From: a virus
DNA length: 46,271 nucleotides
Strand: one strand, 5' to 3'
Virus record (IMG/VR): IMGVR_UViG_3300037042_001023
Location: 1 to 46,271 of that record
Made by a program: the position numbers and the translations under genes
In this document: positions 1-46,271 of the stretch, in pieces
How positions within the stretch are numbered: the first letter of the stretch is position 1
Layout: the number at the start of each line of letters is the position of its first letter
The notes under the pieces: generated by a model
Told to the model about the DNA's origin: nothing
The model's database searches: none
What the model saw: the letters and a program-made list of their open reading frames with translations, nothing else

Positions 1-1
1 T

Positions 2-1063
2 TCAGTAGCTACTGCTGTGAATATTGCTGCTTTCCCTTATTTCTACGTAGCTCAAGGTAGAACAAACACTTATTTACAAGGCTCTAAAAGATCTGATAAA
101 ATCTCTGGATGCCCATCAGGATCTTCTTGTAAATCTAATGTAACTGAATGGTATAAAGCATCAGGATGCCCAACAGCTGCTAATCAAATTACTGATGTAA
201 CTGATTTCACTGTACAATGTGGAGAAGTTATCACGTTAACTTTACGTGCTCACTCTTCTTATATTGATACATTGTATTTCAATGGTTTCACTCGTTCAGT
301 AACTATTCAAGCTCCTTGTTGTAACTGTGACAGTAATCCATGTGATGATGTATCTACATCTGTAATAATTGATGAATTGATTTATCAATTAAACTTGAAA
401 GCTCCAGGAAACAATCCTGATAACATTTCTTTTTCTACATTCTATACATTTGAAAATGTAGGTGGAACAATTTTACGTATTACAGGAAAACCATTGACCG
501 TATATGGACAACCTTGTGATATTGCTGCGTTCCCTTTTGAATATGACAGAATGTCTTTCAGAACGTTTGTATATGCTGGTCCAGCTACTACTGCTGACTT
601 TATTGTTGCTGATGCTTGTAACTTTGTTGCACAGCCTATCATCACACAACGTGCTTCTTATGCTACAGGACAATCTGCAGAGATTGCTCAATTAGAGAAA
701 AACTTCTATAGCTACCAAGCTGGTTACTTGAAACACCTTTACAGAATGAATGGATACAATGAGAACTTTGAGTCTTGGGTATCTGGTGGTGCTACATATG
801 ATACGTATTATATCAAATTCAATGAGTATGATAAATCTGCATATCAATGGGGTGATTACATTCAAGAAGATTCTACAGTGATCATTGCTGCTCCAAATGC
901 TGCTTCACAAACAGGTGGTGCTACAATTGCTGCAGATATCGAAGCTGTATTAGTTGCTGCTTTAGGTGCTGTTGTAGATAATAATACTTGTATTACTACT
1001 ACAACTACTACATCTAGTGCTCCTGCATCTACTACTACTACAACTTCTACTCTTATCCCTTAA
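2..1063 (+). CDS. Probable major capsid protein (crAss-like), C-terminal part, with a Thr/Ser-rich tail
   Basis: The reading frame is open at the left edge of the window, so this is the 3' part of a longer gene; the GTG at 17 is only the first possible start inside the window. The 353 visible residues are beta-rich. The stretch around residues 220-290 (motifs QLEKNFYSYQAGYLKHLYR and YDTYYIKFNEYD) resembles, from memory, the C-terminal half of crAss-like HK97-fold capsid proteins, and its position upstream of the small virion genes fits that role. The last ~27 residues are a Thr/Ser tail ending in TSTLIP, which is unusual for a capsid subunit but matches the linkers used by the fibre genes downstream. 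It is followed by a stable hairpin. Another abundant head protein is possible; identity is moderately sure. Confidence 0.5.
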   Translation, partial: SVATAVNIAAFPYFYVAQGRTNTYLQGSKRSDKISGCPSGSSCKSNVTEWYKASGCPTAANQITDVTDFTVQCGEVITLTLRAHSSYIDTLYFNGFTRSVTIQAPCCNCDSNPCDDVSTSVIIDELIYQLNLKAPGNNPDNISFSTFYTFENVGGTILRITGKPLTVYGQPCDIAAFPFEYDRMSFRTFVYAGPATTADFIVADACNFVAQPIITQRASYATGQSAEIAQLEKNFYSYQAGYLKHLYRMNGYNENFESWVSGGATYDTYYIKFNEYDKSAYQWGDYIQEDSTVIIAAPNAASQTGGATIAADIEAVLVAALGAVVDNNTCITTTTTTSSAPASTTTTTSTLIP

Positions 1064-1096
1064 GACTGAAGAAGTAATAAATATTATTAAATAACC

Positions 1097-1146
1097 TATG
1101 CCAGGGGAAAGAGGATACACTCATATTCCTCTGGCATATTTATTAT
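1097..1146 (+). terminator. Hairpin after the capsid gene (terminator or mRNA-end structure)
   Basis: Positions 1097-1109 pair with 1126-1138 to form a 13-bp stem with one G-U pair. The 16-base loop can form a further GAG/CTC pairing (1111-1113 with 1120-1122). The following tract, TTTATTAT, is only moderately U-rich, so termination may be partial. It is the only hairpin within region 1 and lies directly behind the probable capsid gene, where partial termination or 3'-end protection would allow capsid mRNA to be made in excess. Confidence 0.65.
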
Positions 1147-1155
1147 AAAACAAAC

Positions 1156-1719
1156 ATGGCAAACTTACAATTAGATATATTAGTAGTTCCTACTTATAGT
1201 GTACTTACAATTGGTGTTGCAGACGCTTCTGTATATCCTACCAATCCTCCAGTGGTCTCAGCACCATCTATTGAGATTGAAATACCAGGATTTGGAACTA
1301 AGATTCTACCTTTCGTTCCTAATGAAATCAATGTATTTACATCATCTAATTTAGGAATAACCGAGGTTGGTTGTAATCAACCACTTCCTGATGGAGTGTA
1401 TAGATTAAAATACTCAGTTGCTCCTGCATATGCAAATTATGTAGAGAGAACAATATTACGTGTTGAGAGGCTTCAAGAAAAGTTTGACAGTGCTTTCCTT
1501 CAATTAAATATGATGGAGTGCGATAGGGCCCTTAAAACGCAATCTAGTGTAACATTAAATACAATTAACTTCTTTATTCAAGGAGCTATTGCAGCAGCTA
1601 ATAACTGTGCAGAATATGAATCAAATACATTATATGCTCAGGCAGATAATATGTTAAATAACTTTCTTAAATCCAACTGTGGTTGTTCTGGTAACAACTA
1701 CCAATTAAACTTTTATTAA
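1156..1719 (+). CDS. Small virion protein downstream of the capsid gene (unknown function)
   Basis: A 187-residue protein with no recognised catalytic motif. Residues ~1-100 are hydrophobic and beta-rich, with a proline-rich N-terminus; residues ~105-175 look alpha-helical (around RVERLQEKFDSAFLQLNMMEC). Cysteines cluster near the C-terminus (NCGCSG). Genes of this size and composition lie just after the capsid gene in crAss-like phages and are thought to be head-accessory or neck proteins; that assignment rests on position and general resemblance only. The start follows an A-rich stretch (ATAAAACAAAC) with no Shine-Dalgarno sequence, as is usual in Bacteroidetes. Lengths and spacing suggest co-expression with the miniprotein that starts two bases after its stop codon. 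Confidence 0.55.
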   Translation: MANLQLDILVVPTYSVLTIGVADASVYPTNPPVVSAPSIEIEIPGFGTKILPFVPNEINVFTSSNLGITEVGCNQPLPDGVYRLKYSVAPAYANYVERTILRVERLQEKFDSAFLQLNMMECDRALKTQSSVTLNTINFFIQGAIAAANNCAEYESNTLYAQADNMLNNFLKSNCGCSGNNYQLNFY

Positions 1720-1721
1720 TT

Positions 1722-1817
1722 ATGGCACAATGTTCAAGCTGTGGAGCTAATGTAGGGTGCGGTTGTCAATTGACAAACGGAGTGTGTGCAGCATGTGCTG
1801 CTAAAGTAAATAAATAA
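1722..1817 (+). CDS. Cys-rich 31-residue miniprotein, zinc-ribbon-like
   Basis: A very short ORF of 31 codons encodes a peptide with two CxxC pairs (C4-C7 and C22-C25) flanking a CGC motif (C13, C15), six cysteines in all. This spacing is that of a small zinc-binding ribbon. It starts two bases after the stop of the 187-aa gene and ends ten bases before the next start, so it fills its gap exactly. Cys-rich miniproteins with a GCGCQ-type core are, from memory, common near the capsid genes of Bacteroidetes phages; their role is not known to me. The ordered cysteines and tight packing make it a likely real gene. Confidence 0.6.
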   Translation: MAQCSSCGANVGCGCQLTNGVCAACAAKVNK

Positions 1818-1827
1818 AATTGATATC

Positions 1828-3252
1828 ATGTTATCACCAAGACTAACAAATTGCCCAGAATGTGCAAACATTCCTTCTTTACTTAAAAAAATAGATTGCA
1901 AGTTAGCAGAGCTTGGTAATAGTTTATACAACAATGTTTCATACATGTTGAATCAACCTATACCTGCTGGTGATATTCTTCAATTAATTGCATATAGAAG
2001 GATACTTACTCACAAGTATTGTAATCCTAACTATTTACATGAATACTCTGTAGCTATGATAGCTAGCAGAGTTATACGTATTACAGTGGGTTGTGTTAGT
2101 AGATGTAATACACCAGAACCTTGTTTAGAGGTTCCTTGTGATATTACTATTGTACAAAATCCTTCTACAACTACTACAAGTACATTACCACCACCACCAA
2201 CCACCACCACTACTACCACTTCTTCAGGAACAACTACCACAACTACCACTATATGTCAAGATTGTATAGCACATGATGTTACAATTGGAACTCAAGTTTG
2301 GACTGGATGTAATGCATCAAATAGTACATATAGAGATGGTACTATAATTCCTGAAGAACCAATTACAGTTGTTTGGCCATCATTAACCACAGGTGCTTGG
2401 TGTTATTATAATAATGATCCAGCAAACGAAGCAATTTACGGAAAGATTTATAATTGGTATGCAGTTGCTGGAATTTATGATGCGGCTTCATTAGCTGATC
2501 CATCATTAAGAAAACAATTTGCTCCTACAGGATATCATGTTCCTAGTGATGAAGAATGGACAACATTAGTTGACTATTTAGGAGGTAATGTTATTGCAGG
2601 TGGACATTTAAAACAACCAGGATTTTGTTATTGGCATGAACCAAATGCTGATGCAGATGATACTAGTGCATTTACAGGTCTTCCTGCAGGTTATAGAGAG
2701 GGTTATGATGGTATTTTTGGTGGATTAAGTTTTCAAACTTATTTCTGGACTGACTCAAATGCTGAGTTTGGTTTAGATGCTTGGACATATCAATTAAGAT
2801 ATACTGATGGGTTTGCAGTGAGAAATTTTCATAGTTTAACAAATGGTTTTTCTGTACGTTTAATAAAAGATACAGAACCTATAACAACTACTACCACTAC
2901 CACTGCAGCACCTACAACCAGTACAACAACAACTTGTTCACCAATTCATCCTTATAATATTAATTTAGCTCAAAATATAAATACTAGTCCACTTACTTTT
3001 ACAGAGTCTTTAATTACAGCATGTGCAGCAGTAAGTTGTTTAAATGCTGGTACATGTTCTATTACTGGAATAACAATAGGTTGGTGGGACACTCCAAATC
3101 CTACTGTAGGTTCTAAACTCTTTATACAAGCCGAAGGTTGTGTTGAATCTAGTAGTGGTGGATGGTTTGCAATTAATATTCCTGGAACACCAGGATCATG
3201 GCAAGTAGTTCATGTAGTAACTGGTGTTATTGTATCTTATCCAACTTGTTAA
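1828..3252 (+). CDS. Modular virion protein: conserved N-terminal domain, Thr linkers, FISUMP domain, Cys-rich beta module
   Basis: A 474-residue mosaic. Residues 1-90 form a mostly helical domain (IDCKLAELGNSLYNN, then YRRILTHKYCNP) resembling small conserved virion proteins of crAss-like phages, probably the part anchored in the particle. Residues 112-141 are a Thr/Pro linker. Residues ~149-348 match the FISUMP family (Fibrobacter succinogenes major paralogous domain), with WCYYNNDP, YGKIYNWYAV, GYHVPSDEEW, FTGLPAGYR and a final GFSVRLIKD; this is a C-type-lectin-like fold used for surface binding. A second Thr linker (352-370) leads to a ~100-residue Cys-rich beta module ending SYPTC. The 690-aa protein downstream has the same two C-terminal modules in opposite order. 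Likely role: virion-bound adhesin. Confidence 0.75.
   Translation: MLSPRLTNCPECANIPSLLKKIDCKLAELGNSLYNNVSYMLNQPIPAGDILQLIAYRRILTHKYCNPNYLHEYSVAMIASRVIRITVGCVSRCNTPEPCLEVPCDITIVQNPSTTTTSTLPPPPTTTTTTTSSGTTTTTTTICQDCIAHDVTIGTQVWTGCNASNSTYRDGTIIPEEPITVVWPSLTTGAWCYYNNDPANEAIYGKIYNWYAVAGIYDAASLADPSLRKQFAPTGYHVPSDEEWTTLVDYLGGNVIAGGHLKQPGFCYWHEPNADADDTSAFTGLPAGYREGYDGIFGGLSFQTYFWTDSNAEFGLDAWTYQLRYTDGFAVRNFHSLTNGFSVRLIKDTEPITTTTTTTAAPTTSTTTTCSPIHPYNINLAQNINTSPLTFTESLITACAAVSCLNAGTCSITGITIGWWDTPNPTVGSKLFIQAEGCVESSSGGWFAINIPGTPGSWQVVHVVTGVIVSYPTC
2272..2871 (+). other. FISUMP domain, copy 1
   Basis: Encodes residues ~149-348 of the 474-aa protein. It shares with copy 2 the landmarks LTTGAWCYYNND, YNWYAV, GYH(V/I)P and a glycine-rich FTGLPAG/GG stretch. 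Relative to copy 2 it has an insertion of about eleven residues between YNWYAV and GYHVP. The fold is C-type-lectin-like and related to formylglycine-generating enzyme. Confidence 0.75.
2883..2904 (+). repeat. Exact 22-nt linker repeat, copy 1
   Basis: These 22 bases of Thr codons recur exactly at 5939-5960. Both copies sit in poly-Thr linkers bordering a FISUMP domain and the Cys-rich 'WDTP' module, in genes where these modules are in opposite order. The repeat could serve as a homology tract for module exchange, though Thr-codon runs are inherently self-similar. Confidence 0.7.
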
Positions 3253-3272
3253 ATCTTTTAAAATAAAATAAT

Positions 3273-4454
3273 ATGTCAAATTGCTCAAATTGTTATAACG
3301 GATGTACAGAGATTGTCTCTGACAGATGTGTTAAATATACAGGAATAGATGTTCCTGTCCTAGGAATCCAAACTGGTGATTCTCTATCTTTTGTAGAACA
3401 AGCTCTTATTACATTCCTTACATCTACATTAGATGGTACAGGAATCAAACCTGTTATTGATCCTCTTATCATTTGTAATTTAGTTAATAAATATCTTCCT
3501 ACATGTGGAGATATTACAGCTGTTGATTTATTTAATGCTTTAATTAAATCTGCTTGTGATCTTCAAGAACAAATAGATGTTATAGTTGCAGACATAGTAT
3601 TAATCAATAATCAATTAGATGTAATTGAGGCTGATTACAATGTAAAATGTCTTCCAGTTGTAACACCTTCTATAACACCTTCTTCAGGAACACATGCTGT
3701 TCTACAAGCTACAATAGATACATTATGTGCATTTATTTTAATTGTAGAAACAAACTATGTTACAATTGAGCAACTTCCCATATTAATTCAAGCATATCTA
3801 AATAGTCTATCTACTGGATTAATTAGTAACAAGATGGTTCCATTTTCTGTACTTCCTTACTTTGGAGATCTTTCATATTTTGATACTTCAGGAGCTGGTA
3901 TAATAGGTAGTTCTTGGGAAAAAATATATTTATGTAATGGAAACAATTCAACTCCTGATTTAAGAGGTAGAGCTTTGACTGGTGCTATTAATGGTGTTCC
4001 TGGACCACCTATGAGTGCAGCTGTTGACCCAGCAATTCCTGGATCTGGTAATCCAAATTATAGTCTTTATGATACTGCTGGAGCAAATCAAATTACACTT
4101 GGACCTACACAGTTCCCTTCACATACACATACTGGATTAATAAGTACAATACCAAACCATACTCATTATACAGTAGTTGCAGCAAGCGGTACAAGTACTA
4201 ATGATAACAGTCTTTACAATGGAACATTTGCTGGAAGAAATGATTTAGGATTAACTTCTAGAGCATATAATGCAGATGGTGACCCATTTGATTATGAGTT
4301 AACAACTTCTGCTGGTACAATTGATGCTGGTATAACTAGTGAAGCTGGAGAACATACACACACCATCACTATAGGTAACACAGGTGGAGGACTTCCTCAT
4401 GCAAATATTCAACCAGTAGTAGCGTGTTACTACATTCAATATAGACCTTACTAA
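3273..4454 (+). CDS. Tail fibre / receptor-binding protein with phage tail-collar domain
   Basis: 393 residues. Residues 1-60 are a variant of the N-terminal anchor module used by the neighbouring adhesins (Cys-rich start, then KYTGIDVPVLGIQTGDSL). Residues ~80-180 are helical and could form a trimeric shaft. Residues ~189-393 match the phage tail-collar family: WEKIYLCNGNN, then TPDLRGRALTG, an iron-site-like series of His pairs (SHTHT at 283-287, NHTHY at 295-299, EHTHT at 360-364), and the ending HANIQPVVACYYIQYRPY. In long tail fibres such as T4 gp37, HxH motifs bind Fe along a trimeric needle; the same is plausible here. Unlike its neighbours it has no poly-Thr linker. Best candidate for a classical fibre tip in this cassette. 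Confidence 0.8.
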   Translation: MSNCSNCYNGCTEIVSDRCVKYTGIDVPVLGIQTGDSLSFVEQALITFLTSTLDGTGIKPVIDPLIICNLVNKYLPTCGDITAVDLFNALIKSACDLQEQIDVIVADIVLINNQLDVIEADYNVKCLPVVTPSITPSSGTHAVLQATIDTLCAFILIVETNYVTIEQLPILIQAYLNSLSTGLISNKMVPFSVLPYFGDLSYFDTSGAGIIGSSWEKIYLCNGNNSTPDLRGRALTGAINGVPGPPMSAAVDPAIPGSGNPNYSLYDTAGANQITLGPTQFPSHTHTGLISTIPNHTHYTVVAASGTSTNDNSLYNGTFAGRNDLGLTSRAYNADGDPFDYELTTSAGTIDAGITSEAGEHTHTITIGNTGGGLPHANIQPVVACYYIQYRPY

Positions 4455-4466
4455 TAAATCAATAAG

Positions 4467-6539
4467 ATGGCATATCCTTTTTTACCAGTAAATCCTTGCT
4501 GCACAGATGTAGTTATAAATGATCCTTGTGGATGTAGTTCTGTTATTACCAATAGTGGTTGTAATGGTAACAATCCATGTTCAACAAATTTAACTGCTTC
4601 TAGCACTATTGTATATAATGGTCCTTTATTAACCTGTACAACAGCTGAGCCATGTGATACACTTAATGTGATATTACAAAAAATTGATTCAATCATATGT
4701 AACTTACTTATACAGATTAATACATTAAATATACAAGTTAATAATATCACTACACAGATAATAACTATCAATGGTGATATTATTAATATAAATAATCAAT
4801 TAGATAATTGTTGTAATGCTACCACTACAAGTACCAGTACAACAATATACGTTGCTCCTTGTGAAAGTTTCTTATTAACTAACATTGGAGCTGTACCATT
4901 GGCTATAATCATTACTGATTGTATTACAGGAATGCAAGAACCAATTGTGTTATTACCAGGAGATACAAATATTTGTGTTGAAACAGATAGTCCTTTAGTT
5001 CTTCCTGGAACAGTTATAGCAACACCAACAGGACCTTGTCCTTCTACCACTACAACCACAACTACTATTTGTGAAGGACTTAGTTTATTTAATCCTTCAT
5101 TAGATCCAATAGATGTAATTATTACACCTTGTGATACTGGTATAGAAGAATTATTATCATTAGAACCTGGAACAACTTATGTTTGTTTATTAGGTGGTGC
5201 ACCATTTACAATTGATGATCCAATTATAATTACACCAGAAGGACCTTGTCCAACAACAACCACAACAACAACATTATTCATTCCTTGTGAATGTATTACA
5301 TTTACTAATACAGATGACAGTTCACATTATTTTTCATATACAAATTGTTCAAATGACCTTGTTGAATTAGTATCAATTTCTTCTGGTGAAATTGTAAGTG
5401 TTTGTGGATGTTGTGGTGGAGCCAGTGATTCATATGTAACCATATCAGTGGGAGCTAATTGTATTCAAGGAATTTGTCCTCCAACAACAAGTACCACCAC
5501 TACAGAACCACCAGTGATATGTTTATTTACAGGAATTGCTGATCAAATACCAAATCCTATAACAACCACTACAACTAGTTCTACTACATGTAATCCTTTA
5601 ACAGAGCATATTTATCAAATAAATGCAATACATAGAACTACTGCAGATTTACCTTCATATTTTCCAGATGTAACAGCAGCATGTGCAGGAGCAACTTGTT
5701 TACAAGCTACAACTTGTACTGTAGGTTCTCTAACTAATGCATATTGGGATACTCCTACACCAGGTGTAGGTGATACTGTTTATGCTTTTGCAACTGGATG
5801 TACACGTGGTGTTACAAATGATGGATTCTATGTATTAAATCTTAGTGGAACTTATACAGTTGTAGAAATAGTAAATCATATTATAGTTAGTCTTCCAACA
5901 TGTGTACCAACAACAACCACTACTACTACACTAGCTCCAACAACTACTACCACTACCACTTCTAGTGTTTGTACAATACCTATAGATACACAACTATGGG
6001 GATGTGCTAATTTAGATGTTACTGAATATGCTAATGGTGATCCAATTCCTGAAGTAACTGACCCAACAGCATGGGCAAACTTAACCACAGGTGCATGGTG
6101 TTATTATAATAATGACCCATTAAATGGAGCAATATATGGTAAGTTGTATAACTGGTATGCAGTGAATGACCCACGAGGATTAGTTCCTGCAGGTTATCAC
6201 ATTCCAACTAATACTGACTGGATTAATTTAGCTACTTTTTTAGGAGGAGATTTAGTTGCAGGAGGCCCACTAAAAGAAGCAGGAACAGTGCATTGGACAA
6301 GTCCTAATGTAGGTGCTACTAACAGTAGCGGCTTTACAGGACTTCCAGGTGGATTTCGTGATACCACTGGAGTATTTCAATTTATTAATGATGTTGCATA
6401 TTGGTGGACATCTACTGCAATTGATCCATCATCTTCATATATTTATGGTTTAGATTATAGTAATGCAGGCACTAGTGCTATAAGCGGAGCTGGAGGAGTT
6501 ATTCAAGATGGATATTCTTTACGTCTATTACAAGATTAA
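4467..6539 (+). CDS. Multi-module adhesin: anchor, coiled coil, three Cys-rich beta modules, 'WDTP' module, FISUMP
   Basis: 690 residues built from modules separated by Thr linkers. The N-terminal anchor (~45-80) has the motif IVYNGPLLTC then CDTLNVILQKID; a heptad-like helix follows to ~116. Three ~65-residue modules (130-192, 201-262, 272-339) share the pattern Cys...N...I-x-x-C-x-x-x-x-x-E...P-G-x-T-x-(I/V)-C...Cys. Then come a ~100-residue module with WDTPTPGVG and a final SLPTC (375-479), double Thr linkers (482-500) and a C-terminal FISUMP domain (502-690). The three small modules look like tandem duplications that have diverged. The design suggests a long flexible fibre presenting a lectin-like tip. 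No signal peptide is visible, as expected for a virion protein. Confidence 0.75.
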   Translation: MAYPFLPVNPCCTDVVINDPCGCSSVITNSGCNGNNPCSTNLTASSTIVYNGPLLTCTTAEPCDTLNVILQKIDSIICNLLIQINTLNIQVNNITTQIITINGDIININNQLDNCCNATTTSTSTTIYVAPCESFLLTNIGAVPLAIIITDCITGMQEPIVLLPGDTNICVETDSPLVLPGTVIATPTGPCPSTTTTTTTICEGLSLFNPSLDPIDVIITPCDTGIEELLSLEPGTTYVCLLGGAPFTIDDPIIITPEGPCPTTTTTTTLFIPCECITFTNTDDSSHYFSYTNCSNDLVELVSISSGEIVSVCGCCGGASDSYVTISVGANCIQGICPPTTSTTTTEPPVICLFTGIADQIPNPITTTTTSSTTCNPLTEHIYQINAIHRTTADLPSYFPDVTAACAGATCLQATTCTVGSLTNAYWDTPTPGVGDTVYAFATGCTRGVTNDGFYVLNLSGTYTVVEIVNHIIVSLPTCVPTTTTTTTLAPTTTTTTTSSVCTIPIDTQLWGCANLDVTEYANGDPIPEVTDPTAWANLTTGAWCYYNNDPLNGAIYGKLYNWYAVNDPRGLVPAGYHIPTNTDWINLATFLGGDLVAGGPLKEAGTVHWTSPNVGATNSSGFTGLPGGFRDTTGVFQFINDVAYWWTSTAIDPSSSYIYGLDYSNAGTSAISGAGGVIQDGYSLRLLQD
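5939..5960 (+). repeat. Exact 22-nt linker repeat, copy 2
   Basis: Identical to 2883-2904. Here the tract lies between the 'WDTP' module and the FISUMP domain; in copy 1 it lies between FISUMP and the 'WDTP' module. Confidence 0.7.
5970..6536 (+). other. FISUMP domain, copy 2
   Basis: Encodes residues ~502-690, the C-terminal end of the 690-aa protein, finishing in GYSLRLLQD. It is closer than copy 1 to the canonical family pattern (TGAWCYYNNDP, GAIYGKLYNWYAVNDPRGL, GYHIPTNTDW, NSSGFTGLPGG, WWTST). A C-terminal lectin-like tip is the usual position for a receptor-binding domain. Confidence 0.8.
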
Positions 6540-6557
6540 CATTATAAATAAATAAAA

Positions 6558-7523
6558 ATGGCTAATTGCTCTCAGATAAATAATACAACAATAACAGGAA
6601 CGAGTGCTTTCATATATGATGGCACTCCACTTCCTTGTACAGATATAAAAACTTGTGATGACTTAAATACAATTTTAGCTAAGTTAGATGCTGTTGTATG
6701 TACTACTGTAAATAGTGTAAATACACTTATAGAAGAAGTGACAAATATCACTGAAGATGTAATGATTATAACAGAAGATGTAATTAATATTAATAATCAA
6801 CTTAATATTTGTTGTCCAACAACTACCACTACAAGTAGTACATCTACTAGTACATCAACATCAACAACAACAAGTACTACCACTATACCACCAACATCAA
6901 CAACAACATCAACTAGTACAAGCACTAGTACAAGCACTACTACAAGTACATCAACTAGCACAACTAGTACATCTAGTTCAACAACAACAACAACTACAAC
7001 TGTTGCTTGTGGATGTTATGATTGGAATGTAGTAATTGGTCCAATTGATATAGCTCAATCAGCTCCTGTAACTATTAGCTATATTTCTTGTAGTGGGGAG
7101 ATTGTTGAAAGACCAAATAATGCAGCTATTGACACCACTATTTGTGCACAAGTATCAACTATTCCTGTAGTGTACAGATCTGATTTTCCACAAGCACTAG
7201 TAGATTCTTCAATAACAATCACATCTAACTGTTGTGGTACTCCTCCAACAACCACTACTACCACTACACCTGCTCCTGTAGAAAATATCAACTATAGAGT
7301 GACAGCTTGTGTTGGTGGAAATTATTACAATATGCCAAAAGCTGCTACATCATTTAGTATTGGTGAAGTATTACAATTTACAGCACCTTTTGATGGTTTT
7401 ACAATAATTCATTGTGGTACAATAACAAGTATAACATGGCCTAATAATGCAACAGATGCATATTTATACGGACCAAATGCTTGGGAATGTGGAGATATGA
7501 CACATTGTGAAATTCCAGTATAA
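6558..7523 (+). CDS. Adhesin with anchor module, long Ser/Thr stalk and two Cys-rich beta modules
   Basis: 321 residues. The N-terminal anchor (~15-48: FIYDGTPLPCTDIKTC, then LNTILAKLD) and the helix ending NININNQLN/CC parallel the start of the 690-aa neighbour closely, so the two are paralogues at their bases. Residues 87-148 are a ~62-residue Ser/Thr stalk with one IPP break. A beta module of the small Cys-rich type (150-226) follows, then a second Thr linker (231-237) and a different C-terminal module (240-321) containing ITWPNN and CGDMTHC. The start follows an A-rich leader (AATAAATAAAA). Likely a second fibre or side spike that uses the same docking site as the 690-aa protein. Confidence 0.7.
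   Translation: MANCSQINNTTITGTSAFIYDGTPLPCTDIKTCDDLNTILAKLDAVVCTTVNSVNTLIEEVTNITEDVMIITEDVININNQLNICCPTTTTTSSTSTSTSTSTTTSTTTIPPTSTTTSTSTSTSTSTTTSTSTSTTSTSSSTTTTTTTVACGCYDWNVVIGPIDIAQSAPVTISYISCSGEIVERPNNAAIDTTICAQVSTIPVVYRSDFPQALVDSSITITSNCCGTPPTTTTTTTPAPVENINYRVTACVGGNYYNMPKAATSFSIGEVLQFTAPFDGFTIIHCGTITSITWPNNATDAYLYGPNAWECGDMTHCEIPV
6816..7001 (+). repeat. Long Ser/Thr stalk, copy 1
   Basis: Encodes ~62 residues, nearly all Ser and Thr, in the 321-aa protein. Its core after the IPP break matches the stalk at 8036-8203 residue for residue over about 25 positions. The codons differ, including serines that switch between the AGY and TCN codon families, so the similarity is at the protein level. 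Confidence 0.75.
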
Positions 7524-7542
7524 CTAATAAAATTTAAAACTA

Positions 7543-7800
7543 ATGACAGTATTATTAACATTAACAGTAGCTGGGGCTGATTCAGGCCCCTTCAATCTAT
7601 ATTCAAATCTAGATGGATATGTAACAGCATTTGAATCAGGAGTACCTAAAGCATCTTTGCTTGCAGGATATTCCTCTTCACTAGTACCTGATTTTACAAC
7701 TATTGTAAGAGTATTATCTACAGGAGTATGTAATAACTATATTAATATAACATTAACATCAGGAACAACTACCACAACCACCACAACTATAATTCTTTAA
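7543..7800 (+). CDS. Single 'GPFxLYS' beta domain ending in a poly-Thr tail
   Basis: 85 residues: one ~70-residue beta domain (motifs SGPFNLYSN, LLAGYSSSLVPD, VRVLSTGVCNNYINI), then eight threonines and IIL. The domain is repeated at the N-terminus of the next gene and, more divergently, at the start of the third muzzle ORF (18782-19648). The protein ends where its neighbours would have a linker leading to another domain, so it may be a minimal or shortened fibre, or a subunit that caps or dimerises another fibre. The stop is TAA and the next ATG comes after ten bases. Function unknown; a real gene is likely because the domain is conserved in three places. Confidence 0.65.
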   Translation: MTVLLTLTVAGADSGPFNLYSNLDGYVTAFESGVPKASLLAGYSSSLVPDFTTIVRVLSTGVCNNYINITLTSGTTTTTTTTIIL

Positions 7801-7810
7801 TAAATAGATT

Positions 7811-8524
7811 ATGACAGCAACAATAACTTTAACAATACCAGTTGGTGGAATAGCAGGTCCATTTGATCTTTATTCAGATGCAACTGGATATATAATACCA
7901 TTTGGAACAGGTATATCTGCATTAACTCTAGAGGCTGGATATACAACATCATCTATTCCTGATGGAACAACTATAATTAGAGTGGTATCTACAGGAACAT
8001 GTACAAATTATATTGATATAACAATTAATTTAATTACTACTACTACAACTAGTTCTACTAGTACTAGTACATCAACAACTACTAGTACATCTACAACATT
8101 ACCACCTACAAGTACAACTACATCTACTAGCACATCTACAAGTACAAGTACAACAACTAGCACATCAACATCAACTAGTACTACAACTAGTACTACTACT
8201 ACTTTAGATGGAACTTTAGGAGTTGCAAATTATACAACCATAGTTACAATAGATGATGTATATGCATTTGGTTGGAGTACTGTTCTTACTGTACCTATTT
8301 TAGCTGGTGAAACTAATACAGGATCTCATGGTGCTACAACTAATCCTGTTAATATATCTGTTTCAAACATTACTGGTTTATTAGGTTATTGTGCAACACT
8401 TTATAAAAATGGCAGCCCAGTAGATCAATTACCTATTATTGCAGATGGAGTATATACATTTGCAGCCACTACAATTCTTATTACTGATGATATTCTAGTG
8501 ACTCTTGTTGAGGGAGCATGTTAA
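7811..8524 (+). CDS. Adhesin: 'GPFxLYS' beta domain, Ser/Thr stalk, C-terminal beta domain
   Basis: 237 residues. Residues 1-73 are a paralogue of the 85-aa neighbour (AGPFDLYSD, LEAGYTTSSIPDGTT, VVSTGTCTNYIDI). Residues 76-131 are a Ser/Thr stalk with an LPP break. Residues 132-237 form a beta-rich domain of unknown fold with motifs FGWSTVLTVPILAGETNTG and YCATLYKNGSPVDQLP. Pairing with the 85-aa gene suggests that the shorter one is the same base without stalk and head. It is the last gene before an intrinsic terminator, so it ends the fibre transcription unit. Confidence 0.65.
   Translation: MTATITLTIPVGGIAGPFDLYSDATGYIIPFGTGISALTLEAGYTTSSIPDGTTIIRVVSTGTCTNYIDITINLITTTTTSSTSTSTSTTTSTSTTLPPTSTTTSTSTSTSTSTTTSTSTSTSTTTSTTTTLDGTLGVANYTTIVTIDDVYAFGWSTVLTVPILAGETNTGSHGATTNPVNISVSNITGLLGYCATLYKNGSPVDQLPIIADGVYTFAATTILITDDILVTLVEGAC
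8036..8203 (+). repeat. Long Ser/Thr stalk, copy 2
   Basis: Encodes ~56 Ser/Thr residues in the 237-aa protein. The post-PP core matches that of 6816-7001 residue for residue but with shuffled synonymous codons. Confidence 0.75.
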
Positions 8525-8565
8525 TAATAATAAAAAAATCATAGTTTGTTGGTTTTCTGTGGTTT

Positions 8566-8599
8566 CTCCTCAAGACTTTTCTTGAGGAGTTTTTGTTTT
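8566..8599 (+). terminator. Intrinsic terminator of the fibre cassette
   Basis: A perfect 9-bp stem (CTCCTCAAG at 8566-8574 pairing with CTTGAGGAG at 8581-8589), a six-base loop and an immediate U-tract TTTTTGTTTT (8590-8599). This is a textbook Rho-independent terminator and the strongest in the window. It separates the adhesin cassette from the genes starting at 8705. Confidence 0.92.
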
Positions 8600-8619
8600 A
8601 TAACTATTTTAGTTATAAA
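8597..8619. repeat. AT-rich inverted repeat between terminator and promoter
   Basis: Ten bases at 8597-8606 pair perfectly with 8610-8619 around a three-base loop (core TATAACTA / TAGTTATA). It overlaps the end of the terminator U-tract and lies ~25 bp upstream of the predicted -33 box. It could be a protein-binding site or simply extend the terminator structure. Confidence 0.5.
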
Positions 8620-8643
8620 TAATAACTAATTTGATTAAAATTA

Positions 8644-8676
8644 TTTGGAATATATAAAAACTATTGTTTATCTTTA
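8644..8676 (+). promoter_or_regulatory. Putative Bacteroidetes-type promoter for the phosphoesterase/neck genes
   Basis: TTTG at 8644-8647 is followed after 21 bp by TATCTTTA (8669-8676), one base off the TAnnTTTG -7 consensus of Bacteroidetes housekeeping sigma factors. It sits in the only gap behind a strong terminator, where a new promoter is needed for the genes downstream. It could equally be recognised by another polymerase. Confidence 0.45.
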
Positions 8677-8704
8677 CGATATTTTTTAACTAATATAAAT
8701 ACAT

Positions 8705-9922
8705 ATGTCTGAAAATCAAAGCTTGTTATGTCAATTAGAAGAGTTATTAACGCAGAAGAAGAGTAAAAAATTCTATGCAGAGAGATTAGGAATAAGTGAA
8801 TATGAAGTGAATGAGCTTCTCAAAGAGCTCAGAGAAAAAGATGATGATCCTGTTAATTTAGGAAGAAACTATACAGAAGAACGAAAGGTGAATGTTGAAA
8901 AAGGTACAATAGAAAGTACCATAGTTACAGACTTTGATCCTAAAGATGATATTGAACTAGCTAAGCTACACAAGATAAACTTAGATAAATACATCATTAC
9001 CAACTACTGGTCTAAGATGTTACCTAATGGGAAGTTTACTTCCTCTATCTTTTCAAAAAGAAAAGAACCTAAAGACTACTCCCCTGAAGACTTTGCTAAG
9101 TTTTTACAAAACTACAAACCAAACAATATATCAATTACTAAATCACAAGCTGATTCTAAAGATCATGTAGATGTAGAAATATCTATATCTGATTTTCATT
9201 TAGCTAAAAGATGTGTAGATGGTGATAATGATCCTGGTGACAGAGCTTTAAGATATTTTAATGTGGCTCAATCTTTGATTACAAAGGTGAGAGCTAATTA
9301 CAATATAAACACTGTAGTGTTACCTATATCAAATGATTTCTTTCATACTGATAACTATCAAAACCAAACTACACAAGGAACACCACAAGATACTATAATG
9401 GATTATAGTTCTGAATATGAATTAGGATTTGCAGTTCTTGTAGATACAATCAATATGTTAAGGCAGAATGCTAATGATGTTAGTGTTGTTCTTGTACAGG
9501 GTAATCATGATAGAACTAAGTCTTTCTACTTAGCTCATGCATTAGATGTTTATTTTAGAGATTCAGTAGATGTAGAGTTTATAAGAGAACATAGTGTAAT
9601 AAAAGCAAAGGTGTTAGGAAATACATTTATTGGATGGCATCATGGAAATTGTAAATTAGATGATCTTCCTTTATTATTTGCAACACATCCTGACTATAGT
9701 CATTTCTTTGGTAATGCTAAATACAGAGAAATACATACAGGAGATAAACATCACTACATGGCTAAAGAAGTCAAAGGTGTAAGAATACAACAAATGCCTA
9801 GCTTATCTGGAACAGATAGATGGCACTTAGATAATAATTACGTACATTCTGTGCGTGCAGCTCTTGCTCTAGTTTATGATCTTAAGCTAGGTAAGATTTG
9901 CGAATTTGAAACAAGAATATAA
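8705..9922 (+). CDS. Calcineurin-like metallophosphoesterase with N-terminal helix-turn-helix
   Basis: 405 residues. Residues ~18-45 (KKFYAERLGISEYEVNELL) look like a helix-turn-helix. The C-terminal two thirds hold the metallophosphoesterase signature in order: SDFHL (D163, H165), ISNDFFH (N210, D211), GNHD (266-269), WHHG (H312-H313) and GDKHH (346-350). All metal ligands expected for an active two-metal phosphatase or nuclease are present. The family includes Mre11/SbcD nucleases, cyclic-nucleotide phosphodiesterases and protein phosphatases, so the substrate is not determined. It opens a transcription unit (terminator and promoter upstream) that continues into neck genes, so it is expressed late with the structural proteins. 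The DNA-binding-like N-terminus favours a nucleic-acid substrate. Confidence 0.85.
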   Translation: MSENQSLLCQLEELLTQKKSKKFYAERLGISEYEVNELLKELREKDDDPVNLGRNYTEERKVNVEKGTIESTIVTDFDPKDDIELAKLHKINLDKYIITNYWSKMLPNGKFTSSIFSKRKEPKDYSPEDFAKFLQNYKPNNISITKSQADSKDHVDVEISISDFHLAKRCVDGDNDPGDRALRYFNVAQSLITKVRANYNINTVVLPISNDFFHTDNYQNQTTQGTPQDTIMDYSSEYELGFAVLVDTINMLRQNANDVSVVLVQGNHDRTKSFYLAHALDVYFRDSVDVEFIREHSVIKAKVLGNTFIGWHHGNCKLDDLPLLFATHPDYSHFFGNAKYREIHTGDKHHYMAKEVKGVRIQQMPSLSGTDRWHLDNNYVHSVRAALALVYDLKLGKICEFETRI

Positions 9923-9924
9923 TT

Positions 9925-10497
9925 ATGGCAAGTAATCAAATAACATTAGAAAGAAGTATAGAGATAAATTCTCTAGACTATTTATATCAATGTACTAAAT
10001 GTAATGAAGTAAAACCAAATAGTGAATATTCTATCAGCTTAAATAAAAGAGTAGAAAATAGTCTAGGAAGAGCTTTTGTATCTCAATGTAAATCCTGTAG
10101 AGCAAATTATAATTCTTCTAGAAAAGTTTTAGATAGAAAAAAAGAATTAGCTCCAATACAAAGAAATAAACATAGATTAAATGTAATTTTTTGGTCATCT
10201 AAACAAAATGCTAAAAAAAGAAATTTAGAACATAGCATAGACTTAGAATACATTAAAGAGTTATTTGAAATACAAAAAGGATTATGTTACTACACTGATA
10301 AAGAAATGTTTATTGATACAAGAGAAAAAGAAAATAATGAAGATTCTGTATCTTTAGATAGATTTGATTCTTCTAAAGGCTATATAAAAGGAAATATTGT
10401 ACTATGTAGATGGATAGTTAACAGAATGAAAAATGATATTAATTTCAAAGATTTTTTACAAATTATTTCTGAAATAAATAAAAAACATAATATATAA
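9925..10497 (+). CDS. Free-standing HNH-type endonuclease (probable homing endonuclease)
   Basis: 190 residues. An N-terminal zinc ribbon (C23-x2-C26 and C55-x2-C58) is followed by a basic helical linker and an HNH-type nuclease core (C121; VSLDRFDSSKGYIKGNIVLC at ~142-161; N166 and K169). In this subgroup an Asp in the SLDR motif takes the place of the first His. It begins three bases after the phosphoesterase stop and its TAA overlaps the next ATG (TAATG), so it is inserted with almost no extra sequence. The second HNH protein (20784-21428) has the same layout and ends. Such genes usually spread by cutting alleles that lack them; a structural role is unlikely. Confidence 0.8.
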   Translation: MASNQITLERSIEINSLDYLYQCTKCNEVKPNSEYSISLNKRVENSLGRAFVSQCKSCRANYNSSRKVLDRKKELAPIQRNKHRLNVIFWSSKQNAKKRNLEHSIDLEYIKELFEIQKGLCYYTDKEMFIDTREKENNEDSVSLDRFDSSKGYIKGNIVLCRWIVNRMKNDINFKDFLQIISEINKKHNI

Positions 10498-11225
10498 TGG
10501 CAACACTTAGAAAACTTGTTAGTGACGTTCGTTCAGTTCATAAAATATTATCGACTGATTCTCTTATAACTGACCGTGCCATAGCTAGCGAAATAAGAAA
10601 CAACTCTTTATTATTAATCAAGAGAGAAACCAATCTTAGAAAGTTATGGGCAACTGATACACTATTTACCACCATCCCTTGTTTAGAGATGATAGAGGTA
10701 TCTATTTCTGAATGTTGCAATTATGTAGATCCTTGTTCTATAGCTAGAACTAGATTTAAACTTCCACGTATATCAGAAGGTAATTATCAATATGTAATAC
10801 AAGGAGTTTATTCTATTAATGCTATGAGTGGTCTAGGAAAAAAACTAAAAGAAATATCTATCAATAGATATATAAATCTTTTAAAACTCCCTATCATTAA
10901 GAAAGAAGAATACTTCTGGATATCTAATGGATATCTGTATGTAAACAATCCTTTACTTAAAGCAATTAGATTTGTAGCATTCTTTGAAGAAGATGTACAC
11001 AATGATATCATGTATCCAGAATGTGGATGTGGAACTCCAGAATACACTACTGAAGAAATCTGTAAGAATCCTTTGGACAAAGAGTTCGCACTCCCTGGAT
11101 ATCTTGAACAACAAGTGTTACAACTTACATCACAAAAACTCTTATCTACTTATTTTAATATTAAAACTGATACAAGTCAAGAAGGAATAGATGGTCAAGC
11201 GCCAAATTCAAAACCAACTAATTAA
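10497..11225 (+). CDS. Neck/tail ring or hub protein (crAss-like), assignment by position
   Basis: 242 residues, mixed alpha/beta, without an enzymatic motif. Distinct stretches are MIEVSISECCNYVDPCSIARTR (~63-85) and a Cys/Gly patch PECGCGTPEY (~174-183). The C-terminus is polar and Asn/Pro-rich. It begins the set of three small genes that precede the muzzle gene. In crAss-like phages this is where the tail-ring and hub proteins lie, so a role in the portal-to-tail assembly is inferred; I cannot tell which ring. The ATG overlaps the stop of the HNH gene by one base, so translation is probably coupled. Confidence 0.55.
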   Translation: MATLRKLVSDVRSVHKILSTDSLITDRAIASEIRNNSLLLIKRETNLRKLWATDTLFTTIPCLEMIEVSISECCNYVDPCSIARTRFKLPRISEGNYQYVIQGVYSINAMSGLGKKLKEISINRYINLLKLPIIKKEEYFWISNGYLYVNNPLLKAIRFVAFFEEDVHNDIMYPECGCGTPEYTTEEICKNPLDKEFALPGYLEQQVLQLTSQKLLSTYFNIKTDTSQEGIDGQAPNSKPTN

Positions 11226-11228
11226 CAT

Positions 11229-11708
11229 ATGGCAAGAGTAGCTGTAGATTGGAGATCTTCTAGTAAAGATAACTATAATTTGTTTTGTAAAAAACACCCA
11301 TCTATAACTCTTACATATGATGAATGGAGAAATATAATCTATACATACAATGAATTCTTCAAGGAGTATATATTAGAGACAGGTAAGAAAGCAAAGCTTC
11401 CTTATGGATTTGGAGACTTCTCTATTAATAAAAAGAAGAGAAGAAAAATGAAACAAGCTGATGGAAAAGAGTTTGTTAACTTACCAATTGATTGGCAAAA
11501 AACTAAAGAGAAAGGAAAGATAATTTACAATTTTAATTATCATACAGAAGGTTACTTTTTTGGTTGGATGTGGTTTAAAACCTCAGCACGATTTAAGAAT
11601 TCTGACCTTTGGTATTTCAAACCTTCTAGACTTACATCAAGATTATTATCACACTACTTGAAAACCAGCGACAAGTATCAACACATCTATAATCAATGGA
11701 AATCATAA
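11229..11708 (+). CDS. Conserved small neck/tail protein (crAss-like)
   Basis: 159 residues, strongly basic and rich in aromatic residues. Recognisable segments are TLTYDEWRNIIYTYNEFFKEY, LPYGFGDFSINKKKRRK, FVNLPIDWQKTKEKGK and YNFNYHTEGY, the last followed by a Trp-rich strand (GWMWFKTSARF). From memory this pattern recurs as a small conserved gene beside the tail genes of crAss-like and related Bacteroidetes phages. The KKKRRK stretch could contact DNA in the portal channel or the phosphate-rich neck. It lies four bases after the previous stop and is followed by the 324-aa ring gene. Function is inferred from context only. Confidence 0.6.
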   Translation: MARVAVDWRSSSKDNYNLFCKKHPSITLTYDEWRNIIYTYNEFFKEYILETGKKAKLPYGFGDFSINKKKRRKMKQADGKEFVNLPIDWQKTKEKGKIIYNFNYHTEGYFFGWMWFKTSARFKNSDLWYFKPSRLTSRLLSHYLKTSDKYQHIYNQWKS

Positions 11709-11711
11709 CCT

Positions 11712-12686
11712 ATGTCGTACTATTATAAATATGCTTTCATTAGCCCAGAACCTGTCTACTCAACTGTTAAAGAAGAATTAAAATCTTATTTTGATACAGG
11801 TGCTGTGGATGATCTTTTATTTCCTACTTACTTAGACAAAGCTCTAAAGAAGTTAGGTAGAACAACCTATGTAATTACAGATGAGGTCTTGTTTATTGAA
11901 GACTTTCAAGCTAGACTTCCTGATAACTTTTATGCTGTTAGAGAAGCATGGATGACTACAGAGGTAGCTGGTTATCCATATCAGTCAGCTAATTCATTCT
12001 ATTCACAAGCAGCTAGTGCAACCACTATTCAAGTGGCTCCATTAACTATTGGAGGAACTCCTTGTACTAGACCTGGATGTCAAGATCCAGCTTGTAATGG
12101 TACATGTATGCCTGTGTTAGTACAAGCTGTTTACAAGACAAATAATAGTGTAGCTAGAGGATTTACTCATGACTATTTACTTAAGCCTGGAAACATCTCT
12201 GTAAGACAAAACTGTGGAGTTGAATATACAAACAATTGGGAGATGTATGCTGAAGCTCCTCCTGTTCATGAATTCACACCTGGTTCTGCTAGTTATGACT
12301 CATTTGATATACGAGATAATAAGTTTGTAACTAATTTCAGAAATGGTGTAGTGCATTTAATATTCTATGCTACAGAGTATGATGAGATAGGAAATCAATT
12401 GATTCCTGATAATTATCGTATTAGAGAATATGTAGAAGCATTCCTTAAATTCAAGATATTTGAAACTCTTACCAATCAAACTAATGATGAAACTTTTAAT
12501 CAGTTACAACAGAAGTTGATGTATCACAAACAAGCATATGAAGAAGCTTTCATTATGGCTAGTATTGAGATTAAAAAACAAACCCCTTGGGAGAAACAAA
12601 GAAGGATCAAAAATGATCTTAACAGATTTAATATGTATGAACTTCCTAACCGCACAAATAGAGGTGGTAGAAGACGTAATAATTAA
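11712..12686 (+). CDS. Tail tubular / ring protein (P22 gp4-like position)
   Basis: 324 residues. The N-terminal helical region (YSTVKEELKSYFDTGAVDDLLFP; KALKKLGRTTYVITDEVLFIEDFQARLP) is like head-completion or adaptor proteins. A beta-rich middle holds a Cys cluster (CTRPGCQDPACNGTC at ~115-130), and the C-terminal ~80 residues are helical and end in a basic stretch (NRTNRGGRRRNN). In crAss-like genomes the gene immediately before the gp10-like tail stabilisation protein is the P22 gp4-like tail tubular/ring protein, which matches this position and size. The cysteine cluster could bind zinc. The muzzle ATG follows five bases after its stop, consistent with stoichiometric assembly partners. 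Confidence 0.6.
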   Translation: MSYYYKYAFISPEPVYSTVKEELKSYFDTGAVDDLLFPTYLDKALKKLGRTTYVITDEVLFIEDFQARLPDNFYAVREAWMTTEVAGYPYQSANSFYSQAASATTIQVAPLTIGGTPCTRPGCQDPACNGTCMPVLVQAVYKTNNSVARGFTHDYLLKPGNISVRQNCGVEYTNNWEMYAEAPPVHEFTPGSASYDSFDIRDNKFVTNFRNGVVHLIFYATEYDEIGNQLIPDNYRIREYVEAFLKFKIFETLTNQTNDETFNQLQQKLMYHKQAYEEAFIMASIEIKKQTPWEKQRRIKNDLNRFNMYELPNRTNRGGRRRNN

Positions 12687-12691
12687 TAAGC

Positions 12692-15600
12692 ATGGCTGAT
12701 CAAAAACAAGAACAAGGTAACGTAAGAATAGAATTCAATAGTGCAAACATTGGTTTAAACATGGACAATACGTTGAACCAAGTTAAACCAGGAGCATTGA
12801 CCTATGCATTAAATGCTGCTTTGGAAAACTTTGATGCTAGTTCTGTAAATTATCAAAATGAACAGGGTAATGAATTCTGTGTACAATTTCCTTTAGGATA
12901 TTCTTTAATAGGAACTTATTTTATTAATGAAAAAAATAAACATATATTCTTTCTAGTAAATTCTAATATAGAAATGAGTCAGATTGGATATATGGATAAC
13001 AATGATTGTATCTATCATACATTAGTAGAAGCAGCATGTCTTAACTTCAATATTAATTATCCTATACACAAAACCGTACACAAGATTAGTAACTGTACTA
13101 CAGAGATATATTGGACAGATGGTATTAATCCTAGAAGATATCTAGATATTGAAAATATCCCATATGTGGAAACTAGTAATTCAGATCCTTGCAATCCTAC
13201 ATATACTGATCAATTAGATTGTAATCAATTAAAGATACAACCTAATTTTAATATTCCTCAACTTAATGTTATAAAAATATTTAATGGTGGAGATCTTACT
13301 GCTGGTACATATCAATTTGCTATTCAATATTCTAATGCATCTGGTAATCCTTATACGTCATACTATTCTGTAACTAATCCTACACCAATTGCTGATACGC
13401 AATTAACCACTGCTATATTTGATTATAAAGTGGGTAGATCTATTCAGGTGAGTATTACTAATTTAGATACAACAGGATTATTTCAATATTATAATGTAGC
13501 TGTAATTAAAACAGTAAATAATATTACCACTATAGAATTAGTTGGTACATATTCAATTGAAAATCAAGTTGACTCAATAACATATACAGGACAAAATAAT
13601 ACACTTATCAATCTTTCTCCATCAGATATATTTGAGAAATATCCTTATTACGATGTTGCACAAGATGTTACAGCTGTACAAGATGTTCTTGTATGGGATA
13701 ACCTTACATCCATAGATAGAATAAACTATCAAGAGATAGCATCTAAAATAGATCTATTGTGGGAAACATATAAAATTCCTTCTACTGAAAACTATGCTGA
13801 TGAATTTAATGCTACAAACTTACGTGGATATTTACGTGATGAGGTGTATGCATTTGAAATTGTATTCTTATTAAAGAATGGAAAACAAACAGATGGTTTT
13901 CATATTCCTGGAAGAGTGCTTGGTTATAATGATTCACAATATCCAGATGTACCAAATACTAATGCTGACTTTATAGGTGAGCCTGATTATGTTGATACTA
14001 TTACAGGAATTGGATATAGTCCCTATTGGAAAATATATAACACAGCAACTGTATTAGGAGAAGCTATAGGAAATCCAATTGGAAATGCTACACCATATCA
14101 GTATGGTGAGTTTGCTTATTGGGAATCTATAGAAACCTATCCTTGTAACATAGATGTATGGGGAGATCTTGCTGGTCAACAAATTAGACATCATAAGTTT
14201 CCAGATGTATTAGTTAGTCCTATATTCGAAACTCCTGTATATGCACTTTCTCCAGATTTCAAACCAAAAGTTCAAAATAATGCAGTGTTTCCAATTGGTG
14301 TAAAAGTTGATTCTGCACAAGTAAGATCATTAATACAAACATCAACATCTCTTACACAAGATCAAAAAGATAACATTGCTGGATTCAAAATTGTAAGAGG
14401 TAATAGAAGTACAAATAGATCTATTGTTGCTAAAGGAATGCTTCGTAATGTAGCAACTTATCAAAGACAAGATCAAACTCTTTACTATCCAAACTATCCA
14501 TATAACGATCTTAATGCAGATCCTTTTATAAATGCATCTTCTAATTCATACACTGTATTAGGTCAATCAGAAGTTTGGATTGTTCAATGTATAACAACAG
14601 GTACATATGAATTTACAGATCCAATTAGTGGTAAATTAGTAAGTTGTGTACCTATGGTTGCTGGTAAGAATTATGAATTTTGTTCTTTAACAAGACCAAA
14701 GTTTATAACTGGTACTGCATGGATAGGTCCTGGTAATTATGATGCTGTTAGAGTGAATGCATATGCTCGGAGTTCTGGAGTGTATCTGAAACAAGAGACT
14801 CAATGGACACAAGATAATGCTCCATTAAGAACTAAAAATTACGGAATAGTCTGTGATGGTTGTGGGTTTTGTGCTGTTTGTTATATTACATGTCCTAATG
14901 GTCAAGTTCCTGTCAATTGGCTAACTGTTGGAACATTTCCTTATTACGAAGAGGTTGGTGGTAATTATGCTGGAAGTGCTAAGAATGATTCTACAATAGC
15001 ACCAATTTATCCTGTTGAGAATTTAGAACTAGGTCAGTTACCAGGATATAGTATTGGCTCATGTGAACTTTGGAGTAGAAGATCTCCATTAAATAATGTA
15101 TGTGGAGCATCAATACCTTTACCAGCCATAACATCAAAAGAGGCTAGATATAGACAAGTATTTAATTCTCCTGATACATCTTTTTCACAACCATTCTTAG
15201 GAGACATTCTTAAATTAGAAAGTGTTATGTTTGGTGGAGGAGTAGCACATTTTGTTCCAGTTAGAGGAAATGCAAAATATAGACTTATTTCTAAAGAAGC
15301 TCAACAAGATGCATTACAGGCATCATTTGATATTGCTAGTGATGATATAACAGCTGTATTTACAGCTTATCAAGCATATCTAACTATTTATATAAATGGT
15401 ATCACTAGAAAGAATTATGCTCAATCATTTAACTCTACAGCTAGTTATGATTATTCTTCAGAGATAGGAAATAATATTACATCAGATGGTGTAATTGGTA
15501 TCAAACAAAGACAACTTGATTTAAAATCATATCTAATACCTGGTGTTCAAAATATTGGTGATGTTAAAAACATTAATAATTATCAAAGAGAATCATCTGT

Positions 15601-17236
15601 TTATACAAAAACAATAGAAGAAAGAGATAGTATTATTGTTGAACCTCTTCCATTTCCTAATAAAACAGCAAGTCTTTTAGATTCTAATGGTGATTCTTTA
15701 ATATCAGAAATGTCAAGATTTATTATTGGAGGACCTAATTACTGTACTGCCACTGTAGATAATCCAGCAGGGAACTATTGTAATATTCCTGAGAAGGAAC
15801 AAGATATTAAAGTGGTATCTTATTATGCTTCATTAAAAAATATATTTTTAAATCAATGGGGACAGATATATTCTTATGAAACAATTGATACAGGATTTCA
15901 AAGAATGTTTAATATTAGTTCCAATTCTACTGATGTAGTATTTGGAGGAGATACATTTATAAACAAATTTGCATACAAAACAAAACTTCCATTCTTTTTA
16001 GATAATAGAGTGAATGGATTAGATGATAGTGATATATTTTATGATGAGATTGGTAATGTTGGTTATCCAAAATTCTGGCATTCTGCTAGATCTATATTAT
16101 CAACTTATCATGATATGATAAATATTATATCAATTAAAGCACATAATTTTGATTGTTATAATGATCCTGCGTCTACTCCACCTCCAACTATACCTCCAAG
16201 TGCATCACCTATAAGTGGTACACTTAGAACATTCTATGATGGATACTTTTATTTATTTGCTTATGGAATACCTAACTTCTATTGTGAGTCTAACTATAAT
16301 GTAGATCTTCGTCAAGCATTTAATGATAGAGAAGGAAACTACTGGCCACATGTATCATCAGGAATACCTGATGATTGGTTACAAGAAGAGTTTACATCAA
16401 TTGCTTATGATAATACATATTATTATAATCCAACATTCTCTAAACAGAATAAAGAAAATTCCTTTTCACATTTACCAGCAGATTGGACTAGTCAATTATG
16501 TTTTACACACTATCCATTTAGAGCAATCTATTCTGATTCACAAGAACAGAATGCTGATGTAAGAGTGAATAATTGGTTATCATATGCCCCATTGGCATTA
16601 TTTGATTTTCCTCAAAACTATGGAAATCTTATATCGTTAGATGGTATTCAGAATAAAGCTATTCTAGCTAGATTTGAAAACAAATCATTACTATATAATA
16701 AGTTGTTAGTAATGAATTCAAGTAATCCAAAATCTGCTTATTTAGGTGGAACACAATTGTTTGGAGAAACTCCTCCTATTGATTTTGCTGAAACAGATCT
16801 TGGATATGTAGGTAGTCAGAATAAGTTCTTATTAAAAATACCACAAGGACAAATCACAGTGGATGCTAAAAGAGGACAAGTGTTCTTAATAAACAATGAA
16901 GGTATTAAAGATATCACAGCATTTGGTTCTGGTGTAAATAGATTTATGACAGACCACTTAGCATTTGAAATACTTAGATATTTTCCAACTCACCAAGAAA
17001 CTGTAGATGGTAAAACAATTACTATTCCAGGAGTTGATACAGATAATAACTATACTGGAATAGGTTTACATGGAGTGTATGACAGTAAGTTTGAAAGAGT
17101 TATAATTACTAAGTTAGATTATATTCCTATTGATAAAGATGTGAAATATGATCCTATAACAAAAGAATTTTATGTGGAATCAATAATTTACCTTAATAAA
17201 GTAACCACAACTACCACCACTACATTACCATTATAA
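12692..17236 (+). CDS. Muzzle / tail stabilisation protein (P22 gp10-like), main N-terminal part, ending in a poly-Thr tail
   Basis: 1514 residues. The start (IGLNMDNTLNQVKPGALTYALNA, then INEKNKHIFFLVN, IGYMDNNDC, TEIYWTDGINPRRYLD) has the hallmarks of the crAss-like gp44/P22 gp10-like family that forms the tube-shaped end of the short tail. The body is beta-rich, with repeated short strands typical of a beta-propeller, and an inserted Cys-rich segment near ~720-745 (CDGCGFCAVCYITC). Near the C-terminus YDPITKEFYVESIIYLN leads directly into KVTTTTTTTLPL and the stop. In related phages this region continues into the DPDYFCNKSW segment, which here begins the next ORF, so the protein appears split. 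It is the largest tail gene and lies next to the ring genes. Confidence 0.8.
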   Translation: MADQKQEQGNVRIEFNSANIGLNMDNTLNQVKPGALTYALNAALENFDASSVNYQNEQGNEFCVQFPLGYSLIGTYFINEKNKHIFFLVNSNIEMSQIGYMDNNDCIYHTLVEAACLNFNINYPIHKTVHKISNCTTEIYWTDGINPRRYLDIENIPYVETSNSDPCNPTYTDQLDCNQLKIQPNFNIPQLNVIKIFNGGDLTAGTYQFAIQYSNASGNPYTSYYSVTNPTPIADTQLTTAIFDYKVGRSIQVSITNLDTTGLFQYYNVAVIKTVNNITTIELVGTYSIENQVDSITYTGQNNTLINLSPSDIFEKYPYYDVAQDVTAVQDVLVWDNLTSIDRINYQEIASKIDLLWETYKIPSTENYADEFNATNLRGYLRDEVYAFEIVFLLKNGKQTDGFHIPGRVLGYNDSQYPDVPNTNADFIGEPDYVDTITGIGYSPYWKIYNTATVLGEAIGNPIGNATPYQYGEFAYWESIETYPCNIDVWGDLAGQQIRHHKFPDVLVSPIFETPVYALSPDFKPKVQNNAVFPIGVKVDSAQVRSLIQTSTSLTQDQKDNIAGFKIVRGNRSTNRSIVAKGMLRNVATYQRQDQTLYYPNYPYNDLNADPFINASSNSYTVLGQSEVWIVQCITTGTYEFTDPISGKLVSCVPMVAGKNYEFCSLTRPKFITGTAWIGPGNYDAVRVNAYARSSGVYLKQETQWTQDNAPLRTKNYGIVCDGCGFCAVCYITCPNGQVPVNWLTVGTFPYYEEVGGNYAGSAKNDSTIAPIYPVENLELGQLPGYSIGSCELWSRRSPLNNVCGASIPLPAITSKEARYRQVFNSPDTSFSQPFLGDILKLESVMFGGGVAHFVPVRGNAKYRLISKEAQQDALQASFDIASDDITAVFTAYQAYLTIYINGITRKNYAQSFNSTASYDYSSEIGNNITSDGVIGIKQRQLDLKSYLIPGVQNIGDVKNINNYQRESSVYTKTIEERDSIIVEPLPFPNKTASLLDSNGDSLISEMSRFIIGGPNYCTATVDNPAGNYCNIPEKEQDIKVVSYYASLKNIFLNQWGQIYSYETIDTGFQRMFNISSNSTDVVFGGDTFINKFAYKTKLPFFLDNRVNGLDDSDIFYDEIGNVGYPKFWHSARSILSTYHDMINIISIKAHNFDCYNDPASTPPPTIPPSASPISGTLRTFYDGYFYLFAYGIPNFYCESNYNVDLRQAFNDREGNYWPHVSSGIPDDWLQEEFTSIAYDNTYYYNPTFSKQNKENSFSHLPADWTSQLCFTHYPFRAIYSDSQEQNADVRVNNWLSYAPLALFDFPQNYGNLISLDGIQNKAILARFENKSLLYNKLLVMNSSNPKSAYLGGTQLFGETPPIDFAETDLGYVGSQNKFLLKIPQGQITVDAKRGQVFLINNEGIKDITAFGSGVNRFMTDHLAFEILRYFPTHQETVDGKTITIPGVDTDNNYTGIGLHGVYDSKFERVIITKLDYIPIDKDVKYDPITKEFYVESIIYLNKVTTTTTTTLPL

Positions 17237-17247
17237 AAGATTAACAA

Positions 17248-18780
17248 ATGGCTGAAGACAATAAAATACCAGTAGTAATAAGAACACAAGTTTATTTATC
17301 AGATCCTGACTATTTCTGTAATAAATCTTGGACCATGTCGTACAATATGAATACTGGAAGTTGGATTTCTTTTCACACTTACATACCTAATTTCTATATA
17401 GGAGAAAACAATTTCTTTTATTCAGGACTTAATGGATGTTGTGATGATGCTGATGCTGGTGGTTTTCAAGTTATTGCTGGAGTATTAGATCCTAAAGTAC
17501 CAACTACTAGTACTACAACAACCTATCCTCGTATTACAACAACCTCCACTACTACAATAATAGATTGTACATTAATGGGAAGAGGTGTTATAACTGATTG
17601 TGATTTAGATGGAACTGGAATAATTACTGTGCCTACAGTACCCACTACTACTATATGTCAAAGACCTTCTAACTTAACAGTGTTTATATTAATACAAGGA
17701 TATACATTAGGAACAGATCCAGAAGTAATATTTACAAATAGTTCCCAAGATGCATGTGATGCAATCCCTGCTATTAATTATGTTAATAGTATAGGTAATA
17801 CAGATGGTAGTACAATAGATAAATTTAATTCATATGTTAATAATATATCAGATGAACTAGCACTTGGTAATATAGTTTATTATGGTGATAGTAATGATTG
17901 TACATTTGTTCCTGATGGATGGTATGTTTGTCAAACTCCACTTCCATTATCCTATGTTTATAATATTATAGGAGGTGTAGTTGTAGATATAGTAGCTTGT
18001 GATTGTGCAACCACAACTACAACAACTACTAGTATACCAAATATAACAGAATGCTGTGGAATTTTATTATCATCTACTGATGCTATTAGCTATTTAAATA
18101 AAACAACTGATGTTGTTAGTCCATTAAATGTACCAGGTTATGTAACATCTTTAGGTATAGCTATGACAGTTGATAAACTTTGGTCTATTGATACTGATAT
18201 AAAAGAATGGGATATTATTCTAGCACCATTTTCTGCTACATTTAATAGAACAATTTCTTTTCCTGGAGGATTTACTACATCATCTGGAATAGTTGCTTTA
18301 AACAACACTACATTGATTGGTATAAATGATACACCATCTCAACAAGAGGTTACAGAATTAGACATCACTACATTAAGTGCATCTGCTACTATTAAATTTA
18401 CATTACAAACAGATAGAGTTGCTTATGGTAATCCACTATATATACAGACAGGTCAAATACTTATAATTAATAAAGACACAGTATCTTCTGATTATTATAT
18501 ATCACAATACAATTATTCTACAGGAGCACTTGAACTTGAGATTAACATTGGAAGTGTACAAGCTATATCAATATTTGAATGTAATTGTGATATTTATGTT
18601 ACTGATGTAGATGGACGTTTATATGTAATTATTAAAATTGCACCTTATGTATTATTGTATTTAGGAGTAGAATATACTATTAATGTAACATCTATAAGTT
18701 CTGCAACTCAAGTTGGAACTTGTGTAACTAGTCCTATTGATCAAAATACCACAACAACAACCACTACAACTATTCCTTAA
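17248..18780 (+). CDS. Second muzzle ORF: conserved tail segment fused through Thr linkers to adhesin-like modules
   Basis: 510 residues. Residues 1-82 (DPDYFCNKSWTMSYNM, GSWISFHTYIPNFYIG, NNFFYSG) look like the continuation of the gp10-like fold that the preceding ORF lacks. Thr linkers at ~86-104, ~131-136 and 255-261 separate added modules: a small hydrophobic one, a ~115-residue Cys-rich one (C137-C252) and a beta-propeller-like domain (~268-495: LWSIDTDIKEWDI, NNTTLIGIN, ILIINKD, GRLYVIIKI). It ends with eight Thr and IP. The decorated parts probably project from the muzzle. This split arrangement might be a phage-specific way to attach receptor-binding modules to the tail tip. Its stop is one base before the ATG of the third ORF. 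Confidence 0.65.
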   Translation: MAEDNKIPVVIRTQVYLSDPDYFCNKSWTMSYNMNTGSWISFHTYIPNFYIGENNFFYSGLNGCCDDADAGGFQVIAGVLDPKVPTTSTTTTYPRITTTSTTTIIDCTLMGRGVITDCDLDGTGIITVPTVPTTTICQRPSNLTVFILIQGYTLGTDPEVIFTNSSQDACDAIPAINYVNSIGNTDGSTIDKFNSYVNNISDELALGNIVYYGDSNDCTFVPDGWYVCQTPLPLSYVYNIIGGVVVDIVACDCATTTTTTTSIPNITECCGILLSSTDAISYLNKTTDVVSPLNVPGYVTSLGIAMTVDKLWSIDTDIKEWDIILAPFSATFNRTISFPGGFTTSSGIVALNNTTLIGINDTPSQQEVTELDITTLSASATIKFTLQTDRVAYGNPLYIQTGQILIINKDTVSSDYYISQYNYSTGALELEINIGSVQAISIFECNCDIYVTDVDGRLYVIIKIAPYVLLYLGVEYTINVTSISSATQVGTCVTSPIDQNTTTTTTTTIP

Positions 18781-18781
18781 T

Positions 18782-19648
18782 ATGACAAAAGTTATAACCA
18801 TAAAGTTAGTACAATCTGGACCATCTGCTGGACCATTTAACATTAGTGATATATATGGAAATATTATAGCAGATAATGTTTCTAAGAAAACATTAATTCA
18901 AGGAATAAGTTATGTAGTGAATGTTAATGTAACTATAATCATTCTTACATCTATAGGTAAATGTAATGTATCTATTACTATACCATTAGAAAGTTTTAAT
19001 ATAGTAGAATATCAGAATATAAAATATACACAATCTGTAACTGGATGTTTATGGAGACATCTAACTAACATAGAATTATACAATTATTTCTATGGAACAA
19101 TAGAACCATATATAATTGAATATCCTTTTGCTTATTCATATCAAGATGAAATCCTTCAGAATGTAAAAGACTACACTAAGGCATATGAATATCTTCCTAT
19201 ACCAGATGGTGTATTTAATGACAATGTTAGAATAGAAACAAATGATAAATGGTTTAACAAAGCTGTCTTATATAATGGACAACAAAGTTCAGGAGTATTA
19301 GAACTTGTAGCTAAACCTCTTCATAACTTAAAAGCTTACATGCAATACCCTATTCTTAATACTGAAAGCAAAACTATCACTTATACCAAGAGTGATAATT
19401 TTTATCAGTATAATACATTCTGGGCTGCAGAGAAAAGTTCTCAGATTCCATTATTTAGAACACCATGTGAAAGTCTTTCTATTGATAAGGTGGTGAACCA
19501 AGCTAATATGGACTATGGTCCTAGAAGCTTCAAGAAAGCAACGCTAAGAGCAAAAGAATTAAAGATAAGACATATACTAGATAACTCTGCAAGAACGCAT
19601 CTAGTGTCCCAATTCATAACAGCACCTGCACAAATAAGTTACAAGTAA
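18782..19648 (+). CDS. Third muzzle ORF: 'GPFxI' beta domain plus conserved C-terminal tail segment
   Basis: 288 residues from the ATG at 18782, one base after the previous stop; starts further upstream lie inside the previous gene. Residues 1-70 are a diverged copy of the 'GPF' domain of the 85- and 237-aa fibre genes (SAGPFNISD, then IGKCNVSI). Residues ~71-288 are different: EYPFAYSYQDEILQNVKDY, FNKAVLYNGQQSSGVLELV, KSDNFYQYNTFW and the ending RAKELKIRHILDNSARTHLVSQF. In related phages these strings are, from memory, at the C-terminus of the muzzle protein. The TAA overlaps the ATG of the next gene by one base. It is very likely made in the same amount as the two parts upstream. Confidence 0.65.
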   Translation: MTKVITIKLVQSGPSAGPFNISDIYGNIIADNVSKKTLIQGISYVVNVNVTIIILTSIGKCNVSITIPLESFNIVEYQNIKYTQSVTGCLWRHLTNIELYNYFYGTIEPYIIEYPFAYSYQDEILQNVKDYTKAYEYLPIPDGVFNDNVRIETNDKWFNKAVLYNGQQSSGVLELVAKPLHNLKAYMQYPILNTESKTITYTKSDNFYQYNTFWAAEKSSQIPLFRTPCESLSIDKVVNQANMDYGPRSFKKATLRAKELKIRHILDNSARTHLVSQFITAPAQISYK

Positions 19649-20778
19649 TGAGTGGTAAAGTAAAATGCACATGTGGATGGAGCTGGAACAAATCTGATTC
19701 TAGTAAGAAAGATATGTACATATGTCATGAATGTGGTAGAGATAATTCTAACAACATGAAGAATGGTGGTTGGTTAGATAGTTATGAAGATGGTGGAACA
19801 ATGCAAGAACACCAAGAGAATTATAATAATTCAGAAACATCTGTTCCTGAAGGATATGAAGGAGAAGGATATTCTATGAAAGGAAGAAACTATTCTCCTG
19901 CGTGGGGTGGACAATTTCAAATGGGTGGATTTGTCTATCCAGTTAACTATGTTCCTCAAGCACAAGAAGGAAAAGAATTAACTTTTCTACAACCAACTAG
20001 TGAGAAGTTACCAGAAGGATATGTTATTCCTTATAATACTCCTAGTAGTGAAAGAGCTATGTCTATAGGTGGAGAGAATGGAGAACCAGCTTATTTGATT
20101 CCTAGTTTTAAATATGGTAAACCATTAGATGATCCAATGGAAGAATTTAGAAAAACTGGTGAACATTTAGGTGGTCCATTTAAAACATGGCAAGAAGCTG
20201 ATAAGTGGGAGAATGAAACTAGACATCCAGCAGTTGAGAAAGGAGAAAACATAATGTTCCCTCAAGAACAATTTGCAATGGGTGGTTCTATTCCAGGAGC
20301 TGTAGGTTTCTCATATGCACGTACACAAGGAGCTGCTCCTAGTAATGGTCCTTATGCAAAGAAAACAATGGCTAGTGCACAGAATGGTAAAGAGATGCAA
20401 TACTATCAGAATGGATTAGATTTCAAACCTAAGAGTATTAGTAAGAATGGATCTTGGTTATCTAAATATGATGATGAAGAAGTTATTAAAGATGATAGAG
20501 GACAATGGGATCATCCAGGAAAGATAACAGAAATAGGTTCTAATGAAATAACAATGCAAGGAGTTCCTTATGATGTCCTTGGTATATCAGATACAGGAGA
20601 TACAAAACTAATGAAGCCAGGAAAGAATTATAAGTTTAAGGGTAAGAAGGTTACTGAATATCCTATGGCTCAGAATGGATTAAGACAAGAACAAAAAGGT
20701 TTGCAGAACTTAGATCAATTGACTAACTTTACAAATTATAATAAACCAACTATCGGTGGATGGTTAGATAATTATTGA
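19648..20778 (+). CDS. Cargo-region protein with N-terminal zinc ribbon and repeated 'NGGWLxxY' motif
   Basis: 376 residues. Residues 7-29 form a zinc ribbon (KCTCGWSW, then CHEC). The motif NGGWLDSY appears at 39-46, NGSWLSKY at 267-274 and GGWLDNY at the very C-terminus (370-376). The sequence in between is rich in Gly, Asn and Gln and of low complexity, typical of proteins packed in the capsid. A conserved-looking segment lies at ~286-340 (RGQWDHPGKITEIG, GVPYDVLGISDTGDTKL). Such short Trp motifs may be binding sites for the larger cargo proteins. It precedes the cargo block, and the 1063-aa protein follows after the inserted HNH gene. The stop is TGA, the only non-TAA stop among the complete genes. 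Confidence 0.55.
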   Translation: MSGKVKCTCGWSWNKSDSSKKDMYICHECGRDNSNNMKNGGWLDSYEDGGTMQEHQENYNNSETSVPEGYEGEGYSMKGRNYSPAWGGQFQMGGFVYPVNYVPQAQEGKELTFLQPTSEKLPEGYVIPYNTPSSERAMSIGGENGEPAYLIPSFKYGKPLDDPMEEFRKTGEHLGGPFKTWQEADKWENETRHPAVEKGENIMFPQEQFAMGGSIPGAVGFSYARTQGAAPSNGPYAKKTMASAQNGKEMQYYQNGLDFKPKSISKNGSWLSKYDDEEVIKDDRGQWDHPGKITEIGSNEITMQGVPYDVLGISDTGDTKLMKPGKNYKFKGKKVTEYPMAQNGLRQEQKGLQNLDQLTNFTNYNKPTIGGWLDNY

Positions 20779-20783
20779 GAATC

Positions 20784-21428
20784 ATGATAGAATTTAAAGT
20801 TTGTAAATTGTGTAAAAAAGAATTATCTATTAATAATTTTTGGAAGAATCCAAGTAATAAGGATGGTTATTTTGGAAAGTGTAAAGTTTGTGCAACTAAA
20901 ACAAAAGATATAAATGCTTTAAAGAAACAAAAATATTTAGAAGATAATCTTTGGACTTGCTCTACTTGTAACATTACACTACCATTAACTAAAGAAAATT
21001 TTCATAAAAGAAATGATTCTGATACAGGATTTCAACATAGATGTAAAAAGTGTTTAGAAAAAGATCCAACTAGAGTTAATAGATTAATTAAAAAAGATGA
21101 TTTAGATCTTTTTATTAAAGATAGATTTCATGGAGCAAGGAGTAGATCAATTAAAAAAGGTATAGAGTTTGAATTAACTCTAGAATATTTAAAAGATTTA
21201 TGGAACATTCAAAATGGTTTATGTGCAATAACCAAAATTAAAATGACACATACTATACTAGAAGGTAAATTAAAAACTAATTTAAGTATAGATAAAGTAA
21301 ACCCAGCATTAGGGTATACAAAAGATAATATTCAACTAGTATGTAACATTGTTAATGTTATGAAAAGTGATATGTCAATAGAAGATTTAATGTATTTTTG
21401 TAAACTAATAATTCAAGAAAATGACTAA
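20784..21428 (+). CDS. Free-standing HNH-type endonuclease with two zinc ribbons
   Basis: 214 residues from the ATG at 20784; a TTG nine bases earlier overlaps the previous stop and is less likely. Two zinc ribbons come first (C7-x2-C10 with C33-x2-C36; C59-x2-C62 with C87-x2-C90). A basic linker (KDRFHGARSRSIKKGI) precedes the nuclease core, which has C147, SIDKVNPALGYTKDNIQLVC at ~168-187, N191 and K194. The core matches that of the first HNH gene (9925-10497), with the same GY-x2-(D/G)NI-x-L-(V)C signature. It ends within the next gene (8-bp overlap, ATGACTAA). It is an independent insertion into the cargo block and, like the other, probably a homing endonuclease. Confidence 0.8.
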   Translation: MIEFKVCKLCKKELSINNFWKNPSNKDGYFGKCKVCATKTKDINALKKQKYLEDNLWTCSTCNITLPLTKENFHKRNDSDTGFQHRCKKCLEKDPTRVNRLIKKDDLDLFIKDRFHGARSRSIKKGIEFELTLEYLKDLWNIQNGLCAITKIKMTHTILEGKLKTNLSIDKVNPALGYTKDNIQLVCNIVNVMKSDMSIEDLMYFCKLIIQEND

Positions 21429-24400
21429 AGATTTAATTTTAAAAATAGCTAAAGAAAAGGATCTTAAATCCTTCTACAAGAAATACCCTTCAGAGGAAGC
21501 ATTCATGAAACAACATGGTAAAGCTTTTAAGAAAGCTCAAACATCTAGTGCGATTGATAAATCACAAGGTGGACAAACATGGGGAGGAAGTATGTTTAAT
21601 CAACCTGGAATTCCACAAGAAGGATATACTCCTGGAACTATATCATTAAATGATAGTCAAGTTGAAAATGCAGGAGGTATGTATGATGGTTATGCATTTA
21701 AAGGAGGACCTAGTACTACCACTACCACTACAAAACAACCATTTGATATATCAGGGATAACAGGTGCTCTTTCTGGAATAGGGGAAGGAGCTATGGAATT
21801 TGGTCAACAACAAGCTTTAACAGAAAATAAAGCAGCATGGGCTGGTGCTTCTAATGTATTAAAAGATGCTGAAATATCAACTGCTTATACACCTAAACAA
21901 CCACGTCAACATAACAGACCAGATGATAGAAGAGCTATTGTTAACACTAGTGAATTATATACTCAACCAGGAAGAGGATCTGATATATTAACAGGTCAGA
22001 ATGGATCGTTGATTGGAGGTAATCCAACAGAAATACAAAACACATATGCTCCTAAACATACATTATTTGATGATCTTGGATATGAACCATTATATGATTC
22101 AAATCAAGTTAAAGCATTTCAAGGTGGTGGAGGATTTGGAAATTGGTTTGGACAAGCAACTGATACATTTGGTGGAGATTCTTCTAAAGGATTTATGGGT
22201 AATATGGGACAAAAAAGTATGCTTAGTTCTTTTGGACCTAAACCTGATGCAGGTAGTAAAATAGGTAGTAACATTGGTTCTTTTTTTGGGCCTGCTGGTG
22301 AGTTTTTTGGGGGTGCAATTGGAGGAGCTCTTGATACAGAAGATGAAAAACAAAAAACCCAAGATGCTATAATTAATTCAAATTTTCAATTTGGTAATAG
22401 ATTAGCCATGGCAGGAGATATAACAGGTGGTTTATCAAATATGGGTGTTGGTCAAAATGGTGTGGATCTTCCTACATATGAAGAAGGTGGATACATGAAC
22501 CCTGAATATAATCCACAAGTGATCGCTATGTTTGGTGATCATAATGCTAAAGACTTTGCTGACTATGCACATAAATTTAGAGCTGGTGGACATTTAAAAG
22601 AATATACACCTCCTAGTAATAGAGCTATGGAAACATTTGCATTAGGTGGTAAACTTCAAAGCCATTGGGGTGGAGGAGTAGAAGATATATCTTACAATCC
22701 TTACTTACCAGGTTCTGGTAGAACAGCAATGATTAGTGGAGCTACACATCCAAATGGTGGTGTAGGTATTAGTTATGGAGATGAAGCACAGAATGGATAT
22801 GGATATGCTGCAAATGGTGCAAACATGGAAGCAGATATAGAAGCTGAAACAAGAGAACCTGTAATTGAAATGGCTGATGGTGGTAATATAAATCCTCAAA
22901 CAGGACAACCAGAAACATCTGCTGTTGTATTTGGTAATATCCCATTTACTAAAAAGATAGCAGAAGCTACTGGAGATGAAGATCTTATTAAGTTAGCTAC
23001 TAAGAATGATGGTAGAACATATAAAAAAATAATAGCTGATTTTGCTAAAGGACAAAACAAAGCACAGAGCACTATAACCAAAGCTTCAGAATTAGCTAAT
23101 GATGCTGATAATACTAAATGGGGAAAACTTACATTAAATACTGCAGAGATGATGAAAACTGGTGGTAATACAACTCTTAAAAACTTTGCTGATAGCACAA
23201 TGAAACTAGCTAACCTACAAGATGCTACACAAGATGTTAAGAAAGAAAAATCATATGCTGCAGGATATAATCTTAGTGCTGAAGAATTAGGTAAAGGAAA
23301 TGAAGTGCGTGATTATGATCCTATTACTAAAGATGCTGAATTAGAAAATCCATATGCTAAGTCTGGAGCATTATTAAGTAAAGCTCAGAATAGTAAAGTT
23401 ATAAAAGGAAGAGGTGATAAATGGGATTATTCTAAAGTTGGTAATTCGGAAGGTAATCCAAACTGGGCTACACAAGAACTTTATGATCTTAATTGGACTC
23501 CTGTAGTGGATGAAGCTTATGATGATAAAGAAAGAGCTAAAAAGATGTTGGAGTATTCTAAAACAGTAAAAGGTCCTACAGGAGATAAAATTAGAAAGTT
23601 TCTTTCTAAGTACAACACAGAGGAAGAACAAATTGCTGCGTTAAAAGAACAATCTAAAAATGGGCAAATAGGTCCTGTTCATTATGTTTCAGAAGCAGCT
23701 ATTAAATATACAGCTCCTGGTATGACTACTCCTTTAAAAGAAGAGGTAAAGAAAGAAAAAGAAATTCTAAAAACTACTCCACTTCCTTATAAAGGAAATA
23801 AGTTAGCAGATATTTATGGTATGATTTCTCCATTATTTGAAAGAGATCAACTACCAGGTATTGATCAACGTCAGTTTGCTAAAGAATATATGTCTATGGC
23901 TCAGAATCAATATGAACCTGTACAAGCTCAACAATACTTTCCAGAACTAGATCCTGTATATCGTATGAGTTATGAAGATGCAATGAATCAAAACACTGCA
24001 GATTTTAGAGATGTAGAAAGACAACTTGGAAATAACCCTGCTGCATTATCTGATTTACTTGCTAATAAATATAAAGCAAATCAATCAGTTAAAGCAGAAG
24101 AGTTTAGAACTAACCAAGCTATTGAACAACAAATCTTTGGTGGTAATAGAGGTAAGATAAATCAAGCAAAAGCTATAAACTTACAACTATTAGCTGATCA
24201 AAGAGATAAACAACAGAAAGCAAAATCTATTACAAAGGAAACTCAGCAAGAAGCTGTAGGTTCTATTGCAGATAAATACTTACAACATGATGCTCGTAAT
24301 CAAGAATATAGAGTTAGAAGAAATCTATTTCCTAAATTTGGATATGACCCTTCTGGTAAAATACATACACAAGGTCCTTGGTATCAACCAAACATTCCAC

Positions 24401-24612
24401 AGATATATGGTAGTAAAGCAACATTGTCTCAAGTTCCTATATATGGTCCTGATGGTAAAATAACAGGTTATCAATTACAACAATACGATCCTAATGCTAC
24501 AGAAGCAGATGATTCAATAGCAGATACAACAACACCGATTGGAAAAAGTGGAAAATCTATTTCTAAAAATGCTAAGAACAGTTCAGTTGTTAAAGCATAC
24601 AAAAATTTATAA
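21421..24612 (+). CDS. Large virion cargo protein
   Basis: 1063 residues, rich in Gly, Asn, Gln and Lys. The N-terminal motif (KDLKSFYKKYPSEEAFMKQHGKAFKKAQ) is a repeat-like helix often seen at the start of internal virion proteins of Bacteroidetes phages. A short Thr linker (~98-103) follows at PSTTTTTTKQPF. A glycine-rich middle contains ATHPNGGVGISYGDEAQNGYG and several NGG/GG motifs, and the remainder (~530-1063) is polar and predicted helical, ending in a Ser/Lys-rich tail (GKSGKSISKNAKNSS). No enzyme signature was recognised. The ATG overlaps the stop of the HNH gene. Based on position in the late block and on composition, it is probably ejected with the genome. Confidence 0.6.
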   Translation: MTKDLILKIAKEKDLKSFYKKYPSEEAFMKQHGKAFKKAQTSSAIDKSQGGQTWGGSMFNQPGIPQEGYTPGTISLNDSQVENAGGMYDGYAFKGGPSTTTTTTKQPFDISGITGALSGIGEGAMEFGQQQALTENKAAWAGASNVLKDAEISTAYTPKQPRQHNRPDDRRAIVNTSELYTQPGRGSDILTGQNGSLIGGNPTEIQNTYAPKHTLFDDLGYEPLYDSNQVKAFQGGGGFGNWFGQATDTFGGDSSKGFMGNMGQKSMLSSFGPKPDAGSKIGSNIGSFFGPAGEFFGGAIGGALDTEDEKQKTQDAIINSNFQFGNRLAMAGDITGGLSNMGVGQNGVDLPTYEEGGYMNPEYNPQVIAMFGDHNAKDFADYAHKFRAGGHLKEYTPPSNRAMETFALGGKLQSHWGGGVEDISYNPYLPGSGRTAMISGATHPNGGVGISYGDEAQNGYGYAANGANMEADIEAETREPVIEMADGGNINPQTGQPETSAVVFGNIPFTKKIAEATGDEDLIKLATKNDGRTYKKIIADFAKGQNKAQSTITKASELANDADNTKWGKLTLNTAEMMKTGGNTTLKNFADSTMKLANLQDATQDVKKEKSYAAGYNLSAEELGKGNEVRDYDPITKDAELENPYAKSGALLSKAQNSKVIKGRGDKWDYSKVGNSEGNPNWATQELYDLNWTPVVDEAYDDKERAKKMLEYSKTVKGPTGDKIRKFLSKYNTEEEQIAALKEQSKNGQIGPVHYVSEAAIKYTAPGMTTPLKEEVKKEKEILKTTPLPYKGNKLADIYGMISPLFERDQLPGIDQRQFAKEYMSMAQNQYEPVQAQQYFPELDPVYRMSYEDAMNQNTADFRDVERQLGNNPAALSDLLANKYKANQSVKAEEFRTNQAIEQQIFGGNRGKINQAKAINLQLLADQRDKQQKAKSITKETQQEAVGSIADKYLQHDARNQEYRVRRNLFPKFGYDPSGKIHTQGPWYQPNIPQIYGSKATLSQVPIYGPDGKITGYQLQQYDPNATEADDSIADTTTPIGKSGKSISKNAKNSSVVKAYKNL

Positions 24613-24630
24613 CTAATCTAATTATAAAGA

Positions 24631-24661
24631 ATTACCAGAATTGATTATTAATTTTGGTAGT
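24631..24661. repeat. Inverted repeat over the -33 box upstream of the 878-aa cargo gene
   Basis: Positions 24631-24642 can pair with 24650-24661 (12 bp including two G-U pairs; core ACCAGAATT / AATTTTGGT) around a seven-base loop. No U-run follows, so it is not a normal terminator. The 3' arm contains the proposed -33 TTTG at 24653-24656, so it could be an operator, or an mRNA structure in read-through transcripts. Confidence 0.55.
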
Positions 24662-24684
24662 TCTAATAATTCATATTACATTTG
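24653..24684 (+). promoter_or_regulatory. Strong match to the Bacteroidetes promoter consensus
   Basis: TTTG (24653-24656), a 20-bp spacer and TACATTTG (24677-24684) match the TTTG / TAnnTTTG consensus exactly. The -7 box ends only seven bases before the ATG at 24692, so transcription would start at or just before the start codon, giving a near-leaderless mRNA. The promoter would drive the cargo/polymerase block (24692-45145). Confidence 0.6.
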
Positions 24685-24691
24685 CTTAATT

Positions 24692-27328
24692 ATGGCTTCA
24701 TACACAGACACAGTCCCTAAGTTTAATCCCTACGTGAAACAATTACCTCTTGAGGCAATGGTTGAAGTTGGTATGTACAAACAACAAAAGTACGATGAGG
24801 GAATACAGAAAATACAAACTAACATTGATAATGTTGCAGGATTAGATGTTCACAATGATGTGGATAAAGCATATCTGCAATCTAAACTTAATCAACTTGG
24901 TAATGATCTTAGAACAGTTGCTGCTGGTGACTTCTCTAATTTTCAATTAGTTAATTCAGTAAATGGAATGACTAGTCAAATAGCTAGAGATCCTAATGTA
25001 CAGAATGCTATATCTTCCACTGCATATCTTAGAAAACAACAAGCTAGAAAAGAGAAAGCTATACAAGAAGGTAAGTCTTCTCCAGAGAATGAATGGTGGT
25101 TTAACAGTGAAGTTAATAGGTATTCAGAATCAACAAAACCTGGAGAAATTTTCAATGGTCAATACATTGAGTATAAAGATGTAGACAAGAAACTTAGAGG
25201 TCTTGCTGGAGATTTACAAAAAGCTGGATTTGATGTTTCCACTGACAATCCTTGGATAAGAGATAATGCTGGAAGAGATGTATATTTTAATCCTGATGGA
25301 ACTCGATCATCAGATGGTTCTAAAGGAGGAACTCGTAAGTATGATATGGTGATGCTCACTACAAAGATAAAAGGTATAGGAGCAGAAAAAATATTAAATA
25401 ACTTTTATGATGGTCTTGATGAAGGAGATAAAAGACAATTAAATATTACAGCACAATATCATTACAGAGGATCTACTCCTATCACATTTCAGAATGATAT
25501 CATTAAAACATATAATGAGAAGAAAAAAATATATTCTGATGCTATTGTTGATGCCACTGTAAAACTAGCAACAGGAGATTACACTCCAGAAGAAAAAACA
25601 TCTCTTCAAAATCAAATAACTAAAGCAAAAGAGTTAGTTTATGAAGGAGGATTTGATAAGCAAATGAATGAAGATATGGCTGGTGTTGATACAGAAGCTG
25701 AATCAACTGCTTACAAATATAAAATCTATACACAAACATATTTAACCAATCTTGCTAGAGATCTTTCTAATGAAAGTAAGTCTATAGAGTATAAAGCCAA
25801 TCCTGGAAAACAGGCGATGTTAGAACAGAAAAAGTTTGAGTTTGATATACAGAAAGAAAGACAAAGAGAAAAAGAATGGCAAGCAAAATTTAAACTTGAG
25901 GTAAAAGATGATTTAAGAAAAGATGAAGAAGCTGCAAGAAAAAGAAAAGAAGATGTTACATTACAACCAATTGTATCTACTGAAAAAATATCAACAGATT
26001 TTACTAAATATGGAATAGATGATTTAGAAAAAGATATAGATCTTGTAGCTGTAGGTTTAACTCAAACAACAAATAAACTTGCTCTTCTTTTAAATCCTAA
26101 TGCTAAAACACCACAAGAGAAAAAAGATGCTGTAGCTTCTGCTAATACACTGTATGAAACATATAGACGTAATCCTTATAACATAACAGACAATAGACAG
26201 AGACAGCTATTAGAACAAATGGATAATTTAGATAATAAACAATATAAATTATTAAATAAAAAAAATGCTGCAAATATAGCAGGTGCTGATTTCAGAAAAG
26301 AATCAGAAGATGTTATAAATAAACAACCTGGTATAAAACTTGGAGAAAAACTATATTCTGCAAAAGATTTATTTGATTTTCAAGATGTTTCTAGTAAATT
26401 TATTATTAGAAACAAAGGTAGAATTACAAGTATGGGACCTTCACCAGATGATGTTTATATGTCACCTAATGTATTAAAAGAATACAAGGGAACAAAAAAT
26501 TATCCTCTTGCATTAGCTTTATATAAATCTTACAATAATGAAAAATTATCTCAAGGTGAAAAATTAATTGTAAATCAAATGCAAGTTAATAGAAAAAATA
26601 CAACTCAACAAGTTAGAGAATTAGTAAGACAACAAAAAGAAGCAGAATCTAAAACTATATATGATCTTAGTCCTGAGTTTCAACAAATGAATATTCAATT
26701 GAATCCTGATAATAAGAGAGACATGAATGTTGTTGATCAAATTATAGGACTAAAGACAAAAGATTATAATGATCGTGGAGCATTAAATTCAGAAAAACCT
26801 AATGATTTTAATCCTGCAACTATTGCAACAATGAAAGCAGATGGTAAAACCCCTGGACATACATATATTAAAAATAATGATGGAAGTGCTACATTAGTAA
26901 TTACAGGTGGAGAGGCTGTTCAAAAGATTCCTTTAACTGCTACAGAGTTTAGAAATTGGGCACCAGATTATTCTTATGTTAATCCAATGTCAGATGTTAT
27001 TTATTCTGTACAATCTAATAAAAATAAAACAACAAATAAAGCAAGTATACCAGATGGTGCTACAGCTAGATATACAGGATACAGTCCGTTACTTCCTGGA
27101 TTTAATAATACAAAAATAGCTCCTAGAGTTAGAATGGATATAGAAGGATCTCCTGATAATACTGGAAATGCAGATACAGATGTTTTCCAAGCTAGACTTT
27201 ATTATTATAATAATCGTAAAGAATGGAAAGATGAAGTGTTGAATTCAGGAGGATATGTGAATGCTACTAATTTACAAATTCTTTTAAGTCAGACAGGTCA
27301 AAAAACAATAGAAACTTTATTCAAATAA
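24692..27328 (+). CDS. Virion cargo / DNA ejection protein
   Basis: 878 residues from the ATG at 24692; starts further upstream overlap the promoter and inverted repeat and lack the family's usual beginning. The N-terminus (VPKFNPYVKQLPLEAMVEVGMYKQQKYDEG) is typical of internal ejection proteins in Bacteroidetes phages. The first ~150 residues are helical, followed by a mixed region (NPDGTRSSDGSKGGTRKYDMV), a long charged helical stretch (~385-430, KQAMLEQKKFEFDIQKERQREKEWQ region) that may form a coiled coil, and a C-terminal domain ending in GYVNATNLQILLSQTGQ. No catalytic motif was found. The next gene, the polymerase, starts four bases after its stop. Confidence 0.65.
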   Translation: MASYTDTVPKFNPYVKQLPLEAMVEVGMYKQQKYDEGIQKIQTNIDNVAGLDVHNDVDKAYLQSKLNQLGNDLRTVAAGDFSNFQLVNSVNGMTSQIARDPNVQNAISSTAYLRKQQARKEKAIQEGKSSPENEWWFNSEVNRYSESTKPGEIFNGQYIEYKDVDKKLRGLAGDLQKAGFDVSTDNPWIRDNAGRDVYFNPDGTRSSDGSKGGTRKYDMVMLTTKIKGIGAEKILNNFYDGLDEGDKRQLNITAQYHYRGSTPITFQNDIIKTYNEKKKIYSDAIVDATVKLATGDYTPEEKTSLQNQITKAKELVYEGGFDKQMNEDMAGVDTEAESTAYKYKIYTQTYLTNLARDLSNESKSIEYKANPGKQAMLEQKKFEFDIQKERQREKEWQAKFKLEVKDDLRKDEEAARKRKEDVTLQPIVSTEKISTDFTKYGIDDLEKDIDLVAVGLTQTTNKLALLLNPNAKTPQEKKDAVASANTLYETYRRNPYNITDNRQRQLLEQMDNLDNKQYKLLNKKNAANIAGADFRKESEDVINKQPGIKLGEKLYSAKDLFDFQDVSSKFIIRNKGRITSMGPSPDDVYMSPNVLKEYKGTKNYPLALALYKSYNNEKLSQGEKLIVNQMQVNRKNTTQQVRELVRQQKEAESKTIYDLSPEFQQMNIQLNPDNKRDMNVVDQIIGLKTKDYNDRGALNSEKPNDFNPATIATMKADGKTPGHTYIKNNDGSATLVITGGEAVQKIPLTATEFRNWAPDYSYVNPMSDVIYSVQSNKNKTTNKASIPDGATARYTGYSPLLPGFNNTKIAPRVRMDIEGSPDNTGNADTDVFQARLYYYNNRKEWKDEVLNSGGYVNATNLQILLSQTGQKTIETLFK

Positions 27329-27331
27329 ATT

Positions 27332-30300
27332 ATGCCAATTTTTGATAATGAGCTTTTAGGTAATCAATCTAATAGAGAATATAGTGGACCAGATGTTGAC
27401 ATTAGTTCTTCTGGAGAAGCATTTAGAGAAATAGATTCTACAATAGGATTGGATATTCCTGGTCAGTTTGATAAACCTTTTGAAGGTATTACTGCTGATC
27501 AGGCTAGAACTTTTAAAGGAGCATCCATGCCTATGAATGTTAATTCTCCTTTTAGTGTAGTCTCTAAAAGTGAACTTCTTGAAAATCAACGTTATCCATT
27601 ATATGAAAGAGGTATTAATCTTGAAAACGTATATGGATTACAACAATCTGGATTAGAACAATTAGGAAATGGTCTTATTAAAATGGGAGCACTTGCATTA
27701 GGTTCATTTGGGCAATCGTTTGCTACAATTCCTAATACAGCTAAAGCTCTTAAAAATCTTGATCTTGCAGACCTTTCAAATCCTAATGGATATGAATCTT
27801 CTATTGATACATGGATGAAGAATGTAGAAAACTACTTTCCAAACTATGTAACAAACTATGAAAAATCAAGAGGACTTGCTACAGCTATTCCTTTTACTTA
27901 TGGATCAGCAAACTTCTGGGGAGATAAAATTCTAAAGAATTCAGGATTTATGGTGGGGGCAATTTCAGGTGCTATTGTTCAAGATGCTATAATAGGTGCT
28001 GCTACAGAAGGAATTGGAGCTATTCCATTAGTTGGTGTACAACTTGGTAAAGCTTCTTTATATTTGAATAAGTTATTTGCAGGTACCAATAAGGTTGATA
28101 AAGTGCTAGATCTTGCAAGAGCTGCTGGTAAATCTGAGCAAACATTAATGAACATTGAAAGACTTGGTCAGCTTGCTGCTGCTACAAAATTAAGTAATGG
28201 ATTTAGATATGGAATGTCTGTATATGGATCTGCTAGAACTGAAGCAGCTATTGAATCAAGAGAATCATATAGAACAATAAAAGAACAACTTACAGAGCAA
28301 TACAGGTTAGATAACTTTGGTGAAGAACCTTCGCCAGAAGCTATTACACAAATAGAAGAATATGCTACAGATGCTATGAATACTAGATTTGGTATTAACA
28401 TGGCTCTTTTAACTGTGTCTAATGCTGTACAGTTTGATAATGTATTTAAATCATTTACAGGAGCACAAAAAGGAATTACATCTTCTGCATTAAAAGATTT
28501 TGGTAGTGCAGGTAAAGTGGGTCTTAAAGAAGGAACTCTTGATACATTTGAAAGAAAAGTTCCAGAAACATTTTCTGGTAAAGCTTGGGAGTTTGTAAAA
28601 CCAAAAGCAATTAATGTTTTTACAGAAGGGGTGTATGAAGAGGGTGGACAGTTTGCTACACAAATAGGTGTAGAAGATTATTACACTAGAAAATATAAGA
28701 ATAAAGAGAGTTGGGATTTTGTTAAAGAAGCAATGACTTCTACTACTAAAGGACTGGCTGAACAGTTTGGTTCTTCTGCAGGAATAGAGAGTATGGTGAT
28801 TGGTGGTATTACAGCTGCTATCACTGGACCTATTGCAGATAGAGTTACAGGTAAATCAAAAGCAGATACTCAAAGACTTAACACTACACTTAACCTATTG
28901 AATCAATATGGAATGACAGGTGTACTTTCTAATAAGTATGAAGATACATCAAGAGGTGTTGAGATAGGAAAACAGATGAATGATGCTGTTAATTCTGGAA
29001 ACATTTTTAAATATAAAAACTTAAAATCTGATATGTTCTTTGGATTTGTAAACTCAAGAATTCCAATTGGAATGCATGATGTTACAATAGAACAATTGAA
29101 CATGTTGAAAGATCTTCCTAAAGCAGAGTTTGAGAAAACATTTGGTATGGACTTCAGTAGTTCAAACAAAAGCACTGTGAATGAATATGTTAATGCTTTA
29201 ATAGATAAAGCTAACAACATTAATGATGTATCAACATCTATCAATTCAACTTTTAATAATCCTTACAATAGAATAATAGATCCTAAGACAGCTGATCAAA
29301 GAGTTGAAGCTTTGAAGTATGGTATGTTTGAGAACTGGAAAACAGATCTTGCAAACTTCTCTTATGTTCAACAAGATTCTGCTGATAGGATAGCAGAAAT
29401 ACAAACATCTATATCACAAGTAAATCCACTTCTTACAAATGATCTATTAACATTAACAAGTAGTGAGAATGGATTAAAAGAATTGAGTGAGTCTTATGAA
29501 CAAAAAGCAAATCAATTAAGTGAATCTCTTGCTAATTTATCTCCTGCTGAGAGAACAGCTAAACGTGATGAGATTAAAAAACTTAGAACTCTATCTGAGA
29601 AGATAAGTATTGCTTTAAATTCTAAAAATATTGATCCTAAGTTATTCAATGAGTTAATTAATTTTGAATTAGTTAATCAGGATTTTTCTCAACCTAACAC
29701 TTTAAGAATAGATGAAACATCAGGACTTACAACTTATGCTGAAGACTTAAATAAAATAGAAGCTAGAAAAAAAGGAGCTGCTGACAAGTTTGATTATCTT
29801 TCTACAGAAGAAGGGTTTAATAAATATTTTAAACAAGCAGAAGATATTGCTAATGAAGAAGTTTCTTTAGAAGATTTAAATAAAGGAACAGCACAACCTT
29901 CGTTTGTTAATGAAGATAAAGAAAAAGAAAAATTAGAAGTTGGTAGAGAGTATGAGGTGAGAGCTACAAAGAAAGCTTCTATCAAAAAGATTGCTGATGA
30001 TAGATATCAAGTAACATCTCCTGATGGAACTGTGTCTTTTCATAAGACAAGAAAAGAAGCTGTAGAGGAATCTAAAGACTTAACTGATGAGAACACTAAC
30101 CTATCTAAGGTGAAAGTGTTAGGATTGAATGATGATGGTACAGTGAAGGTGGAGGATGTTAATGGAGATATATTAAACATCGATCCTAAAAGACTTAGAG
30201 GATACAAAAGACTTGAAACAAACCAAGAGAAGTTACAAAAGAATAAAGAAGACATAGCTAGAGAACAAACAGATCTTGAACATAATTCAGGAACTATTGC

Positions 30301-33300
30301 TTCAGTGAGTTCAGAAGCGGCAGAGACTATTAAAGAATCACGTCTTCCAGATGCTTCAATATTATTTCTTTCTAGTTCATCAGCATCAGAAGAAGATAAT
30401 CCTACAGTAGCAGTTGCTCCATTTATTACAAACTCAAGAGAGTTTTTAAATAATGTTGCAGGTATGTCTAATAGATCTAAACTAAGATCTATATTAATTA
30501 CATCTAAACAAGCTGAAGGATTACAACTTGATGGAATAGTTCAGATGTCTTATGAGAAAGATCCTTCTACTAGTATTGATTCTATTGAAGAAGTTAATAA
30601 TATTAATTCTGGATGGGTTGCACAAGTATTTGTGGAACAAGATGTAGATGGTTTATTCTTTGTAGATAAAAACGGAAATAGAATTGGTAAAGTGGGTGAA
30701 GCAGGAACTGATCTTAATAAGATTATATTCCAAACAATGCGTACAACATCTTTATTTAATAGATCAGGACAACCTAGATATAGACAAGAACAAAAAGCTG
30801 AAGCTGAGGCTTACTCAAGAGCTTGGGGTGAATATAGAAAATCATTATTTGAAGCTGGAGCTACAGAGTTTCCTACATTTGAATTCTCTGTATCAAAAGG
30901 ACTTCCTATTGAATTAAGAGATGCTAATGGTCTTAAAGAAAAGAATCATGTTGGTGGTATATTAATTGATGAATCTCTTATTACTAACCAAGCAAACTTA
31001 ATTGTTATTCCTACAACAGGAACTATTGTTAATAGTCAAGGTGAGATACAAAAAACACCTGTTGGAGTTCCTTTATTACAATACGGAGATAATATTTCAT
31101 TCTTAAACAATAGAATGTTTAATGATAGAGAAGCAGCTGGTGTATATGAAGTGATTAAAAGACTTGCTGATGCTGCTGTAGAACAAGCTACCACAGGACA
31201 AAGAGTAACATTAAACAGACAGTTTACAACATTCTTACAGAATGTATTATATTGGAAGTCAAAAGATGAGACAACTTCTCCTAATCAAATACGTATTGAT
31301 ACTGAATCAATGAGTTTAAAACTTGGTAATAACAGTTACCCATTATCAGATATAACTCAATATGAAGCAGAAATAAAAGAACACTTAACTGAGAAAGCAT
31401 ATATCAGTCTTAATAATAAAACATTAACTGATTTTGCACAAGCTCCATTTGAGGAGTGGTACATTAATCAAGCTGGTGAGTTTGTATCTAGTAAATGGGC
31501 AAACTACCAAACATTCTTATTATCTAATAAATATCCTAGTGGTCAAGCTAGACCTATGGGTGATACTCCTTTGTCTACATCTATAGCTAAGCCTACTCCA
31601 GCAAAACCTTATTCTTTTAAACAAAGATATTCTACAATAGCAGAACCAGATAACTTCAATGTACAAGTGATTACACCTGTACAGAAAGCTAAAGAAGAAG
31701 CTCCTGCTGGAACAAATGTTTATCAATTAGGAAACTATGTAATTGGTAATAAAACACCAAATACATTCCCTCTTCAAAATGGTGATGTACAATTTACAGC
31801 AGAAGAAGATGCTGAAGGTAATTTTAATGTAGAGGTTGAGAGCAATGAAACAACTGCAAAACTTCTTGAAGATAAACCTACATTTGAAAAGATTAAAGGA
31901 GCACTAAAAGCAGCTAATAGATTTGATGCTTCTATTCCTTTAGAAGAAGAAGAGAAATATATTACAGATTATTTAGCTCTTAGAATTTCAGCAGAGTTAA
32001 ATAAATTAAAATCAGAAGCTCCTACACAAGTAGCTCCAGTAGCTGAAGAAAAGACAACTGATAAACCAGTTATTAATATTTATTGGGGTAGTCCTGAGAG
32101 TTCTACTAATACTAAAGTATTATCTAATTTGGCCCCACGTAAATTTATTTATCAAGATAAAGAATATGGAAGTGTAGAACATGCTTATCAAACTTTAAAA
32201 TCTGGAAGTTTTGATCAAGTTACATATGATAAATATGTAAAAGCAGGTGGTTATGGAACTAAGATAAGAGGTAAAGCAGTAACTAAAGGATTTGATAATT
32301 TACAATTAATGAAAGATTTAGTTGTAGAATCATTTAAACAAAATCCAAATCAAGCTGCATTACTTTTAAATTATAGTAATTTTACCCATACTACTAATGA
32401 AATAATAGACAAGGCATTTTTAGATGGTATAAAACTTGCTCAAAATAATGCAGAACAAGCTGCATTAGAAACTCCTGTAGAAAAACCTACCACTCCTGTT
32501 CAGAAGAAACCAGGTGGTGATTTCAGAAAGGTGGGACTTAATGAGAATGAAAGAATGACAGAGGCTGAACTAGAATTGTTCAAAGAATGGCATGCAGAAA
32601 ATGTTCCTAACATTCCTTTTGAAGTGTTAGAAGATCTTATTGATACATATGATGGAGAGAAAGCTTGGGGTGTATTTGAAAATGGTATAGCTAAGTTTGT
32701 TAGAGGTGGATTAAGAGCTACAGAATATCATGAGATATTTGAAGGTATATATAAAGGTATGTTGTCTCAAGAAGAACAACAAGCTTTACTAGATGAGTTT
32801 AAATCTAAGTCTGGTACATTCACAGATAGAGCTTCTGGTAAGAAGATAAACTATGCAGATGCTACAGATCTACAAGCTAAAGAAAGAATAGCTGATGACT
32901 TCTCTGATTATAGAAAAGGTAAATTACCTGCTAGATCATTAGGAGAAAGAGTTCGTAATTTATTCAAAAGAATAATGGACTTCTTCAAATCATTTGTATC
33001 TAAACCATCTTTAAAAGAAAGTTTATTCAAATCAATTAATGAAGGTAAGTTCAAAGAAAGAACATTATCTGAAGAATCAATTAATCCATTCTCTGAATAT
33101 AGTAGAGTGTCACAACTATCTGCACAACAAGCTAATAACTTTGTACAAGATATGACAGCAAGAGCTGCTGGTATATTATTTAGAGAAGGAGATAAGAGTC
33201 TTTTATTTAATCCTGAAAGAATCACTGGAACAGAAATGTTTGGTAAGATTGAGGATATGCTTATTGAAGAAGGAAGAAGACAATTACTAAGTGATAAAAC

Positions 33301-36300
33301 ATTTGAAGATCTTAAACAACAAGTAAGAGATCAATTGCGTACAAGAGGTATCAACTTCAATGATGAAGAAGTACAAAACATTAATGATGAAGAAGCAAAT
33401 AAAAATGACTATGCTCCTGAACCATTTAAGTTAGATACTAAGAAGAATGCTTCACCTGCTGTTAAGTTTTTATGTTCCACATTAATTGAAAGAGAAGCTA
33501 CTAATCAAGAAAGTGCCATTACATTAAGCACTCCTCTTCAGTCTAAGCTTTCTAAAATGGTTATTGATGGTAATGAGATTGAAGGATATAAACTTATGAA
33601 CTTCAGTAGAGTGTTTGCTACATTATTAGATAAACTTTCTAATACATCTAGTGTTGGTGCATTCACAAATAAATTATTCAACCTAGCACAAGATGATGCT
33701 AATTATGTTAGTGTATTCCAAAAGGTGGGTGGTAAAGATAAAGTGGTTCCATTTAGTAAGTTCAATGATAATGACTGGAGATTGTTTATTGATTTCATAC
33801 AAACATTTGCTAGACAAAAACCAAATGCATTAATACAATATAAATCTGCTGATAGTGTTCACACAGGAGCTGCTAATTTATTTACAGCTACTCAACAAAC
33901 AGAAAAAGAATGGATGACAAACATTCAAACTTTAGCTAAAGGAGATGGAACTATTGTTAAATATACAAACAATAAATATGTAATAGATCAAGATGCACTT
34001 AAGGCTATGCCTATAAGAAAACCTAAACCAATGATAGCAATGTTAAATGCTATTGGTGTTACGTTTGATTATGATACATATGTTAAGTTAAAAGAAAACG
34101 ATAAACTTAAGTTTGCTAAACAAGTAGAAAGTATATATGGTTACTTTGGAAGTAATAATGATTTGATGAGCATCTCTGGTAAAACATTAGATGTTGGTGG
34201 ACCATTATCTACATTGGCTGAACTATATAACAAAGTGAACAATCCTTCACAAGAGAGTACATACTTTGGTGTAGAGAATCAACGTATTGGTGCTTTCTCT
34301 GAAAACAATACACCATCTGTATTTGAGAATGAGTTTAATGAAACAGCAAACATTGTTGAGTTAAAACAAAAAAGAACAGAACTTAATGATACATTCTCTA
34401 CAGGTAGTCAAGTGTTAAAGAAAGGTGGATTGTTCTATGATAAAAATGGAAACAAAATAAAAGACTTCAAAGTTTCTGTTATACAAGGAGAAGATAATCA
34501 AGATACTGATAAAGGAACCTCTACATCTAAATTAACAATAGGTGATAGATTTACAATGGAGATTAATCAAAACCTTAATGGTAACTATTATATTCTTATC
34601 CCTGCAGATGGATCTACAGAATGGATGATGAACCTTGGTAACAATGTTTCATTTGATTCTATAGCAAAAAACTCTTATAAAGAAATCAATTCTATATTTA
34701 AAGGATATTTAATGGATGACATTAACTTAGCTTTAGATTATTCAAATAGAGAGAAGCTATTAAATGTTGGTGGTAAAGCAAAAGAGTTACGTTTCTTTAA
34801 AGATATCCTTGCACCTAAAGATTTAGAAGCAATCAATGAAATGATTGAGGATGGAAGAACTCTTGAAGATATTACAGCATATGTAAATGAAAACATATCT
34901 GATATTAATAATTCTGTAAAAGAATTTATTAGTAATATGACTGTAGGAACAATGGATATTCTTAAAGCAAATGATAAAATTAATCCAATAGGAGAAGATA
35001 CATATGCTTATCAAGATCTTGATGATAACTTCCTTAAAGCTGAATCATTAAATAAAAATAACTTATCTAATAAGGATGTAAATAATATTCTTACATATGC
35101 TAATGTTAATTACATTATTGCTAATATAGAATTCCATAAAATATTATTTGGTGATCCATATCAATTTGCTGTTAAGAAAAATGGTGCATTAGATGAAACT
35201 AAACGTATCAAGTCTTTCCTATCTCCAAGAAGAACAACATTTGATAGTGCTGAATACAATACATACTTAAATAATAATGTAAACAATGCTAATGGTATTC
35301 AGTTAAAAGAAAATGATCCTGGATATCATTTACATAAATCTCACACTGATACAATCACTGTGAAAGATATTAAAGTGGCAGGTAGTCTTTCTGCTATCAA
35401 TGAATTGTATGGAGATACAAATGAAGCAGATGCTGTTTCATGGTTAATGGATACAACATACAGAGAGATTAAACTTAAGAATAGACAATGGGATTTACAA
35501 GGTGTAGAAGAAAAATGGTTCCAATGGGAAATGGCTTACACAAGACAAAATCTTCCTGGGTATGAATATACTAGTGAAGCTTTAAGAACTAGTGATACTA
35601 AGTTAATGGAAACTGATCGTCCTAAATATACAACAGAGATATTAAAACCTATTGTATCTGGAAACAAAGCAAACAAGAATAACTTTGATCTTGTATTAGA
35701 CAAGTTCTCTCAAGTGCCTATCTACTATAGTATGGTGAAAGGAACTAACCTTGAGAAGCTATATGTTCAAATGAAGAAACAAGGGATAGGTTATGCTATT
35801 GTTGAATCAGGTAGAAAGGTAGGAGCACAAGAGTTACACAGTCTTTATAATGGAGATGGTTCATTTAATAATGAAGCTTTCTCTGATGCATCTATTGTGC
35901 AGGTTCCTTGGAAAGCTTATGGTATTCAAGTGGAGACAACTACTACTGATAATAAATCACAAACTACTAGAGGATCTCAGATTACTAAGATTGCAAGTAT
36001 AGATTTATTTGACAATGGTGTTCCAACAAGTCCTAGAGCTGCAGAAGAATACAAACGTAATACAGATCTTCTTAATGCAATGCATCAAAATGCATACAAT
36101 GAACTTCTTAACAATTTAGGATTGGAAGATCTTAATAATGGTTTTGTAATGAAGAATGGTAGAAACGTATCTGAAACATTGATGAGAGAGATGATGAGAA
36201 GAGAAGTTTCTAATAATACAAAACAAACCATCAAGCTTAATACTGAAGACCAGTTCATGATTCCATTTGAAGCTTCTCCTTCTTATGTACAGATTAGAAG

Positions 36301-39300
36301 TATTCTTTATTCAATGATTGATAAAGCTATTGGTTCTCCTAAAGTGAGTGGTGGATCACATGTACAAATGCCTGCAACAATGCTTGAGTCTATGACTAAA
36401 GGTAGAAGTATTGCTATGAAGAACAAGGAAGGTGTTTGGGAGAAGATAACTAAAGAGAAGTATGAAACATTAACTAGTGAAGAAAAAGCTGGTGTAATGC
36501 TTACAGATGATAGTCTTAAGTTCTATACTAAAGAACAACCATATTGTGAAATATTACTTCCTCACTGGTTTAAAGATAAATTCAAAAACAAATTCAAAAC
36601 AGATAAAGAGTTATTAAAATATCTAAATGGTACAGAAGAAGGAAGATCAATTCTCTCTGGTATTGGATTTAGAATTCCTACACAAGCTCTTTCTTCTGCT
36701 GAGGTGTTTAGAGTGAAAGGGTTCCTTCCATCATATATGGGAGCTACAGTGGTAGTACCTTCAGAAATCACTACTAAATCTGGATCGGATTTTGATATTG
36801 ATAAGTTAAATATGTATCTTAAGTCTGTATACGCAGATAGAACAGGTAACATTAAACTTGTTAAGTTACAGGGTAATGAAGAGAATACAAAAGAATTCTT
36901 TGGTAAAGTGTTTGATGACACCCTTGGTGTTAAACAAATGAAGAAAGCTGATCTTCTAGAAGCATTAGATATTGTTGTTTATGGATTAGAAGATCCTAAA
37001 GGATTACTTAATGTATATGGAGATTATATCAAATCTAAAGAAGAGCAATATGAAAACCCATATGAGTTCAGAGATTTAATTGAGAAAGATCTTAACAAGC
37101 TGACAGACATAAACTTACAAGCTGAATTACGTTCTGAGTATGTAAAAGATATGTACAAGAAAGCTTTAGAGAATGAATACTATGATAGTCTTGAAAAACT
37201 TCTTACACTTCCTGAAAATTTTGAAAGACTTATAACTCCTATAGATGATGCAGGATTAAAAGATGTTGCTGAAGAACTTGATGGACTAAGAGGAATGGAT
37301 GAAAATAAAATTCCAAATAGAATTCTTAATAGAAACTATATGACCAATTTAAGAAACTCATTCCTTATGGGTAAACGATGGGTTGGTGTTGTAGCTGTAA
37401 ATATTACAAATCTTTCATTAAGACAGAAGATACAATCATATGTTGATCCTGCTAAGTTCTCTCTTCTATCTGAAGAAGATCAAGAACTATTAGGTGATGG
37501 AAGCGTTGTGTTAAAACATAACACTACAAAGGTGAATGGTGTAGATAGAATATCTTTAGGTGGTACAAGAACTGCTGATGGATCTAATCAATTAATATCT
37601 AATAGACTTTCTGGATATGCAACTGCTGTAGTGGATGTAGCTAAGGATGACTTTATCACACGTATAATTCAATCAAATCTTGTTATTGGAACATTCATGT
37701 TCTTAGAGAATATTGGTGCAGGACAACAGTCTATATTCTTTTTAAACCAACCAATCATTTCAGAATACTTAAGAATTGTAAATGCTAATAATTCTTCTAA
37801 TCTTTTTTATGAAGATAACATTAATTATGCTAAATCATTATTCCCTTCAACAAAAGAAGAGATGGACAATGCTGTTATAAATGTAGATGGATTAAAAGGT
37901 AATATATCTAAATATGCTACTAGTAAATTAACTCCAAAAGAGAATGGTGAACAACAAGCTATTCTTAAAGAGTTCTTGAAATATGCTAAGATGGCTGAAT
38001 TTAATTTTGATTTCACACAAGCTACAAACTATGATACAAGTAGATTTGGATCTGGAGATATGTTTGCAAGAAAACAATGGCAAACAGAAAAAGCTAATGA
38101 TGTAAACATTATTTCTTCTGCAAAAGAAATTCTTGATAATACATTCCTTGGTAACCAATCAAAACTTCTTTCTGCATCTATGCAAGCAATGGGAGCTATA
38201 TTCAAATTAGAGCAAGACCATCTTAGAATTATTACAGAAGATATAATGAAGACCTATGGTAAGAATAAATATCTTAGTATAGATAACTTTAATAAGATAT
38301 CTAACAAAGCTAAAATGGCATTCTTAGATTACATTATACAAACTAAAACAGGAGTGAATGGTAAAACAGAAGATCTTCTTGTTAATGCAAAAACATCTGT
38401 TGCTAACAGATTAGAAGTTGCTAAAGAGAAATATCCTGAAATACAATTGTTAAAAGACCTACAAGTGGTACCTTCTGTTAGAGAGAACGGAGCTAAGAGT
38501 GTTGAACTTAGAGCTAACATCAAAGATGCGTATGATGAAGATCTTTATGTAGATATGATGAGAGAACTTAGAGATTATAATGCTGAGACAAAAGTGTTAT
38601 ATGAACAACTTATATCATTAGCTATCTTACAAGGAAGTTATCAATCAGCTATATCTATTAAGAATATTATTCCTATTGAAGACTATGCTGATATAGTGGC
38701 TCCTGTTGTAAACTCTATTTCTTCTGATGAAACATTACAAGCATTTGTTGATGGAATGTTCCAAAGAAATAACTTTGATGATCCATTCATTATGCCTAGA
38801 GTTACACCTTTCTTTAAACCGAAGAGTGGAAATGTAGCTCAAGCAATGGCACAAATGATTGATCCAAGTGTTCAGATTGGTTACTACTCTTCTTCTTTCC
38901 CAGAAATTAAATCATTAAATCTTCAAGCAATAGATAGACAAGTGTTAGTGATTGGAGATAAGTATAATCAAAAAGCTATGAACAGTGACTATGTTGCTGT
39001 ACCTAGAGTGGTGAAATTGAAAAGTGGTGTAAGAATTGATGTGCTAACTGGTAACACAGTTACTGCTGCTAACTACGCTGCTAGAAAGAAAAAAGGTGAC
39101 TACTCATTAAATGATGTACTTGGATATAAAAGAGTGTTCGTAGCTCCAGGAGTACCATTAAGAATACCAGATAAAAAAGGATTTCCACAATCTGTATATA
39201 AACTAATCAATCTTTATGGAGATGGTAATAGAGCTACAGAGAACTACACAGACTTCAGACCTTCTGTAATTGACAATGGTACATTGAAAACAACAAGAGA

Positions 39301-40192
39301 GTTAAATGATGTAGATATTGTTAGCTTTTATGGTGGTGAAATTGTAGAAAATAATGTATCTTTACCAACAGAAGTAAGTAAACCTACACAAATGGCTGGA
39401 CAACCTAAAGGAATAAAAGTTAAAGAAGGAATCTATGTGAATCAAGAAGCTCTTACAAAAGATGAACAACTTGAATTATTTGATTATATAAAACCATTTT
39501 TAGAAGAACAAGCTGCTAAAACTAATAAAGGAGCATCTGCTAGTAAAATGATTGGATTAGGATTGAGATGGGATTATAAATCAAATAATCCTGGAAAACA
39601 ATCTATGAACATTCCAGATGTTATAAATCAAGGAAACAAAACTAAATATGGATACTATGACACTTCTATTAACAATCAACCTTTAGCACCTATCACTCCT
39701 CGTTTTAGAGAGTTGATGCAAAAAGCTACAGGTGTAGATATGACTAATTATGATGGAGCTATTATTAATCTTTATGAACCTACTAGTTTTATTAGTTCCC
39801 ATAATGATGTAGATGAAAGTAGATCAGCAATTGGGTATCCTGTAATAGGAATTAATATTGGTGGTACAGGAAACTTCTCTATTGAATCAAGAGATGGTGC
39901 TCCTAAACAATTAAATCTTCAACCAGGTTCAGGATATGTATTTGGTGTGGATGGTGTGAATAGAGAAGTTTATCATAGAACTTTTCCTAAACCTCAAGAT
40001 AGTTTCTTACCAGAATTAACAACTAATTTAGATGGTAAGACTTATGAGCCAGGTTCATATAGAGTAACAGTTACAATGAGAAGAGTGATGCCTCTTGAAC
40101 CAGGTATGCCTACTAAACCAGCTATTATATCTACACAAGAAAACAAACCAGATGGGCTTCCACCTATTGATAGAACTAATGAAACATGTTAA
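27332..40192 (+). CDS. Giant virion RNA polymerase fused to NADAR-like and AlkB-like domains
   Basis: 4286 residues. The polymerase is identified by SGSDFDIDKLN, with D3153, D3155 and D3157 as the metal-binding triad, preceded by GFRIPTQALSSAEVFRV (compare R-x-P-T in cellular beta' subunits); Cellulophaga phage phi14:2 gp66 (about 2180 aa) has the same DFDID motif. Other regions: an N-terminal internal-virion-type segment with hydrophobic helices (~110-240); an SH3/KOW-like pair (~870-970); a NADAR-like domain (~1582-1706: YWG, VLSNLAP, EHAYQ 1616-1620); a zincin-like helix with a degenerate H1800-E-I-F-E; and a C-terminal AlkB-like 2-oxoglutarate dioxygenase (~4066-4260: H4157-x-D4159, H4215, R4244-x5-R4250). 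Twice the size of known single-chain virion polymerases. Inferred role: injected with DNA to transcribe early genes. Domain limits are approximate. Confidence 0.85.
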   Translation: MPIFDNELLGNQSNREYSGPDVDISSSGEAFREIDSTIGLDIPGQFDKPFEGITADQARTFKGASMPMNVNSPFSVVSKSELLENQRYPLYERGINLENVYGLQQSGLEQLGNGLIKMGALALGSFGQSFATIPNTAKALKNLDLADLSNPNGYESSIDTWMKNVENYFPNYVTNYEKSRGLATAIPFTYGSANFWGDKILKNSGFMVGAISGAIVQDAIIGAATEGIGAIPLVGVQLGKASLYLNKLFAGTNKVDKVLDLARAAGKSEQTLMNIERLGQLAAATKLSNGFRYGMSVYGSARTEAAIESRESYRTIKEQLTEQYRLDNFGEEPSPEAITQIEEYATDAMNTRFGINMALLTVSNAVQFDNVFKSFTGAQKGITSSALKDFGSAGKVGLKEGTLDTFERKVPETFSGKAWEFVKPKAINVFTEGVYEEGGQFATQIGVEDYYTRKYKNKESWDFVKEAMTSTTKGLAEQFGSSAGIESMVIGGITAAITGPIADRVTGKSKADTQRLNTTLNLLNQYGMTGVLSNKYEDTSRGVEIGKQMNDAVNSGNIFKYKNLKSDMFFGFVNSRIPIGMHDVTIEQLNMLKDLPKAEFEKTFGMDFSSSNKSTVNEYVNALIDKANNINDVSTSINSTFNNPYNRIIDPKTADQRVEALKYGMFENWKTDLANFSYVQQDSADRIAEIQTSISQVNPLLTNDLLTLTSSENGLKELSESYEQKANQLSESLANLSPAERTAKRDEIKKLRTLSEKISIALNSKNIDPKLFNELINFELVNQDFSQPNTLRIDETSGLTTYAEDLNKIEARKKGAADKFDYLSTEEGFNKYFKQAEDIANEEVSLEDLNKGTAQPSFVNEDKEKEKLEVGREYEVRATKKASIKKIADDRYQVTSPDGTVSFHKTRKEAVEESKDLTDENTNLSKVKVLGLNDDGTVKVEDVNGDILNIDPKRLRGYKRLETNQEKLQKNKEDIAREQTDLEHNSGTIASVSSEAAETIKESRLPDASILFLSSSSASEEDNPTVAVAPFITNSREFLNNVAGMSNRSKLRSILITSKQAEGLQLDGIVQMSYEKDPSTSIDSIEEVNNINSGWVAQVFVEQDVDGLFFVDKNGNRIGKVGEAGTDLNKIIFQTMRTTSLFNRSGQPRYRQEQKAEAEAYSRAWGEYRKSLFEAGATEFPTFEFSVSKGLPIELRDANGLKEKNHVGGILIDESLITNQANLIVIPTTGTIVNSQGEIQKTPVGVPLLQYGDNISFLNNRMFNDREAAGVYEVIKRLADAAVEQATTGQRVTLNRQFTTFLQNVLYWKSKDETTSPNQIRIDTESMSLKLGNNSYPLSDITQYEAEIKEHLTEKAYISLNNKTLTDFAQAPFEEWYINQAGEFVSSKWANYQTFLLSNKYPSGQARPMGDTPLSTSIAKPTPAKPYSFKQRYSTIAEPDNFNVQVITPVQKAKEEAPAGTNVYQLGNYVIGNKTPNTFPLQNGDVQFTAEEDAEGNFNVEVESNETTAKLLEDKPTFEKIKGALKAANRFDASIPLEEEEKYITDYLALRISAELNKLKSEAPTQVAPVAEEKTTDKPVINIYWGSPESSTNTKVLSNLAPRKFIYQDKEYGSVEHAYQTLKSGSFDQVTYDKYVKAGGYGTKIRGKAVTKGFDNLQLMKDLVVESFKQNPNQAALLLNYSNFTHTTNEIIDKAFLDGIKLAQNNAEQAALETPVEKPTTPVQKKPGGDFRKVGLNENERMTEAELELFKEWHAENVPNIPFEVLEDLIDTYDGEKAWGVFENGIAKFVRGGLRATEYHEIFEGIYKGMLSQEEQQALLDEFKSKSGTFTDRASGKKINYADATDLQAKERIADDFSDYRKGKLPARSLGERVRNLFKRIMDFFKSFVSKPSLKESLFKSINEGKFKERTLSEESINPFSEYSRVSQLSAQQANNFVQDMTARAAGILFREGDKSLLFNPERITGTEMFGKIEDMLIEEGRRQLLSDKTFEDLKQQVRDQLRTRGINFNDEEVQNINDEEANKNDYAPEPFKLDTKKNASPAVKFLCSTLIEREATNQESAITLSTPLQSKLSKMVIDGNEIEGYKLMNFSRVFATLLDKLSNTSSVGAFTNKLFNLAQDDANYVSVFQKVGGKDKVVPFSKFNDNDWRLFIDFIQTFARQKPNALIQYKSADSVHTGAANLFTATQQTEKEWMTNIQTLAKGDGTIVKYTNNKYVIDQDALKAMPIRKPKPMIAMLNAIGVTFDYDTYVKLKENDKLKFAKQVESIYGYFGSNNDLMSISGKTLDVGGPLSTLAELYNKVNNPSQESTYFGVENQRIGAFSENNTPSVFENEFNETANIVELKQKRTELNDTFSTGSQVLKKGGLFYDKNGNKIKDFKVSVIQGEDNQDTDKGTSTSKLTIGDRFTMEINQNLNGNYYILIPADGSTEWMMNLGNNVSFDSIAKNSYKEINSIFKGYLMDDINLALDYSNREKLLNVGGKAKELRFFKDILAPKDLEAINEMIEDGRTLEDITAYVNENISDINNSVKEFISNMTVGTMDILKANDKINPIGEDTYAYQDLDDNFLKAESLNKNNLSNKDVNNILTYANVNYIIANIEFHKILFGDPYQFAVKKNGALDETKRIKSFLSPRRTTFDSAEYNTYLNNNVNNANGIQLKENDPGYHLHKSHTDTITVKDIKVAGSLSAINELYGDTNEADAVSWLMDTTYREIKLKNRQWDLQGVEEKWFQWEMAYTRQNLPGYEYTSEALRTSDTKLMETDRPKYTTEILKPIVSGNKANKNNFDLVLDKFSQVPIYYSMVKGTNLEKLYVQMKKQGIGYAIVESGRKVGAQELHSLYNGDGSFNNEAFSDASIVQVPWKAYGIQVETTTTDNKSQTTRGSQITKIASIDLFDNGVPTSPRAAEEYKRNTDLLNAMHQNAYNELLNNLGLEDLNNGFVMKNGRNVSETLMREMMRREVSNNTKQTIKLNTEDQFMIPFEASPSYVQIRSILYSMIDKAIGSPKVSGGSHVQMPATMLESMTKGRSIAMKNKEGVWEKITKEKYETLTSEEKAGVMLTDDSLKFYTKEQPYCEILLPHWFKDKFKNKFKTDKELLKYLNGTEEGRSILSGIGFRIPTQALSSAEVFRVKGFLPSYMGATVVVPSEITTKSGSDFDIDKLNMYLKSVYADRTGNIKLVKLQGNEENTKEFFGKVFDDTLGVKQMKKADLLEALDIVVYGLEDPKGLLNVYGDYIKSKEEQYENPYEFRDLIEKDLNKLTDINLQAELRSEYVKDMYKKALENEYYDSLEKLLTLPENFERLITPIDDAGLKDVAEELDGLRGMDENKIPNRILNRNYMTNLRNSFLMGKRWVGVVAVNITNLSLRQKIQSYVDPAKFSLLSEEDQELLGDGSVVLKHNTTKVNGVDRISLGGTRTADGSNQLISNRLSGYATAVVDVAKDDFITRIIQSNLVIGTFMFLENIGAGQQSIFFLNQPIISEYLRIVNANNSSNLFYEDNINYAKSLFPSTKEEMDNAVINVDGLKGNISKYATSKLTPKENGEQQAILKEFLKYAKMAEFNFDFTQATNYDTSRFGSGDMFARKQWQTEKANDVNIISSAKEILDNTFLGNQSKLLSASMQAMGAIFKLEQDHLRIITEDIMKTYGKNKYLSIDNFNKISNKAKMAFLDYIIQTKTGVNGKTEDLLVNAKTSVANRLEVAKEKYPEIQLLKDLQVVPSVRENGAKSVELRANIKDAYDEDLYVDMMRELRDYNAETKVLYEQLISLAILQGSYQSAISIKNIIPIEDYADIVAPVVNSISSDETLQAFVDGMFQRNNFDDPFIMPRVTPFFKPKSGNVAQAMAQMIDPSVQIGYYSSSFPEIKSLNLQAIDRQVLVIGDKYNQKAMNSDYVAVPRVVKLKSGVRIDVLTGNTVTAANYAARKKKGDYSLNDVLGYKRVFVAPGVPLRIPDKKGFPQSVYKLINLYGDGNRATENYTDFRPSVIDNGTLKTTRELNDVDIVSFYGGEIVENNVSLPTEVSKPTQMAGQPKGIKVKEGIYVNQEALTKDEQLELFDYIKPFLEEQAAKTNKGASASKMIGLGLRWDYKSNNPGKQSMNIPDVINQGNKTKYGYYDTSINNQPLAPITPRFRELMQKATGVDMTNYDGAIINLYEPTSFISSHNDVDESRSAIGYPVIGINIGGTGNFSIESRDGAPKQLNLQPGSGYVFGVDGVNREVYHRTFPKPQDSFLPELTTNLDGKTYEPGSYRVTVTMRRVMPLEPGMPTKPAIISTQENKPDGLPPIDRTNETC
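32075..32449 (+). other. NADAR-like domain inside the virion polymerase
   Basis: Residues ~1582-1706 carry the family's YWG start, LSNLAP, SVEHAYQTLK and LMKDLVVESFKQNP. Family members act as N-glycosidases on riboflavin precursors (YbiA) or remove ADP-ribose from nucleic acid. The usual C-terminal Trp/Arg signature is weak (IIDKAFLDGIKLA), so activity is uncertain. Confidence 0.7.
39527..40114 (+). other. AlkB-like Fe(II)/2-oxoglutarate dioxygenase domain at the polymerase C-terminus
   Basis: Residues ~4066-4261. The motif order is that of AlkB: N-x-Y-x-P before H-x-D (NLYEPTSFISSHND; H4157, D4159), then GSGYVFGVDG, a distal His (H4215, VYHRTFP) and the 2-oxoglutarate-binding R-x5-R (R4244 and R4250, YRVTVTMRR). 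All residues needed for Fe(II) and co-substrate binding are present, so an active enzyme is likely. Substrate could be alkylated DNA or RNA. Confidence 0.85.
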
Positions 40193-40195
40193 GCT

Positions 40196-43100
40196 ATGCC
40201 TTGTAAAATTCAAATAAAAGAAAACATTACTCGTAACATTGAGCAAAGAACAGATGGTGCATTTAATAAGCGTCTAGATGTAGCACAGTCTATAGCTAGA
40301 AGTGTTAATGCTGACTATGGAACAACTGTTGTAAGATTTGTTCAAAAAGATGTTGACTTTATAGATAGAGAAATAATTATCCCTCAAGAACTAATTGATA
40401 GATATTATGATCATGAACTATCTCTTGAAGAAGATGAAGCTCGTGGTGTTCAACAAGATGATGCTGCAAGAGCTGGTGAAGAATTCTCAGATGAGTATAT
40501 GTTCCAAAAAGAAGAAGGACCTATACCAACATCTGCTTCTCCACAAACTCTATCTTTAATAGAAGATTTTCTTAAGAATATTGGTGTAGATGTAAAATCA
40601 ATGGACAATATTGTAGTGGATGGTATTAGATATGATGATAATGCTATTGCGTTACTTACACAAAAACTTATTCAAGTAGTGGATGGTAAAGAAGCAACAG
40701 CTCTTCCAGAAGAAGCTATGCACTTTGCTGTTGCTATTATTAAACAAACTAATCCAGCTTTATATAAGAAGTTGATGAGTGAGATTAATAGCTATGCTAT
40801 AATAAATGAAGTGTTTCAAGCTTATGGAAATGATCCTAGATATCAAATAGATGGTAAACCAAATGTAATCAAACTTAAAGAAGAAGCTATTGCTAAGGTG
40901 TTAGTTGAAACTATCATCAATAATAATGAGAACAATACAGAGAAACCAGAACGCATTGCAAATGCTGAAGGATTGTGGAATCAAATTGTTAACTATTTAA
41001 AAAACTTATTTACTAAGAGTGGCTTTGATATGGCTGCTATGAAAATTATTAGAGGTGAAGCAATAGGTACAGTTGAAGACATTAGAGAGAATGCAGGAGA
41101 GACATTTTCCCAATTATCTAAACAACAACAAGTAGTTAACTCTATCAGAGATGTAGCCAATAGAATTGAAAAGAAAGCTGTTAAGAATGAACTTGGTGGT
41201 GAAGAAGAAAAGTATTTCATTGATGGTAAACAAATCAAAAACAGAGTTAGTAACATCATTAAAACTTGGTATGATGAAATACGTGCACAAGATGCATTAA
41301 CTGATTCTGAATACAAGAAAGCAATCAATGCATTAAAAGCTGATAAAGGTACTGCAGGTCACAAAGACTTTGAATATGCATTTAGTCTATTTGTAGATGA
41401 GAATGGTAAGATGAAAAGTAAAGATGAAATAGATCGTGCTGTACTAACTGATAATCATGTATCATTCATTGATCCAAACAATAACACTATCTACGAGATG
41501 CTAAGAGATAATCTTAGAGCACGTATGGAAACTTTCCCTGAAGGTACAGTGTTTATGTCTGAGGTGACAATCTTTGATCCTAGAAGAGATGTTGCTGGTA
41601 CAGTGGATTTCTTAGCTATCACTCCTGAAGGAAAGGTTAATATACTTGACTGGAAATTTATTGGACTTGATACAATGAGATATCAAGATGTTCCTTGGTA
41701 CAATGTTGCTTCTTGGGACAGACAGATGAAACAATACAAATCTATCATCAAAGATAACTATGGTGTAGATATTAAAGACTTCGAACAAACTAGAATGATT
41801 CCTATCAGAGCAGTTTATTCTGAAGCAAACCCACAAACAAAAGTGTTACCAAGATTATTGGAAATAGAAATAGGAGATGTTAATGTTAAAAACATTAAAC
41901 AAGACTATTTGATTCCTGTTGGTGTAGCTGGTGAAAAAGTTATCATTGAAAATGACAAAGCTGCTACTAAGAAAATTAATGTTATTCTAGATAAACTAAA
42001 TGACATATATGCAAAGTTAGCTGAGCAAAAAGCATTACCATCTGAGAGACTAAATAAAGCTGAGCAATTAAATGCTCTTTATTCTGCAATCAGACAATTA
42101 CAAATGAGACAAGATATTGGCCCTTTATTATACCAATCTAAGATATTGAATGTACAGATACAAAGTATAATCAATACCTACAATGAAAAGTTTCAAGGTA
42201 AAGAAGGATTCAGTGAACAAGAAATAGGAGACTTCACTAAATCATTAAGACTTGCTGAAGATGCATTGCAACACTATCTAACATTAGATACAGATCTTGA
42301 CTTCTTATTTGAAGGAAAACTATCAGATGAAGAGAAAGAACTAAAAGAAGAATTAAGAGATACAGCATATCAATCAAGAAAACTTAATGATAATCTATCT
42401 GACATATTTACTGAATTCACTGTTGAACAAATTGGTGGTACAGAAAAAGGAGAGAAAGTTATAAAAGGTATATTCTCTAAATGGTTAGGTACAACATCTA
42501 CTATTCAGTTAAAAGGAATGGCCACATTGTTTCAAAAAGCTAATGCTGCTTTTGGACGTGCTGGTATGGACACACAAACTGAGGTGGCAAGATTAACTAA
42601 ATTAAAAAGTGAATATCAGAAGTGGGCTTCTAATAAAGGATTAGGTCCTAAGACTATGTTCAACATAATTAGAAAGAAAAATTCTAATGAGTTGATTGAT
42701 GAATACCAACCTGAATTCTACACAGAATTAAAAAGAGCTACAGATAAAAATGTTAAAGATATCAAATGGATAAAAGATAACATTGATGTAGAAGCTTATA
42801 GAAAATATCTTGAAGAGAAAAGACAAGAAGAATATGCTAGAATAGATAATCTTCCTAGACTTGGTACTCAAGAACAAAATGAATATGACATTGCTGCTGA
42901 GAAAGCTAAGGTTGCTTCATTATATAGTATTGCAGGAGACAATGCTGTTGGTTGGTTATTGTATAGAGAAGCTAAAAAATTCCCTAAAGACAAATGGCAA
43001 TCTGAAGAATGGAAAGAATTGCATAAGAAAGATGCTGCTGGTAATTATGTAAACAAACCTGCTCTTGATTTCTACAATTATATAATAGAAAGAAACCAAG

Positions 43101-45145
43101 CATATGCAGACATAGGATATATATCAAACAATCAAGCTAGAACATTTCTTCCTTGGGTAAGAAAAGGACTTTCTGAAAAACTTATATTTGGTGGAAGAAT
43201 AACTCTTGGAGAACAATTTCTTAAAAACATTTCTGTTGATGAGAATGAAGTTGGAATGGGAAGATATGATCCAATAAATGGTAAGATACTTAATAAAATT
43301 CCTAAGTATTTAACTAATGCATTTGAAGAAGATTACTCTGAAGATCTTTTCAAAACAATGGCTATGTATAATGAGTTTGCTATTAAGTTTCAATATCTAT
43401 CAAGTATAGAAGACCAAGCATTAGCATTATTAAGACTTGAACAAAACAAGAAAGCTATTGCTACATCTATGTTTGGTAAAACACAAAAGGATGCAAACGG
43501 TGATTTAGTTTATACAAATGATAATAGTGAAAACTCTAAACTTATAGAGGATATGATTAAAGCAATCGTATACCAACAGAAGTATATAGAGAGTGAAGCA
43601 TTTGATCAACTACTTGGTAAGCTTGGTAACTTTGGACCAACGATTAATAAAAAGCTTGGATTCAAATTATTACCAGAGAACTTAGATGGAAGACAGATAA
43701 GTATCAATAAAGCTATCACACAACTGAATAATACATTCCAAGTGACAGCACTTGGTCTTAATATATTGTCATCTACTTCTAACTACTTTGGAGGTACTGC
43801 ACAAGGATTTATTAATGCTGGTAAGTATTTTACCAAAAGAGAGTACATGGCTACAGAGGCATGGTTACTAAGTAACAAGATGGCTGGTGATATAGATAAA
43901 AAGACTGCACTAGCTGCACTTGAATACTTTGTACCATTTACAGATAGCTATAATAGATATGCTGCTACAAAACTTTCAATCAATAAATTAGATGACCAAG
44001 CAATACAAGATTGGTTAATGATCTTGATGAGAAAAGGAGATGAAGCTGTTCAGACAGTTAACTTCTTTTCATTCTTAAAGAATGCAGTTGTTGTAGATGG
44101 CCAAGTTCTTAATGCTAGAGAGTATTTAAAATCTACAGATGAGTTTAAAAACTTCTATCAAGGGACACAATCAGAAAGAGATGCTAGAGCTGCAAAGTTT
44201 GAAAAGGATGTTAAAGAACTTATCAAAGAAAAAGGAGTGCTGAATATTAGTAATGTGGTAGATGGAGAACTTGTTATTCCTGGTGTAGATAGAAAATCTG
44301 ATTCTGTAATAGAATTAAGAAGAAAGGTGCAAAGTTTTACAGCTGATGCATTAGGATCTATGACAGAAGAAAACAAACGTCTAATGAACTTAAATGTATA
44401 TGGAAACTCTTTCATGGTATTTAAGAACTGGATTCCTAGACTTGTTGATGTACGTATGGGTAATGTTAAATACAATGCGGCATCAGATGCTTACGAATGG
44501 GGAAGAACTAGAATGATTGCTAGAATCATATCAGATGATCTTAGAGGATCTTTGGGTAATCTTAAAAACTCATTAATGGGTAATGATAAAGGTATAGAAT
44601 ATATAAGACAGCTTTATGAAAAGAAAAGAGCTGACTATAAAGCTGATACTAATAAAGAACTTGAAATGACAGAAGATGAATTCATCGATCTTGTTAGACA
44701 AAACATCAAGAACCAATTAGTAGATGTATTATTCTATGCTGGATTATGGGCTGTATTCTTAGCACTTAAAGCAATGGCTCCAGATGATGATGAAGATCCT
44801 ATAGTTAAGAACCAATGGAAGTTTGCTCTTAAAGCTACAGATAAGTTTAAAGATGAGCTTGGATACTTCTATAATCCTACAAGTTTAACAAACTTAGTTT
44901 CTCAAGGAGCATTTCCTGCAATGGGACTTATAACCAATTATGAAAAAGGAGTGGTAAACTTCATAAAAGAATCATATGGTTTAGCTACAGGAGATGATGA
45001 ACTAGTTGAAAAAACTAATGTTATTAAATATTGGATGAAAACAAATCCTATAACTAATCAAGCTGCTGGTATGCTTCCGATGTTCTATCCTAATTTGGCT
45101 AAAGATCTTGGAATAAAAATGCAATCACAATCTGGTATAAGATAA
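40196..45145 (+). CDS. Large internal virion protein with zincin-like helix and PD-(D/E)XK nuclease motif
   Basis: 1649 residues, starting three bases after the polymerase stop. Residues ~120-250 carry a metallopeptidase-like helix LPEEAMHFAV (E172, E173, H176), in which a full HExxH is not present. Residues ~395-560 contain a PD-(D/E)XK fold: GTVDFLAI (D471), ILDWKFI (D485-x-K487) and a downstream QMKQYKSIIKDNYG helix, as in RecB/Cas4-type nucleases. The long C-terminal part is helical (ALGLNILSSTSNYFGGTAQGFINAGKYF) with a hydrophobic segment near 1517-1540 (LFYAGLWAVFLALKAM) and an ending typical of phage internal virion proteins (LGYFYNP ... MLPMFYPNLAKD). Likely co-packaged with the polymerase. 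A membrane or channel role for the C-terminus is possible. Confidence 0.75.
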   Translation: MPCKIQIKENITRNIEQRTDGAFNKRLDVAQSIARSVNADYGTTVVRFVQKDVDFIDREIIIPQELIDRYYDHELSLEEDEARGVQQDDAARAGEEFSDEYMFQKEEGPIPTSASPQTLSLIEDFLKNIGVDVKSMDNIVVDGIRYDDNAIALLTQKLIQVVDGKEATALPEEAMHFAVAIIKQTNPALYKKLMSEINSYAIINEVFQAYGNDPRYQIDGKPNVIKLKEEAIAKVLVETIINNNENNTEKPERIANAEGLWNQIVNYLKNLFTKSGFDMAAMKIIRGEAIGTVEDIRENAGETFSQLSKQQQVVNSIRDVANRIEKKAVKNELGGEEEKYFIDGKQIKNRVSNIIKTWYDEIRAQDALTDSEYKKAINALKADKGTAGHKDFEYAFSLFVDENGKMKSKDEIDRAVLTDNHVSFIDPNNNTIYEMLRDNLRARMETFPEGTVFMSEVTIFDPRRDVAGTVDFLAITPEGKVNILDWKFIGLDTMRYQDVPWYNVASWDRQMKQYKSIIKDNYGVDIKDFEQTRMIPIRAVYSEANPQTKVLPRLLEIEIGDVNVKNIKQDYLIPVGVAGEKVIIENDKAATKKINVILDKLNDIYAKLAEQKALPSERLNKAEQLNALYSAIRQLQMRQDIGPLLYQSKILNVQIQSIINTYNEKFQGKEGFSEQEIGDFTKSLRLAEDALQHYLTLDTDLDFLFEGKLSDEEKELKEELRDTAYQSRKLNDNLSDIFTEFTVEQIGGTEKGEKVIKGIFSKWLGTTSTIQLKGMATLFQKANAAFGRAGMDTQTEVARLTKLKSEYQKWASNKGLGPKTMFNIIRKKNSNELIDEYQPEFYTELKRATDKNVKDIKWIKDNIDVEAYRKYLEEKRQEEYARIDNLPRLGTQEQNEYDIAAEKAKVASLYSIAGDNAVGWLLYREAKKFPKDKWQSEEWKELHKKDAAGNYVNKPALDFYNYIIERNQAYADIGYISNNQARTFLPWVRKGLSEKLIFGGRITLGEQFLKNISVDENEVGMGRYDPINGKILNKIPKYLTNAFEEDYSEDLFKTMAMYNEFAIKFQYLSSIEDQALALLRLEQNKKAIATSMFGKTQKDANGDLVYTNDNSENSKLIEDMIKAIVYQQKYIESEAFDQLLGKLGNFGPTINKKLGFKLLPENLDGRQISINKAITQLNNTFQVTALGLNILSSTSNYFGGTAQGFINAGKYFTKREYMATEAWLLSNKMAGDIDKKTALAALEYFVPFTDSYNRYAATKLSINKLDDQAIQDWLMILMRKGDEAVQTVNFFSFLKNAVVVDGQVLNAREYLKSTDEFKNFYQGTQSERDARAAKFEKDVKELIKEKGVLNISNVVDGELVIPGVDRKSDSVIELRRKVQSFTADALGSMTEENKRLMNLNVYGNSFMVFKNWIPRLVDVRMGNVKYNAASDAYEWGRTRMIARIISDDLRGSLGNLKNSLMGNDKGIEYIRQLYEKKRADYKADTNKELEMTEDEFIDLVRQNIKNQLVDVLFYAGLWAVFLALKAMAPDDDEDPIVKNQWKFALKATDKFKDELGYFYNPTSLTNLVSQGAFPAMGLITNYEKGVVNFIKESYGLATGDDELVEKTNVIKYWMKTNPITNQAAGMLPMFYPNLAKDLGIKMQSQSGIR
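41606..41657 (+). other. PD-(D/E)XK nuclease catalytic region
   Basis: Encodes D471 (GTVDF) and D485-W-K487 (LDWKF), fourteen residues apart, the spacing expected between the catalytic Asp and the DxK strand. Confidence 0.7.
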
Positions 45146-45190
45146 AAACTAAACTAACGCTATATTATACCAACTATTTTAAATACAACC

Positions 45191-45221
45191 TTTTACATTA
45201 CATAATTAATAATTAACTTTG
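45191..45221 (+). promoter_or_regulatory. Bacteroidetes-type promoter of the second adhesin cassette
   Basis: TTTT (45191-45194, one base off TTTG), a 19-bp spacer and TAACTTTG (45214-45221), an exact TAnnTTTG match. The -7 box ends five bases before the ATG at 45227, so the transcript would have almost no leader, as in the promoter at 24653-24684; both continue GCT after TTT. Confidence 0.5.
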
Positions 45222-45226
45222 CTCTT

Positions 45227-45616
45227 ATGAGAACAGCTGCAATTTGCCCAACATGTGCCACATATGAAAATGCTCTATGCATTATATATAATGGCCCTTA
45301 TTTAACTAATATCGATGTTGCTCCTTTAGAGGACTTACAATCTGTATTAGCTAAGATAAATACTAACTTAGTACCAAAAACTGGTACTACTGCTCCTACT
45401 AGCTCTGCTACATATCTAGGACAAACTTATTTAAATACAACTAAGTCTTTATTATATTTTGCTAAGTCTATAGGTACTGGAGCAACAGATTGGAATCTTG
45501 TATTAACAACTCCTATAATAACTCCTCAGTATGCTAATAATGCTGCTGCTTTGTTTGCTGGCTTAATTGCTGGTCAGATCTACCGTACAGGAGATCTTCT
45601 TAAAATCGTTCACTAA
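45227..45616 (+). CDS. Small anchor-module virion protein
   Basis: 129 residues. Residues 1-50 are the anchor motif shared by the adhesins (CIIYNGPYLTNI, then LQSVLAKIN). Residues ~63-97 look like a small beta domain (TYLGQTYLNTTKSLLYFAK, ATDWNLV). The C-terminus (AGLIAGQIYRTGDLLKIVH) is a short motif that, from memory, recurs at the ends of phage and bacterial surface proteins. It is the first gene after the polymerase block and the promoter. It may be a fibre-base protein or a fibre without a receptor domain. Confidence 0.6.
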   Translation: MRTAAICPTCATYENALCIIYNGPYLTNIDVAPLEDLQSVLAKINTNLVPKTGTTAPTSSATYLGQTYLNTTKSLLYFAKSIGTGATDWNLVLTTPIITPQYANNAAALFAGLIAGQIYRTGDLLKIVH

Positions 45617-45631
45617 TAATACAACCTCCCA

Positions 45632-46271
45632 ATGAGTGTAATCTGTGCAGCTAATCCTTGCCCAATCATACTAAGTTCATCCTGTGTATTTTACGAAGGA
45701 CCTAACTTGGTGTGTACTGGTATATATACTAATGAAACCCTTGAATCTGTAATACAAAAAATTAATGCTGCACTATGTTCTGGTGCTGGTGCTGATGGAA
45801 CTAGTGGTACTTCTGGTACCAGTGGAACGTCAGGTACCACAGGAACTAGTGGAACATCAGCCACTTCAGGCACTTCTGGTACCACAGGTACTAGTGGAAG
45901 TGCTGGAACATCAGGTTCTTCTGCTACAAGTGGAACAACAGGTAGTAGTGGTAGTTCAGGGAGTAGTGGTTCATCAGGAAGCTCAGGAAGTTCTGCCACA
46001 AGTGGAACCTCTGGAAGTACAGGTACCTCAGGTACATCAGCTACAAGCGGAACAGCTGGTACTGCTGGAAGTTCTGGTACCACTGGATCTTCTGGTAGCT
46101 CAGGAACAACTGGCACCTCAGGATCTTCAGGTACTACTGGGACCAGTGGAACATCTGGTACAGGTGGAACAAGTGGTACATCAGGATTACAGGGTGATCT
46201 TTATAGAACAGTCTCTACAGATTGTTTTACATTAGGTAACTCAGGAACACTTACTGTTGACACAGGATTGG
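45632..46271 (+). CDS. Collagen-like fibre with anchor module (partial, runs off the right edge)
   Basis: The ATG at 45632 opens a frame that stays open to the window end (213 residues visible). Residues 1-50 are the anchor module (CVFYEGPNLVCTGI, then LESVIQKINAALC). Residues 56-184 are 43 successive Gly-x-y triplets, nearly all GTS, GSS or GTT, so a collagen-like triple helix; four triplets carry Ala for Gly (ATS). A new domain starts at GLQGDLYRTVSTDCFTLG, which is the usual transition from a collagen-like shaft to a head domain. ORFs in other frames over the repeat (such as 45765-46235 on + and 45691-46116 on -) are shadows. Likely a trimeric fibre. Confidence 0.85.
   Translation, partial: MSVICAANPCPIILSSSCVFYEGPNLVCTGIYTNETLESVIQKINAALCSGAGADGTSGTSGTSGTSGTTGTSGTSATSGTSGTTGTSGSAGTSGSSATSGTTGSSGSSGSSGSSGSSGSSATSGTSGSTGTSGTSATSGTAGTAGSSGTTGSSGSSGTTGTSGSSGTTGTSGTSGTGGTSGTSGLQGDLYRTVSTDCFTLGNSGTLTVDTGL
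45797..46183 (+). repeat. Collagen-like Gly-x-y coding repeat
   Basis: Nine-base periodic repeat coding 43 triplets with mixed synonymous codons (GGT, GGA, GGC, GGG; ACT, ACA, ACC, ACG; AGT, TCA, TCT and others). Ala replaces Gly at triplets 8, 15, 23 and 28. Codon diversity argues against recent slippage. Confidence 0.9.

Follow-up and report, generated by a model that had tools for sequence, protein, structure and literature searches.

The DNA analysed here, referred to as the window, is the whole 46,271-nucleotide stretch of IMG/VR virus record IMGVR_UViG_3300037042_001023. Two neighbouring genes in the window, slot A and slot B, encode proteins of 474 and 690 amino acids that contain the same two module families, FISUMP and WDTP, and these are separated from each other by linkers rich in threonine. 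The features of this region, and of a more distant one with a related module, are the following:

1828-3252, + strand: slot A gene, 474 aa, with stalk, FISUMP and WDTP (open reading frame, Pfam, orthologues in about 47 related genes)
1828-2163, + strand: conserved N-terminal stalk of slot A, aa 1-112 (about 77-97% amino acid identity in closer relatives)
2164-2250, + strand: linker 1 of slot A (homology ends at 2184 for L089 and L090, 96% nucleotide identity, and at 2237 for L015)
2272-2871, + strand: FISUMP module of slot A (PF09603; missing in the L015 and L109 orthologues)
2884-2934, + strand: linker 2 of slot A, poly-Thr (22-nt tract at 2883-2904; homology with L015 restarts at 2896)
2935-3249, + strand: slot A-type WDTP module, aa 370-474 (72% identical in L015 and 59% in L109, both in slot A)
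3273-4454, + strand: tail-fibre-like protein, 393 aa, between slots A and B (phrog_8763, E 2.2e-18)
4467-6539, + strand: slot B gene, 690 aa, with stalk, three small modules, WDTP and FISUMP (open reading frame, Pfam, relatives)
4467-4820, + strand: conserved N-terminal stalk of slot B, aa 1-118 (about 70-89% amino acid identity in closer relatives)
4845-5483, + strand: three small modules of about 60-70 aa (clusters 8, 8 and 7) with Thr linkers between them
5589-5903, + strand: slot B-type WDTP module, aa 375-479 (clusters with the slot B WDTPs of other phages)
5910-5966, + strand: terminal linker of slot B, poly-Thr (22-nt tract at 5939-5960)
5970-6536, + strand: FISUMP module of slot B (PF09603; Pfam, FISUMP tree, model with pTM 0.79)
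6558-7523, + strand: slot C gene, 321 aa, with Thr linkers and other modules (N-terminus about 40% identical to the slot B stalk)
17656-18009, + strand: third, distant WDTP-family module (CTRP type) in a 510-aa linker-rich protein

The 5' end of the gene for the 393-aa protein forms the conserved 3' border of the slot A cassettes, and its start is kept after module replacements. In addition, a 187-aa protein encoded near the fibre genes matches virion structural proteins. These two proteins, together with the structural genes of Cellulophaga phage phi17:2, suggest that the slot A and slot B proteins are virion fibres.

The phage of the window is probably a relative of the Bacteroidota podoviruses, because of the distant homologues of its 1514-aa protein. 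These are found as a structural protein of the Cellulophaga phages phi17:2 and phi4:1, and also in Leptolyngbya phage Lbo-JY46 and csAssE-Sib. In phi17:2 (Lightbulbvirus), the homologue is 28% identical over 80% of the 1514-aa protein, and a run of structural proteins is present in the same region; unlike the window, phi17:2 has no FISUMP match, and the relationship is only a distant one. The phage group belongs to the Caudoviricetes and is distant kin of phi17:2, and its hosts would be uncultured aquatic Bacteroidota. Relatives were collected by scans of IMG/VR, which gave about 145 loci (given L numbers), all of them metagenomic contigs. Scanning viral contigs with one of the window's WDTP modules gave no match, whereas a relative's WDTP used as query gave matches; a mixed WDTP alignment was too diverse for scanning.

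FISUMP corresponds to Pfam family PF09603. In the 474-aa protein the match covers aa 151-347 (E 1.9e-32), and in the 690-aa protein it covers aa 506-653 (E 5.7e-36), in both cases above the curated cut-off (113.5 and 125 bits versus 33.9). The record holds exactly two FISUMP copies, which are 41% identical over 201 columns, and the C-terminal third of the FISUMP alignment is the most variable. A structural model of FISUMP (pTM 0.79; weak at residues 97-124) aligned with the C-terminal domain of Legionella Lcl (Z 8.0, 95 residues, 2.3 A), with Bd2740 (Z 7.1) and with many C-type lectins (Z 5-6), and a Foldseek search with this model gave no match with E < 0.001. FISUMP is probably a C-type-lectin-like domain, as the alignments suggest, and may act in receptor binding. 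FISUMPs in bacterial genomes form a large pool, mostly from Bacteroidota and Ignavibacteria, and are left out of the FISUMP tree used here.

The WDTP module has no Pfam family, and profile searches of Pfam and the PDB with it gave nothing usable. An AlphaFold2 model of the slot B copy has a pLDDT of 94; despite this confident model, no good match was found among the solved structures of the PDB. Against BFVD only weak matches (E 0.06 or worse) were obtained, with a protein of Virus NIOZ-UU157 having the top query TM of 0.71. The window's two WDTP copies are 35% identical over 108 columns. HP-type WDTPs were seen nowhere but in slots A and B; a distant subtype is carried by slot B and by further linker-rich proteins, among them the 510-aa one. 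Both FISUMP and WDTP are probably surface-binding modules.

The first-pass annotation had described the two modules as lying in opposite order in the two genes, joined by poly-Thr linkers that share an exact 22-nt tract. All of this was confirmed: open reading frames, Pfam and alignment show that FISUMP precedes WDTP in the 474-aa gene and follows it in the 690-aa gene, both junctions (2884-2934 and 5910-5966) are poly-Thr, and the tract AACAACTACTACCACTACCACT occurs exactly at 2883-2904 and 5939-5960. It stands in the identical codon phase at both sites (seven Thr codons and one additional base) and is the sole repeated 22-mer within the window. When only this linker pair was considered, none of 2000 synonymous redraws reached 22 nt; when all linker pairs of the window were considered, 21 of 300 (7%) did. 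Trimming the linkers to the Thr/Ser run reduced the match to 21 nt, a length reached in 67 of 300 redraws (22%). The tract is present in two other IMG/VR stretches and absent from the 227 other related loci examined. Across 34 related loci, linkers within a genome share 13.3 nt of exact DNA versus a synonymous expectation of 13.6 nt, so that no excess of exact sharing between linkers is seen. As a recombination signal the tract was rejected, since a match of this kind arises in 7-22% of redraws over all pairs, and since the tract is absent from relatives and is not accompanied by an excess of linker sharing. It is weak evidence for recombination and not a conserved joint.

A comparison across related phages had been proposed as a check for other module orders, and such orders were found: other module pairs occur both ways round, for example clusters 10 and 12 in slot B of L015 versus that of L090. 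To define architectures, proteins were cut at Thr/Ser runs and the pieces were clustered. The 47 slot A genes fell into 24 distinct architectures and the 41 slot B genes into 32. Several neighbouring fibre genes each carry a chain of modules, with up to seven of them. Among closer relatives, the sequence of slots A and B beyond the conserved stalks differs nearly every time, and of the 25 slot A pairs whose stalks have a nucleotide identity of at least 95%, 17 differ in architecture. FISUMP and WDTP are found together within one gene in the window only, among the tabulated loci; relatives carry one without the other. On the tree of the 187-aa gene and the stalk, the presence of FISUMP in slot A requires at least 6-7 changes, and on the same tree the window's nearest relatives have module 14 in FISUMP's stead, while the WDTP-bearing L015 and L109 belong to another clade.

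Breakpoints were also looked for, as had been suggested, and they lie mainly in linkers. In slot A, nucleotide identity falls from 0.84 in the last 15 bases before the first linker to 0.42 just after it (272 pairs). Of the distinct alignment ends in slot A and B genes, 163 of 216 are in linkers versus 34 expected. When each segment of each gene was counted once, with linkers making up 20% of the length, homology breaks fell in 78 linkers, at the 3' ends of genes in 28 cases and within modules in 6; such counts share ancestry among loci, the p-values computed from them call for caution, and a change in linker length (slippage) can also end an alignment without exchange, so the argument rests on the comparison of architectures and on single events.

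Several single events are caught by pairs of similar phages. L015 and L109 share 98% identity over 10 kb; of the 193 differences between them, 80 are inside the 318-nt WDTP, and the linker and the start of the next gene are identical. In L019 versus L026, WDTP is present or absent at the end of slot B; from the slot A linker to the end of the gene, L017 has FISUMP and L091 has module 14; and L086 and L105 are distinguished by a swap inside the module string. Module 12 lies in slot B in L090 and in slot A in L098; the two copies are 93% identical over 363 bp at the nucleotide level (90% at the amino acid level), and the match stops in the linkers on both sides, with the stalks of the two phages being 79% identical. 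This indicates that modules move between slots and between phages. These genes also show phage fibre domain mosaicism as it is defined elsewhere, with a homologous module at 70% or 90% identity or more in otherwise non-homologous proteins; in the same test, module 14 reached 82% nucleotide identity. In the window itself, homology with L090 (stalk 96% identical) stops at 2184 in linker 1. Homology with L015, which has a slot A WDTP and lacks FISUMP, stops at 2237 and restarts at 2896 inside linker 2, indicating that the slot A FISUMP is a linker-bounded gain or loss.

The first-pass annotation had taken the two orders as evidence for linker-bounded module shuffling within one phage. Exchange at linkers was strongly supported across the phage group, by the architectures, the breaks and the recent events; its restriction to one phage was not, as the window's copies of WDTP and FISUMP are only 35% and 41% identical and group by slot or with different lineages. 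A single clade (97/99) unites the slot A WDTPs of L015, L109 and the window to the exclusion of the slot B WDTPs. The window's slot A FISUMP clusters with those in slot A of L020 and L086 (100/97), and its slot B FISUMP is found elsewhere in the tree. Inheritance without exchange, which would have argued against shuffling, is seen for WDTP in slot A versus slot B, and is not seen for FISUMP or for the whole genes. Modules of slots A-C that belong to the same phage are at most 60% identical to one another in amino acids, and outside these slots one short 36-aa stretch reaches 75%. Between phages, modules are up to 100% identical when they occupy the same slot and up to 90% identical when they occupy different ones. 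Copies in one phage are thus not more alike than their counterparts elsewhere, as shuffling within a genome would require. Given the grouping in the trees and the low identity within phages, the two orders were most likely assembled separately.

Other origins of the two orders were considered. If FISUMP or WDTP had been copied between the 474-aa and 690-aa genes of one phage through the 22-nt tract, the exactness of the tract, its shared phase at both junctions and its improbability for that pair alone would be explained. Such copying is improbable in view of the divergence of the copies, the sorting of WDTPs by slot and the 60% ceiling within phages in slots A-C, and the tract, besides being absent from relatives that also lack any linker-sharing excess, does not adjoin the same side of the modules in both genes. 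If a gene with both modules had been duplicated long ago and had then been reordered and diverged, this would account for the meeting of both families in two genes of one phage and for the relatedness of the slot B and C stalks. We consider such a duplication very improbable, as the stalks of slots A and B are not detectably related by BLAST and the pair occurs in the window only among tabulated loci, with relatives having either module alone. Every locus is a metagenome contig, which could point to chimeric assembly at low-complexity linkers; the chance of this is slighter still, since the window has no repeat of 23 nt or more and identical module strings recur in several metagenomes, for example in the L003-L007/L010 group. 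FISUMP is a known target domain of diversity-generating retroelements (PMC4159848), and its variable C-terminal third would fit diversification of FISUMP or WDTP by such an element. This reading was rejected, with a negligible probability: L015 and L109 differ by indels too and at every type of base, and no reverse transcriptase (PF00078) was matched in 20 phage records including that of the window, which are possibly incomplete.

A different question is whether the linkers themselves take part in recombination. Flexible protein linkers tolerate new neighbours. Exchange could be real and breaks could occur anywhere, with only those in linkers surviving selection; joints that spare the folds would yield the same picture, and the lack of excess exact sharing between linkers agrees with it. 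We give this slightly less than an even chance. Against it, the identity between aligned linkers at the DNA level is 0.56 when they are in codon phase and 0.17 when they are out of phase, which could guide in-frame joining. That Thr-codon linkers act as frame-locked recombination joints, allowing in-frame joining of modules from any gene or co-infecting phage without a dedicated recombinase, is a tentative proposal and rather unlikely. If it were true, the phage group would have a shared, gene-independent library of host-binding modules.

The reading that is preferred here, with a probability of about 0.85, is that the opposite orders arose through independent, linker-bounded cassette exchange between co-infecting phages, in which slots are conserved and modules are swapped. 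In this model, the fixed N-terminal stalk would dock to the virion, and behind it small binding modules, each folding on its own, would be strung together by flexible Thr/Ser linkers. Co-infecting phages would swap, gain and lose these modules; the pattern between genomes is observed, and co-infection is its presumed setting. The joints would be the linkers or, for the last module, the gene 3' end beside the conserved start of the next gene. In slot A, FISUMP may have been gained ahead of a slot A-type WDTP, or lost by relatives; in slot B, a FISUMP of another lineage may have been gained behind a slot B-type WDTP. The ACN-rich linker DNA pairs well only in codon phase, a property that may help to keep the reading frame, and the flexible joint would tolerate any neighbouring module. 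The exchange of modules probably alters the recognition of the host surface.

The modularity of receptor-binding proteins is well known, and the usual picture is that of an N-terminal anchor with one swapped C-terminal domain. A literature search for Thr linkers in phages gave nothing relevant. Domain mosaicism, in which unrelated receptor-binding proteins share modules, has been described by Smug et al. 2023 (PMC10684548), who found recent shuffling to be concentrated in tail fibres and spikes and near-identical genomes to differ by domain exchange. Module sharing in the present group is similar, including exchange between near-identical genomes. Unlike in that study, whose main text does not contain the words linker, breakpoint or crAss, the joints here are low-complexity Thr linkers, neighbouring fibre genes share a module pool and turnover outruns the divergence of the stalk. 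In the antireceptors of Streptococcus thermophilus phages, as cited in PMC5601072, variable host-range domains are likewise parted by low-complexity repeats; these are collagen-like Gly-X-Y repeats and not Thr codons. The T-even gp38 adhesins (PMC12529663) also have variable host-recognition segments between conserved low-complexity, glycine-rich motifs, in a single adhesin with hypervariable segments rather than a chain of whole domains. Fibre-domain mosaicism is thus known, and what is new is its scale, the chain of multiple modules over multiple genes, the linker-marked joints and the very fast turnover. Since near-identical genomes catch single exchanges, these phages form a natural data set on whether linker DNA promotes or merely tolerates in-frame recombination, and on the speed at which phages of what are presumably uncultured aquatic Bacteroidota remake their host-recognition surface.

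A similar start motif, Y-x-G-(P)-x-L ... L-x-x-(V/I)-L-x-K-I, is observed in five fibre-type genes of the window, in the following regions:
3273-3450, 393-aa tail-fibre-like gene
4560-4700, fibre gene of slot B
6590-6720, fibre gene of slot C
45227-45370, fibre-type gene
45625-45790, collagen-like gene
This common motif is perhaps a virion-docking signal. The stalks of slots B and C are approximately 40% identical. In the collagen-like gene (45625-46271), the motif precedes a stalk of GTS/GSS repeats, and the gene is incomplete, continuing past the window end.

Three other proteins of the window are of note:
9925-10497, small CxxC/HNH-like protein
17248-18780, 510-aa protein, a Thr-linker chain with a CTRP-type WDTP module, downstream of the 1514-aa structural protein
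20775-21428, small CxxC/HNH-like protein
Thr runs at or near the C-terminus are common to the 348-aa, 1514-aa and 510-aa proteins. Both small proteins are encoded among structural genes. They resemble free-standing homing endonucleases, with paired CxxC motifs and an HNH-like motif at the C-terminus.

The phages Lbo-JY46 and Mel-JY01 (L140/PP438436 and PP395634), labelled as cyanobacteria-infecting, match the Bacteroidota-type phage of the window in a structural protein or a FISUMP, and their host labels may be worth checking.

In slot A, the leader ICQDCIA is found before FISUMP in the window and in the related locus L086 (ICQDCIQ in L020), and also at amino acids 338-350 of the L012 gene (7182-8843), where it is followed by module 14, which is unrelated to FISUMP. 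This suggests that joints are also located just inside the module start. Within one phage, the modules of slots A-C are never close copies (amino acid identity of at most 60%, loci L003-L138), whereas identical modules are present between phages. It is possible that duplicate modules within one phage are avoided or purged.

Follow-up and report, generated by a model that had tools for sequence, protein, structure and literature searches.

The NADAR domain and the AlkB-type 2OG-Fe(II) dioxygenase domain that are joined to a crAss-like virion RNA polymerase in the DNA analyzed here belong to a wider set of exchangeable cargo domains found in hypervariable slots of this polymerase family. The DNA is a 46,271-bp virus record (IMGVR_UViG_3300037042_001023), the whole of which is referred to below as the window. 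Its polymerase chain combines both folds with largely kept catalytic residues, the slots that hold them differ in length and content among relatives, slot contents are swapped between closely related phages, and the AlkB-type domain is under purifying selection. We consider it likely that the crAss-like virion polymerase also serves to deliver effector enzymes that can be exchanged. Within this explanation, we are highly confident that the cargo is modular and lean toward a role in pre-emptive counter-defense; that the cargo acts on the polymerase's own template is put forward only tentatively.

A giant chain built around a polymerase core

The plus strand of the window carries one uninterrupted frame whose single product comprises a crAss-like polymerase core, a NADAR domain, and an AlkB-type 2OG-Fe(II) dioxygenase (Table 1). 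A first-pass annotation of the sequence had already placed the DFDID motif in the same 4286-residue chain as a NADAR-like and a C-terminal AlkB-like domain, and this arrangement is confirmed here. By sequence search, the core matches gp66 of Cellulophaga phage phi14:2 (25.5% identity, E 8e-14), whose record is annotated as 'Catalytic RNA polymerase subunit'. As in phi14:2 gp66 and the crAss-like virion RNA polymerases, the homologous core contains GSDFDID (residues 3151–3157) and belongs to a block of giant adjacent genes, wherein an N terminus resembling g067 and a core resembling g066 are followed by a 1649-residue ORF. Unlike in the window, g067 and g066 are separate genes in phi14:2, and no NADAR or AlkB match was found there. 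Because both of these genes are matched within the window chain, the chain is a fusion of two neighboring virion genes. A blastp comparison of the 1649-residue ORF with phi14:2 g065 gave no match. Assignment of the window to the Crassvirales rests on this polymerase block, as the window is a fragment in which no terminase, portal, or major capsid gene was identified.

Table 1. Features of the giant polymerase ORF and its surroundings in the window
Feature	Position	Strand	Residues, basis, or remarks
Polyvalent crAss-like virion RNA polymerase, single ORF of 4286 aa	27332..40192	+	ORF, phi14:2 gp66 match, profiles
N-terminal region, partly homologous to phi14:2 g067	27332..32050	+	Residues 1–1573; g067 is a separate virion gene in phi14:2
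NADAR domain, slot 1	32063..32431	+	Residues 1578–1700; where the g067-like part joins the g066-like part
Slot 1, hypervariable in length	32132..32521	+	Anchors at residues 1601 and 1730; 16–502 aa in relatives
HEIFE motif, consensus HE(I/V/L)x(E/H)	32729..32743	+	Residues 1800–1804, just after slot 1
Polymerase core used for profiling	35612..37999	+	Residues 2761–3556
DFDID catalytic motif	36788..36802	+	Residues 3153–3157, kept in 43/43 aligned relatives
Slot 2, hypervariable C terminus	39374..40189	+	Residues 4015 to end; ~10–1257 aa past the last core anchor in relatives
AlkB-type 2OG-Fe(II) dioxygenase, slot 2	39377..40117	+	Residues 4016–4262; Pfam, AlphaFold2, Foldseek
Left copy of the 8-bp direct repeat CTACACAA that delimits the AlkB cassette	39384..39391	+	Sequence reading, nucleotide homology blocks
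Right copy of 8-bp direct repeat CTACACAA	40131..40138	+	Sequence reading; end of the L005 homology block
Next giant ORF, 1649 aa	40196..45145	+	Judged by position alone, in the place of phi14:2 g065 (RNA polymerase associated protein)

Nothing was found in favor of an assembly chimera or a frameshift that joined separate genes, a possibility that the first-pass annotation had itself raised, although both halves occur as separate genes in phi14:2. This possibility is refuted by independent relatives that carry the same junctions: contig L039 is colinear with the window at 90.5% nucleotide identity over most of the gene, and in several independent contigs the AlkB-type domain comes straight after the core. 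We therefore assign this possibility a negligible probability.

The HE(I/V/L)x(E/H) motif is present in nearly all of 43 relatives and takes the form HExxH in some. No Pfam match to a zincin-like metallopeptidase was obtained at this site; judged by its motif, the region is metallopeptidase-like and may act as a peptidase to free the cargo.

Other similarities were noted in and around the window. One protein of a cyanophage, Leptolyngbya phage Lbo-JY46 (L174), shares the N-terminal part of the window chain (~24% over ~740 aa, E 1e-46), and the gene preceding it also matches the window ORF at 24641. The window ends in a repeat-rich tail-fiber/collagen-like ORF (45786–46271) that is open at the record end and has many partial copies in L038. 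Two endonuclease VII/HNH-like genes, possibly homing endonucleases, lie among the virion genes (9925–10497 and 20775–21428).

Identity of the AlkB-type and NADAR domains

The AlkB fold proposed by the first-pass annotation is borne out by three methods that agree: a Pfam match to 2OG-FeII_Oxy_2 (E 3e-15, 57.3 bits versus a cut-off of 31.2), an AlphaFold2 model (pLDDT 92, pTM 0.89), and a Foldseek search with this model, whose top matches are E. coli AlkB (E 2.5e-12). The accompanying claim that every metal and 2-oxoglutarate residue is present holds for HxD...H and both arginines (H4157, D4159, H4215, R4244, and R4250), but the arginine motif reads RxTxxxR, with Thr in place of the Asn of RxNxxxR. 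Thus, the domain shares its fold, HxD..H, and two arginines with E. coli AlkB and OsALKBH1, and differs from them in its ~20% identity, in this substitution, and in being fused C-terminally to a polymerase. Its identity as an AlkB domain is secure, and demethylase activity is predicted from the sequence and the model.

Every AlkB relative that was detected on an adequate contig sits within a giant ORF. The idea that this AlkB is a gene of cells or of common phages was rejected: tblastn returned 0 matches in 50,697 named phage records, and no relative was confirmed in GTDB genome contigs by a pattern-based search, which is a weak negative. Neither the window AlkB nor the window NADAR type has a match among named phage records.

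For the NADAR domain, the window sequence alone scores 16.9 bits against Pfam, below the cut-off of 35.1, which is a detection threshold and not a biological defining feature; slot NADARs of other phages score 45 to 60 bits, above the cut-off. Because the single-sequence match is weak, we used a family profile of 51 members instead, which matches YbiA at 2e-13 and the NADAR structure 8bau at 5e-10. The AlphaFold2 model (pLDDT 97, pTM 0.90) finds YbiA and both solved NADARs as its best three Foldseek matches. Profile, model, and Foldseek search thereby establish the identity of the domain by transitivity, and they uphold the earlier NADAR call, the limits of which (~1582–1706) are shifted slightly in Table 1.

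E1616 and K1623 are the counterparts of the Glu and Lys that PMC11543638 defines as catalytic in NADARs; they are 7 residues apart and invariant in 51/51 sequences. The third catalytic residue is D/E or, in the phage gp30.3 variant (PMC11125620), a His; H1686 falls in the 'at least 90%' conservation class and is placed provisionally in this role by alignment. The window domain is of a subfamily that lacks the WG motif, and this absence, together with the score below the Pfam cut-off, leaves its activity likely rather than certain. Fold and catalytic Glu/Lys are shared with T4 gp30.3-type phage NADARs and DarT-NADAR antitoxins, and H1686 is the putative equivalent of the His reported in the last strand of phage types. 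However, phage NADARs, including those of the T4 gp30.3 type, are typically standalone (PMC9503650), whereas the window NADAR is WG-less and embedded in a virion polymerase.

Hypervariable slots and the exchange of their contents

We aligned 43 full-length relatives and examined 245 variable spans. The SD of length is highest at the C terminus (159 and 136 aa) and between residues 1601 and 1730 (120 aa), and these places define two slots; the value is 42 aa between residues 747 and 804 and at most ~24 aa elsewhere. The span at residues 747–804 (~29570–29743) is a third, smaller length-variable place (1–142 aa) in the N-terminal part. Among relatives, the slots contain NADAR, AlkB, SF1 helicase, SLOG, DUF7831, unidentified domains, or almost nothing, and SLOG and a DUF4326-like domain (the latter identified by eye) co-occur with NADAR. 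Pfam searches with the slot 1 inserts of L038, L058, L077, and L055 yielded nothing convincing. The L038 insert (L038:2141-3031, 297 aa) is a composite, in that its first half resembles slot 1 of L052 (88%) and its second half that of L055 (73%).

Module order also varies. NADAR is found before or after the core, AlkB is found after it or, in L014, before it, and the order is core-AlkB-NADAR-helicase in L007 and L060. No other locus examined shows the arrangement of the window, NADAR-core-AlkB. When 80 loci were fetched by the core alone, as best core matches rather than as a random sample, 12 ORFs carried at least one of three profiled modules. The survey of related polymerases that the first-pass annotation had called for thus finds NADAR and AlkB in the slots of relatives, and it extends to named phages. 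In the human gut phage cr126_1 (NC_055884, L172:13854-21062), a DUF1768-annotated protein matches the polymerase core, and this catalytic RNA polymerase subunit carries NADAR near its N terminus (residues 51–201, Pfam 51.6 bits). NADAR follows the core in cr130_1 and lies in the C-terminal part of the polymerase in cr131_1.

Several pairs of related phages capture the swaps. L023 and L159 are 98.4 to 98.9% identical in nucleotide sequence over 18 kb and differ in slot 2, where AlkB in the former stands against NADAR plus a divergent AlkB in the latter, with the left breakpoint at the linker GPTQP. The middle of the NADAR is replaced between L161 and L167 (97.7–98.6%), and the NADAR type is replaced between L170 and L134 (~83–88%). 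L039, the close relative of the window, has no AlkB at all and carries an unrelated insert of ~297 aa in slot 1 instead of the window NADAR. In other pairs, nucleotide similarity is confined to the cargo: to AlkB for L017 and L018 (93%) and for L005 and the window (86%, with the L005 block spanning 39384–40138), and to NADAR for L121 and the window (79%).

Substitution patterns were compared at fourfold sites, where identity is 83 to 89% in AlkB versus 53 to 64% in the central core when the same pairs are compared (Fisher p 1e-3 to 7e-8) and, relative to L096, 90% in NADAR versus 54% in the core (p 1e-5). A tree that unites the NADARs of the window's polymerase clade is rejected (AU test, p ~3e-57), and the descent of NADAR is thus at odds with that of the polymerase. 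In most groups the AlkB tree follows the core tree, indicating that AlkB was for the most part inherited along with the core and at times lost or replaced. Free AlkB exchange between distant polymerases is tempered by this congruence, and exchange is instead demonstrated case by case.

A pentapeptide linker, TQPST, recurs between modules in C-terminal slots (e.g., L018, L030, L031, and L159). TQPS occurs 27 times in giant ORFs, versus 3.6 expected, and 0 times in other ORFs; 26 of these occurrences lie after the core. Identical DNA, ACTCAACCATCTACT, encodes 13 of 22 TQPS(T/A) sites, which might represent a recombination tract or a cleavage site.

Such variability might reflect neutral protein mosaicism, in which illegitimate recombination into tolerant linkers leaves domains that persist without benefit. 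The slots are low-constraint linkers, and the AlkB cassette is bounded by the 8-bp direct repeat, as this reading would have it. Nevertheless, distant AlkB domains retain ~77% amino acid identity although their fourfold sites are saturated, which reveals strong purifying selection on function, and the same enzyme classes have been recruited repeatedly, with NADARs of two types. We regard neutral persistence as very improbable.

The domains might also be binding or regulatory accessories of the polymerase with little or no catalysis. The missing WG motif of the window NADAR fits this idea, as does the finding that domains fused to the N4 virion polymerase can serve packaging (PMC5512222). Against it, the E/K(/H) residues of NADAR and the HxD..H..R residues of AlkB are kept in alignments across divergent members, and near-identical polymerases lack these domains or carry others, which implies that the polymerase can do without them. 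An accessory role is therefore improbable, and we favor cargo enzymes that are carried rather than required by the polymerase.

Probable delivery and possible action of the cargo

The premise of the first-pass annotation that polymerases of this family are packaged is well supported: phi14:2 g065 to g068 are annotated from MS/MS proteomics, and the RNA polymerase proteins gp47/49/50 of phiCrAss001 were detected in virions (PMC10172136). In the model of the latter study, the polymerase proteins are probably kept inside the capsid and leave it ahead of the DNA, partly unfolded. Because the family is packaged in virions, we infer that the window cargo is delivered with the polymerase before phage gene expression, and we consider this inference sound.

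The proposed mechanism is as follows. The polymerase and its g067-like N-terminal partner, joined in one chain, accept effector domains in frame mainly at two slots, one where both parts meet and one at the C terminus, with T/Q/P/S-rich flexible linkers joining the domains; in the window these slots hold a phage-type NADAR and an AlkB-type dioxygenase, respectively. By analogy with the family, the chain would be packaged and would leave the capsid together with the DNA or ahead of it, and slot enzymes would reach the cytoplasm with the polymerase and could undo host modifications in the first minutes. NADAR may take ADP-ribose off guanine in nucleic acid or off soluble ADP-ribose signals, and AlkB may strip DNA or RNA of methyl or alkyl groups, in either alkylation repair or the erasure of methyl marks. 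Slot swapping would track differing host defenses.

Alternatively, the injected enzymes could act on host molecules or signals rather than on phage DNA, with NADAR directed at soluble ADPr immune signals and AlkB at host methyl marks or RNA. Phage NADARs have been argued to target mainly soluble ADPr derivatives (PMC9503650), methyl-mark resetting has been suggested for phage AlkB, and SLOG, NADAR, and DUF4326 have been linked in NAD+ networks (PMC7824862), which matches the presence of SLOG and the DUF4326-like domain with NADAR in the slots. However, T4-type phage NADARs hydrolyze guanine-ADPr on DNA in vitro (PMC11125620), and fusion to a DNA-bound polymerase would favor a nucleic-acid substrate. 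We judge action on host molecules to be unlikely, though worth serious consideration. The most specific form of the delivery proposal is a modular injection platform on which swappable demodifying enzymes (de-ADP-ribosylases, dealkylases, and helicases) restore the incoming genome during first transcription, with turnover so fast that 98%-identical phages differ mainly there; we offer it as a possibility that falls short of even odds.

According to the first-pass annotation, a polymerase carrying its own template-cleaning domains is not known to have been described. As a general statement this is only partly right, since polyvalent proteins that join metallopeptidase, ADP-ribosyltransferase, lysozyme, and RNase domains to N4-like virion polymerases are known (Iyer et al. 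2017, PMC5512222). Those proteins resemble the window chain in fusing conflict-effector domains to a giant injected polymerase, delivery of the window chain being deduced from its family. In contrast, the N4-like polymerase is an unrelated single-subunit enzyme, its effectors are metallopeptidase, ART, lysozyme, and PBECR RNase, and neither AlkB nor NADAR appears in the text of that paper. The narrower claim holds within the literature searched, which was covered in part and contained no description of a crAss-like polymerase with AlkB or NADAR. Domain shuffling in phage receptor-binding proteins, endolysins, and replication proteins (PMC10684548) likewise involves in-frame exchange between phages, but the exchange here occurs in a giant virion polymerase, and crAss phages are unmentioned there. 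Effectors on an injected virion polymerase are thus already known, and, within the same partial coverage, no precedent emerged for this polymerase family in that role, for demodifying enzymes as its cargo, or for their exchange at slots.

These findings bear on phages of broad relevance. In many human gut viromes crAss-like phages are the dominant group, and little explanation exists for their giant polymerase proteins. Should the slots hold active counter-defense enzymes, the virion would bring a pre-loaded, lineage-specific toolkit into the cell before any gene is read. The slot contents of near-identical phages would, if the enzymes are active, provide a direct map of the host defenses that matter. 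Because the NADAR-polymerase fusion is present in named gut phages, these ideas are testable with human-associated members.
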